A DNA stretch of 64,000 bases from Devriesea agamarum (GTDB lineage: Bacteria; Actinomycetota; Actinomycetes; Actinomycetales; Dermabacteraceae). A program made the position numbers and the translations under genes. Location of the stretch: contig NZ_LN849456.1 in the NCBI RefSeq assembly GCF_900070355.1, positions 1,984,001 to 2,048,000 on the forward strand, in the 5' to 3' direction. Shown here one piece after another: positions 1 through 64,000 of this stretch; position 1 is the first letter of the stretch, and each line of letters begins with the position of its first letter. The notes beneath the pieces are model-generated. The model ran no database searches. It was not told where the DNA came from and saw nothing but the letters and a program-made list of their open reading frames with translations.

Positions 1-1
1 A

Positions 2-2221
2 TCCTCGCAGCCCACGGGTGATGTCAGGGCACAGGAGGGTCGAAAGAGGGCTGGAGTAGCAGCGGCTTCCACGTCGACGGGGAACAACGCGGCAGGAAAC
101 AAACCAGCGGGGAGTAGGCCTGCTGGACGCAACCTTGCATCGCCCGGACCAGCCAGCGCGCGCTCCGGGAGTGCGAGCTCGGCGAGCGGGAGTTCACAGA
201 ATGCGAGCTCGGCGAGCGGGAGTTCACAGAATGCGAGCTCGGCGGGCGGAAGTTCAAGGAGCGGAAGTTCGGCAGGCGGGCGCACAGAAGGCAGCCGGAA
301 TTTCCTGCTGCGCGCCAGCGCCCTCATGGCCGCCGGATCCATCGTCTCCCGCGCACTCGGGTTCGTAAAGAACTTCCTCATGGGCATGGTTTTTGGCGGC
401 ACCAATACGATCGCCGCCAACGCCTTCAGCGCCGCGAATTTGTTGCCGAACTCCGTGTGGATTCTGGTCGGCGGCGGCGTGCTCAACGCCATTTTGGTTC
501 CTGCGGTCGTGCGCGCGATGACCCATCGCGATGGTGGAACCGACTATTTGTCTCGGCTGGTCACCCTGATTGTGATCCTCTCGCTCGCCGTCACCGCGAT
601 CTGCACGCTGGCCGTGCCGTGGCTGCTGACGGTCGGGAGCGGCCAGCTCAGCTCTCAGGGCTACGTGATGGCGATGTCCGTCGGGTACTGGCTGATGCCG
701 CAGATCATCTTTTCCGCCCTCTACGTGCTGTGCGGCCAGATCCTCAACGCGCACAACAGCTTCGGCCCTTACAGTTGGGCACCGGTGCTCAACAATGTGG
801 TCGGCATTATCGGCGCTCTGGTGTTCCTCGTCCTGTTCGGGACCTGGACGGGTGGTCACGGTCCGTGGACACTCGGGATGATCCTGACCCTAACCTTTAT
901 CAACCTGGGTGGTTCGGCTGCTCAGGTGGCGCTGCTGGTGGTATATGTCCGCGGTCTCGGTTTACGGCTGCGCCCGCGTTGGGGTTTCCGCGGAATGGGC
1001 CTCATGAAGCTCGGCAAAATCGGTATCTGGTCTTTGCTGATGATCGTGCTGGGTCAGTTAGCCGTATTTGCATCCCGCTGGTCCACGGAAAATGCGGGCC
1101 AGATGAGCGCCCATTTACAGGCCAAGCATGACCCCGCATCAAACCTGTTCCCGGCAATTAGTGCCCTCGACAGCGCCTATCTCGCCTTCATGCTGCCGCA
1201 GGGCATTATCGCGGTAACCCTGGTCACGGCCATATTCCCGTCCCTGTCTCGGGCAGCCGCAGCCCAAGACCACACCGCTGTTCAGCGTCAGTATGCGTCG
1301 GTGAGCCGGATCCTACTGGTGCCAATGATGCTGTGCACCGTGCTGTTCACAGTGCTTGCGGCACCCGTGATGTGGGTCATCGTGGGCGGATCCACCCCAG
1401 CCGCATCCCGCGCAACCGGTTGGGTGTTGATCGGGTACATCCTGGGGTTGGTTCCCTTTTCTGCGTCGTACCTGATGAAGCGCGCTTTTTACGCGTATGA
1501 GGATGCCCGGTCCCCGTTCCTCATGCAGATCCCGACCACCGCGGTGTCCTTGGTCGCGGTCATCCCCATTTTGGAATATGTGGACCCGGGGTGGGCTGCC
1601 TTCGCCGCCGCGCTGACCACATCCATTGGGAGCCTTCTGGGCTGGATTCTGGGTGCATTCATTTTGTCGCGCCATCTGCGCCGACGTGGGGCCCGCGGTT
1701 CAACACTGCGTGAAACCGTCGAGGTGTATGCGAAGCTGATCGCTGCCGCTATCGTGTCGGGAATTGCAGGCTATGCGGTGCTGAAGCTGCTGGATTCATT
1801 TCTTTGGTCCTCCCGGATTACCGCCATCATCGTCGGGGTCATCGTCGGCGTGGTGGTCACCGTGGTGTTCTGCGGTATCGCCTTGGCGCTGCGGGTGCGC
1901 GAACTGGGCATGGCGGTCGACATGATTCGCCGTCGGGGCCGAGGCGGACCTGGTGCGCCAGACGCCTCGTCGTCATACACGGGCGGAAGCGGAGCTCACG
2001 GGGTCTCGGATGCTGATTCTGTTCCGTCGGGGGCAGCATTGCTGAACGATGTGGATTCACTTGGGCGTCCCATTGGAACCGGTCTTATGCGCTCTCCGGG
2101 AGCACACCGTCGCCGCGGCGGGGTGCGGGCCCGGACTGGGCGTCGCCAATCAGGCACCCGCCAGGCGGGCCGCAGGCTGAGCACTACTAAAGGATCATCC
2201 CGCACCAACCGACGACGATGA
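2..2221 (+). CDS. murJ: Lipid II flippase MurJ (MviN), 5' end outside window
   Basis: This is a MurJ/MviN-family polytopic membrane protein that flips lipid II across the cytoplasmic membrane for peptidoglycan synthesis. The frame is open from base 2, so the true start lies left of the window; the ATG at 326 is internal because conserved family sequence (RNFLLRASALMAAGSIVSR) runs through it. About 100 visible N-terminal residues are Ser/Gly/Ala-rich and include a 30-bp direct repeat (173-202, 203-232, then a diverged third copy to about 259), so this organism adds a low-complexity cytoplasmic tail. Many hydrophobic segments follow, then a basic C-terminal tail rich in Arg. The next gene encodes the pseudokinase that in mycobacteria is fused to MviN; here the two are separate genes 149 bp apart. 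The family call is firm; the full length is unknown. Confidence 0.93.
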   Translation, partial: SSQPTGDVRAQEGRKRAGVAAASTSTGNNAAGNKPAGSRPAGRNLASPGPASARSGSASSASGSSQNASSASGSSQNASSAGGSSRSGSSAGGRTEGSRNFLLRASALMAAGSIVSRALGFVKNFLMGMVFGGTNTIAANAFSAANLLPNSVWILVGGGVLNAILVPAVVRAMTHRDGGTDYLSRLVTLIVILSLAVTAICTLAVPWLLTVGSGQLSSQGYVMAMSVGYWLMPQIIFSALYVLCGQILNAHNSFGPYSWAPVLNNVVGIIGALVFLVLFGTWTGGHGPWTLGMILTLTFINLGGSAAQVALLVVYVRGLGLRLRPRWGFRGMGLMKLGKIGIWSLLMIVLGQLAVFASRWSTENAGQMSAHLQAKHDPASNLFPAISALDSAYLAFMLPQGIIAVTLVTAIFPSLSRAAAAQDHTAVQRQYASVSRILLVPMMLCTVLFTVLAAPVMWVIVGGSTPAASRATGWVLIGYILGLVPFSASYLMKRAFYAYEDARSPFLMQIPTTAVSLVAVIPILEYVDPGWAAFAAALTTSIGSLLGWILGAFILSRHLRRRGARGSTLRETVEVYAKLIAAAIVSGIAGYAVLKLLDSFLWSSRITAIIVGVIVGVVVTVVFCGIALALRVRELGMAVDMIRRRGRGGPGAPDASSSYTGGSGAHGVSDADSVPSGAALLNDVDSLGRPIGTGLMRSPGAHRRRGGVRARTGRRQSGTRQAGRRLSTTKGSSRTNRRR
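173..259 (+). repeat. 30-bp in-frame repeat in murJ N-terminal tail
   Basis: Two identical 30-bp units (173-202 and 203-232) are followed by a diverged partial copy. They encode a Ser/Ala/Gly-rich decapeptide repeated in the cytoplasmic extension of MurJ. Confidence 0.85.
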
Positions 2222-2370
2222 CATAGGCCTTATCGACGAGAACTCGTACCATGGGGCATACGGTGAGGATGTATTTGGCCCTCAGTTGACAGAGCATGAC
2301 CGCTTTATGTGCGGGAACGTCGCGATGTTCCCGCGCGAGCACAGCCCGGATGACCACATAAGGACGAGGT

Positions 2371-5300
2371 GTGAACGAGCAACGTCACAACAGCAGCCCC
2401 TTAGCGGGACGGTTGGAGATCCTCGGCGACATTGATCTCGGCCCGCGCACACCGCCAGGGGTGAGTTATCACCATGCTCGCGCGCTACCAAACGGCGAGG
2501 ATGTCGATGTTGTGTTGGTCAAAGGGCCAGCCGCGCTGGAAGCCGCTGATGCTGCTCGTCGCGCATTCCTGGTTCAAAGTCCGCGTCTGGCACGGCTGAT
2601 AGACATTGAGACCGTTGAGGATGATGACGGTCACTCGTTCAGCTATGTGGTGATGGAACGGAACACGGACCCATCGCTCAGGGACATTATGTCCTGCTCA
2701 ATATTGCGACCTGAGACTATTCGCTCGATTGTCGGAGAAGCTGCTCTCGGCCTCGACTCAGCGCGCCGACGAGGACTGCGCCACCAGAACCTCGATGCGC
2801 GTCGAGTCCGGGTCAATCTCGATTCCGGACGGGTCAGTGTGGTCGGGATCGGTATTGAAGCCGCGGTCATTGCTCAGGCCCCGGTTCCAGCATCCCAGGC
2901 ACACAGCCCCGGTGAGGGTGAGTCGGCGTCAGACCCAGAGCATGATTCAACCTCTCACCATGAGACTTCCGCTGGTGGAAGCAAGGCCACCGAAGGAAGC
3001 TCGGTGGCATCTGACAGTTCGCTGGATGTGACCGCATTGGCTGCGATCCTGTTTCAGGGGATGACAGGGGTTGATCCCCTGTCTGATGATTCTGCCGTCA
3101 ATGACGACGGTCAGGTTCTGGCACCTTCTAGCTTGGTGTCGCGGCCCATTCCCGAAGATCTCGACCTGCTCACGACTCTGGTGCTGCGCGGAGATAGTGA
3201 TGCCCCCGCAACCGTGCGCGAGTTCGTCGACGATTTGCGTCCCTGGCAGTCGGTTCCGGTGACCTTGGAGGCATGGGATCCAAATTCTCCGTCCGCACCT
3301 GTTCCTGATGAGCCCTACGATCAGGCGTCTGATGACTATGACGACGTCTGTGATGTGCCGACGGCTCTCATGCCACGCGTGTCCGCGGATAGCGGTGGTG
3401 CTGTCACAAAGACCGGTGGCGCCATCGGTGACGCGGGGGCGAGCGCTGCAACCGTGGCCGGAGCGACAGCCGCCGGGGCGACCGTTATCGGAGCCGCCGC
3501 GCTGGCCGGGGGTGTAGGCGCTGGTGGTACCGCATTCGCTAAGACCGTAAGCGCTGCTAGCGAGGCTGAGACTGACGGCGATGTCAGGTCTGCCGATGCT
3601 GGAGGCACAGCGATCATCGGTGCAGCCGATGAGGCTGCGGAGAACACGGATGATGCCGAAGATGCGCACGCCACCAACGATGACCTCCACCATGGAGAGA
3701 TTCCAGACCATGGGGATGAGCCCGGGCATGAGGATATACCCGGCGATGTGGCCGCGGATAGCGTTCACGACAGAGCTGAACAGGCCGATCAACTGACCGA
3801 TGATTCCGTTGAGCTATCCGATGATTCGGAGGTCCATGTCGAACAATCTCCCACCATGCAGTTCACCGTGGGTCTCCTTCGAGACGCCGAACGTCCTCGC
3901 ACTGGCTGGCCGGGCGCTCCGACCATCACCCCGGCGCACATTGCCGCTGCTCAGGATGATGCAGATGCTGAGGATGACCACACCGATGGCGATTTTGCAC
4001 CGGATGATAGTGCCACCTTGCACGGGGGTAGTGCAGCCGCACACGGGGATGACGCAGCCCTGCAGGGGCATGACGTAGCCACACACGGCGATAACATCGC
4101 ACCACACGGGGATAGCGTCACCGCACAGAGCGATTTTGCTGACGTTCAGGCTGGCACATCCGCCGGTGGTGAAGGGTATGAACAGGACGATTCCTCGGTG
4201 ACGTTTGGGGATGACGACCATACCGGCCAAGTTCACGGGACGCCCGAGGAACAGCAGGACGGCGCTGCGGAGATTTCCGAATCTGCCGCTGACGCACACG
4301 CGTTAGTCAATGACCTGGCTCTGACTTCTGACCGTCCCGCGTCGCAGTACCCCGTCCGATTGGATATCAATTCTGATACTGATCGCACGGCCCCTTCGAC
4401 CGGCGCCTCGACCGGGGCAGCGGCATCGACAGCTGCTCTGCCACAGGCGGCTGCATCAGCTCGACCATTTCCTATCTCGCTGCCAATATCATCGCCCCCG
4501 TCGATGCCGTCCACTCCATCAGCTCCGCCCTCGCAGTCAGCGGCTGGATCAAGCCACAGTGCCCCTGCTCATTCGGACACCGACCCGCAACTCGACGTTC
4601 GTAACGCAATCAGCCCAGGTCAGCCCACGCGCAAACACCAGCAGCCCCCGGATGCAACGGTGAAGCTGAGTGCGCTAGATGTGCCGGCCCCAGCTCCAGC
4701 AGGCCCCATTGTGGTGCCTGGACGAGATCGGGACTGGACTGCGAGCACTAATGCTCTGAGCCAGTCGACAGGAAACGTGTCCGTGGACTCATCGCCCACC
4801 ACTCTCATCCGAGATGTGATGGGGGTGGCGATGGCTTCTGACGATGCCGACACCTATCGCCTTGGTCCGCAAGATGCGAAGGGTAAGTCTGATCAGACAC
4901 GCTGGATTCTGCTCGGGGCCCTGGTGCTGATCGTGCTTGCCCTGGTGCTCGCGATCACCGCGATCACCTCAGTCACCCGCGACCGCACCGCTTTACCTGC
5001 TCCGACGCATAGCGCATCCGCTGCGCCGGCTCCTTCTGGGCAGACATCTCCACCGGCGAACGTGACTCCTTCACCAACCCCGACCCCAACCTCGGCCCCA
5101 CCCGTGATTGGGAATGTGTCAGTGGTATCCCAGCCCTCTGGAGCAGCTGATTACCAGGATCGAGCCGGGAATGTCACGGATGATAATCCGGCCACCGAGT
5201 GGCGAACGAAGATTTACAAGAATGCGAACTTTGGCCGCATGAAAGACGGCCAAGGTCTTCTCATAGCGCTGCAAAATCAAAGCGACGTGCACGCCGTCAC

Positions 5301-5520
5301 CGTCACCTCGCCAACTCCAGGCGGAACGGTTGAATTGCGGCAGGTAAATGCGGATGGTAGCCCTGGCGATGTGCTCGTGTCTCAGCCGCTTGCCGATGGT
5401 GATACCAAACTCCAACCACCGAACCCGGTTAAGGCCCAGCAACTCATGATCTGGTTCCCCGAACTACCGCCGGATGCGGGAGGTTACCGCGTGCGTATTT
5501 CCGAGGTCAGCGTCGAGTGA
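2371..5520 (+). CDS. Membrane-anchored pseudokinase with extracellular discoidin-like domain (MurJ partner)
   Basis: A GTG start at 2371 gives 1049 residues. Residues 1 to about 290 resemble a Ser/Thr kinase fold but are degenerate: the HRD catalytic loop reads HQN near residue 137 (GLRHQNLDARRV) and the DFG position reads VGIG, so catalysis is unlikely. A long acidic Asp/Glu/His/Ala-rich linker follows (about 300-840), containing six tandem 7-residue units of the HGDxxAx type. One TM helix lies near 845-868, then a Pro/Thr spacer and a C-terminal domain of about 140 residues that resembles the discoidin/galactose-binding domain of actinobacterial MviN proteins. Known from mycobacteria: the MviN pseudokinase domain binds the FHA protein FhaA when phosphorylated and restrains peptidoglycan synthesis. 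The position directly after murJ supports the same role, which is inference here. Confidence 0.82.
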   Translation: MNEQRHNSSPLAGRLEILGDIDLGPRTPPGVSYHHARALPNGEDVDVVLVKGPAALEAADAARRAFLVQSPRLARLIDIETVEDDDGHSFSYVVMERNTDPSLRDIMSCSILRPETIRSIVGEAALGLDSARRRGLRHQNLDARRVRVNLDSGRVSVVGIGIEAAVIAQAPVPASQAHSPGEGESASDPEHDSTSHHETSAGGSKATEGSSVASDSSLDVTALAAILFQGMTGVDPLSDDSAVNDDGQVLAPSSLVSRPIPEDLDLLTTLVLRGDSDAPATVREFVDDLRPWQSVPVTLEAWDPNSPSAPVPDEPYDQASDDYDDVCDVPTALMPRVSADSGGAVTKTGGAIGDAGASAATVAGATAAGATVIGAAALAGGVGAGGTAFAKTVSAASEAETDGDVRSADAGGTAIIGAADEAAENTDDAEDAHATNDDLHHGEIPDHGDEPGHEDIPGDVAADSVHDRAEQADQLTDDSVELSDDSEVHVEQSPTMQFTVGLLRDAERPRTGWPGAPTITPAHIAAAQDDADAEDDHTDGDFAPDDSATLHGGSAAAHGDDAALQGHDVATHGDNIAPHGDSVTAQSDFADVQAGTSAGGEGYEQDDSSVTFGDDDHTGQVHGTPEEQQDGAAEISESAADAHALVNDLALTSDRPASQYPVRLDINSDTDRTAPSTGASTGAAASTAALPQAAASARPFPISLPISSPPSMPSTPSAPPSQSAAGSSHSAPAHSDTDPQLDVRNAISPGQPTRKHQQPPDATVKLSALDVPAPAPAGPIVVPGRDRDWTASTNALSQSTGNVSVDSSPTTLIRDVMGVAMASDDADTYRLGPQDAKGKSDQTRWILLGALVLIVLALVLAITAITSVTRDRTALPAPTHSASAAPAPSGQTSPPANVTPSPTPTPTSAPPVIGNVSVVSQPSGAADYQDRAGNVTDDNPATEWRTKIYKNANFGRMKDGQGLLIALQNQSDVHAVTVTSPTPGGTVELRQVNADGSPGDVLVSQPLADGDTKLQPPNPVKAQQLMIWFPELPPDAGGYRVRISEVSVE
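4021..4146 (+). repeat. 21-bp tandem repeat in pseudokinase linker
   Basis: Six diverged 21-bp units encode seven-residue repeats beginning HG or Q (HGGSAAA, HGDDAAL, QGHDVAT and so on). They lie in the acidic intracellular linker. Confidence 0.8.
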
Positions 5521-5527
5521 TCAGCGT

Positions 5528-6313
5528 ATGAGCTCGGCACACGGTGATCCAGAGCCGATGACACGTCCTAGCGATCTCGCATCGCAACGCGGCGCTGGGA
5601 TCGCGGAAACGCGCAATGCAGGTGCCGGTGGGGAGGCGACCCCTGTCGAAGCCTCTGTCGATTCCTCTGTCCACGGCTCTGTCCAGGGCTCTGACGAGAG
5701 CTCTGCGTCGGAGTCCAATGATCACCGTCCCGGGGCCTCGTCGAGCGCGCGTGTTGGTAGATTCCGACCTCTCCGGCTTCCCTTGGCTTCCCCAGCCAGT
5801 TGGTGGCCCCGCACCATTCCGACAGGGACGCTGATCGTGTTCATGGTCTGCGCCATGCTGCTCGGTTTTCTGCTATCTAAAGCACTGGTGATGTCCACGG
5901 CTAATACCGCCTTTTCAACCTCTGATGTTCAAGCGGCCGACAACCAGAGCACGCCAGCGCTCAACTCAGCCGGTTTACCCGTCGTTTCTGAAACTGGGCT
6001 CGGTCAGGAAGTGCAGAAACTGGTGACCACGGGAAGTCAGCCCGCTCCGGTTTCCTTTGATGTGGCGTTGTGTATGAGCCGCTTAAAGATGACTGAACCG
6101 GCCCTGCTGTTAGAAGAAATCCAATGGTCACCCAGTGATCAACACGGTTGGATCATCGTGCACTCACCGCGCACAATCCAAGAGCTCCGTACCAACGGTG
6201 GAGCCGTCGGTGCGCTGGTCGTTCAGTCCTCGTGTGGGATGCAAAACAGTAGTTCTGCAGACGCGTCGATACTGTGGAACGGTAGTGTCATGTTGATGTC
6301 GGGGCCGGTGTAA
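5528..6313 (+). CDS. Single-pass membrane protein of unknown function
   Basis: The ATG at 5528 is chosen because it follows the pseudokinase stop by 7 bp; the frame opens further upstream but would overlap that gene. The product has 261 residues. Residues 1-85 are low-complexity and rich in Ser/Glu/Gly, with short Ser-Val-x-Gly-Ser repeats. One hydrophobic segment (IVFMVCAMLLGFLLSKALVM) lies near residues 102-121. The remaining roughly 140 residues, probably extracytoplasmic, contain two Cys and no motif I recognise. Many actinobacteria have sigM and its anti-sigma gene between murJ and trxB; this protein resembles neither clearly. Its place in the rightward murJ-trxB group suggests an envelope role, but that is weak inference. 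Confidence 0.7.
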   Translation: MSSAHGDPEPMTRPSDLASQRGAGIAETRNAGAGGEATPVEASVDSSVHGSVQGSDESSASESNDHRPGASSSARVGRFRPLRLPLASPASWWPRTIPTGTLIVFMVCAMLLGFLLSKALVMSTANTAFSTSDVQAADNQSTPALNSAGLPVVSETGLGQEVQKLVTTGSQPAPVSFDVALCMSRLKMTEPALLLEEIQWSPSDQHGWIIVHSPRTIQELRTNGGAVGALVVQSSCGMQNSSSADASILWNGSVMLMSGPV

Positions 6314-6431
6314 TCATGCGATCCTGGTGTTCCGCCACGGACTGATTGTTTTGCAACATGGCGCACTCATCGACGTTCGCGTCGTGTCGAGCTTTCGCGA
6401 CGACGCCGACTGACCCTGTGAAAGGATTCCT

Positions 6432-7388
6432 GTGACCGAGAACCCGTCGGCGACAAGCCCTCTGCACGACCTCATCATTATTGGCTCGGGGCCCGCGGGC
6501 TACACAGCCGCGATTTATGCTGCCCGAGCTGAGCTTCGACCCATCGTCCTGGCAGGCGCCTTAGAGTCCGGCGGTGCCCTGATGAAGACCACCGAAGTCG
6601 AAAACTTTCCCGGGTTCCCGGACGGCATTATGGGCCCAGACCTGATGGGCAACATGCAGCAACAGGCTGAACGTTTCGGTGCTGAGATCGTGATGGAAGA
6701 TGTGGTTTCTGTCGATCTCACTTCGGACATCAAAACCGCCACTTTAGATGACGGCACGGTCTATCGCGCACGGTCGGTCATTCTTGCAACCGGCTCGGCA
6801 TACCGGGAACTGGGTCTTCCCGATGAACAGCGGCTATCAGGGCGGGGTGTTAGCTGGTGCGCGACCTGCGACGGTTTCTTCTTTAAAGACAAGGACATTG
6901 CGGTGGTCGGCGGGGGCGATAGCGCTGTCGAGGAGGCAACATTCCTCACCCGCTTTGCGTCCTCGGTCACGCTTATTCACCGCCGCGACGCGTTGCGGGC
7001 ATCAAAGATCATGGCTGCCCGCGCCGAGGCCGACCCCAAGCTTTCTCTGCTCTGGAACAAGGAAGTGACCGTGATCCACGGTGAGAACAGCGTTGACGGT
7101 TTGACCTTGCGCGACACTGTTACTGGGGAAAACAGCACCCTAAACGTGTCCGCCCTTTTCGTGGCCATTGGACACCTGCCGCGCACCGATCTTTTCGCAG
7201 GTCAGATTGAGTTGGACTCCGAGGGCTACATTGTCTGCAAGGACCGCTCCACGTACACCTCGGTTGACGGAGTCTTCGCATGCGGCGACGCGGTCGATCA
7301 CACCTATCGCCAAGCGATCACCGCCGCTGGCTCCGGGTGCTCTGCTGCTCTCGACGCTGAACGCTGGCTCGCCGCCCAAAACGATTAG
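6432..7388 (+). CDS. trxB: Thioredoxin-disulfide reductase
   Basis: This FAD/NADPH flavoenzyme reduces thioredoxin in the cytoplasm. The GTG start follows an AAAGGA ribosome site. Visible features are the N-terminal FAD-binding [15 protein letters not shown], the redox-active CATC pair (Cys near 143 and 146, in [11 protein letters not shown]), the NADPH-binding [10 protein letters not shown], and the C-terminal FAD motif VFACGDAVD. The length of 318 residues is normal for the low-molecular-weight family. In actinobacteria trxB is usually followed by trxA and parB; here the thioredoxin-like gene is degenerate, so this reductase may serve another thioredoxin elsewhere. Confidence 0.96.
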
Positions 7389-7753
7389 GCGGGCGCAGGG
7401 TGTGGACTGCGAGCTAGGTAGGGGCTGCAAGCTAAGTAGAGATGTAACTTCGGTCTAGGTGTCTGCGGCAAGGGTTGCGGTCAGAGGCCTCTACCTAGGG
7501 ACCGCGATAGGTGTTGATGATCAGCCGAGCTAGCTAGCCGCCACAGTTGGGCTAGATTCCCGCAGGCGGTGGACAGGCTGGTAGACCGCCAACAGCACAG
7601 GCGGAGGGGTTGACACCTTAATGGTTTCAACCCCTCCACGCGACACAGGGCCATGGTCAGGTGCGTCGTAGTATCAACTTGAGTGCAGGAATGGTGTCCG
7701 TGGGGAGTAAAACAGGTCGGTGCGACAGTACATTCTCGCGATAGTCTGACTCG
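7389..7753. other. Intergenic region trxB to thioredoxin-like gene
   Basis: This stretch of 365 bp has no convincing coding frame. It holds one strong inverted repeat (7603-7637) and no other feature I can support. No good ribosome site precedes the GTG at 7754. Confidence 0.6.
7603..7637 (+). terminator. Hairpin, possible trxB terminator
   Basis: GGAGGGGTTGA (7603-7613) pairs perfectly with TCAACCCCTCC (7627-7637), and ACC/GGT can extend pairing inside the loop. There is no T-run after it, so it may be a T-less terminator or a protein/RNA structure. Confidence 0.5.
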
Positions 7754-8272
7754 GTGTCGACCGTCCGCAAAAACTCACCCCATGAGGGCCATGAGGGCCA
7801 TGAGGGCCATGAGGGCCATGAGGGCCATGAGGGCCATGAGGGCCATGAGGGCCATGAGGGCCATGAGGGCCATGAGGGCACGATAACCGAGGGTGATGGG
7901 GTGCGCGATATCCGGTCACCCGATATACGACTCATTTTGTTTTTCGCACCAGGCCGCACCGCGTGTAACCCCGCGCGTTTGGCAACCGAAGAGCTTGCGC
8001 AACGATGGGGCGATACGGTCACCACCGTGGCCTGCGATGTTGATCGCTACCCGCGCGTTATCGACGCGTATCGTCTACAAATCCTTCCCACCTGGGTTTG
8101 CCAACAATTCATACCTGGAGAGCAACTACTCGATTCCGACGACAAACCTGCGGGACACGAGATGGACCGGTTAGCGGGATCCGCTGCCAAGCACCAAATC
8201 GCATCCCTGGTCGAAAGATGCACGAATGAAAGCCGAGCACCTAGCCAACGGGACAACCGACTCGACGCCTAG
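7754..8272 (+). CDS. Degenerate thioredoxin-like protein with His-Glu-Gly repeat leader
   Basis: The frame from GTG 7754 gives 172 residues. The thioredoxin fold is recognisable: FFAPGRTACNP aligns with the canonical FWAPWCGPC region, followed by LATEELAQRW and the cis-Pro loop ILPTW (Pro112). The first active-site Cys is replaced by Arg68 and only Cys71 remains, so dithiol exchange is not expected. Residues 10-42 are 11 perfect HEG units. The start is uncertain: GTG at 7901 has a better upstream GAGGG ribosome site and would yield 124 residues, close to a normal thioredoxin, leaving the repeat in the 5' leader. The position after trxB matches trxA in related genomes. The gene may be a decaying trxA or may have been repurposed. 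Confidence 0.65.
   Translation: MSTVRKNSPHEGHEGHEGHEGHEGHEGHEGHEGHEGHEGHEGTITEGDGVRDIRSPDIRLILFFAPGRTACNPARLATEELAQRWGDTVTTVACDVDRYPRVIDAYRLQILPTWVCQQFIPGEQLLDSDDKPAGHEMDRLAGSAAKHQIASLVERCTNESRAPSQRDNRLDA
7781..7879 (+). repeat. Perfect 9-bp tandem repeat, 11 copies
   Basis: CATGAGGGC is repeated eleven times without a mismatch. In the thioredoxin-like frame it encodes (His-Glu-Gly)11. Each unit also contains ATG and a GAGGG ribosome-site-like core. Copy identity implies recent slippage; a 9-bp unit preserves frame. Confidence 0.95.
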
Positions 8273-8582
8273 TTTTCAACGTAGTCGTCAAGCATGCACG
8301 ACGGTACACGTTGAGGACTCGGCCATGGAGAACACAGGTTACTAGTTAGTAATTAAATGGGGAGCTGTTTATATGTTTTGTCACCTATAAGCATATCTAG
8401 GTGTTGTAGTTGTAGATACTGGTTAGCGGTGATTAGTTCTTACATTAGACGGCCACGTGGAATGGGGTTATCTACGCGAGTCTGAACGTAATCGCCTGCT
8501 AGCCTTTGGTGAACTCCGCGTTCGATGCAGCGTATGTCCACCGCAGGGCAACGGATTGGTTAGCAGTTTCTGGTACCCATCA

Positions 8583-8705
8583 TGTGGATAACTTTTGATT
8601 TTGTGAGTTGCTCAGAGTGCCATGACCACGTGAAACGTGGATTATCAACAAAGCCGCCTCGCTATCCACACACCTACACGATTTTGTAGCGTGCGGTTAT
8701 CCACA
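8583..8705. promoter_or_regulatory. DnaA-box cluster outside the dnaA-dnaN origin
   Basis: Perfect boxes are TGTGGATAA (8583-8591, minus) and TTATCCACA (8697-8705, plus). One-mismatch boxes are TTATCAACA (8642-8650) and CTATCCACA (8662-8670). Four boxes in 123 bp, about 11 kb from dnaA, could titrate DnaA or form a secondary origin element. Function is inferred. Confidence 0.6.
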
Positions 8706-8785
8706 GCAGCATCCACTGTTGTGTGTTCTCCTTTGCGGCGATCCTTAGCATCATCATGAACCCACAACAGCGTGTGCAATTTGAG

Positions 8786-8799
8786 GTTTCACGTGACAC
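8786..8799. promoter_or_regulatory. parS-like site, one mismatch
   Basis: GTTTCACGTGACAC differs from the parS core GTTTCACGTGAAAC at one base. It is the leftmost member of the array. Confidence 0.6.
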
Positions 8800-9624
8800 A
8801 CCGGAATCTCCTGACACCGACCAGCTCCGCTCCATTCACCGCAACCGAACTGTCCTGCTCAATGGAGCATAGGGCAGAGGGTCCATCTACCAGATATCCA
8901 GTGCCTCCTTGCGCTCGTCACTTAGGTTGTCTGAATCCTGTGCTGGACGGACCGATGGGGTTACCAACCTGCATAGACCTTAGAATCTTGGCGGACTAGC
9001 GACCTCAATAGGCCCCGCAGACAATGGTTTTTAGACCTCTCTATCACCTCGGCCTAGTCATACTGCACCTGGATGGACCACATCTCGGGTTCCCAGAAAA
9101 CCTATGGCCAAGCGCTTTCACTCTGATCATCACATCATCGATCATGCAAGAATGCGGAACAGTTAGCTTGATCCGTCACAAGTATCCCAACTAACGCAGA
9201 AGATGGACCTTCTGTGATTGCACGGGGAGTAACCCTATGGCTTAGGGCTACTCAAAACCAGGGTCTACCATACGAATGGTGCGATTAGGCTTGGCGAACC
9301 ATAGCGTCGAGCAACGTCGAATGTTCGCTGACATCGGCTCCAAACCAGCGCGAAACCAATGCTAGTACCAACGCCAATGACACCTAATCATTCGCCATTC
9401 ACAAACCGGCCTCGGAGCTAAATACCTTTCTCCGGATCAAGCGATCCCTCCCCACAGATCTAGGATCAAAAGACCAGGCGCATCCTTAGATGGCGACACA
9501 CCCATCTCTTCCTATGAACATCCAATTGCGGGTTGCAGACCTGGCGTACAGAAGGTAGTGCATTCGCCCACCCCTTCACCTCCAGACCTTCACGCAACCC
9601 AGGGAGTCTTCTCTAGATGTTCGC

Positions 9625-9638
9625 GTTTCCCGTGAAAC
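9625..9638. promoter_or_regulatory. parS-like site, one mismatch
   Basis: GTTTCCCGTGAAAC has one mismatch to the parS core, in the central CACGTG. Confidence 0.55.
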
Positions 9639-9921
9639 ATTATCGAATCCACATCTTTATGGGCGCTACACTCAAGGACCTGACCGTTCCTAATCGTCTA
9701 GAAAACTCACTTCGTTCTCAAGAATCTGTTATCCCCACCGATAACTAAGTACTTCGATCGGTAGCGTGCAATCATCACTGGTGTAGGGCTTGGGGCTCAC
9801 AGATCACGGATCACGGATCACGGATCAGCTTTGGCACAGGCACCAAAGGATCGGCGAGTACCTACCTGCCGTCTACACACCTGCCCGTCCTGCCTTGGTC
9901 CGTACAGCATCTGTGGTGATC

Positions 9922-9935
9922 GTTTCACGTGAAAC
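9922..9935. promoter_or_regulatory. parS: parS site, perfect 14-mer
   Basis: Perfect palindrome GTTTCACGTGAAAC, the conserved ParB-binding core, followed by A. Confidence 0.88.
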
Positions 9936-10067
9936 AAAAGAACGTGTTCTAGCCTACGATCATGACCTTGCTGGCGCGTTCATGCGCGTCGCAGATCATG
10001 CAGCCTCGTCGAGGCTCTCAATTTGAGGAGCATAGGCGGCAAGTTCGGCGACGTTTACCCTCTTTGA

Positions 10068-10081
10068 ATTTCACGTGAAGC
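10068..10081. promoter_or_regulatory. parS-like site, two mismatches
   Basis: ATTTCACGTGAAGC keeps the central TTTCACGTGAA but differs at positions 1 and 13. Confidence 0.4.
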
Positions 10082-10160
10082 ACGGCAACAAGTTTCGGTT
10101 TCGCTTCAGGATTTGGACAGGAATACCCATTGGTCCATGACTAGATACGCGAGCCATCAC

Positions 10161-10174
10161 GTTCCACGTGAAAC
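10161..10174. promoter_or_regulatory. parS-like site, one mismatch
   Basis: GTTCCACGTGAAAC has one mismatch to the parS core. Confidence 0.6.
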
Positions 10175-10443
10175 CTACCGCCATAGTTTGTGGACAATAC
10201 ACCTCATAGCGTTCCGTGCCATGGTTGGCCACACTCAAGCAGTGACGTCCTATAGGTTCAGAAGCGCGAGCTTTCCTCAGTCTCTATGAGATGCCACTTC
10301 AGAAGTCTCCGAGGTACCTGCGCTGATTATGAGGATCCGGGTGCGAAGAACTAAATCTGAAATGCGAGAGCCATAACCCCGAGGCGAAGCGCTGTGGACT
10401 ATCTTTCGTCCAGAATCTCGATCATGCTGCGTGACAAATACAG

Positions 10444-10457
10444 GTTTCACGTGAAAC
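10444..10457. promoter_or_regulatory. parS: parS site, perfect 14-mer
   Basis: Perfect GTTTCACGTGAAAC flanked by G and C, so the palindrome extends to 16 bp. Confidence 0.88.
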
Positions 10458-10701
10458 CTAAACGGACGCCCTAGATATCAGTCGCCTAACCAAGGAGATG
10501 GAACCTGCAGTAGGTGTCTCATACTGTCTATCCACCTGCTCTACCTGCTCGTCTTCTTAGGGTGAGCATCAAAACTCTTCGTCCTCAACCTAGCGACGTA
10601 CGCAGTAGGTAAACCGCGATGTCACTGCCCAGATCTGAAGGTGGGACATAATTCGATCGAGCTCCAGCTGCGTGAGACTAGTTGGACTTCGCCAGCCTAA
10701 G

Positions 10702-10715
10702 GTTTCACGTGAAAC
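10702..10715. promoter_or_regulatory. parS: parS site, perfect 14-mer
   Basis: Perfect GTTTCACGTGAAAC, flanked by G and A. Confidence 0.88.
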
Positions 10716-11006
10716 AGCGGTATTCAAAAGGAGCTCACGAGAGCATGCCACCTAAAAACCTCGCACATCTCGACGCTAGCGGCCCTGAACCTCGTGGCTT
10801 AGCAAGCCATCGCACCCTTGCTAGGTTTTACCATCGCCGCTTACCGCTCGGCAGCCAGACCTTACATAGCGACAAATTTTTGATCATATCGCTACCTAGT
10901 TCCCCAACTAGGAACTCTGTAGAGGTGGGGCAGCCGCTATCCACCTCGATCACTCGTCATGTTTTCATCTCAGATGGAACCATCGTTAGCTCATCGCACC
11001 CTTCCG

Positions 11007-11020
11007 GTTTCACGTGAAAC
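11007..11020. promoter_or_regulatory. parS: parS site, perfect 14-mer
   Basis: Perfect GTTTCACGTGAAAC, flanked by G on both sides. Confidence 0.88.
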
Positions 11021-11173
11021 GAGACTCTAGACAAACGCTCCGAGAGCCAAGTTCGCGAGAAACCATATCCGCAAAACGCATCATCTCTCGCACAAAAACG
11101 TTTGGCTCACTTCAGACCTACTAAAGCTTGCGCACGGTTTCGTAGAAAACGGCCCAGTCCTTCTACTCGACCG

Positions 11174-11187
11174 GTTTCACGTAAAAC
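11174..11187. promoter_or_regulatory. parS-like site, one mismatch
   Basis: GTTTCACGTAAAAC has one mismatch to the parS core. It lies 69 bp before the perfect site at 11243. Confidence 0.6.
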
Positions 11188-11242
11188 ATTCCCAGTCAAC
11201 ACCACTTGCGCAACGTGACCGCGGTATCCGTAGCTACTAGTC

Positions 11243-11256
11243 GTTTCACGTGAAAC
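11243..11256. promoter_or_regulatory. parS: parS site, perfect 14-mer
   Basis: Perfect GTTTCACGTGAAAC, flanked by C and A. Confidence 0.88.
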
Positions 11257-12167
11257 ACATAGGTACCCAACTTGGACAACAGATGCGGCCTAGGTACCGA
11301 ACGGCTCACGGAAAATATCAATCCCCAGAGAGCGACGACGATTCCATCCGCGACTGGCCGCACTTTTCCCTGCTCTCATGAGGTTTCAGGGCACCACGCA
11401 ACGGTGATGCAAAGCCTTAAGGCAACAGGGCAGAGCCATACGGCAACAGCAACTCTTCAACAACAGCCTAGCGCGCAACATCTTCCCCTCAAAGCTCATA
11501 ATGAATCCGATACAGAGCTCCAATCGCCACGGATCCATCTAGTACTACGCAGCACGTCTCAACTCTTGAAGTTTGTTAAAAAACCCTGTGCACCCTCGCA
11601 TCACCGAACGTCGGCTATGTGTCAAGGAGAGTACGACACCTCGCCTTCCCAACAGGACTTACGGTTCCTATATATCGCCGCCTCATGGGGTTTAGGTATC
11701 ACGGGAGGCATTCGACTGCGGTCACGTTGTTTCTACGAGATGCCATTTCCTACAACAGAGATAGGTACCTCATTGGCCCTATCAGCTCAAAGAGAATAAG
11801 CGCCCATCCGAGGTAACAACCTATCCGCGGTAGCACCATCTACTTAGGGCGAGAGTACAACTCCCTAGATCACAACACGCCTATGAGACGTTTCCCTAGC
11901 CTATTGCGCGATGACTAGGTTCTTGGCGGAATACAAACGCACAAACCATGACCAGGTACCGCCTACCATCTAGACATGGTCTTGCCAGCCATCAGAAGGC
12001 GCAGCTGAGCGAATCTGTTCTGGACCAGATCGATACGCTACGACATTGCGGCCCAGCGACGCACCCAGCGAGGCACCAGACGGTAAACAACGGAATCATG
12101 GACGTCGGCTTTCCAGGTCATAAATCGCTGGGTTCTCCGGGCTTCGCATCCTCCAGATGCTCCTCGT

Positions 12168-12181
12168 GTTTCACGTGAAAC
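12168..12181. promoter_or_regulatory. parS: parS site, perfect 14-mer
   Basis: Perfect GTTTCACGTGAAAC preceded by T, as in the Bacillus consensus. It is 93 bp from the next site. Confidence 0.88.
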
Positions 12182-12260
12182 CATGGATGCACGACCGATG
12201 GCGCTCAAAAAATTAGAAGGGTTCCACACGAGTTTTAGGGTAGTTCCGTTTATCCACCAC

Positions 12261-12274
12261 GTTTCACGTGAAAC
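12261..12274. promoter_or_regulatory. parS: parS site, perfect 14-mer, nearest to parB
   Basis: Perfect GTTTCACGTGAAAC, about 545 bp from the 3' end of parB. Confidence 0.88.
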
Positions 12275-12818
12275 CGAGAGCAGCACTGCCCACAGTTTGC
12301 GTCTTGTGGCTTCATCCCTTCTTGAAGCGAGCCGAAGCTGCCAGCAACTGCACGAGGTTTATTCACCGACCACAGCAGAAATAGGCCAAACAATCAAACC
12401 AAAGTGCGACAACGAAGATCCCCGCGCTAGTCCATTCAGGCATATGTTTAGAGAAACCCGGGCTCACACGTGGAGGTCAACATTGACGAGTTGACCCGCC
12501 AAACCACTTGTCACACCCTCACACCGTCAAACATTACAAGCCAAACAACCCTGCCAGACCCGACACACGATGCCCCGCCACACCCTAAAGAGCACTTAAA
12601 CAACACTCTTCACCGTCGCACAATGAGTAGTGGGTGCGATCAGATTCGGCAACCCCAAATCGTCAAACCCAGCCGACCAAGGTTTAAGCCGTACTTAACA
12701 CCTCAAACCACTGAAAACGTGCCGTTCTACTATAGAAAGCTATCGGCAGGCCACCGACAGCCGTGAAACACACACCAGGCGATTGCCAGATCGATCGGCA
12801 CCCATCAGATCGTTCAGA

Positions 12819-14855
12819 TCATTGTTCGTCGATGTGAAGGTCGATTCCCATCCGGTGAGCCAGCTGCTCCAGCTCATCCAGGCTAGTAAACTCCAGAGTA
12901 AGTTTTCCTTTGCGCTTGCCCATGTCGATACGAACCGGAACTTCAAAGCGGTTTGAAATCTGAGAGGTGAGGTCGACGACCCGAGGGTTGTACGTCGTCC
13001 GGCGCGGTGCCGTGCGGCCGCGCACAGGCTGAGTCCCGCCGGCCACAAGCTTTTCAACCGCGCGCACCGACAGTCCCTCGGCGACAATACGTTGGGCCAA
13101 TTCCTCAATGAGGGCGGCATCATCCAAAGAGAGCAAAGCCCGCGCGTGACCCGCAGAGAGCGCACCGGAGGCGAGACGACGCTGAACCAGGGGCGGTAGC
13201 TTCAACAGGCGAAGAGTGTTGGAGATCTGCGGACGGGAGCGTCCAATCCGTTCGCCTAGCTCATCCTGGGTGCATCCGAAGTCATCGAGTAGTTGCTGGT
13301 AAGCGGCAGCCTCTTCCAGAGGGTTCAGCTGTGTACGATGAAGGTTTTCCAGCAAAGCATCGCGCAGAAGATCATCATCGCTCGTTTCACGGATGATCGC
13401 CGGAATCGCGGTGAGTCCCGCTCGCCTGGCCGCGCGCCAACGCCGCTCGCCCATGACCAGTTCAAAAGACTCACCAGCATCGGTAGCGGAAATGGGTCGC
13501 ACCACCACCGGCTGAAGCATTCCAACTTCGCGCAGGGAGTATGCGAGTTCATCGAGCTCGTCGTCGTCAAAGATCGTGCGTGGGTTCCGCGGGTTCTCGC
13601 GAATCTCTTCAATCGGAATTTCAGCGAATTCAGCGCCAGGTACCGACACCAAATCAGGCCCATCATTGATAACCGGGGCGGGCTGATCCTGAGCGTCACC
13701 AGAGCTCTTCGGCGTACTGGCGGCAACCGGCGCTCCCTTCCCAGCCTCAGCCCCCTTGGATCCCTGATGATCCTGCGCACCCTTAGTAGCTCGCACATCC
13801 GGTGCAGTCTGCGCGTCTTTCGCTTCCTCAGCAGGCTTAGTTCCAGCCGTCCCTTTCGCGCTGGTCAGGCTCGGCGACGTACCCGTCGTCCCAGATGCTG
13901 TGGGCGTCAAGGACGCCTTCTTAGAATCGGAAAGACTGTCCTGACCATCACTAGTATCCGGTGTGGATGCCTTGGCCTGAGCGGTTATAGATGCTTTAGC
14001 CTTGGCGGCTCCAGATGCTTCGGTCTTACGGTCACCAGACGCCTTGGCACCAACGTCCTCACCGGCGCTACCGCCAGTGCTCTTGGTCGTGCCACCTGAA
14101 GCCTTTGTACTGCCACCGGGACTCTTGGTGGCCTTCGTGGCCCGACCCCCAGCGGAGCCAGCGGTTACCTTCGTTTTCGACGGTTTTACAGCACCAGGTA
14201 CCTGACCAGAACCCGCCACGTCAGCATCACCCGTCAGCTTGGCACGACTCGTCGCCTTGGCATTACCCGCAGCCTGAGCGCCACCGCTCGTCGTTGCAGC
14301 ACCCTCTGACTTAGCATCATCGCCAGACCGGGCACCACTAGATGACTTAGCAGCCCCCGTTGGTTGAGCAGCTGCGGTAGGCTCCGCGCTACCGCTGGCC
14401 GCGGCAGACCTGCTCGACTTTTTAGTTTTAGCCGGTGTCGCCGACGTAGCAGCTTTGTCCGCAGACGCAGCGCCACCCGTTGCACGGGATCGGGCAGTAC
14501 GTTTGGCACCGTTCTTCCGCTCGGCGGCGGCACGCGCCATGTCTTCAGCAAGATCTCGACGCACGCCCGACGACCGTGTTGTTCCCGACCCGGAATCTTT
14601 CACGACGTCGGAGTCGACCGGCGGGCCGGAAAAGAACATATCGACGGGCCTGCGAGCGGCTTTAGAGGATGTGGCCGCATTCTCGCGTATCCCATCGCCT
14701 TCCTTCACCTGTGTCTTCGGTGAGGGTTGGTCGGCCGCATCTGCCAAGGAGTCGTCAGACTCGTGCGCCGGGGTGCGCACCTGAGTCGTGGGCCTGGTCG
14801 CCGCACCGGGAATGAGTGCGCCAAGACCTCGTCCGAGTCCTCGCTTTTGGGTCAT
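12819..14855 (-). CDS. parB: Chromosome partitioning protein ParB with very long low-complexity linker
   Basis: ParB is a CTP-dependent clamp that loads at parS and spreads to form the partition complex. It starts with the ParA-interacting motif MTQKRGLGRGLGALIP. The ParB N domain begins near residue 408 (FAEIPIEEIRENPRNPR), with the CTP-binding GERRWRAARRAG near 468, the helix-turn-helix CTQDELGERIGRSRPQISN near 527, and a C-terminal dimerisation domain to 678. Typical actinobacterial ParB has about 280-350 residues. The excess is a segment of about 330 residues (roughly 75-405) made almost only of Ala, Ser, Thr, Gly and Lys. ParB is the last gene of the leftward rpmH operon and faces the parS array. 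A 207-bp gap separates it from parA, so it may also have its own promoter. Confidence 0.95.
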   Translation of the reverse strand: MTQKRGLGRGLGALIPGAATRPTTQVRTPAHESDDSLADAADQPSPKTQVKEGDGIRENAATSSKAARRPVDMFFSGPPVDSDVVKDSGSGTTRSSGVRRDLAEDMARAAAERKNGAKRTARSRATGGAASADKAATSATPAKTKKSSRSAAASGSAEPTAAAQPTGAAKSSSGARSGDDAKSEGAATTSGGAQAAGNAKATSRAKLTGDADVAGSGQVPGAVKPSKTKVTAGSAGGRATKATKSPGGSTKASGGTTKSTGGSAGEDVGAKASGDRKTEASGAAKAKASITAQAKASTPDTSDGQDSLSDSKKASLTPTASGTTGTSPSLTSAKGTAGTKPAEEAKDAQTAPDVRATKGAQDHQGSKGAEAGKGAPVAASTPKSSGDAQDQPAPVINDGPDLVSVPGAEFAEIPIEEIRENPRNPRTIFDDDELDELAYSLREVGMLQPVVVRPISATDAGESFELVMGERRWRAARRAGLTAIPAIIRETSDDDLLRDALLENLHRTQLNPLEEAAAYQQLLDDFGCTQDELGERIGRSRPQISNTLRLLKLPPLVQRRLASGALSAGHARALLSLDDAALIEELAQRIVAEGLSVRAVEKLVAGGTQPVRGRTAPRRTTYNPRVVDLTSQISNRFEVPVRIDMGKRKGKLTLEFTSLDELEQLAHRMGIDLHIDEQ

Positions 14856-15062
14856 TCGTCCTGTCCTTCACCCTAAGTCACGGTCATGCGGCCTTGAGCT
14901 GTCCACGATATCGGCGCCAGTACCGTACTGGAACGCGATAACCGGTGGCTCGGCCTCCGCATCATCGTTGCGAACCACGGCCTTACAGCTACCGCGCTCG
15001 CGTCCTCTACGAAATCTACTGTTGTCTATTCTCGTCTATAGCATCCTGATCGGATGCGCCCG

Positions 15063-15998
15063 CTAGCCGATAGCATTCATAGCGATCTCTCGCGCCGCTA
15101 CCCGGTAGGCGATTGCCCCGGAACTGCCTGGATCGTATGAGAGTACCGTCTGCCCGTAACTCGGTGCCTCGGACACCCGAACCGAACGCGGAATAGTGGT
15201 TTCCAAGGTCTGCTCCGGGAAATGTGCGCGGACATCGTCGGCCACCTGGGAGGCCAGACGAGTTCGCCCGTCGTACATGGTGAGCAAAATGGTGGACACC
15301 ATCAGCTCAGGGTTGAGATGAGCCTTAATCAGCTCAATGTTCTTCAGCAGCATGCTCAGCCCCTCCAGTGCGTAGTACTCGCACTGGATCGGAATCAGAA
15401 CTTCACGGGCTGCAACCAACGCATTGACCGTGAGCAGGCCGAGGGACGGCGGGCAATCAATCAGCACATAGTCCAGTCGCTTCTGCCCTATATTTTCGCG
15501 CTCGCGCACATATTCAGCGATGGCATTCTTTAACCGGTTCTCCCGGGCCACCATGGACACCAGTTCAATCTCGGCGCCTGACAGCTCAATGGTCGCCGGA
15601 GCGCATTCGAGATTCTCAATATCCGGGCAGGCAGCTACCACATTCATCATGGGGACCGAATCAACCAGAACGTCATACATGCTCACGACGCCGGAATGGT
15701 GATCAACGCCGAGGGCCGTGGAGGAGTTGCCCTGCGGATCCACGTCGATCACCAGCACATTCATGCCCCCTGTGGCCAGGGCGGCGGCGAGATTCACTGC
15801 GGTTGACGTCTTGCCGACCCCACCTTTTTGATTAGCGACGGTGAAAATCCGGGTCTCAGCTGGGGTGGGAAACACTTGCCCCTCCAGTTCCCGACGACGG
15901 GCGTGGTCTTGCTGCAACTGCCGCAAAAGGGGGGTATCGGCACCGATATCGGCGAGTGGTCCGTCGGAATCGGCGGCCTTCGCGGACTCATCGACCAC
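15063..15998 (-). CDS. parA: Chromosome partitioning ATPase ParA (Soj)
   Basis: This is a deviant-Walker ParA ATPase that binds DNA nonspecifically and moves ParB-parS complexes. GTG at 15998 has an AGGAG ribosome site. Visible motifs are the Walker A KGGVGKTS (residues 58-65), VLVIDVDPQGNSSTALG, and the Walker B YVLIDCPPSLGLLTVNAL. The length of 311 residues is normal. An N-terminal extension of about 50 residues (ADTPLLRQLQQDHARRREL) precedes the ATPase, as in many actinobacterial copies. It overlaps the end of rsmG by 11 bp, implying translational coupling. Confidence 0.96.
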   Translation of the reverse strand: MVDESAKAADSDGPLADIGADTPLLRQLQQDHARRRELEGQVFPTPAETRIFTVANQKGGVGKTSTAVNLAAALATGGMNVLVIDVDPQGNSSTALGVDHHSGVVSMYDVLVDSVPMMNVVAACPDIENLECAPATIELSGAEIELVSMVARENRLKNAIAEYVRERENIGQKRLDYVLIDCPPSLGLLTVNALVAAREVLIPIQCEYYALEGLSMLLKNIELIKAHLNPELMVSTILLTMYDGRTRLASQVADDVRAHFPEQTLETTIPRSVRVSEAPSYGQTVLSYDPGSSGAIAYRVAAREIAMNAIG

Positions 15999-16677
15999 GT
16001 CGTTCTCCTCTCGTCGGACGGCTCCTCAGCCCCTGGCGGTGCACCTGCACCACCACCACTGTAGTGGGGTTCGGCACGTCCCCGACGCCTAGCTCCACAA
16101 TCTGCGGGGCGCCTCCGCCACAAGCGGTGATCACGCGCTGGGCGTCTTCCACTTCGCGAGCGGCTGAGGACCCTTTGAGTGCGATGAGAGAGCCACCGTC
16201 TCGAACGAGCGGTAGGCACCACTTTGAGAGCTTATCCAAGGCCGCCACGGCTCGCGCGGTCACAATGTCCGCATCCAGCTCGCCGTGCAAAGTCTCAGCT
16301 CGCGCCCGGCGAACCTCAACGTCAAGCCCAAGATCCTGCACGACCTCAGTCAGCCAGACCGTGCGCCTGAGCATGGTCTCCACCAGGGTGATCCGCAGAT
16401 CTGGACGGGCAATCGCGAGGACCAGACCAGGTAGACCCGCACCTGATCCCACATCGATCACGTCCCGCGCCGAGGAAGGGATGGCGTCGCTGAGCAGCGC
16501 GCAGTTCAGAATGTGACGCTCCCAGAGCCGCTCAACCTCGCGCGGACCGATCAGACCCCGCTCCACCCCACTAGTCGCGAGGTGCTCAGCGTATGCCTCG
16601 GCATGATGGATCCGCTCGCCGAAAAGGCGCTTGGCGAGCGGCGCATATGTATCGGGCAGGGGCGGCGCGGCGGCCAC
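15988..16677 (-). CDS. rsmG: 16S rRNA (guanine-527-N7)-methyltransferase RsmG (GidB)
   Basis: RsmG methylates G527 of 16S rRNA (E. coli numbering) using S-adenosylmethionine; loss gives low-level streptomycin resistance in many bacteria. The SAM-binding loop VIDVGSGAGLPGLVLAIARP and the family block ERLWERHILNCALL are visible. The 229 residues start at GTG 16677. It lies 6 bp after khpB and overlaps parA, in the usual actinobacterial order. Confidence 0.95.
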   Translation of the reverse strand: MAAAPPLPDTYAPLAKRLFGERIHHAEAYAEHLATSGVERGLIGPREVERLWERHILNCALLSDAIPSSARDVIDVGSGAGLPGLVLAIARPDLRITLVETMLRRTVWLTEVVQDLGLDVEVRRARAETLHGELDADIVTARAVAALDKLSKWCLPLVRDGGSLIALKGSSAAREVEDAQRVITACGGGAPQIVELGVGDVPNPTTVVVVQVHRQGLRSRPTRGERRGR

Positions 16678-16683
16678 GGGAAC

Positions 16684-17346
16684 TCAGCCTTCCGGGTAGA
16701 TGACGACGTGGCGGTTTTTGGCTTCGCCGTCAGACTCGGAACGCAACCCTTGATCTCGCGCGCAGTCGTGGATCACCTTGCGTTCAAACGGGTTCATGGG
16801 GGCAAGCGCAACTGGCTGACCACTCTTGGTTGCCTCGGCGATGGCGGCGGCCGCGGCGTTTTGAAGCTGCTGTCGACGGTCGGCGCGGAATCCGCCAATA
16901 TCCAGCATCAGCCGGGACCGGTTTCCGGTTTTGGTTTGTACGGCGAGGCGGGTGAGTTCTTGCAGAGCATCCAGGAGTTCCCCTTTAGCTCCGTTCATGC
17001 GCACCAGTTGGTCGGCGCTGCGAATCTCGACGGAGGCGCGGTCACCGTCGACATCAATATCGATGTCGCCGTCGAGGTCGGCAATGTCGAGAAGTTCTTC
17101 GAGATAGTCCGCTGCGATGTCGCCTTCTTCTTCCAGGCGACGCAAACGTTCCTGCGGGGTCTCCTCGGGCACATCATCGCGGGTTTCGCTCTCGCGCTGC
17201 GTGGCAGCATCCTGGTTGGCTTCACCGTGATCTGCGGAGGTCTCAGACGCCGCGTTATCGGCGTCGGTCACATCAATATCGGGGACGGATGTTGCGGCCT
17301 CAACGTCGTCGGCTGCTGCCGGATCCTGGAGGGGGGAATTGGTCAT
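16684..17346 (-). CDS. khpB: KhpB/Jag RNA-binding protein (KH and R3H domains)
   Basis: This is a Jag/SpoIIIJ-associated RNA-binding protein. Residues 1-75 are an acidic Asp/Glu/Ala-rich tail. A KH-type domain follows (about 80-150, including DLDGDIDIDVDGDRASVEI), then an R3H domain with RRQQLQNAAAAAIAEATK and the ending NPFERKVIHDCARDQG, VVIYPEG. It sits between yidC and rsmG, its conserved place. Its role in the actinobacterial envelope or post-transcriptional control is known only by family analogy. Confidence 0.92.
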   Translation of the reverse strand: MTNSPLQDPAAADDVEAATSVPDIDVTDADNAASETSADHGEANQDAATQRESETRDDVPEETPQERLRRLEEEGDIAADYLEELLDIADLDGDIDIDVDGDRASVEIRSADQLVRMNGAKGELLDALQELTRLAVQTKTGNRSRLMLDIGGFRADRRQQLQNAAAAAIAEATKSGQPVALAPMNPFERKVIHDCARDQGLRSESDGEAKNRHVVIYPEG

Positions 17347-17421
17347 CAGGGGTCCTTCCTACGTGGCATATGCGCAGCGGGCGGAGCGGGCACCGCAGCC
17401 CGACTCCGCCGCTGCGAGGTC

Positions 17422-18516
17422 TTACTTTTTCTTTTTGCGTGAGGAACGGGATCCGGCATTCCCAGATCCCGCGCGGGAAGCGGAATTGTTCTGGGCTTGC
17501 TGTTTGCGCCGTTCTTCCTGGGCTTTAGCGCGGGCTTCACGAGCTCGGCGCAGCTTCTCCTCATCGCTGAGTTTCTTCCCCTTGGATCGCTTCTTCCCCA
17601 CGGGCTGAACGCGCACGGGCTCGACCGCAGCCTGTGCCGTGGGCGTCTTTTTCTTGGGGGTAAAGTCGATGGGTTCCAGACCTTTGCGGACGCGCCGCGC
17701 ATTAATGCGCTCTTGGCGTTTCTTTTCGGCGGGTGAACCGGGAGTGGGGGTATTGCGGATCACGATCCACTGCTGCACGAGGGTCCACACGTTGGTGGTG
17801 AGCCAGTAGACCAGAACACCGATCGGCATGGTCGGGCCCGTCAGCACGTAGATGAACGGCAGGGTGTACAGCATGACCTTTTGCGTGTTCGCCATCGGGC
17901 CCTCCAGGGCCGTCGGCGGCATATTGCGCATGGTCAGTTCCTTCTGGGTGAAGAAGGTGACCAGGCACATGCCCGCGATCAGAACCCCGGCGAAGATTTT
18001 CGGGGCCACGCCGTCGGTGATGAACGAGTTTGAAATGCCGACGCCGAAAAGGTGAGCGTCGTGAGCGCTTTGGGCCAGCTCATGGGTGAGCGGGCCAAAG
18101 CCCTTGCTGCCCGGTTGCGCGGCTCCGGGAAGCTGATAAAACAGCACCCTGAACAGCGCAAAGAAGATCGGCATCTGTAGCAGCACGGGCAGGCAGGAGG
18201 AGAACGGGTTGGCTTTGGCCTCGCGGTAGACCGCCATCGTTTCCTGGGTCATGGCCTGGCGGGACGCAGGATCCGTTTTGCCCTTGTACTTCTTCTGGAT
18301 GGCCTGGATCTCCGGCGAGACCAGCTGCATCGCCCGGGAGGCGCGGATCTGTTTGACGAACAGCGGAATGATGAGGATGCGGATGACGGCGGTGAGGCCG
18401 ACAATCGAGAGCAGCCAGGTCAGCCCAGAGTCGGGATCTAGGACGACTGACAGCACGGCATGGAATTGCACCATGATCCATGCGACAGCCCATTCGATCG
18501 GGTAGAGAGGATTCAT
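17422..18516 (-). CDS. yidC: Membrane protein insertase YidC
   Basis: YidC/Oxa1-family insertase for membrane proteins, acting alone or with SecYEG. The 364 residues start MNPLYPIEWAVAWIM. The conserved block TAVIRILIIPLFVKQIRASRAMQ, the cytoplasmic coiled region, NPFSSCLPVLLQMPIFFALFRV, and the C-terminal helices (LPFIYVLTGPTMPIGVLVYW) are present. The Arg in TAVIR is the expected hydrophilic-groove residue. A basic Lys/Arg-rich tail of about 90 residues ends in KKKK and probably contacts ribosomes. Confidence 0.95.
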   Translation of the reverse strand: MNPLYPIEWAVAWIMVQFHAVLSVVLDPDSGLTWLLSIVGLTAVIRILIIPLFVKQIRASRAMQLVSPEIQAIQKKYKGKTDPASRQAMTQETMAVYREAKANPFSSCLPVLLQMPIFFALFRVLFYQLPGAAQPGSKGFGPLTHELAQSAHDAHLFGVGISNSFITDGVAPKIFAGVLIAGMCLVTFFTQKELTMRNMPPTALEGPMANTQKVMLYTLPFIYVLTGPTMPIGVLVYWLTTNVWTLVQQWIVIRNTPTPGSPAEKKRQERINARRVRKGLEPIDFTPKKKTPTAQAAVEPVRVQPVGKKRSKGKKLSDEEKLRRAREARAKAQEERRKQQAQNNSASRAGSGNAGSRSSRKKKK

Positions 18517-18609
18517 CGGCCTGATCTTCCTGCCGCCGGGAAGCGCATGACGGTCATGCGAACGGTCGGCTCATGGTCGGGTACCTGACAAGAGTAGATG
18601 GTGGGGAGG

Positions 18610-18885
18610 TCAGTCGTCGCCACGATGTCGTGGATTCGACCACATCCCCGGGGCGGGCACATGGTCGACGCCTCCGTGGGAGAACGGATTGCAGCGCAGA
18701 AGCCTCCATATGGTCAGGAGGGTTCCTTTGAAGGCGCCGTGGATTCGGATGGCGTCGTACCCATATTGGGAACAACACGGATAGTACCGGCATGCTGGTG
18801 GGGTATACCGGGATATTCCCAATTGGTAGCCGCGAATGAGCAGCATCAGCGCTTTACCGGGCAGTGCCATCAGCGCGCGGATCAC
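18610..18885 (-). CDS. yidD: Membrane protein insertion efficiency factor YidD
   Basis: This small 91-residue protein of the YidD family (formerly DUF37) has the hallmark [24 protein letters not shown] and the ending [14 protein letters not shown]. It acts at the membrane with YidC. Its start overlaps the rnpA stop by 4 bp, as is usual for this operon. Confidence 0.95.
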
Positions 18886-19259
18886 GGCTGATCATCCGGT
18901 GAGCTGGGTACAAAGCGTCGAACGTACTTGGAGATGACGCTGGCAAGGCAATCCTCAACCTCATCTTGCAGTTCATTAAAGCTGAGGTCGGCGATTCCTG
19001 GCCGGGTGCGGACAACGAGGCCGCTGCTGCTGGGAAGCTGAGGGAGGTGGTGGGTCATGATGTGCCGCAACCGCCGACGCACAAGGTTTCGTCGGACAGC
19101 TGTGCCGATTTTCTTGGACACGACGAAACCCACGAGGGGACTCTCGCCGCCGGGTAGGGGCGACAGATGAATCACCACGTGGGTTCGTGCACTTCGTACT
19201 CCGGTGCGGGAGATGAGACGGAAGTCTTCCCCTCGCCGCAGCCGGTGACAGGCCTTCAC
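18882..19259 (-). CDS. rnpA: Ribonuclease P protein component
   Basis: The RNase P protein subunit helps the catalytic RNA mature tRNA 5' ends. GTG 19259 gives 125 residues. The family signature [20 protein letters not shown] is visible, with an N-terminal [15 protein letters not shown]. It lies 46 bp after rpmH and is coupled to yidD. Confidence 0.95.
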
Positions 19260-19305
19260 AACCGGCGCGTGCCGACTGGGTCAGACACCACGACCCTGGC
19301 CTGGC

Positions 19306-19443
19306 TCATGCCGAGAGTTCGGAGCGCCCTTTGCGACGGCGAGCGTTGAGGATCGCGCGGCCAGCGCGAGTGCGCATCCGCAGACGGAAACCGTGCTTCT
19401 TGGCGCGCCGGCGGTTGTTCGGCTGGAAAGTCCGCTTGGTCAT
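19306..19443 (-). CDS. rpmH: 50S ribosomal protein L34
   Basis: A 45-residue basic protein begins [20 protein letters not shown] and contains the L34 block [19 protein letters not shown], ending SELSA. A ribosome site (AGGAG) lies upstream. It heads the leftward operon and faces dnaA across the origin region. Confidence 0.97.
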
Positions 19444-19888
19444 GTCGTTCTCCTGGTGAAAGGACTGGACGTCTTAGGGGTGCTGAGCTGGTCCGGGTTG
19501 AGCCCCTAGGCGCATTCTCCGGTCGCCTACAGCACAGACTTGTCCACGATACGCACCGTCTCCCGACCGGTCAATTGCAATGGTGCAGGTCAGACGGTTT
19601 GTGGTCGGTATCTCATGTGGATCTGTCCCACATCAGCCCGCTCTGTAGGCCGATCACTCATCCACAGTTTTCACATTCAACAAAATCGCTCTGATCACTG
19701 GTCTTAGCTGCGACGGACAGGAATCGGCGGTTGTTTATCCCCAAAAGCTATCCCCATATGAGTGTCATAAGCCTCTGCCCTGAGGGGTCTGTGACCTGTG
19801 GTCCCGTCCATTTAAACGCCGTCAGCTTCACAGGTGTGAAACTATGTGGATAACTAAGTGGACATCGCACCTGCCGACGGAAGACGAG
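19444..19888. promoter_or_regulatory. rpmH-dnaA divergent region with DnaA boxes
   Basis: This is the promoter region for both rpmH (leftward) and dnaA (rightward). It includes one perfect DnaA box, TGTGGATAA (19845-19853), and near-matches TTGTCCACG (19540-19548), TCATCCACA (19658-19666) and TTATCCCCA (19735-19743). A palindrome TTCACA-GG-TGTGAA (19827-19840) lies just before the dnaA start region. DnaA boxes here fit autoregulation of dnaA and a bipartite origin. Confidence 0.7.
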
Positions 19889-21517
19889 ATGACGACGGAT
19901 ACCTCTGACCCAGATGAGACGTGGACCCGGTGTCTCACCCGCTTGCGCCAGGACGACCGAATCTCCGAGCGCGCGATGGCCTACCTGACGTTCTCCCGCT
20001 TGATGGGCTTCTTCGGTGACACAGCATTGATCGCTGTTCCCGCCGAATATGCCAAAGACCTGCTAGAACAGCGAATCCCCGAGGTGATGAGGGAAGTTCT
20101 TTCGCAGGTTCGTGAACGGGAGACGTCCTTCGCTGTCACCATTGATAAGAACCTCTTGGAGGGCGGAGACGACAACGACGGAATGCCTCATCGAGGGGCT
20201 TCCGCCGCACGTTCGTCGGAGCCACAGCGGCCCGCTGTTACTCCCACACCACCGCCGAGCCCCACTGTGGATAACGCTGTGGATGACATGCCGATAACTG
20301 CGCGGCCCATCCCGTCTCAGCATGGCGTGAGTGCTGGTGATAGAACCTCCGCACCGGTCATGCCGACTGTGCATTCAGATATCCCCGTCCGCCCACATCT
20401 GGATCGTCCGCGCACCGATGCCATGCCTGCGACGCCACCGGCAGAGGACGGTGGGTCCACTCTCGGATCGCAATCCCGACTAAACTCAAAATACACTTTC
20501 GACACATTTGTGATCGGTGCATCAAATCGCTTTGCTCAAGCCGCAGCCTCGGCAGTGGCCGAAATGCCTGCTAAGGCCTATAACCCTCTATTTATCTATG
20601 GCGGATCCGGGCTTGGAAAAACGCACCTGCTGCATGCGGTCGGACACTACGCAACCTCGCTGTTCCCGGGCATCGAAGTGCGCTATGTGAACTCCGAAGA
20701 ATTCACCAATGACTTCATCAACTCCGTGCAGTCCGGCCAGTTCGGTAAAGCGCAAGAGTTCCATAAGCGGTACCGCGATATCGACATCCTGTTGATCGAC
20801 GATATCCAGTTCCTTCAGCGTGCCCCGGAAACGATGGAAGCCTTCTTCCATACGTTCAACACGCTGCACAACGAGAACAAGCAGATCGTCATCACCTCCG
20901 ACCTCCCCCCGAAGCAGCTCGGAGGTTTTGAGGACCGGATGCGTTCCCGGTTCGAGATGGGGCTGATGACGGATGTGCAACCACCCGACCTCGAAACCCG
21001 AATCGCGATTTTGCGGAAAAAGGTGGAGATGGAAGGAAACCAGGAAGTTCCCCGCGACGTCCTGGAATACATCGCATCCAGAATCTCCACCAATATTCGC
21101 GAACTGGAAGGCGCGCTGATCCGCGTACAGGCGCTACATTCCCTGTCGCGCCAGCCGATGGATGTTTCGCTCGCAGAATCCGTGATGAAAGATCTTCTCG
21201 CCAATGAAGATGCCGGCGAAGTGACCGCGACGGACATCCTGGCACAGACCGCCGCATACTTTGGTCTGAGCGTGGAACAGTTGCAGGGAACCGCCCGCAC
21301 CCGCGTGCTAGTTACCGCTCGTCAGATCGCCATGTATTTGTGTCGCGAACTGACGGACCTGCCTTTGATCCGGATCGGCCAGGAGTTCGGTGGGCGTGAC
21401 CACACCACAGTGATTCACGCGAACAAGAAGATTTCGCAGCTCATGAAGGAGCGCCGCGCGATTTTCAACCAGGTCACGGAACTTACGGCCCGGATCAAGA
21501 ACGGCAGCGGACGCTAA
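19889..21517 (+). CDS. dnaA: Chromosomal replication initiator DnaA
   Basis: DnaA is the AAA+ initiator that binds DnaA boxes and melts oriC. The start is placed at ATG 19889 ([16 protein letters not shown]) because GGAAG lies just before it; ATG 19844 is in frame but overlaps a DnaA box and would add 15 residues. Domain I is at residues 1-90 and the variable Pro-rich domain II at about 90-205. The AAA+ domain has the Walker [16 protein letters not shown] and the Walker [11 protein letters not shown]. The C-terminal DNA-binding domain contains the DnaA signature [16 protein letters not shown]. The 542 residues are normal for actinobacteria. Confidence 0.97.
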
Positions 21518-22177
21518 CTGGGAGAGAACCTGCGTGGGGCACCGGCTCTACCCCAGATACCGGCACGGAACGTCACCTGGATCAGGTACGTCGCTGTATG
21601 CGACGCAGATCACGGTAAAAGCGCACTACGGAATGACATCCCACGTCAGAGACGTTTATCCCCACTGTGGATAATTCTGTGGACAATGTGGAGCAAGGAA
21701 TTGTTGTCGCAGGAACCGAATGACAGCAATGTGAACAGCGTTCAAACGGCTCGGTGAAGCATCCACAGGGTATCCACGAAACCCACCGGAGAATCCACGA
21801 TCGGTGCACGGGCCCGTTAGGGCCTGTGATCAGGGAAAACATGTGTTTTCCACAGGATCAACAGCCGTTAATAAGCTGTATTTCTTTCTATAGCCGATCA
21901 GATGTGGATGACGAGCAGTGCTGCGCCAAGCTCGCGAAAAGGCTCGGACGGGTCCTCACATGGGCAGACCATGACCGCGCAGGCGAGACTCCGGCTAAGG
22001 TGGAGTTCCCGGTAATGCACAGCTGATGCGCACGTGAGATGCAGATCCTCAGACCACACCAGCGCGCAAACCGGGCCAGGACAGCACATTTGGTCTGAAG
22101 ACCTGACCAGATAAAGCCCTATTTTGCCTGAATATGACCGAAAAACACTCGATGACAACGTGAAGGAAGTGGCGACG
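21518..22177. other. oriC: Putative replication origin oriC (dnaA-dnaN intergenic)
   Basis: This 660-bp gene-free interval contains perfect DnaA boxes TGTGGATAA (21666-21674) and TGTGGACAA (21678-21686), adjacent near-matches TTATCCCCA (21656-21664) and TGTGGAGCA (21687-21695), and further one-mismatch boxes TTTTCCACA (21846-21854) and TGTGGATGA (21903-21911). An AT-rich stretch near 21863-21900 could be the unwinding element. Actinobacterial origins usually lie here. Confidence 0.85.
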
Positions 22178-23302
22178 GTGAAGTTCCACCTCGACCGCGG
22201 CGCGCTCAATGACGCCGTCTCCTGGGCCACCCGAACCCTCCCGGTGCGGCCCGCAATGCCGATCCTGCAGGGTGTGCGAATTGTGGCCGACACTGCTGGT
22301 GAACTGCAGCTTTCCACCTTCGACTACGAAGTCAGCGCCCAGATTCGCGTTCCGGCGCAGGTCGATGATCCGGGAGAGGTCCTGGTGCAGGGCCGAATGC
22401 TCGCAGAAATCGCCCGCGCCCTACCCAACAAGGATGTGCAGGTTCATCTCGAAGGCACCAAACTGCAACTGCGCTGCGGATCAGCCCGGTTCGCCCTGGC
22501 CATCATGCCGGTAGAGGAATACCCGCAACTGCCCACCATGCCCGAAAAAACCGGATCGGTTCCCGCCGAGCTATTTGCTGAAGCCATCGGTCAGGTAACC
22601 ATCGCCGCCTCCAAAGACGACACCCTGCCGCTTTTGACCGGTGTACGAATCGAGATCGAGGGCGAGAAGATCACCATGATGGCGACCGACCGCTACCGAC
22701 TCGCCATGCGTGAGTTCACCTGGAATCCGAATTCACCCTCACTCAACGCCACCGCCCTGGTGCGCGGACGCACCCTGCACGAGGTCGCGCGGTCGCTAGC
22801 CACCGGCGGCACCGTGGATCTCGCCCTGTCAGAAGGTAGTAGCCACCAGCTCATCGGATTCGAGTGCGGGGGACGCCGGACCACATCGACGCTGGTCGAT
22901 GGCGATTATCCGCCGGTGCGTCGACTCTTCCCGGAAACGGTTCCGATCTCCGCGGTCGTGGCAACCCAGCCGTTAATCGAAGCTGTGAAGCGCGTGTCCC
23001 TGGTCGCCGAACGCAACACCCCGGTGCGTCTGACATTCACCGAAGGCCAGGTGGCGCTGGAAGCAGGAGCCGGTGATGATGCGCAGGCCTCCGAGGTTTT
23101 AGAAGCGCAACTCGAAGGCGATGACATCGTGGTGGGCTACAACTCCGGCTATCTCCTCGACGGACTCGGGGCACTTGGCACAGACTTCGCGCGACTCTCG
23201 TTCACCGACTCGATCAAGGCATCGGTTCTGACCGGCCAGGAGAGCCTGGAAGGCGATCTCGATGAGAGCTACCGCTACCTGATCATGCCGATGCGGATCT
23301 GA
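22178..23302 (+). CDS. dnaN: DNA polymerase III beta subunit (sliding clamp)
   Basis: DnaN is the ring-shaped processivity clamp. GTG 22178 is preferred: GGAAG lies 8 bp upstream and the product then begins VKFHLDRGALNDAVSWATR, as in relatives. The frame is open further upstream to ATG 22124 without a ribosome site. The product has 374 residues with conserved RPAMPILQGVRI, PLLTGVRIEIEGEKITMMATDRYRLA and the ending YRYLIMPMRI. Confidence 0.97.
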   Translation: MKFHLDRGALNDAVSWATRTLPVRPAMPILQGVRIVADTAGELQLSTFDYEVSAQIRVPAQVDDPGEVLVQGRMLAEIARALPNKDVQVHLEGTKLQLRCGSARFALAIMPVEEYPQLPTMPEKTGSVPAELFAEAIGQVTIAASKDDTLPLLTGVRIEIEGEKITMMATDRYRLAMREFTWNPNSPSLNATALVRGRTLHEVARSLATGGTVDLALSEGSSHQLIGFECGGRRTTSTLVDGDYPPVRRLFPETVPISAVVATQPLIEAVKRVSLVAERNTPVRLTFTEGQVALEAGAGDDAQASEVLEAQLEGDDIVVGYNSGYLLDGLGALGTDFARLSFTDSIKASVLTGQESLEGDLDESYRYLIMPMRI

Positions 23303-23331
23303 CACACCAGGTTGTCGCCCACCTCACGGTC

Positions 23332-24645
23332 ATGGAACTTACGTCGTTAGACCTCACCGACTATCGGTCCTACGAGCACCTTGGCCTTCGGTTGTCCCCG
23401 GGGGTGACGGTGTTTGTGGGACCGAATGGCCAGGGCAAAACAAATATCGTCGAATCCCTGTGGTACCTGGCCACTTTGTCCTCACATCGGGTATCCCACG
23501 ACGCCGCTTTAGTACACCGTGGCAAAGCGCAAGCCATTGTGCGAGCCGGTTTCCTACGCGCCGGCCGTGCGGTACAGGTCGACCTGCAAATCGCCACCAG
23601 CGGCTCGAATCGGGCCCGGTTGCAGGGCCGGTCACTAGCCAGGCTGCGTGATCTGCTCGGGCAGGTGCGCTGTGTGCTCTTTGCCCCCGAAGACCTGGGG
23701 CTGGTGAAAGGGGACCCTGACGGTCGGAGACGGTTCTTAGATGAACTTTTGTTCACCATCGCACCTCGATTCGCCGCGGTAAAAGCTGATTACGACCGGG
23801 TCCTCAAACAGCGTGCGAGCCTGTTAAAACAGATGCGGTCGATGCGTCGAGGAGCGCACGGGAAAACTGTGGGAGGGCTGGATCCTCAGGAAGCTGCGGA
23901 ATCGACACTGACGGTGTGGGATGAGCAGCTTGCCCGCACCGGTGCTGAACTCATCCGCGCCCGGCTTCACCTCACCAACCGCCTGAGGCCCCACATGCGC
24001 TACTCCTATCTGCGGGTCTCATCCGATGCCGCAGCCGAAAGCGCACTCGCCCTGGGGCCCGCTGATCGCGGCGAGGTTCAGTGTCCGGCCGATATCGGCT
24101 ATCGCTCTGCCGCCTGGGATACGACCCTGGATGAGCGTCGAGAAAACCTCCCCGACCAGCGGCCTCTTCCATCCCTGCGGGAGGTGCACGACGCGATACT
24201 TACCGAAATTCAGCGCCGCCGCGAGGATGAGATCGAGCGCGGTGTGTGCCTAGTCGGACCACATCGCGACGACCTGGACATTACCCTCGGGGAGTTTCCC
24301 GCCAAGGGATATGCCAGCCACGGTGAATCCTGGTCGCTCGCACTCGCGTTGCGGCTCGGAGCGTTCGATTTGCTGCGGATTGAAGAGGGCGAGGTCGGAG
24401 ATGGGGAACCGATTTTGATTCTCGACGATGTGTTCGCGGAATTAGATATGCACCGTCGAGAACGGCTGGGCCGGATCATTCAGGATGCTCATCAGGTTCT
24501 GGTCACCACCGCCAATGACGCGGACATCCCACAGTCACTGTCTGGTGGCCAGCTGCACGTGGTTGAGGTGACCAAAGGCGCGGCAGTGCCGAGGCCGCCG
24601 GTACGCGGTGGCGCAGGTGGCGGTGAGATCGGCGGGGGCTGGTGA
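23332..24645 (+). CDS. recF: DNA replication and repair protein RecF
   Basis: RecF is an SMC-like ABC ATPase that helps load RecA at gaps. The 437 residues show the Walker A VGPNGQGKTNIVESL near residue 30, the family block RRRFLDELLF, and the C-terminal Walker B and signature region (DDVFAELDMHRRERLG). The Gly-rich last 20 residues are extra. It overlaps the next gene by 4 bp. Confidence 0.95.
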   Translation: MELTSLDLTDYRSYEHLGLRLSPGVTVFVGPNGQGKTNIVESLWYLATLSSHRVSHDAALVHRGKAQAIVRAGFLRAGRAVQVDLQIATSGSNRARLQGRSLARLRDLLGQVRCVLFAPEDLGLVKGDPDGRRRFLDELLFTIAPRFAAVKADYDRVLKQRASLLKQMRSMRRGAHGKTVGGLDPQEAAESTLTVWDEQLARTGAELIRARLHLTNRLRPHMRYSYLRVSSDAAAESALALGPADRGEVQCPADIGYRSAAWDTTLDERRENLPDQRPLPSLREVHDAILTEIQRRREDEIERGVCLVGPHRDDLDITLGEFPAKGYASHGESWSLALALRLGAFDLLRIEEGEVGDGEPILILDDVFAELDMHRRERLGRIIQDAHQVLVTTANDADIPQSLSGGQLHVVEVTKGAAVPRPPVRGGAGGGEIGGGW

Positions 24646-25226
24646 TCATGACAGAGCCATGGGATTCCGACTCCGAGGAACCTCAGGAGATCGAGGAACC
24701 CGATCCCCAGGAGTATTGCGGAGGCAGCGAATATGCTCGTCGGGCGCTTGGACAAGCTCGGGCGCGCGCCCGCGAACGCGGACTGTTCCCGACCAGCAAA
24801 AAAATGGTGGCTCGCGATGTGCGCGACCGTTCGACCAGCGCTCCCGGGTATTCCGGGGCGCGGCCGGACCCCCGCGACCCTCAGGGCATCGAATCCGTGC
24901 TCTCTCGGGTGCTCGGCGATCTCGGGTGGAGGGACGGTCTGGCAGTTGGTCGCGTGATGTCGGAGTGGGAGCGGATCGTCGGTGACCAGATTGCCGCTCA
25001 CTGCACGCCGGTCTCCTGCGACGACGGGGTGTTGGTGCTCAGCGCCAGTTCGTCGGCGTGGGCTACTCAGATGCGGTTGATTTCAAAGCAGCTGATTACT
25101 CGGATTCATGAAGAGGTCGGCCGGAACGTGGTGACCGAGGTGAAGGTGACCGGTCCGGCGGCCGCCACCTGGAAAAAAGGGCGACGGACCGTCACCTGGC
25201 GCGGCCCTCGCGATACCTACGGATAG
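24642..25226 (+). CDS. DUF721 family protein (DciA-like helicase loader candidate)
   Basis: GTG 24642 overlaps the recF stop (GTGA); ATG 24648 is an alternative. The 194-residue product has an acidic N-terminus, then the block RARARERGLFPTSKKM and a DUF721 domain (about 85-165) with VGDQIAAHCTPVSCDDGVLVL and ATQMRLISKQLI. DUF721 includes DciA, the helicase operator found in most bacteria lacking DnaC. The recF-gyrB location is standard in actinobacteria. Helicase loading is family knowledge, not shown here. Confidence 0.88.
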   Translation: MIMTEPWDSDSEEPQEIEEPDPQEYCGGSEYARRALGQARARARERGLFPTSKKMVARDVRDRSTSAPGYSGARPDPRDPQGIESVLSRVLGDLGWRDGLAVGRVMSEWERIVGDQIAAHCTPVSCDDGVLVLSASSSAWATQMRLISKQLITRIHEEVGRNVVTEVKVTGPAAATWKKGRRTVTWRGPRDTYG

Positions 25227-25561
25227 GTGTGAGGGCCAGTCACCGGCACGGAATGTTGACGAACGGAGGGCTTCTGTCCGTTTCCTCGAGGGTGCGTTAT
25301 GTGCTATGTATGGCGCGGCCCATAAACCGACTAAAGACCCACCGTATGTATCCCTCCTCGCGGATGCGGTTATGAAGCCGTCTCAGGCGCCCTGGCGGCC
25401 CGTATACCCGGTCTTGAGAGATGTCCGACCCTCATATGCAGCGTAGGTACCCGCGTGTCCGGTAGAATCGTGAAGGTTCGGTATCCCACGGTGGAGTGCC
25501 GACTGTATGCCCCGCCCGGGGAGAACCCGGAAACCGTCGGCCATAAGGAGCGGACCCCTTC
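25227..25561 (+). promoter_or_regulatory. gyrB leader and promoter region
   Basis: This 335-bp gene-free interval precedes gyrB. A possible -10 hexamer TAGAAT lies at 25463-25468, but I see no strong -35. AAGGAG lies 11 bp before the gyrB GTG. Confidence 0.45.
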
Positions 25562-27619
<2,058 letters not shown>

Positions 27620-27693
27620 CCTGATCACAGATCTCGCAGATATCAGGCCCACGTTCCTCATAGTCGACGTCCTTACACGCTGGAAGGCACACC

Positions 27694-30486
27694 ATGAACG
27701 ACCAGAACACCCCGTCGGGTAGCGGCCCTGCCCCCGACTCCGAGGCCAGTCGCATCGTGCCAGACGCGGCGGCATCCTCCGCCGATTCGGCGGCCTCACA
27801 GCAGGCTGCCCGAGCACACACAGGCGCTGACGCCGCGCTCCCGGCCACGAGCACCGCCACCACCGTGGTGGAACCCGTCGATGAGGGCGACCACATTATG
27901 CAGGTCGACCTCAACCAGGAGATGCAGCACTCCTACCTGGACTACGCCATGAGCGTGATCGTCGGGCGTGCACTGCCGGAGGTGCGCGACGGTTTGAAAC
28001 CCGTGCACCGCCGCATCATTTACGCAATGTATGACGGTGGATACCGTCCTGACCGGTCGTTCTCTAAGTGCGCCAAAGTTGTCGGCGATGTGATGGGTAA
28101 CTATCACCCGCACGGCGATATGGCGATCTACGATGCGATGGTTCGCCTGGTCCAACCGTGGTCGCTGCGCTACCCGCTGATCCTCGGACAGGGTAACTTC
28201 GGTTCCCCGGGCGACGACGGCGCCGCAGCTCCTCGGTACACCGAATGCAAAATGGCGCCGCTCGCCCTCGAACTCGTCCGCGATATCGACCAGGACACCG
28301 TCGATATGCAGGACAACTACGACGGCACAGTTCAAGAACCCACTATTTTGCCGTCCCGGTTTCCGAACCTGCTCGTCAACGGCTCCGCAGGTATTGCCGT
28401 GGGTATGGCCACCAACATTCCCCCGCACAACCTGCGGGAAGTTGCCGAAGCCGTGCAGTGGCTGCTGACCAATTACGAAGCCACCAAAGAAGAACTGCTA
28501 GAGGCGTGCCTGGCCCGCATTAAAGGCCCCGATTTCCCCTCCGGCGCCACCATCCTCGGACGCAAAGGCATCGATGAGGCCTACCGCACCGGTCGCGGGT
28601 CCATCACCCAGCGCGCGGTGGTCTCCACCGAGGAGATTCAGGGCCGCATGTGCCTGGTGGTGACCGAACTTCCCTACCAGGTCAACCCGGACACCCTGGC
28701 ACGGAAAATCGCGGAAATGGTCAAGTTGGGCCGGATCCAAGGCATCGCCGATATCCGCGACGAAACCTCGGGACGCACCGGTCAGCGCCTGGTGCTGGTG
28801 CTCAAACGCGACGCCGTCGCCAAGGTGGTTCTCAACAACCTGTACAAGCACACCCAGCTGCAGGAAAACTTCTCTGCCAATATGCTTGCCCTGGTCAATG
28901 GGGTGCCCCGCACAATTAGCATCGACGTGTTCGTGCGCGAATGGAGCAAGCACCAGATCGATGTGATTGTGCGGCGGACGAGGTATCGTCTGCGCAAAGC
29001 TGAGGAACAGATTCACGTCTACCGCGGGTACTTAAAGGCTCTGGACCTGCTCGACGAGGTCATCGCCACCATCCGCCGCTCCCCGAACGCTGACGATGCC
29101 CGTGCAGCTTTGATCGAACTGCTGGACATCGACGAAATTCAGGCCAATGCGATTCTCGCCCTGCAGCTGCGGCGCCTGGCCGCCCTGGAACGGCAAAAGA
29201 TTATCGAAGAGCACGACCGGCTCGAAGCCATGATTAAGGAGTACCAGGCAATCCTGGCCTCCCCTGAACGCCAGCGCCAGATCGTCTCCGAGGAACTTGC
29301 CGAAATCGTCGATAAATACGGCGATGACCGGCGCACAGAGATTGTTCCCTTCGACGGCGACATGTCGATGGAAGACCTCATACCCGAAGAAGACGTCGTG
29401 GTCACCATTACCCGTGGCGGCTACGTGAAACGCACCCGCACCGACCAGTACCGGGCGCAAAAACGCGGCGGAAAAGGTGTACGCGGAGCCAGCCTGCGCA
29501 CCGACGACGTGGTCGAACACTTCTTCACCACCACCACCCACAATTGGCTGTTGTTCTTCACCAACCTGGGCCGGGTCTACCGGGCTAAAACCTACGAACT
29601 GCCCGAAGCGCCGCGCGATGCCAAGGGCCAGCACGTGGCAAACCTCCTCGCCTTCCAGCCCGACGAGCACATCGCCGAAGTCATGGAACTCAAGAGCTAT
29701 GACGACGCCGACTATCTCGTGCTCGCCACCCGGCGCGGCCTGGTGAAGAAAACCGCTCTAAATGCGTTCGACTCCAACCGATCCGGCGGGCTGATCGCGA
29801 TTAACCTGCGCGAAGTCGAAACGGAAAACGGCGAAGGCCAGAACGAAATACAGCGAGACGAACTGGTGGCGGCCTGTGCGGTCAGCGCCGAGGACCACCT
29901 GATCCTGGTCTCGCGCAACGGCCAATCCGTACGGTTCCCCGCCGCTGACGACGTGCTGCGCCCCATGGGCCGTGCCACCAGCGGCGTCACCGGGATGAAG
30001 TTCCGTGAAGGCGACGAACTACTAGCTATGGACGTGGCGCGCCCCGGCACGTTCGTATTTACCGTGACCGACGGCGGGTTCGCCAAGCGCACCTCCATCG
30101 ACGAATACCGGGTCCAAGGCCGAGGAGGCCTCGGCATCAAAGTTGCGAAACTTCCAGATGACCGCGGGCACCTCGTCGGTGCGCTGGTGGTGGAAGAAGG
30201 CGACGAAGTTCTGGTCGTGATGGAAAAAGGCAAGGTTGTGCGCTCCAGCGTGGACGGTGTGCCCGCCAAGGGCCGCGACACCATGGGCGTCGTCTTCGCC
30301 AAACCCGACAAGGGCGACCGGATTATCGCTGTGGCTGGTAATTCTGAGACCGAAGATGAGCTAGATGAGCTGAGTGCTGGCGACGGTGAGACGCCATCCC
30401 TGCCCGATGAGCAGGCAGATGCTCTAGGCTCTGATGAACACGACGCCCGGGAAAACCAGGCGCCGTCGAGTGACGACGAGGAGTAA
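27694..30486 (+). CDS. gyrA: DNA gyrase subunit A
   Basis: GyrA is the DNA cleavage and rejoining subunit. ATG 27694 follows GGAAGG. An Ala/Ser-rich tail of about 65 residues precedes the conserved [18 protein letters not shown]. The active-site Tyr is in [10 protein letters not shown], and the DNA-wrapping GyrA box reads QKRGGKG. The quinolone-contact segment reads [15 protein letters not shown]: Met143 (codon 28120-28122) stands where E. coli has Ser83, an unusual residue, while the Asp equivalent to Asp87 is kept. The acidic C-terminal tail is common. The gene forms an operon with gyrB and the DUF3566 gene. Confidence 0.97.
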
Positions 30487-30489
30487 CCC

Positions 30490-31089
30490 GTGCCCGAGTC
30501 CGTGCCCGCTAAGGACACCCGAAAGACGTTGACCTTCACCGAGGAGGGATCCTCGGGTAGCTCGCGCACCGGTGGTGCGGTCCGCTCCGGCGCTTCTGTG
30601 CCTGCGAACACTGCCGGTGCCGCTAAGGCTGCCGGTGCCACCGGCCCCTCTGCTGACGGGGCTGCATCGGGCGCCGAGACCACTGGTGGCGCTAATGCCA
30701 CGAAGAAGTCCGGTGCCCAAGCTGTTCCATCCCCGCGCAGAGTCCGCTTGACGCTATCCAGGATTGACCCCTGGTCAGTGATGAAACTGTCGTTCCTAGT
30801 GGCCGTGGCTTTTGGGGTTGCGACCGTCATCTGCACAGCCATTCTCTGGGGCGTGATCGATCAGATGTCGCTGTGGGACAAGCTTCAGGCCCTCGGCGCG
30901 TCGATGAACGACAACAAGCCGTTGCCGCTGTTTGAGTACTTCCAGTTCACCAAGGTCATTAGCTATTCGATCGTGGTCTCGGTGCTCAATGTCGCGGTGA
31001 TTACCGCACTCGGAACCCTGGTCGCATTCCTCTACAACATCGTGGCGGCTCTGCTCGGCGGTCTGAAACTCACCTTCACCGACGACTGA
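30490..31089 (+). CDS. DUF3566 membrane protein
   Basis: GTG 30490 follows an AGGAG site 3 bp after the gyrA stop. The 199 residues comprise an N-terminal Ala/Gly/Ser/Thr-rich half (1-80), then the DUF3566 core starting VRLTLSRIDPWSVMKLSFL with two TM helices, ending AALLGGLKLTFTDD. DUF3566 proteins are actinobacterial and almost always follow gyrA; their function is not established. Confidence 0.9.
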   Translation: MPESVPAKDTRKTLTFTEEGSSGSSRTGGAVRSGASVPANTAGAAKAAGATGPSADGAASGAETTGGANATKKSGAQAVPSPRRVRLTLSRIDPWSVMKLSFLVAVAFGVATVICTAILWGVIDQMSLWDKLQALGASMNDNKPLPLFEYFQFTKVISYSIVVSVLNVAVITALGTLVAFLYNIVAALLGGLKLTFTDD

Positions 31090-31344
31090 GCGTGACGGAA
31101 AGCCAGCTACGCGAGTGGGTGATGGTCGACGCCAGTTGACCGGCTTTTCGGGGCGTATGACGGTTGGTGCCAGGGGTGAGGTGATGCCGAGCAGATGAGG
31201 GCACCGGGTGACAGACCGTCGCGGGTAGAGATACGTTTATCTGGTGTGACCTCGCGTACAAGCGCCCGCTCTGAGTGGACTCAGCGGCCAGCGCTCGGCT
31301 ACGGTAGAGCGTCGGCGGATGAAGAAACTGAAACATCCACCAAC

Positions 31345-31418
31345 GGGCCTATAGCTCAGTCGGTTAGAGCGCTGTCCTGATAAGACAGAGGTCACTGGTT
31401 CAAGTCCAGTTAGGCCCA
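31345..31418 (+). tRNA. tRNA-Ile (GAU)
   Basis: The acceptor GGGCCTA pairs with TAGGCCC. The anticodon stem-loop CTGTC-CTGATAA-GACAG reads GAT. The T-arm GGTTCAAGTCC is present. The 3' CCA is not encoded (discriminator A, then CTC). Location after gyrA is standard. Confidence 0.97.
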
Positions 31419-31444
31419 CTCACGAGGATTGTTAGGGGAGATTC

Positions 31445-31621
31445 ATGAAGTTCCTGAAGACCACCCTCGCACTGACCATCGCGGTCGGTGCCGGCCTCAT
31501 GATATGGCGAAAAATCGAATCGGACCGATACGAAGAAGACCTCTGGGCCGAAGCAGAGCGCTTCCCCGAGGAATCCTTCGACCCGGTACCTACCCGGATC
31601 GATATTCCGAAGAACTCCTGA
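31445..31621 (+). CDS. DLW-39 family small protein
   Basis: A 58-residue protein begins MKFLKTTLALTIAVGAGLMI, with one N-terminal hydrophobic helix and the hallmark EEDLWAEA. A GGGGAG ribosome site precedes the ATG. DLW-39 proteins are tiny actinobacterial proteins found near gyrA and these tRNAs; function unknown. The gene is shorter than typical annotation cutoffs. Confidence 0.88.
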   Translation: MKFLKTTLALTIAVGAGLMIWRKIESDRYEEDLWAEAERFPEESFDPVPTRIDIPKNS

Positions 31622-31649
31622 CGTACCTCCGGCGCTAGCCGGAGATCTC

Positions 31650-31725
31650 GGGGCCTTGGCGCAATTGGTAGCGCACCTGCTTTGCAAGCAGGGGGTTACG
31701 GGTTCGAGTCCCGTAGGCTCCACCA
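31650..31725 (+). tRNA. tRNA-Ala (UGC)
   Basis: The acceptor GGGGCCT pairs with AGGCTCC (one G-U pair). The anticodon stem-loop CCTGC-TTTGCAA-GCAGG reads TGC. The T-arm GGGTTCGAGTCCC is present and the 3' CCA is encoded, unlike the neighbouring tRNA-Ile. Confidence 0.97.
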
Positions 31726-31735
31726 AACATGTATG

Positions 31736-31786
31736 ACGGGAAGATATGACATGTGCAGAGTTGTCATGTTCCCGTAAGGGTTTTTT
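31736..31786 (+). terminator. Rho-independent terminator after tRNA-Ala
   Basis: Outer stem ACGGGAA (31736-31742) pairs with TTCCCGT (31769-31775); an inner ATGACA/TGTCAT stem extends it. A run of six T follows at 31781-31786. Confidence 0.85.
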
Positions 31787-32290
31787 CTCCCCTGTCACTG
31801 TGATCGCGGGTTTCGCTGATGATGGTGCCGAACGGTTCTGCGATCCTGGGGTGGTTCAAGGATGCACTTCGATCTCAGCTCTTCCGCTGTTTATCGGACG
31901 CCGTCCCGATGCCACCCAAAGCAGTTGGTCCAGCTGAACTTGCACTCGAAGTGGAAGCAGGCAACCTTCAGTGCGATTCTGATCGAGCACGGACCTTAGC
32001 TCCGCGCCAGTAGCACCTCAGGTGGGGTGGCGCGATCATGAGCCGTGTAATCTGCGACCGTTCCGGAGAGGCGTCGCACTCGGTTGGACCTCCGCCATGT
32101 CCCCAGGCGATGAGCTCACGATGCGCGATTGCTGGGTGGACCTCTTTATAATCACGATTCGGTCACGGTGTCTTGGGCGCTGTCACAGCCCACGCTGTTC
32201 TCGATAATCCTGTTAATGAGGGCCACCGCTAATTGTCGTTACCCCTCGACCTGCACGGGACAGGATGCACGCCAACGTAAGGACACGTTC
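31787..32290. other. Intergenic stretch before the secreted toxin-like gene
   Basis: About 500 bp in which I see no supported gene. Short open frames on the plus strand lack ribosome sites and family resemblance. It marks the boundary between the conserved origin block and the accessory flank and presumably holds the promoter for the gene at 32291. Confidence 0.5.
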
Positions 32291-32908
32291 GTGAAGACTC
32301 GCATTTCTCTCGCATCGCTGGCTGCTTTGGTGCTTGTGGCGACGATGCTCACACCCACCGCCGCGCTGGCGGACGAGCATGATGTGCTTCAGCCGTCGAC
32401 GTCGATTCAGACCACCGGTCTGGGGAGTGGAGACGGGGCGGCGGTTGATCCTGCAGAGGAGTACACCGCGGTGATCGCCGGTGTCGAGTACATCGAGCCT
32501 TCTGGCGTCTCAGCCAGGCTGGCCGCACCTGGTTGCTTCAGCAGCGATGAGGCGACGAAGAGGATCAATATATATCAGCGACGCAATCCAAACGGGGTTG
32601 CGAAGCTCGAGTGCGGTACCGCGTCTGGCTATGGGTGGCGGCATATCGCAAATGCTCACGGGCAGGATTGGCAGAACATCCTGACCAAGTACAAGATCTC
32701 CGGCACTTGGTCGGATTTCGCGAAGTGGAACATCGGCAACACTGTTGGGGCGCCGGCGTCCGCTCCATACAACAGTGCGAATAACAGCTACACCTACCAG
32801 TCCCCGTTGCAGATCAAGAATTCAAAGGGACAGGTTGTGCGCACCTACACGGTGAAGGTTCCGGTCGGTAAAACGACCGAGCGAATCATCACTGCCTTCC
32901 CGAGCTGA
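32291..32908 (+). CDS. Secreted toxin-like protein (candidate RNase-type toxin domain)
   Basis: GTG 32291 follows AAGGA; the frame extends upstream but only this start gives a signal peptide. Residues 1-27 form a classic Sec signal ending ALA before DEHD. A linker follows, then a C-terminal domain of about 95 residues with GYGWRHIANAHGQDW, a Trp/Lys-rich middle, and the end QVVRTYTVKVPVGKTTERI, ITAFPS. The spaced His residues and a closing strand with Thr-Tyr-Lys recall compact RNase toxins of polymorphic toxin systems, but I cannot assign a named family. The next gene, 9 bp on, encodes a small soluble protein suited to be an immunity factor. A secreted antibacterial effector is the inference; a housekeeping secreted protein is the alternative. 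Confidence 0.6.
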   Translation: MKTRISLASLAALVLVATMLTPTAALADEHDVLQPSTSIQTTGLGSGDGAAVDPAEEYTAVIAGVEYIEPSGVSARLAAPGCFSSDEATKRINIYQRRNPNGVAKLECGTASGYGWRHIANAHGQDWQNILTKYKISGTWSDFAKWNIGNTVGAPASAPYNSANNSYTYQSPLQIKNSKGQVVRTYTVKVPVGKTTERIITAFPS

Positions 32909-32917
32909 GATGCGCTG

Positions 32918-33238
32918 ATGGACGAGACTGCGCCGGACCTGTTCGACCGCTTCGTGCAGCATCTTCGCGCCGTTGACAGCAGAAACAGCGGCGACTACGA
33001 GACTGGACGACTGACCGTGTTCGAGGAAGGCTCCTCGCTTCACGCGATCTTCCTGACCAGCCCAGCCGATCTCCAACACCGGCTCTCCATGCTCTCGGAG
33101 GACGCATTGCGGATTTGGCCTGAGTCCACGAGCGAAATCGCGGCGTTCCGCCTCCTATCCATCCATCTGGAAGAGAGCCTGAGTACGGGAAGGTCGTACA
33201 CCTACCGGCTCGGAAGAGACGGTATCCGCCCCCTCTGA
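32918..33238 (+). CDS. Small soluble protein, candidate immunity protein
   Basis: ATG 32918 gives 106 residues with no signal peptide or TM segment. The start MDETAPDLFDRFVQHLRAVD is acidic and amphipathic. No clear ribosome site is visible, so it may be translated by coupling to the gene ending 9 bp upstream. I recognise no domain. Size, acidity and tight linkage to the secreted toxin-like gene make an immunity role the best guess. Confidence 0.5.
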   Translation: MDETAPDLFDRFVQHLRAVDSRNSGDYETGRLTVFEEGSSLHAIFLTSPADLQHRLSMLSEDALRIWPESTSEIAAFRLLSIHLEESLSTGRSYTYRLGRDGIRPL

Positions 33239-33315
33239 GCAGAATAGAAGATTTAACGTCCCGCTCGATATGAAGAGCACTTCATTTATCCTTTTGTGCA
33301 CTTTGAGCGGGAATT

Positions 33316-33540
33316 TCACGCAGGTGTTATATGGTCTAGGAACTCTTGCCGCAAGCCACGGGATGCAGCAAGAATTTCGATACCCAGGAGGCACCCATTG
33401 GTATCAAAATCGAGGGTCGCTTGAGTTTCACCATGCGGAGTGTCTATCAGAGACACCTGCTGGGTAGCTTCACTGGCTTTGATGACATCTACGAGGGAAA
33501 TGTAGGCAGCATCGGCTTCGGAATCGTAGGTAGCTTTCAT
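33316..33540 (-). CDS. DUF2283 domain protein
   Basis: A 74-residue protein (ATG 33540, 8 bp after GGA; an in-frame ATG at 33546 is closer to the site). It carries the DUF2283 pattern: KATYDSEADAAYISL near the start and LDFDTNGCLLGIEIL, AASRGL near the end. DUF2283 genes are often found beside small toxin-antitoxin genes, but the function is unknown. Confidence 0.75.
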   Translation of the reverse strand: MKATYDSEADAAYISLVDVIKASEATQQVSLIDTPHGETQATLDFDTNGCLLGIEILAASRGLRQEFLDHITPA

Positions 33541-33605
33541 GATCATCCTTTAGTAACGGTAATGATGGTGCCTGTTGTGTTGTTGACGATGAAACGGATC
33601 GTATG

Positions 33606-34034
33606 TCACCTTGGCCCATGCCGCGCCCTGCCTCTTGAGTGTGGAATATGCACAACCGCTGGTCGCGGCTGCCGTCCTGATAAGGAAACACGCGTCTCAC
33701 GTCGATAGCTGACATATAGGGGAACGGATGAGACGAGGAATACCGCAGCCCCAACCCATCCGCTGATATCTCGCAGCACCGGAACAACGAAGATCGCGGC
33801 TGTGCCAATAGCGACCAGAGCACCCGCCAAGACGCCGTACAGGTGCATCCCGTAAAGCGAGATGAACGTGCGGTAATGAGCACCTACTACGATCAAAGAA
33901 GCAGGTAGAAACAACGAAGGACTAAACGTGCCGAGTGAGATGGCGATCAGCAACCCAGGTGGCACAGTAAAAGCGCTCTGCATCGCAAGCGCGATGGACG
34001 GGTGGCCCTTGGGAAGAAACGCCGGTCCTCCCAT
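33606..34034 (-). CDS. Small membrane protein (possibly downstream half of a split gene)
   Basis: 142 residues with about four hydrophobic segments, including VPPGLLIAISLGTF and VVGAHYRTFISLYGMHLYGV; the GAHY motif vaguely recalls DUF7010-like membrane proteins. There is no strong ribosome site. It starts 13 bp after the stop of the 74-residue membrane ORF upstream (34048-34272), in a different frame. Together the two would make a six-TM protein of about 215 residues, so a frameshifted single gene is possible. The last 35 residues are basic and may be out-of-frame extension. Confidence 0.5.
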   Translation of the reverse strand: MGGPAFLPKGHPSIALAMQSAFTVPPGLLIAISLGTFSPSLFLPASLIVVGAHYRTFISLYGMHLYGVLAGALVAIGTAAIFVVPVLRDISGWVGAAVFLVSSVPLYVSYRRETRVSLSGRQPRPAVVHIPHSRGRARHGPR

Positions 34035-34047
34035 ATTTGTCGCCCCG

Positions 34048-34272
34048 TCACTTATCGTCCGTGCGACCCATCCGTGAGCGTGCGATCAAGGTGGCTCCTC
34101 CCACGAGGCATCCCCAAGCAATCACCAACACGATCCACCCCAAACCCTGCCACGCGGAGTCACCGATCCAGTCTCGGATCACCGGTCGCATGAGATGAAC
34201 GATTAGGCACAGGACGATCAAAGCGCCCCCTGCCACAGCCTGTGCCACCCGTCCCCGGGCCGTAGAAACCAT
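34048..34272 (-). CDS. Two-TM small membrane protein
   Basis: A 74-residue protein starting MVSTARGRVAQAVAGGALIV with an AAGGAGG site 9 bp upstream, so translation is well supported. Two hydrophobic helices (AVAGGALIVLCLIVHLM and WIVLVIAWGCLVGGATLIA) are followed by a basic end RSRMGRTDDK. It may be the upstream half of a gene split from 33606-34034. Confidence 0.65.
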   Translation of the reverse strand: MVSTARGRVAQAVAGGALIVLCLIVHLMRPVIRDWIGDSAWQGLGWIVLVIAWGCLVGGATLIARSRMGRTDDK

Positions 34273-34569
34273 GAAACCGAACCTCCTTGTCTTGGACTTT
34301 CGTTATATCGGTGGAGCAGTGCCGACCGCCAGCCACCCCGCGATGAGTACCGATATGCATCGTAACGTGTTATTCGGAGGAAACAGGCCTGGAGGGCGTA
34401 TTTCCATGATCGCGACGTGTTCCGCATCGCGACGTATTCCATATCGTCTCGGCAGGCTCACAAGTTGACACCAAAGCGTGATCCAGGGTGTCTGCGATCA
34501 CATAGATGGGGTGATATGGTCCGAAGACCCGGTCTCAAATGGGGCGATTAGCGTGGAGGAGGAGCCGTC

Positions 34570-34734
34570 ATGGCTCGGTTCACGATCGATAGCAATACGG
34601 ATCTGGCGCACATTATTGCCGCGCTACGGACTGCGGCGTCTGCGGATTCCCGCAACGCTGATGCGGTTCCCGATGCCGATGAGCCCAAGGATTCTCAGAA
34701 GAACTGGAGCATGACGATTACCGTGGAGGATTAG
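34570..34734 (+). CDS. Small acidic protein of 54 residues
   Basis: ATG 34570 has a strong GGAGGAG ribosome site 6 bp upstream. The product begins MARFTIDSNTDLAHIIAALR, continues through an Ala/Asp/Ser segment and ends KNWSMTITVED. There is no TM helix and no recognised family. It is too short for common gene finders. It is isolated: no gene overlaps it and the next supported gene is 0.8 kb away. Confidence 0.6.
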   Translation: MARFTIDSNTDLAHIIAALRTAASADSRNADAVPDADEPKDSQKNWSMTITVED

Positions 34735-35030
34735 CGGACGCCGACTTATGGGTGATCTCCGAGCGGGCAGGAATGCTTACCTCCTCTCGCGTGGACTATC
34801 GGGAATCGGTAGAGCCGCCTCGGGCGCGCTTATGCCAATTGTTTTACTGAACCAACTGGGCCAGTCGGCGACTCTTTTTGCAGTTCTTTAAGCTCATTCC
34901 ATGGCCATTGGTGTGCTTTTGCTGCCAGCGGTCTAACTCCTCAACCAAGTGATTGGATTTTCCGCTGTTAACGACTTGACCGCAGGGAATAAGCGGGTAT
35001 TTTCTGCTCTGCCTAGCTGCTGCTGGCCCG
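34735..35030. other. Intergenic stretch, nothing recognised
   Basis: About 300 bp without a supported gene, terminator or repeat. Confidence 0.5.
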
Positions 35031-35279
35031 TTGAGTCAGCCGTTCAGAGTGTTTCTGCTCGGTGGTGGCGAGCTGTTCCAAGCGTTCTTCGGGACTCTCC
35101 TCCTGGCGACAGCAACTGGGGTCGTGCAACGGGACACCTCGGAGGCAACCATTGCCAGCATCATGAGTCTATTAATGATCGTGGTTGAGCTGTTTAGCCT
35201 GCTGGGGTTGCTCCTGTCGGGAGTTCTTATGCTGATCGTCTCTCCGCTCATGATCGTCATGATCGCGGGGATGGCCTAG
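35031..35279 (+). pseudogene. Possible membrane-protein fragment
   Basis: A TTG-started frame encodes 82 residues with a very hydrophobic C-terminal half (LLMIVVELFSLLGLLLSGVL). The open frame extends about 45 bp further upstream without a better start, and there is no ribosome site. It may be the remains of a larger membrane protein or a chance frame. Confidence 0.3.
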
Positions 35280-35554
35280 GCCCTGATCGGTGGCTTCTGG
35301 TTTCTACAACCGCGGTGACATGCGCTAACGCATCGACCATCGCGAAATCAGACGATACGATAGCCAGGCGTCATAGTCGACAGACTGGGCACTCATTATG
35401 AATGTCAAGATCTTCATGAATGTGAAAGTGGTGGGTTAGATGCCGGTTGGTTATCGCCGGGTTGAAGAGCCCACATTATTGTCGCCGGTCAGAAGTTCGC
35501 CCGGGCCTGTATCCGGCACCGTTGCCGAACTCACCCGGCTGAAAGGTGGTCAGC

Positions 35555-36274
35555 ATGTTGCTTAGCATCGTGTCGTTGTGCGCAATCCTGGTGGCGGTTG
35601 TGCAAGTTCTGCTAATGGGCGTAATCGGCTATCCGCTGGCGCGAAGACAACCCGATGGTATGGAGAAGTTCCACCGGTCAGGCTTCGTGTGGTGGGTGAT
35701 TGCCTTAGCGTTGGTCACCGTCGTCGGTCTGTGGGCGCACCCGCAATGGTTTACGTTGATGGCACCCTCGAGCCATAGCTGGTCGTTGCTGCGATTTATG
35801 GTGCCATCGGTGATCGCACTCGCGATCCTTGTGGCGGTTGAGCTCATCTCTGAGAAGATCATTCGCCGCACGGCGACGGATGAACAGTTACGCAAATACG
35901 AAGACGCCTACGAGGGGCAGCTACCTGCCTGGATTGCGACGCGACGGTCCAGGCTGCTCATTGTGCTCGCCCTCGTTGCCCTGCTAGAAGAAATTGTTTT
36001 TCGTGCCATAGGTTTAGGTGGTCTGCTAGGGATCTGGGATCTACCCAAGCCTCTCGCGGCTGGTATCTGTGCGGTGGCATTTGGGCTGAGTCACTGGTAT
36101 GGAGGATGGCGCCACGTGACAATAAAAATATTTACCGGTGCTGTTCTTGTGTGGGTGACATTGTCTGCCGGATGGGTGAGCGCTGCGCTGGTACATGTCG
36201 CTCTGAATATTATTTTGACCTTGGTTTCTAGAAATTCACAAAACTCCACTAAAAATGCTTTGGCTGCTCAGTAA
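35555..36274 (+). CDS. CPBP-family intramembrane metalloprotease
   Basis: ATG 35555 lies 8 bp after GAAAGG; an in-frame GTG 35546 is less well placed. The 239 residues form a polytopic membrane protein with the CPBP (Abi) motifs: EEIVFR near residue 145 (the catalytic Glu pair and Arg), FGLSHWYGG (motif 2 His), and HVALNI (motif 3 His/Asn). Family members include CAAX-processing proteases and bacteriocin self-immunity proteins. It precedes an ABC drug/peptide exporter gene by 195 bp. Confidence 0.85.
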   Translation: MLLSIVSLCAILVAVVQVLLMGVIGYPLARRQPDGMEKFHRSGFVWWVIALALVTVVGLWAHPQWFTLMAPSSHSWSLLRFMVPSVIALAILVAVELISEKIIRRTATDEQLRKYEDAYEGQLPAWIATRRSRLLIVLALVALLEEIVFRAIGLGGLLGIWDLPKPLAAGICAVAFGLSHWYGGWRHVTIKIFTGAVLVWVTLSAGWVSAALVHVALNIILTLVSRNSQNSTKNALAAQ

Positions 36275-36283
36275 TTAAAGACA

Positions 36284-36317
36284 TGTTGTCAGATGTTTAA
36301 TGTTGTCAAATGTTTAA
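36284..36317 (+). repeat. 17-bp tandem duplication
   Basis: Two adjacent 17-bp copies (36284-36300 and 36301-36317) differ at one base, just after the CPBP gene stop. Confidence 0.8.
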
Positions 36318-36469
36318 GGGCGGCGATCAGCGGAATATGACGACTCAATAAACAGAAGATCTGATTAGTGAAACGGTGACGGCCAGGCTAAGTCGGCAGA
36401 GAACTAGCTGATCGCAGCGCGGTTTGTGGAGCACATGAGGCCAATCTATTTCGGACTGAGGCACAATTT

Positions 36470-37402
36470 ATGACAATAAACTTCGACACGCTTATACAGG
36501 CAGAAAACCTGAGTCGCAGATACGGCGATATTCAGGCACTCGATCAGGTCAGCATCGAGGTATCTCCCGGGGAAGTGGTGGTACTCGCGGGCCCGAACGG
36601 GTGCGGGAAAACCACACTGGTCGAAACCTTGATGGGTCTTCGTCGAGTGCACAAGGGAACAGTTCGCGTGCTTGGTGTCTCTCCTCGATCCGGTCGCCAG
36701 CATATCGCCCCGCATGTGGGTCTGACCCTGCAGGGTGCGGCGTTGCATAGCCAAGTGACCGCTAAAGAGCATTTCGCTTTTGTGGCAGCTCTCTATGGCC
36801 GATCCAAGGCGGATGTTGAGCAGGTGATGCAGCAGTTACAGCTCACAGATTTTGCAGGTCGTCGCTATGGAAAGCTCAGCGGCGGTCAGCAAAGAAGGGT
36901 GCAGGTAGGTGCTGCTTTGCTATCTCGGCCACGATTGCTCGTGTTGGACGAACCGACGTCGGGTGTGGATTTGGAATCGCGCGGGGAGATGTGGGCAGCG
37001 GTGCGGTCATGCACCGTCGATGCGGGGACGGGAGTTTTGATCACGACGCATGATTTAACGGAGGCTGAAGAGTACGGCGATCGGGTCGTCATTATGCGGG
37101 CGGGAAAGATCGTTGCGCAGGGCGCACCGATCGAGATCGTCACTCGCTGCCAGCTTCATGCCGTGGTCTCCGTTCGCTACGGTGGTCTGCCGTCGGGCGG
37201 TATTCCACAACGGGATGATCTATGCCTGCTTAAAGAAGATGCAGGATCGGTGGTTATAGGGTGCAGCACTGAGGCCGCTGAGAAATTCGTTCTCGACTGG
37301 GCGCACACGAACCCGAGTTTGCGTCACGCGTCGTCACGAGCGCCAATCCTTGCTGATGCTTATTTGTACGCCCAAAGGAGTGGTGAGAATGGGGCACGCT
37401 GA
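36470..37402 (+). CDS. ABC transporter ATP-binding protein (DrrA/CcmA type)
   Basis: 310 residues with the Walker A AGPNGCGKTTLVE, Q-loop region GLTLQGAALHSQ, signature LSGGQQRRVQVGAALL, Walker B LLVLDEPTSGVD and the switch His (ITTHD). The C-terminal 90 residues form a DrrA-like tail. It overlaps the permease gene start by 14 bp, so the two form an ABC-2 exporter, probably for a drug or peptide. Confidence 0.92.
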   Translation: MTINFDTLIQAENLSRRYGDIQALDQVSIEVSPGEVVVLAGPNGCGKTTLVETLMGLRRVHKGTVRVLGVSPRSGRQHIAPHVGLTLQGAALHSQVTAKEHFAFVAALYGRSKADVEQVMQQLQLTDFAGRRYGKLSGGQQRRVQVGAALLSRPRLLVLDEPTSGVDLESRGEMWAAVRSCTVDAGTGVLITTHDLTEAEEYGDRVVIMRAGKIVAQGAPIEIVTRCQLHAVVSVRYGGLPSGGIPQRDDLCLLKEDAGSVVIGCSTEAAEKFVLDWAHTNPSLRHASSRAPILADAYLYAQRSGENGAR

Positions 37403-38198
37403 GAAGGATATGGTGATCACTGGTAACCCGCGCGGGCGGGTTGCGAAAGCATGGCTACGGCAATTCCGCAATCAGTTTTTATGTTTCCTTCGTGAACCCG
37501 CAGCTGCCGTCTTCAACGTTTTAGTGCCGCTATTTATTGTCACCATTGAGGCAATATCGTTTGGTGAGACAGAAGCGATAGGCTCCAGCATTCCAGGGCT
37601 ACGAGTTGTGGACACCCTGCCAGCAATGGCTGGGGTTATGTTCGTGATGATTATCGGCTTGTTCGGCATGAGTGTCGGTTTATCTTCAATGATGGAATCG
37701 AGAACGCTCGCGGGCTATAGCCTGAGGCCCGGCGGAATATGGCTGGTGATATCGTCCTACGCAGCCGCGCTGCTGTGCATTGTGGCGCTCGGTATGGGAA
37801 TCTCCATAGCGGTCCTCATGGTGTTTTGGAACGCTTTGCCCCCGGCGCATATCGTGACAGGCATCGGGATGTTACTCCTGTCTGCGTGCTTGTTCCTTTT
37901 GGTGGGGGCCGTAATTGCAGGTCTTACGCCCTCGCCCCGGTCCGCACAGGGAATCTGCTCGGCGATATTCTTTCCGCTTCTTTTCCTCTCAGGAGCTATC
38001 TTCCCGTTAGACAGCTTTCCTAGCGGCATCCAGCTAGTCTCGAAAATTTTGCCCGGCCACCACGTTGCCGAGCTGTTGTACGCGGCCTGGCTCGACAATC
38101 AGCCATTCCCGTGGCTGCCCTTCGTCTATGTCCTGGTTTTAATTGCGGTTGCCACGGGTCTTACCGCGGTGGTCTACCGCCGTCGAGAAGACGTATAG
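37389..38198 (+). CDS. ABC-2 type transporter permease
   Basis: ATG 37389 follows AGGAG within the end of the ATPase gene. The 269 residues have about six TM helices; the start RVAKAWLRQFRNQFLCFLREPAAAVFNVLVPLF is typical of ABC-2 permeases, as is the motif FFPLLFLSGAIFPLDSFP. It works with the preceding ATPase. The two-component genes downstream are convergent with it. Confidence 0.9.
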   Translation: MGHAEKDMVITGNPRGRVAKAWLRQFRNQFLCFLREPAAAVFNVLVPLFIVTIEAISFGETEAIGSSIPGLRVVDTLPAMAGVMFVMIIGLFGMSVGLSSMMESRTLAGYSLRPGGIWLVISSYAAALLCIVALGMGISIAVLMVFWNALPPAHIVTGIGMLLLSACLFLLVGAVIAGLTPSPRSAQGICSAIFFPLLFLSGAIFPLDSFPSGIQLVSKILPGHHVAELLYAAWLDNQPFPWLPFVYVLVLIAVATGLTAVVYRRREDV

Positions 38199-38314
38199 GG
38201 GTGTCACCCGCCGAGAGATATAAGGCCCCAACCGGGTCTGATGTGTGCTGTTGTCACATCGATAGCCGTCCCGGAGAAAGATAGGACCGTTGTCCAGCGT
38301 TTCGCTGGTGAAGG

Positions 38315-38953
38315 TTAGTCAGACAGCGTCTTATAGAGCGTGAGGGCAAGTGAAGTGCGATCCCGCTCGTCGAGTTTCCGGAGTAGTGCCGACACGTGAT
38401 TCTTGACAGTCCCCTCGGCGAGAACGAGATGGGTTGCGATTTCGGAGTTTGTGAGGCCGCGTGCGACGAGTTCTGCAACGACTCGTTCGCTGCGGGTAAG
38501 GATGGCGAGTGGTTCGTCCTTGGTGGTTTTGGGTTGGACTGCCGCGCGTGCTACGCGCGGGTCAATCACCATGCCGCCGCCTATCGCCGCGTGCAGCGCT
38601 CTTGTGAGTTCTTCCACGGACGTGTCTTTGAGGAGGAAGCCGGACGCACCCGAGGCGATCACCGCTTGGACGAGCGCATCGTCATCGAAAGTCGTGAGGA
38701 CGAGGACGGGTAAGGTCGGATATTCGCGCGTGCAGTGTTCAGCCAGTTCGATCCCATCCATGCGGGGCATCCGAGCGTCAGTGAGCACGACATCCGCGTC
38801 TGTCATCGTGAGCATGTCAAGTGCTTTCTGACCGTCCTCTGCCTGCGCGACGACTTCGACTCCGGTGCTGGTGGCAAGGAGCATGGCCAGACCTCGCCGG
38901 ATCAACTGCTGGTCCTCAACGAGCAATACCTTAATGGGCCGTTCGCGGTTCAC
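38315..38953 (-). CDS. NarL/FixJ-family response regulator
   Basis: 212 residues: a receiver domain with acidic pocket VEDQ and phosphoacceptor VLTDARMPRMDGIE, conserved Thr (VLTTFDDD) and Lys (GFLLKDTS), then a LuxR-type helix-turn-helix (LTRSERVVAELVARGLTNSE, GTVKNHVSALLRKL). The start overlaps the kinase stop by 4 bp, so it is translated with it. It probably controls one of the flanking ABC systems. Confidence 0.93.
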   Translation of the reverse strand: MNRERPIKVLLVEDQQLIRRGLAMLLATSTGVEVVAQAEDGQKALDMLTMTDADVVLTDARMPRMDGIELAEHCTREYPTLPVLVLTTFDDDALVQAVIASGASGFLLKDTSVEELTRALHAAIGGGMVIDPRVARAAVQPKTTKDEPLAILTRSERVVAELVARGLTNSEIATHLVLAEGTVKNHVSALLRKLDERDRTSLALTLYKTLSD

Positions 38954-40053
38954 CGGGTGGCATCCTTAGATCTTAGGGAAGCTTCACCGATCGGAACGAA
39001 GACTTCTAGCGTGAATTCGTTGCCTTGACGACGCGCGCGCATTGATCCTCCGTGTTTTGTCGCACGGTCAGAGAGGCCACGTAGGCCAAATCCGAGTTGA
39101 GGTGGGTCTTCATTCATTTTTACGGTGACTGCACGATCAAGGCGGTTAGAGATCGCAAGATGCAGAAGATGACCGTTCGTTTCCAGCGTGATGCGGACGC
39201 TGCGTGCTCTGCTATGTCGCAGCGCATTGGTCAGCCCTTCTTGAACTGCCCGATAGATGAGTAGGGCGGTTGCATCGTTATGGGTCAGTTCATGGTTCGA
39301 GGCGTCGTCACCTAAGACCTCGACAGTGACGCCTGTCCCGCGGAATGATTCTGCGATCAGTTCTAGGGCGGACAGTCCCCGTGCATTGGCATCTCGTACA
39401 GGATTGAGGGCTCGTACCCAGGTACGCATCTCCGCCAGGGCTTCGCTTGAGGTGTCCTTGGCGGTACGAATCTCCTGCCAAGCCTGGTCCGTGTCAGAGG
39501 CCCGCATACGTTCAGCGAGTTCAAGGCTCATCGATACCAACGTGAGCCTGTGGCCAAGCCCATCGTGAAGTTCACGGGCGCTGCGCGCTCGCTCATCAGA
39601 AAGTAGGAGTTCCTTCTCGATCTCCGCGGCGTGCCGTAGGCGGTCGATGACTTTTTGATCGGTGGCTCTGCGTTGTTCGTATCTGCGCAGAGCGAGACCG
39701 AGCGCAATGCCAAAGCACAGCATGACGGCGAACGGCACAACATTGATCAGCGCCTGCATGACGGCGTGGCGGAAGGCTTGCCAAGACCCTAGACCGTCAC
39801 ACATGTGGAGGGCGAATCCGGCTCCAGAGATCCAGATCGTTGCGTAAACTCCTGCCTTCGGGGAGACGTCGATGACAGCAAATGCGACGACCAAAAGGAG
39901 CACGGGAATGGTGAAGCCGAGTGTTCCGAACACGGCGACTGGGGTCGCCAGCACAACCGTGACCGCGGTCAGCGCGATGCCGTGACCGATGCGGACAAGA
40001 CGCGGGCGCGTCATCCATAGCGCGCCGATGAGTGGGACGAGTGCGAGCCACAT
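38950..40053 (-). CDS. Sensor histidine kinase, HisKA_3 type (N-terminus possibly frameshifted)
   Basis: 367 residues as read from ATG 40053: TM helices in the first 125 residues, the dimerisation/phosphoacceptor block SARELHDGLGHRLTLVSMSLEL with His in ELHDG, then an HATPase_c domain (IYRAVQEGLTNALRHSRA, FGLRGLSDRATKHGG). ATG 40053 has no ribosome site. Upstream on the same strand another frame (from 40189) encodes MGSSTVDVERTMMGLQVIAL and a further hydrophobic helix, and the kinase frame stays open a little upstream of 40053 (GLATAIMWL). A one-base shift near 40070-40085 would join them into a kinase of about 410 residues. Either the gene is broken or the sequence has an indel. Confidence 0.85.
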   Translation of the reverse strand: MWLALVPLIGALWMTRPRLVRIGHGIALTAVTVVLATPVAVFGTLGFTIPVLLLVVAFAVIDVSPKAGVYATIWISGAGFALHMCDGLGSWQAFRHAVMQALINVVPFAVMLCFGIALGLALRRYEQRRATDQKVIDRLRHAAEIEKELLLSDERARSARELHDGLGHRLTLVSMSLELAERMRASDTDQAWQEIRTAKDTSSEALAEMRTWVRALNPVRDANARGLSALELIAESFRGTGVTVEVLGDDASNHELTHNDATALLIYRAVQEGLTNALRHSRARSVRITLETNGHLLHLAISNRLDRAVTVKMNEDPPQLGFGLRGLSDRATKHGGSMRARRQGNEFTLEVFVPIGEASLRSKDATR

Positions 40054-40458
40054 GATGGCAGTTGCCAGACCGGATCCTTGTCTGCGTGAAGCCGATGATG
40101 CGCAGCAGGGCCGCTATACCAAGGCAGCACAGTGCGATGACCTGCAGTCCCATCATCGTGCGCTCGACGTCCACCGTGGAGGAGCCCATGGGTTTTACTC
40201 TACTTCCCTACTACGCAAGAGGCCCGAGACCCCCATGACCGCGGTCATGAGTTAATTCATGACTTCAGCCAGATGTACCGAATCGAGCATGTTCCTATGG
40301 TTGTGAACGTGGACGACTACGGAGGGCTCGTTGCTACCGAGCTTCACCAATGAGGGCTTGCGATATTGACTAAGGTGCGTCTCGAAAGGATGGGCAATGC
40401 CGCTCGCTGCTACGGGCACCGAATTCTTGTACGTCCAATCCACGAATCGAGATCTCGT
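40054..40458. other. Divergent region between kinase and ABC genes
   Basis: About 405 bp. The left part (to 40189) probably encodes the displaced kinase N-terminus on the minus strand; the rest is the promoter region of the rightward ABC genes. No clear operator was seen. Confidence 0.45.
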
Positions 40459-41181
40459 ATGACGACCGTTCTCAGCGCTCGTGATGTGTGCCGGAGCGTG
40501 ACCACAGGCCGTGTGACGACCGATGTCCTCCGGGGATGTGATCTGGAGTTACACGGCGGTGGGCTTACCGCGGTCGTTGGGCACTCGGGCTCGGGGAAGT
40601 CTTCATTCCTGATGTGTCTCAGCGGTCTCGATCAACCGAACTCCGGTTCCGTAAGTGTCAACGGCCGCGATGTCTACCGGCAGTCTGCCAGTCGTCGTGC
40701 GAGTATGCTCCGTTCAGAGATCGGATTCGTCTTTCAGCAGTACAATCTCGTGCCGTTCCTCAACGTGGAGGAAAACATCACGCTTCCGTTCCGACTTGAC
40801 CATACGCCAGTCCCTCGCGACGTGGTGGCTGAGCTGATCACGTCCTTTGGATTAAGTCACCGGCGTAAGGCGCCAGCGCGATCACTGTCCGGTGGAGAGC
40901 AACAGCGCACTGCCCTGTGCCGTGCATTGGCGCGGCGCCCGAGCATCGTCTTCGCCGACGAACCTACCGGTGCGCTCGATTCGCAGAATACTCAGCTGGT
41001 GCTCGGAACGCTTCGTCGTATGGCTGACGAGGGGCAGATGATCGTTATGGTCACCCATGACTTGGACGCTGCCGCATTGGCTGACTCCATCGTCATCATG
41101 CACGACGGTCGCACCGTGAGAACTCTTGGACGCAGCACAAGCCACGAGATTCTGGCGGTCATGACCGAGCTGAAGGGGTGA
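40459..41181 (+). CDS. ABC transporter ATP-binding protein (MacB/LolD/BceA type)
   Basis: ATG 40459 (MTTVLSARDVCRSVTTG) is chosen over the upstream-open frame because family homology begins here. The 240 residues show the Walker A VGHSGSGKSSFLMCLSGLD, Q-loop FVFQQYNLVPFL, signature LSGGEQQRTALCRALA, Walker B IVFADEPTGALDS and VTHD. It is followed 3 bp later by the FtsX-like permease. Such pairs often export or resist antimicrobial peptides and are controlled by an adjacent two-component system, here the divergent NarL-type pair. Confidence 0.92.
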   Translation: MTTVLSARDVCRSVTTGRVTTDVLRGCDLELHGGGLTAVVGHSGSGKSSFLMCLSGLDQPNSGSVSVNGRDVYRQSASRRASMLRSEIGFVFQQYNLVPFLNVEENITLPFRLDHTPVPRDVVAELITSFGLSHRRKAPARSLSGGEQQRTALCRALARRPSIVFADEPTGALDSQNTQLVLGTLRRMADEGQMIVMVTHDLDAAALADSIVIMHDGRTVRTLGRSTSHEILAVMTELKG

Positions 41182-41184
41182 ACG

Positions 41185-42584
41185 ATGCCGCGCTATGTTG
41201 TCCGAATGTTCGCCGATGAATGGCGGCAATGGAGTCCCTCTATCGCCGTGGTTGCGGTCATCGCGACCATGATCGGCGTGTGCGTGCATCAGTTCGCCTG
41301 GACCAGTGACCCTGCTTTCCGCGCCGCAGTGACTAACGCTGGGGTGCCCATCGCGGAGTTCCAGATTCTCTCGGTGACGATCTACACCGTCATCGCTCTA
41401 GTCTCCTGGGTCAGCCTTACCGTTGTGGGTAGAGCTAGCGTCCATGTCACACGTAGCTCCCATGCTCTCTGGCTGCTCATGGGGCCCCTCCTGCCACAGT
41501 CTTCATGGCAACGCTCCTCGTGCTTGTCGTCGTCGCCGCGTGCGGGGCAATCATCGGTGCGATCCTATCCACCCTGCTGAGTTCCTGGGCGGTCCCTGCC
41601 TTCAACAGCGCTGTTGCTCCCTCAGCTTCTCTGCCGGGTTTTACGGTCGTTTGGTGGGCCCCGTTCGCTACGGTCGTTCTCAGTATCGTGACGGCTGTCA
41701 TCGGTGGGGTCGTGCCAGCTAGACGCGCCTCACGAACGTCTCCGAGTGCCGCGATCCGATCGAGCAGCACCGAGCAGCACCGAGCTGCATCGGCGATCCT
41801 GCGGATTGTAGCCGGGGCATTCTTCATCCTCATCGTCGTCAGTCTCGTCATCGCTGCCGGGTTCGCCACCCAGTTGGGGTCGACCACCCCTGCTGCATTG
41901 TTCAACCTCGCTGTGGACGCCGGCGCAAGCGCATTGATCGCCGTCTACCTGCTATGCCCCGAGCTCGTTGCAGTTGTTTTCTGGGTACTTCACACCCTCC
42001 TTGAACGCGTTCACGCAACATCTGCAAGTCTCGGTGTCCGTGCGGCAGCTGACCGCGTGCAGCTCAGTGCGACGACGATCGCCCCACTAGCGGCCGGACT
42101 CGGCGGTATCGGGCTCTTGTTATGCGCTGTGAATTCTGTCGTCGCGCTGGTAGAGACGCTCCAACCCGGCACCCAAACTGATCTCACCGACGTGTGGGTC
42201 ATTATCGGCGTCGTCGCAGTGGCTATGCTCGCCACCAGTGCCGCCGTGGTCGCGCTGTCAGCGCGCGGTCGAGGTCGAGAGATCGCCCTGCTCCAGGCAG
42301 CGGGCATGCACAACGCACAAATACGATCACTGATTGCTGCCGAGAGCCTGGCGATGGCTCTTGCAGCATCCATCGCTGCACTCATCCCCGTCGGCATCGC
42401 CGGCCTGGTAGCGGCCTTAGTCTCTCACGCAGTTCTGGGATATGCGACCGTTGAATGGCCCATCCTCGCTATGGGAGTCGGCACCGTCGCCTCGTCGCTG
42501 GTGCTCTTCGCCATACTCCTCATCCCTGCGAATACACCATTGATGCGTGGACCCAGCGCCCAGCTGCGCGAACAAGCGATCTGA
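41185..42584 (+). pseudogene. FtsX/MacB-like ABC permease, interrupted by a frameshift
   Basis: The 5' part (41185 to about 41480) encodes the N-terminal TM region (MPRYVVRMFADEWRQWSP) up to SHALWLLMG. The remainder continues in another frame (MATLLVLVVVAACGAIIGAI onward to 42584), with the expected permease core VPARRASRTSP and a second FtsX-like half. The frames meet at the run GGGG (41481-41484) followed by CCCC: one extra G would restore a continuous reading LMGAPPATVFMATLL. Joined, the protein would have about 466 residues. This may be a real loss, a slippage-controlled switch, or a sequencing error. Confidence 0.82.
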
Positions 42585-42874
42585 CGTGTCTGCCACTAGT
42601 GTCCCGCCTCGGGTTATTGACACACTCACATTCTGATCAAGCTGCAGCGAGGCGCGACGCGCATTAAATAAGTGGAGCTAGGTGCCACATGTGGGTTTAA
42701 TAGCACCTGCATGCCCCTGCGTCCTTGACGGTGAGGGTGCGAAGGCACGTGCAGGTCGATGCTATTTATGATCAACCGAGACCGATCATCACACCGCCAT
42801 CCGTTAATAATCCGACCTCTATTCGTGACCGTACCCGGTCAGCACCACCGGTATAAACCACAGGAAGAAGCGTT
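42585..42874. other. Intergenic region before MFS gene
   Basis: About 290 bp with no supported gene. AGGAAG lies 7-8 bp before the next GTG start. Confidence 0.5.
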
Positions 42875-44188
42875 GTGCGAGCCATCCTAGATTTTCGTGG
42901 ACGACATGCCACAGATTTGAAGAGTGTTAGTCCGCGTGGCCTGGTGAAGGCGCGTCGAGCCATGGCATTGGGGTTGATTATTTCGGTCTTGGGTGACCGA
43001 GTGGTGGCAGGCGGCGTCGATGGGATCGTCGTCGCCGGAGCTATTCCAGTGATCTGGGTGGCCATATCGACAACGGTCGAAGAGTCAATAGTTTTCCTCT
43101 TCCCGGCCTACGCCCGGCTATTGAAAAAGTTCTCACCGGATTGGACGCTGATCACAGAAGATCTCGCCGAAGCGTTCCTCGCTTTCCTTGCCACGGCTGC
43201 CCTCCTGCTGTTTCCGCAATGGGGATTATGGCCGCTTATTGCATACCTGCTCGTGCTCATGCTCTTAACACCCGTTACCGATATTGCCGATGAGTTTTAC
43301 GGGGCAAAGCTCGCACGAGTAAGCGAAAAACTGGCGATGGACTACAACGCCTCGATTGCCGCGACGCTCTCGATTGCTGGGTTCGTAGTGGCGGTCCCGC
43401 TCGGGGCCATCATCGCCTCGCAGTCGGCGGTGGCGATTTTGCTGGTAAACGTCGCGCTATCGCTGATCGGGGCACTGACCCGGGCCCGTATCTCCCGGCA
43501 GGTGCGCGTGGGTCCAGCAATTGACGAGGACGAATCCGAGTTCGATGTGGTCGGTGCGCGGATGCGTGCTCGGCAGTTTATGCACGACCTGTTTCGTTCC
43601 GGACCCGCCTCCCCCGCCCTCTCTTTTATTCTCGGCGTTATTGGCGCTCTGACGGGTCATCTCTTGTTGTTGTGGGCGGCAGGGTTAGTTGGCGTCAGCC
43701 CGTTCATGGCCACGTCGCTGATTTTCTTCGTGTTCGGAATATCCGCGGCGGCGGGTCCGCTGATCGCATCTCGCCTCGCCGGGCGATTCTCCACAGAGTT
43801 ATCGCTCGTCGTGACCGCGGTGATGTCGGTGCTCAATATTTGCTGGTTTGCGATCTATTTGGGATTCGCGGAGAAGCCCTCTGTCGTGGTCGCGATTGGG
43901 TTTATCGTGGTGAACGTGATCGTGGGTCGGCTCCGGAATACCGTGCTAGAGACCCACCGACAGCGTTTCTTTAAGGGGTCGCAATACGCCCGGGTGATGA
44001 GCTGGTCCTATGCGTTCGGTGGCGCCGGCACACTCATCGGTATGTGGCTCGCCTACGGGATGGGTGTTCCTACCTCGCCCCAGGCGGCCCTATGGTTGGC
44101 GGCGATCTTGTGGATTCCCCCGGCGATTTTGGTCGCGAGCAGGGTGAAACCGAAAGAGTCTGTGAGCGCTGATCGGAAGGCTCCGTAG
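42875..44188 (+). CDS. MFS-type transporter
   Basis: GTG 42875 after AGGAAG gives 437 residues with about 12 hydrophobic segments and a central cytoplasmic loop of acidic residues (IDEDESEFDVVGARMRARQF). The pattern is that of a major-facilitator exporter, but no substrate motif is evident. It stands alone between the FtsX-like permease and the DCC gene. Confidence 0.8.
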   Translation: MRAILDFRGRHATDLKSVSPRGLVKARRAMALGLIISVLGDRVVAGGVDGIVVAGAIPVIWVAISTTVEESIVFLFPAYARLLKKFSPDWTLITEDLAEAFLAFLATAALLLFPQWGLWPLIAYLLVLMLLTPVTDIADEFYGAKLARVSEKLAMDYNASIAATLSIAGFVVAVPLGAIIASQSAVAILLVNVALSLIGALTRARISRQVRVGPAIDEDESEFDVVGARMRARQFMHDLFRSGPASPALSFILGVIGALTGHLLLLWAAGLVGVSPFMATSLIFFVFGISAAAGPLIASRLAGRFSTELSLVVTAVMSVLNICWFAIYLGFAEKPSVVVAIGFIVVNVIVGRLRNTVLETHRQRFFKGSQYARVMSWSYAFGGAGTLIGMWLAYGMGVPTSPQAALWLAAILWIPPAILVASRVKPKESVSADRKAP

Positions 44189-44450
44189 GGCTACTTAGTC
44201 CGATTGATCCAGGGTAGGTCAGCTGGCTCAAGGGAGCGATCCGTCGCGAGGAGTCTAGCTGGGCTTCCGCAATGTCGAGATGCGTAAACTTCCCGCAATA
44301 CTGCAATACTTTTATTCGGCGCATAGTGCTTTACCCTGCAATGGATACTTACCACCGGTGCGTTAGTATTCAGGTAAGCGGAGAGAATTTATAAAGCATT
44401 GATTCTTTGTCTATGGGGAACCGTAATTAATTGTCGATAGGAGTTCAGGG

Positions 44451-44873
44451 ATGGCTGACGCGATTGATCTCGTTTTTGACGGGAAGTGCGGGTTTTGCAC
44501 CCGTTCTGTCATGTGGGTTAAAGGACTTGATCGGCACAACCGGGTGCGACTTCATCCGTCCCAACGCCCCGGTGTTCGAGAGGAATTTGATCTCACCGAA
44601 GAGCAGACGCGCGCAGCAGCCTGGGGTTTTCGTCAGGGGAAACGCTACGCCGGAGCGGCGGCGATTAATCTCGCTGTCGATGCCGCCCTTGGTATTCGTA
44701 TCTTCTCCGCGCTATATCGAGTCCCCGGTCTTCGGCAGGTTCAGAACGCTGGTTATGGCTGGGTGGTCAAGAATCGCTACCGCCTGCCGGGCATGGCGCC
44801 CTGGTGCAATTCCCATCCGGCTGACTGCGGCTCTAGTAGGAGCGGCAACGCTAGAGCGTGCGCATCCTCGTGA
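44451..44873 (+). CDS. DCC-family thiol-disulfide oxidoreductase (DUF393)
   Basis: ATG 44451 follows AGGAG. The 140 residues start MADAIDLVFDGKCGFCTRSV with the family CxxC (Cys13, Cys16) after the FDGxC block. A later Trp/Tyr segment (RYRLPGMAPWC) and a Cys-containing tail are present. The protein is cytoplasmic with a thioredoxin-like fold; its substrate is unknown. Confidence 0.88.
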   Translation: MADAIDLVFDGKCGFCTRSVMWVKGLDRHNRVRLHPSQRPGVREEFDLTEEQTRAAAWGFRQGKRYAGAAAINLAVDAALGIRIFSALYRVPGLRQVQNAGYGWVVKNRYRLPGMAPWCNSHPADCGSSRSGNARACASS

Positions 44874-44901
44874 GGTTTGGGTAGTGGTGATGATTAATCC
44901 C

Positions 44902-44928
44902 CTAGTTTGGATAGAACAACCAAACTAG
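44902..44928 (+). terminator. Perfect 9-bp hairpin after DCC gene
   Basis: CTAGTTTGG (44902-44910) and CCAAACTAG (44920-44928) pair across a 9-nt loop, 29 bp after the DCC stop. There is no T-run; terminator is the likely but unproven role. Confidence 0.5.
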
Positions 44929-44961
44929 AACTTATGGAAGCAGGATCTATCACGTACCCGC

Positions 44962-45120
44962 GGTGAAACACTGAAGACCTGGTGAAGCATTGAAGACCCA
45001 GTGAAGTGCTGAAGACCCGGTGACGCATTGAAGTTGCAGTGGGGCACTGAGGATGTGCTGAGGCACTGAAGGTCCGGTGAAGTATAGAAGACGCGGTGAA
45101 GCGCTGAGGGTGTGATGAGT
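44962..45120. repeat. 19-bp degenerate tandem repeat, about eight units
   Basis: The core GAAGACC or its variants recurs with a 19-bp period at 44973, 44992, 45011, 45030, 45049, 45068, 45087 and 45106. The first three units are nearly identical and later ones diverge. It fills the gap between the DCC gene and the 3' end of the TetR gene and contains no supported gene. Confidence 0.8.
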
Positions 45121-45193
45121 CAGCGGGTTGAGGCCGACTCAGAATCTGCGCCGCACACCGTGTGGGTTTAGCTCCTTATCCGGCTGCGCCTTC

Positions 45194-45919
45194 TTATCCG
45201 GCTGCGCCGAGTGCCCTCATTTCTGAGTCCTGTTCACCCTCGCCGAGAACCTGCGCGATGCCGATGAGCAGGGATTGCATGAGCAGTTGAAAATAGTGTT
45301 CGCCGATGGCGTCGCCGTCGGTTCCGCTGAGCGGCCGCAGGAAATCGTCGCGCAAAAGAGCAACGGCGGGTGAACGGTCAGCTAGGGGCGACAGGCTGTC
45401 CACCATCGCGCGCACGTCGTGACGGTCTGGGGCGCGCACAGACTGACGGTCACGCTGAGCAATGGCGCCCATCGCAACGTTGATGATCATGGCGTAGCCG
45501 AGCGGTGCCTTTGAGCCGAGGCCCGCGTCGGCAAGTTTGCGTAAGGCGGTTTCGTAGAGCGGGAGCAAGGAAGTCGGTAAAGCGCCCACCTCGACACGGT
45601 CGATGATATGCCGGGTGACCCCGGTGTACTGCAGGAGGGTTCGGCGCAGGGACATTAGAGCTTCCTGGAACCAAATATCCCAGGTGAGGTCGTCATCGGG
45701 TAGTTCCACTAGAGAGCAGACGTGGTCACGGACGGCGTCGTGGATATCGGCCTTGGAGGGGAAATAGTGGTAGATCACCGACGGGGCTACGTCGAGTTCG
45801 GTGGCGAGATCCCGGATTGACCAGGCGGTGAGTCCGCGGTCGCGGGTGAGGTCGCAGGCGGTGGTTGCGATGTGCGCGGGGGTAAGCCCGACGCGACGCG
45901 AGGTGTCTTTGCCTGCCAT
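45194..45919 (-). CDS. TetR-family transcriptional regulator
   Basis: 241 residues from ATG 45919. The N-terminal helix-turn-helix (IRDLATELDVAPSVIYHYFPSKADIHDAV) is typical of TetR; the C-terminal ligand domain resembles the TetR_C class of drug-responsive repressors (LLQYTGVTRHIIDRVEVGAL). It is divergent from an MFS gene; a perfect palindrome lies between the two, so it probably represses both. Confidence 0.93.
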   Translation of the reverse strand: MAGKDTSRRVGLTPAHIATTACDLTRDRGLTAWSIRDLATELDVAPSVIYHYFPSKADIHDAVRDHVCSLVELPDDDLTWDIWFQEALMSLRRTLLQYTGVTRHIIDRVEVGALPTSLLPLYETALRKLADAGLGSKAPLGYAMIINVAMGAIAQRDRQSVRAPDRHDVRAMVDSLSPLADRSPAVALLRDDFLRPLSGTDGDAIGEHYFQLLMQSLLIGIAQVLGEGEQDSEMRALGAAG

Positions 45920-45951
45920 GCGGGAAGTCTAACCCGACGTCTTGAGGATAC

Positions 45952-45966
45952 TAGAACATCGTTCTA
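45952..45966. promoter_or_regulatory. TetR operator candidate
   Basis: The perfect inverted repeat TAGAAC-ATC-GTTCTA lies between the divergent tetR and MFS starts (32 bp from tetR, 37 bp from the MFS gene). Size and position are as expected for a TetR-family operator. Confidence 0.75.
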
Positions 45967-46003
45967 CTCTAGTAATATTGATTCTCATGATTTCGGAGGG
46001 CTC

Positions 46004-47470
46004 ATGACCGCACCCGCCATAAAACCTCGCGACGAATCCCAGGCGAAGCTTCTGCTCACCATGGTGATGCTGGCCTTCCTGGGCCAGATGATTCTCAACC
46101 CGGTGATCGCCCCTCTCTCGCGAGCGATGGGACTGCAACCGTGGCAAATCGGCGCCACCATATCCGCGGCAGCGCTCGCCCTGGTGATTTTCAGCCAATA
46201 CTGGGGGCGGAGTTCCCAGCGAATCGGCGTCAAAAAAGTGCTGATGGCTGCCATGATCATTGCATTTTGCGGACTGGCCGGATTCGCCGCTATGGCGTGG
46301 CTGGGTGTCCGCGGCATACTGGCGGGCCCGCTTCTGTTCATCGGAATCTTGCTCACCCGAGGCGTTATTTACGGCGGAGCCATCGCCGCGGTCGCCCCCA
46401 CCGCCCAAACCCATCTAGTCAATCAAAGTACCTCCGAACGTGAACGCGTGAAAGCCGTGGGAGCCTTGGGGGCGGTGCAGGGCATATCCTCCATTCTTGG
46501 ATCGGTGCTCGGTGGCGTTCTGGCTGCTGTGGGCGGGCTGATGCTGCCGGTTACCCTCATGCCGCTGATGATGGTGGCGGGGATTGTGCTGCTCGCTCTC
46601 CGATTCCGAGCCCAGGACGCTAAAGCGCTGGTGGAGCAGCCGCGACCGGTGTCATTCCGAGACCGCCGGGTGCTGCCCTTCCTGATCGCCGGATCCCTAT
46701 TTCTCTTGGCGTTCTCTGCCCTATCAACGATCCTCGGCTTCGCGGTCCAAGATCGTTTTGATTTCAGTGACAGCGTCACGGCTGCGGTCACCGCGCTCCT
46801 TTTGCTCGTGATGTCGGTGGTTATGGCAGCCACCCAGGGCGGACTGGTGCGCCGCCTGCATTGGCCAGCGCGCAAGCTCCTTCGAGTCGGCTTTGCTGTG
46901 ATGGCCGCTTCCGGGGTGGCGCTGCTCATTCCCTCATCGGTATGGGTGATGGGGCTGGGTTGCGTTCTGCTAGGGATCGGCTCAGGTCTGGCGATGCCCG
47001 GTTATATCGCTGGCCCCACCATGCAGATGACCCGCGACGAACAGGGCGGGCTGGCTGGCGTGATCAATGCCAATAACGGTCTCAACTACGCCATTGCCCC
47101 GGTTGCCTTCACCAGTCTTTACGGCGTACACCATTACTTTCCGTTTATCGGCATCCTGCTGCTGTTTATTCTCGGCCTGGCATTTACTCTGGTACACCCC
47201 GCTTTTCAGGTCCGGGGCGCGGGGTGTGCCGAAGCCGTAGGTGGGGGTACCGTCGGTGCTGAGGCTGAGGCCGAAGCTGGTGCCGAAGCCGTTGCTAAGA
47301 CTCGACCCAACGCCGCAACAGAAGTCGAAACGATTACGGTGCCCGGTCCGGTCACAACGCCCGGACCTGTGACGACCGACGGTGGACCCGAGGCTGTGGC
47401 GGGAGTTGCCACCATCGCGGACCCTGGGACGGACATCGCAACCGAGACTGGAGGTGCTGCCCGGAGCTAA
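46004..47470 (+). CDS. MFS drug/siderophore exporter with low-complexity tail
   Basis: ATG 46004 follows GGAGG; the frame is open upstream across the tetR start but the operator lies there. 488 residues: about 400 form a 12-TM MFS transporter (signature region YWGRSSQRIGVKKVLMAAM), and the last 85 are an Ala/Glu then Pro/Val/Thr-rich tail (VPGPVTTPGPVTT). Regulation by the divergent TetR is likely. The substrate is unknown; drug efflux is the usual role, and siderophore export is conceivable given the NRPS locus 4 kb away. Confidence 0.87.
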   Translation: MTAPAIKPRDESQAKLLLTMVMLAFLGQMILNPVIAPLSRAMGLQPWQIGATISAAALALVIFSQYWGRSSQRIGVKKVLMAAMIIAFCGLAGFAAMAWLGVRGILAGPLLFIGILLTRGVIYGGAIAAVAPTAQTHLVNQSTSERERVKAVGALGAVQGISSILGSVLGGVLAAVGGLMLPVTLMPLMMVAGIVLLALRFRAQDAKALVEQPRPVSFRDRRVLPFLIAGSLFLLAFSALSTILGFAVQDRFDFSDSVTAAVTALLLLVMSVVMAATQGGLVRRLHWPARKLLRVGFAVMAASGVALLIPSSVWVMGLGCVLLGIGSGLAMPGYIAGPTMQMTRDEQGGLAGVINANNGLNYAIAPVAFTSLYGVHHYFPFIGILLLFILGLAFTLVHPAFQVRGAGCAEAVGGGTVGAEAEAEAGAEAVAKTRPNAATEVETITVPGPVTTPGPVTTDGGPEAVAGVATIADPGTDIATETGGAARS

Positions 47471-48010
47471 GAATGATCGCCCCGTGTGTGCTCGCCGCGG
47501 GCCTGCTCGGCGATGCGCCTCATGGCGCGTCGGAATGACTCGGACGCATTCGCAGTCGCGATCCCCTCAGCATCCGACGTCGCCTCTGCACTCGCTGTGT
47601 CATGAGCGCTCCCAGGCACATTTCTGATGCTGGCTCCCGTCGCGGTCTCTGGTTCGGGATCTTCCAGAAGGATGAGAGGGGTCTTGAGATCACGACTGAC
47701 CCTCAACATATGCTGGGCGAGGTAGCGCAGGGGCGCGGTTCTAGAAGCGTCTGAGCGGGCCACAGGGATCTGAAGGACGTAGGCGAGGTGTGCGTGGCCG
47801 TTGAAGGGGTTTACGGCCGTCCAGGAGGGCTCTGGGAGGTCTGCGCGGTCAGCGGCCCAGTCGGCGTCGTCGTGGTCGACGTCGACGACCACGCACCACA
47901 CGAGGCCGGGGGAGTTGATTTAGACGTAGCGGCAGGCGATTGCTTTGGCGCGGGGTTCGCGCCAGCAACCGTCGCGTAGGTCGTCGGAGACGTTAGGGGG
48001 ACTGCACCAT
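47467..48010 (-). pseudogene. 5' part of plasmid replication gene rep (ColE2-like replicase), decayed
   Basis: Reading leftward from about 48010: SPPNVSDDLRDGCWREPRAK, then AIACRYV, a TAA stop (47920-47922, where relatives would have Gln), then INSPGLVWCVVVDVDHDDA, later PEPSWTAVNPFNGHAHLAYV and VARSDASRTAPLRYLA. This is the N-terminal part of the actinobacterial ColE2-type plasmid replicase. After about 47710 the frame continues into unrelated sequence that ends at 47467. The rest of rep is absent here, but its 3' end is at 50810-51067. Confidence 0.75.
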
Positions 48011-48048
48011 CCAGCGCGCGTCGTCTCCTCCTTTGCGGACGCGGGCGT

Positions 48049-48786
48049 GTGCTGCCCCTGGCCCTGGTTTCAGCGCGCAGTGTTCATCCTCCGTCGGCCA
48101 CGCTGAAAGCGATGCAAGCTGCCGAGGGGATGGGCCGAGACGTGTTCGAGGAAGCGCTGCAGCGGGCTGGGGTGCGGTACGAGGCGAACGTGGCTAGTAC
48201 GGGACGGGTGAGTGGCTACCGGTTCTCGATCAGCCAGGACGCACAGGGCAAGCCAGTGTGATTCAAGGCGTCGCAGCTGGACCGGTCGTTGTCCTGGACG
48301 AAGGTAGGGCAGCGCATCGAGGCGATCGAGCTGGTCCGAGTACAGCCGGTCGAGGCTGAACCTAAGCGGTTCTTCGAGTCGAAGGCTGCGTATGCGCAGC
48401 GGGTAGAGACCGCACAGCAGGCCACGGCCCAAGCGGAGCTTAAGGCGGTTGCGGCTAAGTGTGAGCAGCGGTTAGCGCAGGCAGTGCCGCCGAGAAATCT
48501 GGGTGCGGAGATCCGGGGTGTGGGTGCTGCTCAGCAGCGTGCTCAGGTGTACCGGAAGCGTCAGGCGCAGCGGCGTGAGTGGTTGTCGATGGTGGGGCGG
48601 GTTCGGCAGGTGTGTGAGCCTGAGGGTGGGTGGAGGTCGCTTCGGCAGATTGATAATGCTGTGAAGAAGCAGGGTGTAGGTGTTCGTGCTGGTAAGCCGC
48701 AGGATAAGGCTCACACGTTGAGCGAGTTCCAGGCCCGTCAGCGGCGTGTTCGTTCACCAGAGTCCCGGCGGGGTCTAACCCGCTGA
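48049..48786 (+). pseudogene. C-terminal part of plasmid mobilization relaxase, with in-frame stop
   Basis: One frame runs from 48049 to 48786 with a single TGA at 48259-48261. It reads EGMGRDVFEEALQRAGVRYE and VSGYRFSISQDAQGKPV, stop, FKASQLDRSLSWTKVGQRI, then a basic coiled-coil end. In related actinobacterial plasmid relaxases this spot carries Trp (TGG), so a TGG to TGA change is likely. The catalytic N-terminal domain is missing. It belongs to the same plasmid remnant as the rep fragments. Confidence 0.65.
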
Positions 48787-48799
48787 CATGGTTAGCGGG

Positions 48800-49429
48800 T
48801 CAATCGTTCGAGTCGCCACGCATCTTGTTGATCAATTTTTTGACATGGGGCCGAAGGGCATCTTTTATCGGTTTGGCTAACTTGCTCTTTAGGAAACCAA
48901 CTAAAGCTCCACCCGGAACTGCCCCCCAGACGCAGTCCAGTGCCACATCGATACCGATATCCGTGGCCTCATCGATCTTCCCATGTTTCAGCAGGTTACC
49001 TATCTGATTCCTAACCGACCCGTACATGATGCTTCCCACACATCCAACAATTGCTGCAGCAGCCCATGCTGGAAGAATCCTAGGTTGAACAATGATTTCG
49101 CTACCGATTTCCTCCGCCCTCGGGTCCGGAGCGGTTTCCGGGGCCAGTGCTCTGATTATATCGGTGGCTTCTTTAGTGGATAGGTCCCCTGACTTCGTGG
49201 CCTCCCTAACTGCATCTCTAAAATCTTTTGCAATATCCTCGGCATCCTGCTTTGTGAGACCAATGTCTAGCAAATCTTTTTCGGACAGCCTTTTCGCGGA
49301 GCAGGGAGTAGGGATGTGTGTTGACGTCGCCGCAGGATGACTGATCGAAACACTTGCTTGGGCTGGAGTGATGGTTGCTAGCGGCAAAGCTGCGATCATA
49401 GTTGCCGCCACAAGTCTAGTTAGTCTCAT
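48800..49429 (-). CDS. Secreted protein with hydrophobic C-terminal domain, bacteriocin-like
   Basis: ATG 49429 (MRLTRLVAATMIAALPLA) has GAGG 9 bp upstream; ATG 49444 is an alternative. The 209 residues begin with a Sec signal peptide cleaved after AQA. Then comes a charged helical region (LSEKDLLDIGLTKQDAEDIA), and a C-terminal domain of about 90 residues with two glycine-rich hydrophobic stretches (AWAAAAIVGCVGSIMYG and ALDCVWGAVPGGALVGFL), two Cys, and a Lys-rich tail (KPIKDALRPHVKKLINKMRG). Amphipathic cationic plus glycine-rich segments recall pore-forming bacteriocins, but I know no exact family. It sits inside the plasmid remnant, divergent from a four-TM gene, and appears intact. Confidence 0.6.
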   Translation of the reverse strand: MRLTRLVAATMIAALPLATITPAQASVSISHPAATSTHIPTPCSAKRLSEKDLLDIGLTKQDAEDIAKDFRDAVREATKSGDLSTKEATDIIRALAPETAPDPRAEEIGSEIIVQPRILPAWAAAAIVGCVGSIMYGSVRNQIGNLLKHGKIDEATDIGIDVALDCVWGAVPGGALVGFLKSKLAKPIKDALRPHVKKLINKMRGDSND

Positions 49430-49482
49430 TCTGTAAAACCTCATTGTCTTTATGGATATTTCAATATGCACACTATGGTAAC

Positions 49483-49920
49483 ATGATGTGCATGACACGG
49501 TCTAGTAGGATGATTCGAACCTCTGTCTACGGCCTCTGCCTCATGTTGCTGGCGTTTTCTTTGGGATCGCTTAGGCAATTTACTTCCGTCGCCATCTTCT
49601 CCCGGGCGACTGACTCGAGTGGTGACATCCTCTTCGTCCTTGCCATCATGTCAGGTAGTCTTGGGGTGTTTTCATATGTGTTATCTACGTTAATTTTTTC
49701 TTCACCGATGAGTTTGTATATTGTGGCGGAGCCGCTGAGGGCGGCCATCTTAGCGTTCATCTCATGCGTCTCTTTTTCGTCTGCGGCAATCGTTAGGGAC
49801 ACGGAACCGATAAATGTCTATTTAACTTTAACTTTTGGCTTGATAGTGTCATTTCTCATGGGAATATTCTTCTACTTTCTTGTAAAACGACTCCATCGAA
49901 GCGTTTCGTATAACGAATAA
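49483..49920 (+). CDS. Four-TM membrane protein, candidate immunity to the divergent secreted protein
   Basis: The start is uncertain among ATG 49483, 49486 and 49492; the frame opens at 49444. The product has about 145 residues with four hydrophobic helices (SVYGLCLMLLAFSLGSL, ILFVLAIMSGSLGVFSYVL, AAILAFISCVSFSSAAIV, LTFGLIVSFLMGIFFYFL) and a basic end. The DNA is clearly more AT-rich than the chromosome core, indicating transfer. Small polytopic proteins beside bacteriocin genes often give self-immunity; that role is inferred from context only. Confidence 0.6.
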   Translation: MMCMTRSSRMIRTSVYGLCLMLLAFSLGSLRQFTSVAIFSRATDSSGDILFVLAIMSGSLGVFSYVLSTLIFSSPMSLYIVAEPLRAAILAFISCVSFSSAAIVRDTEPINVYLTLTFGLIVSFLMGIFFYFLVKRLHRSVSYNE

Positions 49921-50050
49921 TCAGATGGCTATTTGGAAGATTGCTAGAAAAAGAGTATTGCCGCAGGCTAGATAGTTTTTGTGTTATATGTACGGGTTTC
50001 TAGATAAGGCTATATATCCTATATGAATTATCTGTAGGTTATGGGATGCT

Positions 50051-50541
50051 TTACTGAGCGTGGCGGGTTTCTTTGCCCGCGGTGATCCAGGGGTTCATGG
50101 TCTGTTCAAGTGGGGTGGTCGGGAGTTCAGGTGTGGTTGGTTTTGGTGCTTCGAGGAGGCGAAGGGTGTGTGTCTGGGCTTCGATGGTGCGTTGTTTCTC
50201 ATCGATTTGAGCGCGTGCCCCACGGAGTTCGGCTTCGGCGACGGCAGCGCGTTTCTCGGCGTCTGCGAGTTGCGTATAGAGGGTTTTTAACGTCGTATCA
50301 AAGGGGTGTCACTAAGGGGTGTCATGGTACGTGTCAACGTGTCATGTGAAGGGGTGTCAGGGGGTGCCACGCGGGGCATCAAACCTTCTGCCACCAACGC
50401 TGATATCGGGATGCGCCATGACGTGTCATGACGCGTCGCACCCAGTTCAGTGAGACGTGCCAGGCGACGCCTCACCGTGGACACCGAAACACCGCATGCG
50501 CGGGCCGCTTCAGCTAGCGACAGGACCGGTTCTGTGCTCAC
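50051..50541 (-). pseudogene. Plasmid helix-turn-helix protein with coiled-coil tail, frameshifted
   Basis: GTG 50541 overlaps the previous gene by 4 bp. The first frame encodes the helix-turn-helix LSLAEAARACGVSVSTVRRR and stops at 50287 after SDTPLIRR. One base out of phase, the strand continues from about 50305 as TLKTLYTQLADAEKRAAVAE and a coiled coil ending NPWITAGKETRHAQ at 50051. The helix-turn-helix plus coiled-coil plan matches accessory replication/partition proteins on actinobacterial plasmids. The shift is in the CCCCTTT run. Confidence 0.68.
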
Positions 50542-50813
50542 GCGGTGACGTTCTCAGAGCGGCGGATCCTGGCCTTGGCGGCAAGCTGGTAGGCCGCTGA
50601 GTCGGTGATCCCGCCCAGCTGCTCTCCGACCTCGCGCCACTTCAGTCCCGATTCACGCAGCTCGAGAGCGCGGTCTTGCCGGGTATGCGTGTCCGCCACG
50701 TACTCAGCGCGAGGCTGCGCCACAGTGCGACGGATTGTGCGCTCTGAGACCCCGAACTTCTTTGCGAGCTCGCGAGCGGTCTGCCTGCGCTTAGCGGGTT
50801 TGAGGGCAGTCAT
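50538..50813 (-). CDS. Plasmid RepB-like helix-turn-helix protein
   Basis: ATG 50813 overlaps the rep stop (ATGA), so the start is fixed there rather than at the upstream-open M. The 91 residues begin MTALKPAKRRQTARELAKKF and include a helix-turn-helix (GVSERTIRRTV) and a second one (SGLKWREVGEQLGGITDSAA). This is the small second gene of ColE2-type rep operons in actinobacterial plasmids. It appears intact, though its partner genes are not. Confidence 0.75.
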   Translation of the reverse strand: MTALKPAKRRQTARELAKKFGVSERTIRRTVAQPRAEYVADTHTRQDRALELRESGLKWREVGEQLGGITDSAAYQLAAKARIRRSENVTA

Positions 50814-51067
50814 GACTCCACCTCGATGTCGTCGGTGATCTGGTGCTTTGGTGCGCTGCGCCGGGGTTTCTGTGCTCGGTGGCGTTGGATCTTGCGGAAC
50901 TTGTCTTCGCTGAAGTGTTCCCAGATCCATGTGGCGACGGAGCGTGCGGTGTCGCGGACTTCGCGTTTGGGTAGTGGTTCGGGGAAGCGGGTGTTGATGC
51001 CTTGCGCCCAGGCCAAGGTCATGTTTTCCCAGTTGTCGTGGCGGTCGTCGCGGTGGCGCCTACGGAC
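50810..51067 (-). pseudogene. 3' part of plasmid replication gene rep
   Basis: The frame reads RHRDDRHDNWENMTLAWAQG, INTRFPEPLPKREVRDTARS, VATWIWEHFSEDKFRKIQRH, the typical C-terminus of ColE2-like actinobacterial replicases (LPxxEVRxTAxSVAxWxW). Upstream the frame ends abruptly at about 51067, where DinB-family sequence begins on the other strand. The matching N-terminal part lies at 47.7-48.0 kb, so rep is split between the two ends of the remnant. Confidence 0.78.
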
Positions 51068-51534
51068 TCAATGACGACCAGGCCCGTCAAACCCCCGTGC
51101 GCAGCGCTCTGAGCATCAGCGGGATCATCAAGCACATCATCTTCTGCATGAAGAAAGCGCTCTCCGAGGCCGGCCATCACCAACATGACCAGCCTTATGA
51201 GGCATTCGTTGCCAGTTTCTCACCGACCCAAGATGAAACGATCAACGCCCTCCTCGCCACTTTTGACGATGTCCGTGACCAATACATGTCCAGGTGCCGC
51301 CAGCGAGACCTCGAAGAGGAGATACCCGTGGGCCCGATGCCGTGGTACGGCATGGACGAGGTACGATCGGCGAAACTCCGTTACCTGTACGTCCACTACG
51401 TGGAGGAGTTCGCCCGGCACGCGGGCCACGCCGACATCATCCGTGAGCAGATCGATGGCACTCAAACGCTGGAACTGCTATTCGCGGCCAAGGGATGGCC
51501 AGCCAACGAGTTCGTCACCCCGTGGACTGCCTGA
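51061..51534 (+). pseudogene. DinB/DUF664-family protein, 5'-truncated at plasmid junction
   Basis: The frame starts abruptly (YGLNDDQARQTPVRSALSIS) and continues GIIKHIIFCMKKALSEAG to the family block RLRYLYVHYVEEFARHAG, HADIIREQIDG. Relatives begin some 20-35 residues earlier, so the 5' end is lost where the rep fragment begins. GTG 51097 could still start translation of a 145-residue protein, but one lacking the first helix. The family comprises metal-dependent thiol (mycothiol/bacillithiol) transferases. Confidence 0.65.
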
Positions 51535-51701
51535 GCTCAAGTCGGGCGTAGGCCTCCTGGCCGGGCGTGGATCGCGTGACCTGGGGCGGTCGGATGACCT
51601 CGGGCGGATCGGGTGACCTGGGATGAATCGCCTGATCTGACCTGTGCGATCCCACGAGATGGGGCAGGCATGCGGTAGCGATGGCACCGCCGTGCCCACC
51701 A

Positions 51702-53288
51702 TCACCCGCCTATCCCGATCACAACGTCACCACACTCAGCGGCCAGTTCATGATCGTGGGTGACCACCACGACCACCCGACCATCGTCGGCAAGACGTCG
51801 CAGCAGTCCGGAAATGGCTAGCATGCCGTCGTGGTCCAACCCCGACGTCGGTTCATCAAATAACACCAGATCCGCGTCGGCGGCCACGGCGGTTGCTACC
51901 GCCACCCGCTGCCGTTGCCCACCCGACAGTGCCATCGGATGGCGCTCGCCAAGACCGGATAGGCCCAAGTCATCCAAGATGGCGTCCGCGTCGATGCTTT
52001 GACCGCGACCTGCCTTGGCCCCGGATTTCAGTTCCCCGTGAACGGTGTCGGAAAACAGCTGGCGGTTGACGTCCTGCATCACGACGTAACTGCGTCTAAG
52101 CAGGGTGCGCCGGTCAAGTGGTCGACCATCGAGACGGATATTGCCCTGGGTGGGGCGAGCCAAACCCGAGAGCAGCCGTACCAGTGTGGATTTCCCGGCA
52201 CCGTTGCGGCCGGTCAGGACGCTAACCCGGCCGCGCGGCAGGTGAAGGTGATCGATCTCGACGGCGGGGGGAAGGCTGCGGCGATATCGGAACGACAGGT
52301 TATCAATCGTGATCCCTTCAGGGTCATCCCCGTGCGATGTTTCAACCGGGTTTACCTTCTGATCCCCGTCCGCCTTGTCAACCGGATCCGCCTTGTCAAC
52401 CGGATCCGCCTTGTCAACCGGATCCGCCTTGTCAACCGGATCCGCGTTTCTAACCGGGTTCACGGCAGCATGCGGAGATGCTGCCTGAACTGAACCCGCG
52501 GGGGCGTCCGGTACCGAGACGTCCCCCAACTCCCAAACAGTGTCGCCAAGGCGCCGCAGCCCAAGTTGCCGACGCCGTTGATCATCCATGGCAAAAAACT
52601 CCGCAGCCGCGAGTTCAAGGACCATGCGCCCACGATCCAGGACCACCACCCGGTCCACCACGTCCCGAAGGAACGAGACCCGATGCTCCGTGATCACAAC
52701 GGTTTCGCCCTCGGATCGCAGCCGAGTCAGCAGGTCTCGCACGGCCGCAACGCCTATATCGTCGAGGTTCGAGGTGGGTTCATCGAAGACGTAGAACTGA
52801 GGATGATTGACCGCGGCGGCAGCGATGGCGATCTGCTGTTTCTGACCGCCCGACAACTCAGCCATGCGCCGGTTAAGCAGGTCCGTTATCCCGAGCCGGC
52901 CCGTGACAGTGGCGATCCGTTCACGGATAACATCCGGTTCCAAACCCGCGTTCTCACTGGCAAAAGCCAACTCGGCGGTCGAATCCGCGCAGAAAAACTG
53001 AGTCCGCGGATTTTGGAACACCGTCGAGACCATACGCCCCAGCTGATGCAATTCCTGATCGGATGGGCGCAAACCCAACACCTCGACCTCGCCGGTGATC
53101 TCCGCAGAATAAAGATGCGGAACGAGCCCGTTGATCAGCCCGGTAAGAGTGGACTTACCGCATCCGCTGCGACCGGTCACCAACACCACCTCACCCGCAT
53201 CAATGGTGAGGTCAAGCTCGTGCAGAGCTTCCGTCGCATTGCCGGGGTAACGCACGGTCACACCGCGAAGGCGCGCGGCCACAGTCAT
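51702..53288 (-). CDS. ECF transporter energy-coupling ATPase, two fused ATPase domains
   Basis: 528 residues with two ABC ATPase domains: Walker A GRSGCGKSTLTG and signature LSGGQKQQIA in the first, Walker A GRNGAGKSTLVR and signature LSGGQRQRVA in the second, and Walker B FDEPTS in both. The linker (about 265-325) contains four perfect DPVDKA repeats. The gene overlaps EcfT by 4 bp and, with the S component, makes a complete importer. ECF modules with this MptD/Trep_Strep type of S component occur beside yersiniabactin-like siderophore loci such as equibactin; import of the iron complex is therefore a reasonable inference. Confidence 0.9.
   Translation of the reverse strand: MTVAARLRGVTVRYPGNATEALHELDLTIDAGEVVLVTGRSGCGKSTLTGLINGLVPHLYSAEITGEVEVLGLRPSDQELHQLGRMVSTVFQNPRTQFFCADSTAELAFASENAGLEPDVIRERIATVTGRLGITDLLNRRMAELSGGQKQQIAIAAAAVNHPQFYVFDEPTSNLDDIGVAAVRDLLTRLRSEGETVVITEHRVSFLRDVVDRVVVLDRGRMVLELAAAEFFAMDDQRRRQLGLRRLGDTVWELGDVSVPDAPAGSVQAASPHAAVNPVRNADPVDKADPVDKADPVDKADPVDKADGDQKVNPVETSHGDDPEGITIDNLSFRYRRSLPPAVEIDHLHLPRGRVSVLTGRNGAGKSTLVRLLSGLARPTQGNIRLDGRPLDRRTLLRRSYVVMQDVNRQLFSDTVHGELKSGAKAGRGQSIDADAILDDLGLSGLGERHPMALSGGQRQRVAVATAVAADADLVLFDEPTSGLDHDGMLAISGLLRRLADDGRVVVVVTHDHELAAECGDVVIGIGG
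52371..52442 (-). repeat. 18-bp perfect tandem repeat in EcfA linker, four copies
   Basis: CGCCTTGTCAACCGGATC repeats four times without change and encodes (DPVDKA)4 on the minus strand between the two ATPase domains. Diverged copies flank it. Confidence 0.93.
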
Positions 53289-53965
53289 AGGAACACTCCA
53301 AGCCCATAGGCGGCAACCCCAATGACGAGGACCGCCAAGACGATATCCGCGAAAGAAAACCGCAGCGTCAAAATAGTGCTGCGGCGACCCGGCCCACCGA
53401 AACCGCGGCTGAGCGCCGACGCCGTCAACTCATCACCCGAACGGACCGCGGTCGCCAACAACGGAATAACCAGATACTCCGCGGTGCGCAACGGATGACA
53501 AACAACCGACAACGGACCGCCGATGAGCCCGCGCATTCGCATCGCATCCCCAATCGCTCGGGCTTCGGTCACCACTGTCGGGACGAACCGCAGCACCACT
53601 GCAATCGGCACCAGCAGAAACCGAGGGGCTCGGATCTGAGTCATCGCCGCCATGAACTCTGTCGGCCGCACCACGGTGATGAGGAACCATCCGTACGCTC
53701 CGGCTAGGCAATACCGCCACAGGTAGGTGATGCCGATTCCAAACGCTCCTGCAACGGAGCCACCGATCATCTTCAGCACTTCAGCACCACCCACCAACAA
53801 CACAGTCGCGACCAACAGCCAGCCAAGCTGACGCCATAACCGATACATGATGAGCAGCAGCGCCAGCACGGCCACCGCCACCAGATCAATACGACGTGGC
53901 AAACTGGCCAACAGCAGGGCGTCGACGATGACGACGGACGCCACTAACGTGCGGACGTCGAACAC
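53285..53965 (-). CDS. ECF transporter T component (CbiQ/EcfT family)
   Basis: 226 residues, five or so TM helices, with the two coupling motifs for the ATPases: MRMRGL near residue 158 and SALSRGF near 198. GTG 53965 directly follows the S-component stop. It links the S component to the double ATPase. Confidence 0.9.
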   Translation of the reverse strand: MFDVRTLVASVVIVDALLLASLPRRIDLVAVAVLALLLIMYRLWRQLGWLLVATVLLVGGAEVLKMIGGSVAGAFGIGITYLWRYCLAGAYGWFLITVVRPTEFMAAMTQIRAPRFLLVPIAVVLRFVPTVVTEARAIGDAMRMRGLIGGPLSVVCHPLRTAEYLVIPLLATAVRSGDELTASALSRGFGGPGRRSTILTLRFSFADIVLAVLVIGVAAYGLGVFL

Positions 53966-54544
53966 TCAGGCCAGTCCGGCGCGTTCAAAGTGCTTGGACA
54001 GTGCGCGTCGACCAATCAGCCCGCCGATCATTCCGACAACCACCATCGCCACCAGCATGCCGATGATGACCGGAGTGCTAAAGAGTGAGGTAAAAGCGTT
54101 GGCCCACTCATCACCCATTTGGCGGCGATATTCGCCCAACACCTCCTCGCGCATAAAGAGCAGCGGCAGAAAAGCCCCGATGACCCAGAGACAAAATACG
54201 CCGTAGGAGACCACCGTGGCCCATGCGGCACGGAAACCCCCGCGGGCGGCAATCACATCCGCAATGAGCCCGGCCACCAGCGCGGTCAGAATACTGATCG
54301 GAGGATGTCCACCCAGGGTGACAAGGATGCCCAGCAGGAGCGCCATCAGCGTGATCAGACCGAAGTGGTGCACTCGAGTCAGGAAAAGCATGTAGGTGAT
54401 TCCGTTCAGCAGAACGGCGATGATGGCACCGACTAACTGCAGCACCGGCGCGATTGCACCGATTGAGTTAAACAGTAAATAGATGACGGTGTAAACAGCG
54501 GTGAAGATGCCCAAAGAAATGAGCTCTTTCGCGGTGAATTTCAT
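53966..54544 (-). CDS. ECF transporter S component, MptD/Trep_Strep type
   Basis: ATG 54544 (MKFTAKELISLGIFTAVYTV) follows AAAGAGA; an in-frame upstream ATG at 54577 lacks a site. The 192 residues have about six TM helices with the family pattern FTAKELISLGIFTA and the middle HPPISILTALVAGLIAD. This family of substrate-binding membrane proteins is associated with iron or siderophore loci in several Gram-positives; the true ligand is unproven. Confidence 0.83.
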   Translation of the reverse strand: MKFTAKELISLGIFTAVYTVIYLLFNSIGAIAPVLQLVGAIIAVLLNGITYMLFLTRVHHFGLITLMALLLGILVTLGGHPPISILTALVAGLIADVIAARGGFRAAWATVVSYGVFCLWVIGAFLPLLFMREEVLGEYRRQMGDEWANAFTSLFSTPVIIGMLVAMVVVGMIGGLIGRRALSKHFERAGLA

Positions 54545-54650
54545 GATTCTCTTTCTCTTGTTATCGTGGTGAATCAATTACTACTGTGTGCGTCCGAAAT
54601 ATAAATAAGGAATATGCACCAGTGCTTTTTACGGGAGTCACGATGGTGTT
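54545..54650 (-). promoter_or_regulatory. Leader of the ECF genes
   Basis: 106 bp between the ABC pair and the S-component gene, AT-rich. It may hold a separate promoter; I looked for a DtxR/IdeR-like box and saw none. Confidence 0.4.
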
Positions 54651-56378
54651 CTACGACGCGACCCGCCAGCCCTGGGCCTGCTCGCGCTGACGCCAAAAGT
54701 GCGCATAGCGTCCGTTCAACGCAAGCAAATCCTCGTGACTGCCCTGCTCAACGATCCGACCCTCGTGCAAAAAAGCGATGACATCAGCACGGGCAATGGT
54801 TTCGAGCTGATGCGCAATCACCAGCACCGCCGTACGGTCGGGCAGTTCCGTCAGCGCTGTTTGCACAGCGCGAGCGGTAGTCGGATCCAAAGCCGCAGTG
54901 GCCTCATCCAGCAGCAGAATCGGGGCCCGTTTGACCAGGGCCCGAGCGATCGACACCCGTTGGCGTTCGCCCCCCGACAACCGTCGCCCACCCTCACCGA
55001 CGCGGCTCGCCCAGCCATCCGGAAGACGCTCGGCAATCTCATCGACCCGAGCCAATGTGGCTGCCCGGCGAATCTGCTCCTGACCGGCATCCGGATCACC
55101 GAGTGCAATATTGGCTTCCAGCGTGTCATCAAACAGATAGACATCTTGGAACACGAGCGACAGATACTGCATCCGGTCAGCTTCGGTAAGCGCCGGCAAC
55201 GGAACGCCGCCGATCCGGATCTCGCCGCTATCGACCTCATGGAACCGGGCCATTAACCGAGTGACGGTAGTTTTGCCAGACCCAGACGCTCCAACCAGAG
55301 CGGTGATGGTGCCAGGTCGCACGCTAAGATCCAGATCGCGCAACAGCGGCTCATCGCTATACCTGAAGCAGACCTTGTCCAGAACCAGGTCATGGCCATC
55401 CGGAACGCCCTGTGACGTCTCCGGTTCAGGCAGAGTCGGCAAGGACAGGATGTCGCGCACCTCGCCCACTTCAGTGCCCGCGCGATGCAAGGCGGTGCCG
55501 AGGTCAGCCAAAATCCTCAACGGGCCCGTGAACTGGGCGATCAAACCAATGATTGCCACCATCAGCACCGGATCCGCGGTCCCACCCAGCGCCCACAACA
55601 CCGCCAGAGCGACCAGGATGCCGTATACGGTTTGCACCACGAAACCCTGCGCCACCATGCCAATGACCTGCGACCACAGTGCCCGTCGACCCGCTGTACG
55701 CTGCGTTTCAATGGCATCGGCCAGCGGCTTGTAATCGGTGCCCTGAAGGCCGCCGGCACGCAACGCGACCTGGTTGCGGGCAAACTCCAAAAGCCGGTTA
55801 TCGGTGTCGATAGCGACATGATGCAGCGCATCCTCGGTCCGGGCAGTTCCGCGCCCCGCCCAGCGCGCCGTCAAGTAGATCACCGGCGCGGCGACGGTCA
55901 GGGCGAGCCCGAGCCGCCAATCGAACACGTACGCCACCACCGCAATCGTGGCTGGGGTGGAGATGTTGACCACGAACGGCACCAAAATGTCCATGGACGT
56001 CTGCGCCACGAACATCGTGCCGCGGACAGCAATATGAGAGACCCGGCCCGTCTGACGCGGTTCAAACCAACCCAGCGGCAGCCGAACCACATGTCGGCCC
56101 AGCCGGTCGTGCATGGTTTCAATCACCTTCATCGAGGTGATAAACCCGATCCGAGTCGAGGAGACCACCAAGATAGCGTTGAGAGCCGCCGCTACCGCTA
56201 GCACGATCAGCCAGATATAGACGCCCCGCCAATTCTGGTCGAACAGGGACACCAGCACCGGAACCATCGCTGCCAGCGCCAGCCCCTGGCTGACCCCATT
56301 TGCGATTGCGAACGCTAAAAAGCGCCGCAACTGGCTGTGAGCCGCTGGCCCGCCGATGTCGATCAGAGCCCGAATCAT
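54651..56378 (-). CDS. ABC transporter, fused TM and ATPase domains (YbtQ/Irp7-like)
   Basis: ATG 56378 overlaps the preceding stop by 4 bp (ATGA), preferred over the upstream-open M. The 575 residues comprise a type IV exporter-fold TM domain (1-320) and an ATPase (340-575) with Walker A GASGSGKTTVTR, signature LSGGERQRVSIARAL, Walker B LLLDEATAALD and switch His (IAHQ). It pairs with the next upstream ABC protein. In the yersiniabactin system YbtP and YbtQ have exporter folds yet import the ferric siderophore; the same is inferred here. Confidence 0.88.
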   Translation of the reverse strand: MIRALIDIGGPAAHSQLRRFLAFAIANGVSQGLALAAMVPVLVSLFDQNWRGVYIWLIVLAVAAALNAILVVSSTRIGFITSMKVIETMHDRLGRHVVRLPLGWFEPRQTGRVSHIAVRGTMFVAQTSMDILVPFVVNISTPATIAVVAYVFDWRLGLALTVAAPVIYLTARWAGRGTARTEDALHHVAIDTDNRLLEFARNQVALRAGGLQGTDYKPLADAIETQRTAGRRALWSQVIGMVAQGFVVQTVYGILVALAVLWALGGTADPVLMVAIIGLIAQFTGPLRILADLGTALHRAGTEVGEVRDILSLPTLPEPETSQGVPDGHDLVLDKVCFRYSDEPLLRDLDLSVRPGTITALVGASGSGKTTVTRLMARFHEVDSGEIRIGGVPLPALTEADRMQYLSLVFQDVYLFDDTLEANIALGDPDAGQEQIRRAATLARVDEIAERLPDGWASRVGEGGRRLSGGERQRVSIARALVKRAPILLLDEATAALDPTTARAVQTALTELPDRTAVLVIAHQLETIARADVIAFLHEGRIVEQGSHEDLLALNGRYAHFWRQREQAQGWRVAS

Positions 56379-58117
56379 GCGCTCACCCCCTGGTGATCGG
56401 CCCACAGAGCGGCGTAGGTTCCGCCGCAGGCCAGCAAATTCTCGTGGGTGTCGTGCTCGAGGACCCGCCCGTTGTCCAGCACGGCGATGGCATCCAGATT
56501 GACGATGGTGGACAGCCGATGCGCGACCACCAGGACGGTGCGTCCGCGGGTCAGCTCGCCGAGGGCCTGCTGAATCTCCACCTCAGATTCCGGGTCGGTT
56601 GCGGACGTGGCTTCGTCCAACACCAGCACCGGGGTATCCATGAGCAGCGTCCGAGCTATCGCCACCCGTTGAGCCTCCCCACCAGACAAGCGCACATCCG
56701 ACCCGACAATCGCGTCGTAGCCGCGAGGCAGCTCCATGATCCGGTCATGGATCTGGGCTGCGCGCGCCGCCTCAAACACTTCCTCATCGGTGGCATCGGG
56801 CCGTCCAAGCCGCAGATTATCGGCAATGCTGATCGCGGGCAGCTGCACGTCCTGAAGCACGATCCCAACAGTGCGCCGTAAAGTTTGCGAACTCATCTCC
56901 CGGACATCCACCCCACCGATCCGAATGGACCCGGCGTCAACATCCCGGAACCTAGCCACCAGACTCGCCACGGTGGACTTCCCCGACCCGGACTTACCCA
57001 CCAGCGCCAACGTGCCCCCTTCGGGAACGCACAACGACACCTCCCGGAGCGCACGACGCCCCGGAACGTAGGAGAAACTGACGTTCTCGATCACGACGTC
57101 GTGTCCGGTCGGAACCTTCGGATGCTGCGGCTCGGGCAGTTGCGGCTCATCCAGCAGGGAAGTGATCCGGCTGGCCGCTTCCAAAGATTCATTGCGGGCT
57201 TGGCTAGCCGACGCCACCGTGTACAAAGTGCTGGGTAATAGGAGTGCCACGATGGTGACAACCAAAACCTCACCGGGGCCGGTCCACCCAGCGTGCACGA
57301 ACCAACTGCCAACACCGAGGCTGATCAGTGCCACAACGGGCCCGGCCAACGCCAGCAACGCGATGGACTGAACTTTCATCTGCGGCCCGACCAGCTCGGA
57401 AAACTCCTCGCGAAACTCCCGCGACACCCGATGAAAACGCGCCGACCCTTCGCCACCGCGGCCAAACACCTTTAAAACGGCAACCCCGCTGACATAATCC
57501 ACGATGGCGGCGCTAACCATCGCCAGACCCGCGGCGATCCGCCGCATAATCTCCCGCATATCGCCGCGCGAGAGCAGCGAATACACCGCAAGATACAACC
57601 CCATCGGCAGCAGCGAGATCAGCCCCAGACGCCAATCCACCCAGAAACAGAACAGCACCCCAGCGAGCGGAGTCAGTGCCGCCGCGACCGACTCGACCAC
57701 GCTGTGCGCCACCAGATGGTGCAGGGCATCGACATCGTTTTGAACGCATTGACGAACCCGGGCCGAGCCTGCATCGTCAAACCAACCCAGGGGAACTCGC
57801 CCCAAGGTGTTCGTGAGGTCGCGACGGAGTTTCGCCTGCAACTGGACGTCTGCGAAGTGAGTGAGCAAAAGAGCGAGCGAGGACAATAACGCTTGCACCC
57901 CCACCGCCCCCAGGAACCAGGCGACTTGCGTCCACGCGGCCTCATGGTTCGCGGGATGCATGAGCAGGGCCTCGCTGAGACGCAAAATAGCGAGGTAGGG
58001 CAGGATCGACACCGCTGCGGCGCCGGTCTGCAATATCATCGCGATGATCGTGGGTGCGGCTATGGGCCGCAACAGTCTCAGCAGGGGTTTTGAATCAGGC
58101 GGGGTGTGGTTCACCAT
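56375..58117 (-). CDS. ABC transporter, fused TM and ATPase domains (YbtP/Irp6-like)
   Basis: The start is ATG 58117, or GTG 58114, which is better spaced from AAGGAG; the upstream-open frame lies in the thioesterase gene. The 580 residues have the same plan as its partner: TM domain, then Walker A GKSGSGKSTVAS, signature LSGGEAQRVAIARTL, Walker B LVLDEATSATD, VAHRLST. It overlaps the thioesterase end by 23 bp. Predicted to form a heterodimer with the following ABC protein for iron-siderophore uptake. Confidence 0.88.
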   Translation of the reverse strand: MVNHTPPDSKPLLRLLRPIAAPTIIAMILQTGAAAVSILPYLAILRLSEALLMHPANHEAAWTQVAWFLGAVGVQALLSSLALLLTHFADVQLQAKLRRDLTNTLGRVPLGWFDDAGSARVRQCVQNDVDALHHLVAHSVVESVAAALTPLAGVLFCFWVDWRLGLISLLPMGLYLAVYSLLSRGDMREIMRRIAAGLAMVSAAIVDYVSGVAVLKVFGRGGEGSARFHRVSREFREEFSELVGPQMKVQSIALLALAGPVVALISLGVGSWFVHAGWTGPGEVLVVTIVALLLPSTLYTVASASQARNESLEAASRITSLLDEPQLPEPQHPKVPTGHDVVIENVSFSYVPGRRALREVSLCVPEGGTLALVGKSGSGKSTVASLVARFRDVDAGSIRIGGVDVREMSSQTLRRTVGIVLQDVQLPAISIADNLRLGRPDATDEEVFEAARAAQIHDRIMELPRGYDAIVGSDVRLSGGEAQRVAIARTLLMDTPVLVLDEATSATDPESEVEIQQALGELTRGRTVLVVAHRLSTIVNLDAIAVLDNGRVLEHDTHENLLACGGTYAALWADHQGVSA

Positions 58118-58907
58118 CGGCTCCTTCGAGATGGGGGGACAGATAGTCGCTGAGGACCCGGCAGCAGTGAAGCTGTGGGGCTGCATGATGAAAGTGGTCG
58201 CCCGGCACAAGCCGTACCCCATCGAAACGGACCGCATGCTCACCCCAGGCATGGGCGCCCTTCGATGTCACCTCGGGATCTGCATCGCCGTTGATCACCA
58301 GAATCCGAGGAATTTTCGGACCGGATTCGGCTGCGTCGTGAGCACGGTGGGTCTCCACCATGCGGTAATCCTCGCGGATTGTCGGCAGAAATATCTGGGT
58401 CAGCTCCGGCAGCGCGAACACTTCGGCATTGCGCTGATTCAAGCGCACCAGGTCGGCGATGAGTTCCCAGTCGGGACGCTGGTGCATAGTGCGTCGAAAC
58501 GTGCGTGATCCGGGTGCGTCGTGACCAGACACGACCAATGTCGGCAAGGATCCACAAGCTGTGAGCCGACGTGCCACTTCATGTGCGACCAGCGCCCCCA
58601 TGGAGTGTCCGAACAGCACCGGGTTTGTGGGTGACCCCAGATGTGACCCCAGGTGCGACTCCAGATGGGACTCCAAGTGTGAACTCAGTTCTCCGGCGAT
58701 GTCCTCGGCCAGGGTCGAAAGATCGACGGGATGGGTTTCGCCGATCCGGTGATCCCGCCCCGGATAGGTCACGCCCAGCAGCTGGGCACCCTTTACGTGA
58801 CCTGACCAATGCCGGAAAAACCGGGGACTGCCACCGGCGTGCGGAAATAGCACCAAAGGTCGGCCCTGGCCTAAGCATCCGGGTAATTGTTCGACGATCC
58901 GGCTCAT
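58095..58907 (-). CDS. Type II thioesterase of the siderophore operon (YbtT/PchC-like)
   Basis: 270 residues, alpha/beta hydrolase of the GrsT type, which clears misprimed carrier domains. The nucleophile is Ser102 in GHSMGALVAHE; the catalytic His is likely in GDHFHH near the end, with Asp in GDADPEV. FPHAGGSPRFF near residue 21 is the family oxyanion block. Residues 76-92 are short SHLE/SHLG repeats not expected in the family. ATG 58907 overlaps the upstream stop by 4 bp. Confidence 0.92.
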   Translation of the reverse strand: MSRIVEQLPGCLGQGRPLVLFPHAGGSPRFFRHWSGHVKGAQLLGVTYPGRDHRIGETHPVDLSTLAEDIAGELSSHLESHLESHLGSHLGSPTNPVLFGHSMGALVAHEVARRLTACGSLPTLVVSGHDAPGSRTFRRTMHQRPDWELIADLVRLNQRNAEVFALPELTQIFLPTIREDYRMVETHRAHDAAESGPKIPRILVINGDADPEVTSKGAHAWGEHAVRFDGVRLVPGDHFHHAAPQLHCCRVLSDYLSPHLEGADGEPHPA

Positions 58908-60027
58908 TGGATACCCGCCAGCAAAGTCGTCCGATCGTGTGGTTGTTCAGCATGCGCTGGGGTGGCGGGCGGTAACTTCGCGCTGATGGTTTCCCACAGC
59001 CTCAGCACCGCCAGGGTGCGCTGGTCTGGGATTTTGGGTGCTGCAAGCAGGTCACGGAGGGCTCGGTGGATGGCCTTGGGCCACAGCTGGGCGAGCACCT
59101 GCCTCGCGGTCGGTTCGTGAGTTGGCGGCAAGGTGATGGCGGCAGGGACGTCCGGTGCGATGGAACATCCGTCGATCACATGCGGACGCGGAAGCCAGCG
59201 GCAGGGCCCATGCGGATGGTCCAGGTGCAGTTCACCGTCACTGTGGCTGAGCGTGTACGACATCAACGGTTGAGCTAGATTGTCCGGGTCTTTCGGGTCC
59301 AGGCGGGCACCGATCACCACATCGACGTCGATTCCCGACCAGTCCAACCGCACCAGATGCCCGTTTGTGCCGCATAGGACCTCAGGATGTCGCGGCGGCG
59401 GACCTGGACACACTTCGGCGAGCACATGCAAGGTGGAATGCAATGTTTGCCCACAGGTTCGAGCAACTATTTGATAGACCGGGGCATGCCGCTGTAGTTC
59501 CTGAGCACGGGCAATGAACCGGCGCACCGGCTCCAGATGGGTGTAAAACGGGTTGACCGCGAACCCGGTTCCTCCGTTCCGGGCGTGCCGCATCGAAGCC
59601 GTAAGATCACGGGTGTGCACGGGCAGTTCTTGCAGCACCGCAATTCCGCGGCTCAGCAGAGCAGCCGCAATGTCGTCACCGGCTCCGCCGACCAGCGAGG
59701 AACGAACCGCCACCACGGCGGCATCTACATCAGTGACCTCATCGAGAGTGCACAGAGGAACATCGCACTCATGCGCGAGTGCCTGCGAGCGCGTACCGCC
59801 TGCTCCCACCACGCAGGCCAGCTTCGCCGGGGACTCAGGGTGCTGTAAGGCCCGGGCATACTGCGCGCCAAATGTTGCACCCACGACGGCTACCCGTGGA
59901 CGCTGCGGGAGTGGTTGCGCGCTCGCCAGCGTCACCTGCGCGCTTGCCGGCGCCACCTGCGCGCTTGCCGGCGCCACCTGCGCGCCGCTGATGCCTGTCC
60001 GCGCGTCCCCCGTGTCGTCCCGTGCGC

Positions 60028-60031
<4 letters not shown>
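58904..60031 (-). CDS. Thiazolinyl imide reductase (Irp3/YbtU/PchG-like)
   Basis: The NADPH-dependent enzyme that reduces a thiazoline to a thiazolidine on the NRPS-bound siderophore chain. GTG 60031 (GTGA overlap) gives 375 residues. The first 40 are low-complexity with three tandem seven-residue units (APASAQV type). The Rossmann core follows: RVAVVGATFGAQYARALQ, then VLQELPVHTRDL and GFAVNPFYTHLEPVRRF, which match the YbtU/PchG pattern. It implies that the product carries at least one thiazolidine ring. Confidence 0.85.

Positions 60032-64000
<3,969 letters not shown>

Follow-up and report, generated by a model that had tools for sequence, protein, structure and literature searches.

A dense, family-wide parS array in gene-free DNA beside parB as the probable centromere of a chromosome in which Smc-ScpAB is not detected

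The parS array beside parB in the window, i.e. the whole 64-kb stretch of DNA that was analysed, is best explained as the centromere of a chromosomal ParABS system, with 12 parS sites in non-coding DNA serving an SMC-independent, DnaA-flanked ParB/ParA system, and we give this reading a probability of about 80%. The array itself is of a known kind; the combination of a dense array, DnaA boxes and genomes in which Smc-ScpAB was not found is new.

Pattern matching placed 12 parS sites within 8786-12274, with the coordinates and mismatch counts of the original prediction. Seven are perfect (9922-9935, 10444-10457, 10702-10715, 11007-11020, 11243-11256, 12168-12181 and 12261-12274), four have one mismatch (8786-8799, 9625-9638, 10161-10174 and 11174-11187) and one has two (10068-10081). 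In the whole window, 13 matches were found at up to three mismatches, compared to 2.29 expected and a maximum of 7 in shuffled windows, and 12 of the 13 fall in the array. The genome-wide count gave the same picture at up to two mismatches, since the 12 sites found in the complete, single-contig genome (2,958,880 bases) are those of the array and the scan of the 2.96-Mb chromosome returned none outside it; the reversed pattern, used as a control, occurs by chance at 6 places at the same threshold. The parS 14-mer GTTTCACGTGAAAC is thus present in 12 copies ~ 10 kb from dnaA (19844-21517, plus strand, read from its translation), as in ParABS systems where it is multicopy near oriC. The premise that parS sites are usually dispersed was not supported, given that closely spaced sites are described as common, not unusual, among bacteria (PMC8357415).

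The array lies in a gene-free zone (8273-12818) between a trxA-like gene and parB, which converge on it. The window's longest stretch without a coding-like segment covers 8069-12821 (4753 bp, with a runner-up of 642 bp), the eight open reading frames of the zone have lower coding scores than real genes, Pfam returned no match for five reading frames tested, and an Rfam search of the zone gave nothing reaching E 1. The proposed gene-free zone of about 4.5 kb adjoining parB is therefore confirmed by the non-coding stretch, the coding scores and the Rfam search, and hidden genes were rejected on the scores, Pfam and Rfam. A plasmid origin of the array was rejected as well, a near match being absent from the plasmid collection. 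The trxA-like gene (7754-8272, plus strand), in which a 9-bp tandem repeat forms 11 HEG units, is transcribed toward the array; it was identified by position only and its product has no thioredoxin match in Pfam. Upstream of it lies a gene of thioredoxin reductase type, trxB (6432-7388, plus strand), named by homology (Pfam Pyr_redox_2) and position.

On the other side, parB (12819-14855, minus strand, 678 aa) is the single ParB match in the search of the window genome (G000). Its product has the ParB_N, HTH_ParB and ParB_C domains of Pfam, the last being the C-terminal dimer domain, and homologues with solved structures. It also has a long low-complexity N-terminal linker of 389 aa (13641-14810, minus strand, ends approximate) running from a GLGRGL motif to the core; for the analysis of this motif L091 stands for G001, as the motif was not found in L090, and L115 and L117 are counted again. 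Residues R141 and G169 of the core, mapped via the solved homologues, are invariant across 12 aligned sequences, and we take them to correspond to the residues for parS-type recognition, which in Caulobacter are numbered R173 and G201. The ParA ATPase gene (15063-15998, minus strand, Pfam AAA_31/CbiA) adjoins parB. Judged by their sequences, ParB and ParA are canonical.

Comparison of the interval in related genomes showed a dense array in the same place in 25 of 25 Dermabacteraceae genomes, with 10 to 18 parS (up to three mismatches) between parB and trxB. Dense arrays at this position hence characterise the family as a whole, and in other families there are fewer sites, mostly on the parA side. 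The window array, presented earlier as exceptional in density, is in fact the second sparsest of the 25 by mean spacing, and the densest relatives fit up to 16 sites in 1.2 kb. The sites are what is kept. Indeed, all 216 matches (E up to 1) between the window interval and the other family intervals overlap a parS, and the spacers of aligned arrays are ~ 42-44% identical. Spacing is more even than random in 20 of the 25 arrays, the window's own being uneven (CV 0.93); no helical phasing was detected for periods of 10.0-11.0 (p from 0.075 to 0.99), and the sites of different species can be aligned in register only for close pairs, 7 of 9 pairs having 0 to 4 sites in register. For spacing and for the DnaA-box counts below, L091 (second contig of G001) was omitted, and L115 and L117, whose contigs match those of G016 and G006 in length, were treated as the same genomes as these. 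In Brachybacterium imperfect parS prevail, with 5 perfect palindromes among 211 sites. Active avoidance of perfect palindromes was rejected there, since composition-weighted retention of sites with zero and one mismatch is about equal (1.3:1), so that loss of preference together with GC drift suffices to account for the shortage.

Conservation also decides against reading the zone as decayed genes or junk, in which duplication or chance would have produced parS-like words. The GC content, 51.6% in the zone against 59.5% in the window, would suit such DNA, but the 2.96-Mb genome has no other sites, the direct repeats of the zone are centred on parS save for eight two-copy families of 14-21 bp, the five reading frames lack Pfam matches and the family retains its 10 to 18 sites though the spacers diverge. 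We regard this explanation as refuted because the array is conserved, and give it practically no credence. A compact chromosomal centromere is instead the natural reading, because the array is the sole parS locus found in the chromosome, lies in non-coding DNA beside parB and keeps its place family-wide; the likeness to a point or regional centromere drawn in the original prediction holds as an analogy only. That prediction was also incomplete, as it missed the imperfect parS of Brachybacterium, the loss of Smc-ScpAB and a conserved DnaA-box cluster.

Of 25 family genomes, 24 gave no detectable Smc or ScpB, and of 47 searched for ScpA, 46 lacked a detectable copy, the complete window genome included each time, so that none of the three proteins of a Smc-loading parS centromere was found encoded there. 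In other families ScpA and ScpB are kept in 14 of 14 genomes, with full or partial Smc. The SMC-less genomes form one clade with a tree support of 1.0 and have the densest arrays among those compared: these 24 genomes carry 10 to 18 parS per 3.5 kb, the 14 SMC-bearing ones 0 to 10 (tree and density comparison leave out G038). At the upper end of the latter, Occultella (L153), with its sites on the parA side, reaches 10 parS in 3.5 kb, which equals the count of the sparsest SMC-less genomes. The sole Bifidobacteriaceae locus (L138, a short contig) shows no parS in the 8.5 kb covered. Because the loss of SMC is one event, its link with density amounts to a single phylogenetic coincidence. Furthermore, G003, which kept Smc, has its array of 13 sites over 6.7 kb in the same place, and the location of the array thus predates the loss. 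In a review that lists B. faecium among its genomes, Smc and Scp are attributed to nearly all actinobacteria (PMC4255298), and the literature covered, which lacks most subscription journals, yielded no description of either the array or the loss of Smc.

These data bear on the possibility that the array is an ordinary parS cluster, selected mainly for loading Smc-ScpAB at a single place, by which collisions between loop extruders are avoided. In other bacteria parS is well established as a loading site for Smc, and avoidance of Smc collisions is one argument put forward for parS sites staying together (PMC8357415; PMC7083940); this explanation may have applied to the ancestor, as G003 has both Smc and array. 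However, Smc-ScpAB is undetected in the window genome and nearly all of its family, other families retain it and the densest arrays are the SMC-less ones. Avoidance of Smc collisions cannot explain the clustering of the array today, and for the present-day window genome the Smc-loading explanation is largely refuted and appears quite improbable.

All 24 SMC-less genomes carry a conserved JetC/MksB with 69-77% identity to the window's, and in the stretches around it JetB was found in at least 19 and JetA in at least 15 of them. The window genome has JetA, JetB and JetC, with other genes interspersed, as a Wadjet system would. The JetD nuclease of JetABCD, expected beside JetC, was not found near the conserved copy in any of the 24 genomes, within surroundings that were partly covered for some; it does occur beside divergent JetC copies in G014, G020 and G003. 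MksBEF could then be the successor of Smc-ScpAB in ParB-guided loading and be loaded by the array, for which its conservation and the lack of a nearby JetD would speak. This we consider unlikely, since MukBEF elsewhere has no known specific loading factor and MksBEFG of C. glutamicum does not fold the chromosome, according to the account in PMC7022226, and nothing in the present analysis ties MksBEF to ParB or parS.

The trxB-side edge of the array carries four DnaA boxes, two perfect copies of TTATCCACA (8583-8591, minus strand, and 8697-8705, plus strand) and two with one mismatch (8642-8650 and 8662-8670, plus strand), the one at 8697-8705 ending 80 bp before the first parS. Each of the 25 family genomes has two or more boxes between trxB and the first parS, the median distance from the last box to the first parS is 137 bp, and perfect boxes left of the arrays number 30 compared to 0.02 in shuffles. 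Boxes are also found on the parB side (one or two) in 11 of the 25 intervals and inside the array in 7. Among same-strand pairs up to 40 bp apart, 31 of 66 are at a 12-bp offset, a tandem found in relatives and absent from the boxes listed for the window. Outside the family, boxes occur near parS at 16 of 75 loci, and their proximity may for this reason be a broader feature.

Two other explanations of these boxes were weighed. The first is a second or relocated replication origin beside the centromere. The lowest-GC 60-bp stretch (30%) of window positions 1-30000 is at 8339-8398, ~ 185 bp before the four boxes, and boxes are conserved in all 25 genomes, but the dnaA-dnaN gap (21518-22123, ~ 9-13 kb from the array), likely oriC, has its own boxes and the second-lowest 60-mer of the same region, L115 and L117 carry further clusters toward dnaA at a distance of 7-9 kb, low GC beside the boxes is inconsistent among relatives and no clear GC-skew switch was seen at the array. 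A second origin is thus very improbable. The second explanation has more weight. Known box clusters, datA and those of B. subtilis, are loci for DnaA titration or control, and the cluster could be such a locus merely sharing a safe non-coding zone with parS. Perfect boxes are scarce genome-wide (19, compared to 10 for the reversed word), tandem pairs occur, and the sole promoter-like match in 8000-13000, where 4 are expected by chance, is on the minus strand and overlaps the boxes. Yet the constant presence of trxB-side boxes at so short a distance from the first parS suggests a positional link, although proximity is not proof, and we therefore treat titration as a genuine contender, if the less probable one.

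In the centromere reading, ParB dimers would bind parS, close as CTP clamps and slide outward; with 12 loading sites in 3.5 kb the zone would be densely covered, genes would not be invaded and little transcription would pass through. After replication ParA would separate the partition complexes by pulling. In the SMC-less clade, whose genomes yielded none of the Smc-ScpAB genes, the array would be unable to load this complex, and MksBEF without JetD is maybe the remaining condensin. The box cluster probably binds DnaA, which could either couple initiation to segregation or be held near the origin. A broader proposal, to which we give somewhat less than an even chance, is that the Dermabacteraceae, one basal genus excepted, constitute a naturally SMC-free lineage, in which segregation relies on a hyper-dense ParB-loading centromere free of genes and gated by the neighbouring DnaA-box cluster, with nuclease-less MksBEF as sole condensin. 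If true, parS clustering would be selected for assembly of the partition complex itself and not for Smc loading. The variation of parS copy number and the reasons for clustering are called an open question in a review of ParABS (PMC7333895). A clade without detected Smc-ScpAB but with the densest arrays of this comparison separates ParB-ParA function from Smc loading, and would allow this function to be studied on naturally evolved arrays without Smc. Moreover, the conserved box cluster at the edge offers a test, beyond Caulobacter, of the replication initiator signalling to the centromere.

Four described systems come closest. Bifidobacterium longum has a distant MksBEF homologue, and the source does not place it with the genomes that have clear Smc-ScpAB (PMC10197239); it is likewise an actinobacterium with ParABS and apparently without Smc-ScpAB, but MksB of the window's clade is well conserved, with no JetD nearby, and is accompanied by a dense parS array. 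Corynebacterium glutamicum, also an actinobacterium with a single parS cluster, has ten sites (nine of them intergenic), for which ParB binding was confirmed by ChIP-seq; they are distributed over 35 kb, 73 kb away from oriC, and load Smc (PMC7083940), whereas the window has 12 in 3.5 kb, ~ 10 kb from dnaA, and Smc-ScpAB was not found. Myxococcus xanthus shares a multi-site cluster adjoining parAB near ori, with 24 parS ~ 30 kb from ori and a consensus bound by ParB in vitro (PMC3778016); its sites lie upstream of parAB, while those of the window lie downstream of parB, are edged by DnaA boxes and belong to a genome in which Smc was not found. Finally, DnaA of Caulobacter crescentus binds at the parS centromere and has a role in segregation apart from initiation (Mera 2014, as cited in PMC6399470). 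The window resembles it in having predicted DnaA boxes at the parS region, and differs in that the box cluster, with its predicted DnaA binding, borders a large array and recurs throughout the family.

A pattern search of the window with the parS 14-mer GTTTCACGTGAAAC finds 12 copies at up to two mismatches, all within 8786-12274 and at the positions listed in the original prediction. In the complete genome (2,958,880 bases, one contig) these 12 copies are the sole parS sites at up to two mismatches, every copy counted genome-wide thus falling inside the array, while the reversed word occurs by chance at six places in the same genome. Given these six, the absence of stray parS-like words outside the array in 2.96 Mb is a side observation for which avoidance is possible. 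The gene-free zone predicted beside parB stands as well: coding potential is absent in 8273-12818, between the trxA-like gene and parB, and 8069-12821 is the longest stretch in 64 kb without a coding-like segment (4753 bp versus 642 bp for the next one). The zone gave no Rfam match up to an E-value of 1 and five ORFs taken from it gave none in Pfam. The gene order is murJ, an unassigned gene, trxB, the trxA-like gene, the array, parB, parA, rsmG, jag, yidC, rnpA, rpmH, dnaA and dnaN, where names other than those tested against Pfam were read from translations and rpmH was assumed from its position. ParB is canonical by Pfam and solved homologues, ParA is canonical by Pfam, and a genome search returned one ParB match. 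The gene in the trxA position (7754-8272) contains eleven 9-bp repeats, which encode HEG units, and lacks a thioredoxin Pfam match.

In all 25 Dermabacteraceae genomes (the window genome and 24 relatives, one duplicate contig being dropped), 10-18 parS sites at up to three mismatches are found between parB and trxB, and the comparison with related genomes proposed originally finds the array at the same place throughout. The arrays span 1.2-3.5 kb, with the exception of that of G003, the family member keeping Smc-ScpAB, whose 13 sites extend across 6.7 kb. Among 77 named non-family loci, for which the fetched parB surroundings were covered up to about 10 kb per side, no 3.5-kb stretch has more than 10 sites (the median of the densest stretch per locus is 4). 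Of the 378 sites counted in these loci, 281 are on the parA side of the ParB core and 96 are downstream. By majority of sites, 59 loci belong to the parA side and 11 to the downstream side, 7 being equal; two Arthrobacter loci (L131 and L149) have 8 and 7 downstream sites respectively. The dense array of Occultella glacieicola (ten sites in about 2.1 kb, parA side) is a separate case, its genome giving two partial Smc matches. Spacing is evener than random placement in 20 of the 25 family arrays (P < 0.05), the window array (CV 0.93) being not more even than random, and a test for helical phasing in the family arrays found none. Alignment of family pairs gives 83-93% identity for parS sites in register and about 42-44% for the spacers, the former figure being partly by construction because the sites were picked as parS-like, and in 7 of the 9 pairs just 0-4 sites are in register. 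Matches of the window interval to the other family intervals at E up to 1 number 216, and each of them overlaps a parS site.

DnaA boxes (TTATCCACA, up to one mismatch) were found between trxB and the first parS, with at least two in each of the 25 family genomes and a perfect one on the trxB side in 21. Over these genomes this stretch contains 30 perfect boxes compared to 0.02 expected from dinucleotide shuffles, and 78 boxes at up to one mismatch compared to 1.8. In the window the trxB-side boxes are at 8583, 8642, 8662 and 8697, the last one 80 bp from the first parS (family median 137 bp), and a 12-bp offset is observed in 31 of the 66 same-strand family box pairs within 40 bp. One or two boxes are also present on the parB side in 11 of the 25 intervals, and one to three inside the array in seven, that of the window included. 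In the family, the density of perfect boxes within 400 bp of parS (28 in 59 kb) is about eight times that of the remaining fetched stretches (21 in 357 kb). Of the 19 perfect boxes in the whole window genome (reversed word, 10), two are at the array, three belong to dnaA with its flank and three form a cluster within 0.6 kb near 2.147 Mb (genome 2146452-2147044), the others being single. Outside the family, at least two boxes within 400 bp of parS occur in 16 of 75 loci (mean 1.6 and maximum 8 with 300 permuted words), the box density near parS is not above that of the remainder, which often takes in dnaA (64 in 206 kb versus 385 in 1143 kb), and just 7 of 61 loci have at least two boxes in the parB-trxB interval. 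Three Micromonosporaceae loci (L160, L191 and L193) show, like Dermabacteraceae, four boxes amid parS up to 2 kb downstream of parB.

Within the window's first 30 kb, GC is lowest in a 60-mer situated some 185 bp ahead of the DnaA boxes, a point in favour of a second replication origin at the array. Low GC beside the array boxes is inconsistent among relatives and dnaA-dnaN has boxes and a low-GC stretch of its own, therefore such an origin is not favoured. The box region could also serve as a promoter: the trxA-like gene is transcribed towards the boxes, and 8000-13000 has a single promoter-like match, which overlaps the boxes on the minus strand. Since four such matches are expected by chance, this role is possible but not favoured.

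An Smc profile search of the window genome gave noise only (31 bits), and the best Smc match is at most 36 bits in 24 of the 25 family genomes. Smc is above the cut-off in 11 of 39 genomes, namely G003 and 10 of the 14 from other families; the remaining four of these 14 (G031, G035, G036 and G038) give partial matches of 211-555 bits, which in three of them consist of two pieces starting close to the contig's first base. ScpA is found in one of 47 family genomes (one of 42 of good quality) and ScpB in one of 25, in both cases G003 alone, and each is present in 14 of 14 other-family genomes. In a midpoint-rooted ParB, ParA and TrxB tree taking in 38 of the 39 genomes, the 24 Smc-less genomes group as one clade (support 1.0), to which G003 is sister (support 0.61). 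The densest 3.5 kb holds 10-18 parS sites at up to two mismatches in Smc-less genomes compared to 0-10 in 14 Smc-bearing ones (G003, with 8, and 13 of the 14 others), a difference for which a rank test ignoring relatedness gives p 4.5e-7. Because Smc loss is a single event, its link with parS density is suggestive only. The location of the array is older than the loss, since Smc-bearing G003 has its array there. By analogy, Smc loss in an actinobacterium would not be implausible, given that C. glutamicum smc is reported to be deletable with no apparent growth phenotype (PMC11898615).

Profile search for JetC, the MksB subunit of the condensin-like complex MksBEF (JetABC), gave at least 1140 bits in all 24 Smc-less genomes and more than 700 bits in 5 of the 14 other-family genomes. 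This profile fails to separate MksB from Wadjet copies, as a divergent copy in G014 scores 1222 and one in G029, 29% identical to that of the window genome, scores 1143. On direct comparison JetC is 69-77% identical to the window's in the 23 other Smc-less genomes, and the only copy of G003 is 26% identical. JetA, JetB and JetC are all confirmed in the window genome, where a permease-like and an alkyltransferase-like gene, both named from their translations, and a further ORF lie between them (locus L209, 6093-15417); JetB and JetA are several kb away from JetC in several relatives as well. Within the fetched stretches, outside which remaining copies may fall, JetB is present at 64-81% identity in 19 and JetA at 65-75% in 15 of the 24 Smc-less genomes, the window's counted. 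JetD, the nuclease of Wadjet plasmid-defence systems, is absent from the stretches around the conserved JetC in all 24, of which the G022 and G011 contigs end near JetC, and it adjoins the divergent JetC copies in G014, G020 and G003. Judging from sequence, the conserved JetABC would be a condensin-like MksBEF passed down vertically and not a Wadjet defence system.

Brachybacterium arrays (L075-L089 and L093) consist almost wholly of imperfect parS, perfect ones making up 5 of the 211 sites counted across 16 genomes, and any perfect 14-mer is found in 2 of 38 genomes of the genus. The mismatches are mainly at half-site positions 2, 4 and 6 and mainly from A/T to G/C. For sites with mismatches confined to these positions, and after base-composition correction, perfect and one-mismatch parS are retained about equally in Brachybacterium, whereas other genera prefer perfect parS about 30-fold. 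In family ParB the N-terminal GLGRGL motif is also followed by a long linker of low complexity, which measures 389 aa in the window (about 13641-14810). Among loci with a detected motif its median is 313.5 aa (165-411) in 28 family loci, two of which (L115 and L117) come from genomes that are in the count anyway, compared to 94 aa (14-228) in 77 others, the two ranges overlapping. Such a linker might influence the formation of condensates or the reach of ParA.

Together, the best-supported reading of the locus is a predicted ParB-loading centromere acting via ParA without Smc, with DnaA boxes at its edge. ParB would load at the array, placed in DNA that would be free of transcription units, and ParA-driven function would proceed without Smc, while the edge boxes may couple the centromere to initiation, as in Caulobacter, or keep DnaA near the origin. 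The literature searched, with most subscription journals outside it, yielded no published account of the family-wide array, of its DnaA-box flank or of the coincidence with Smc-ScpAB loss. Dense parS clusters like this array are already known in M. xanthus (PMC3778016) and C. glutamicum (PMC7083940), and B. longum is reported as an actinobacterium without clear Smc-ScpAB and with an MksBEF homologue (PMC10197239). For the boxes at the edge of the array, the analogy is the DnaA-centromere coupling of Caulobacter, as outlined in a review (PMC6399470).
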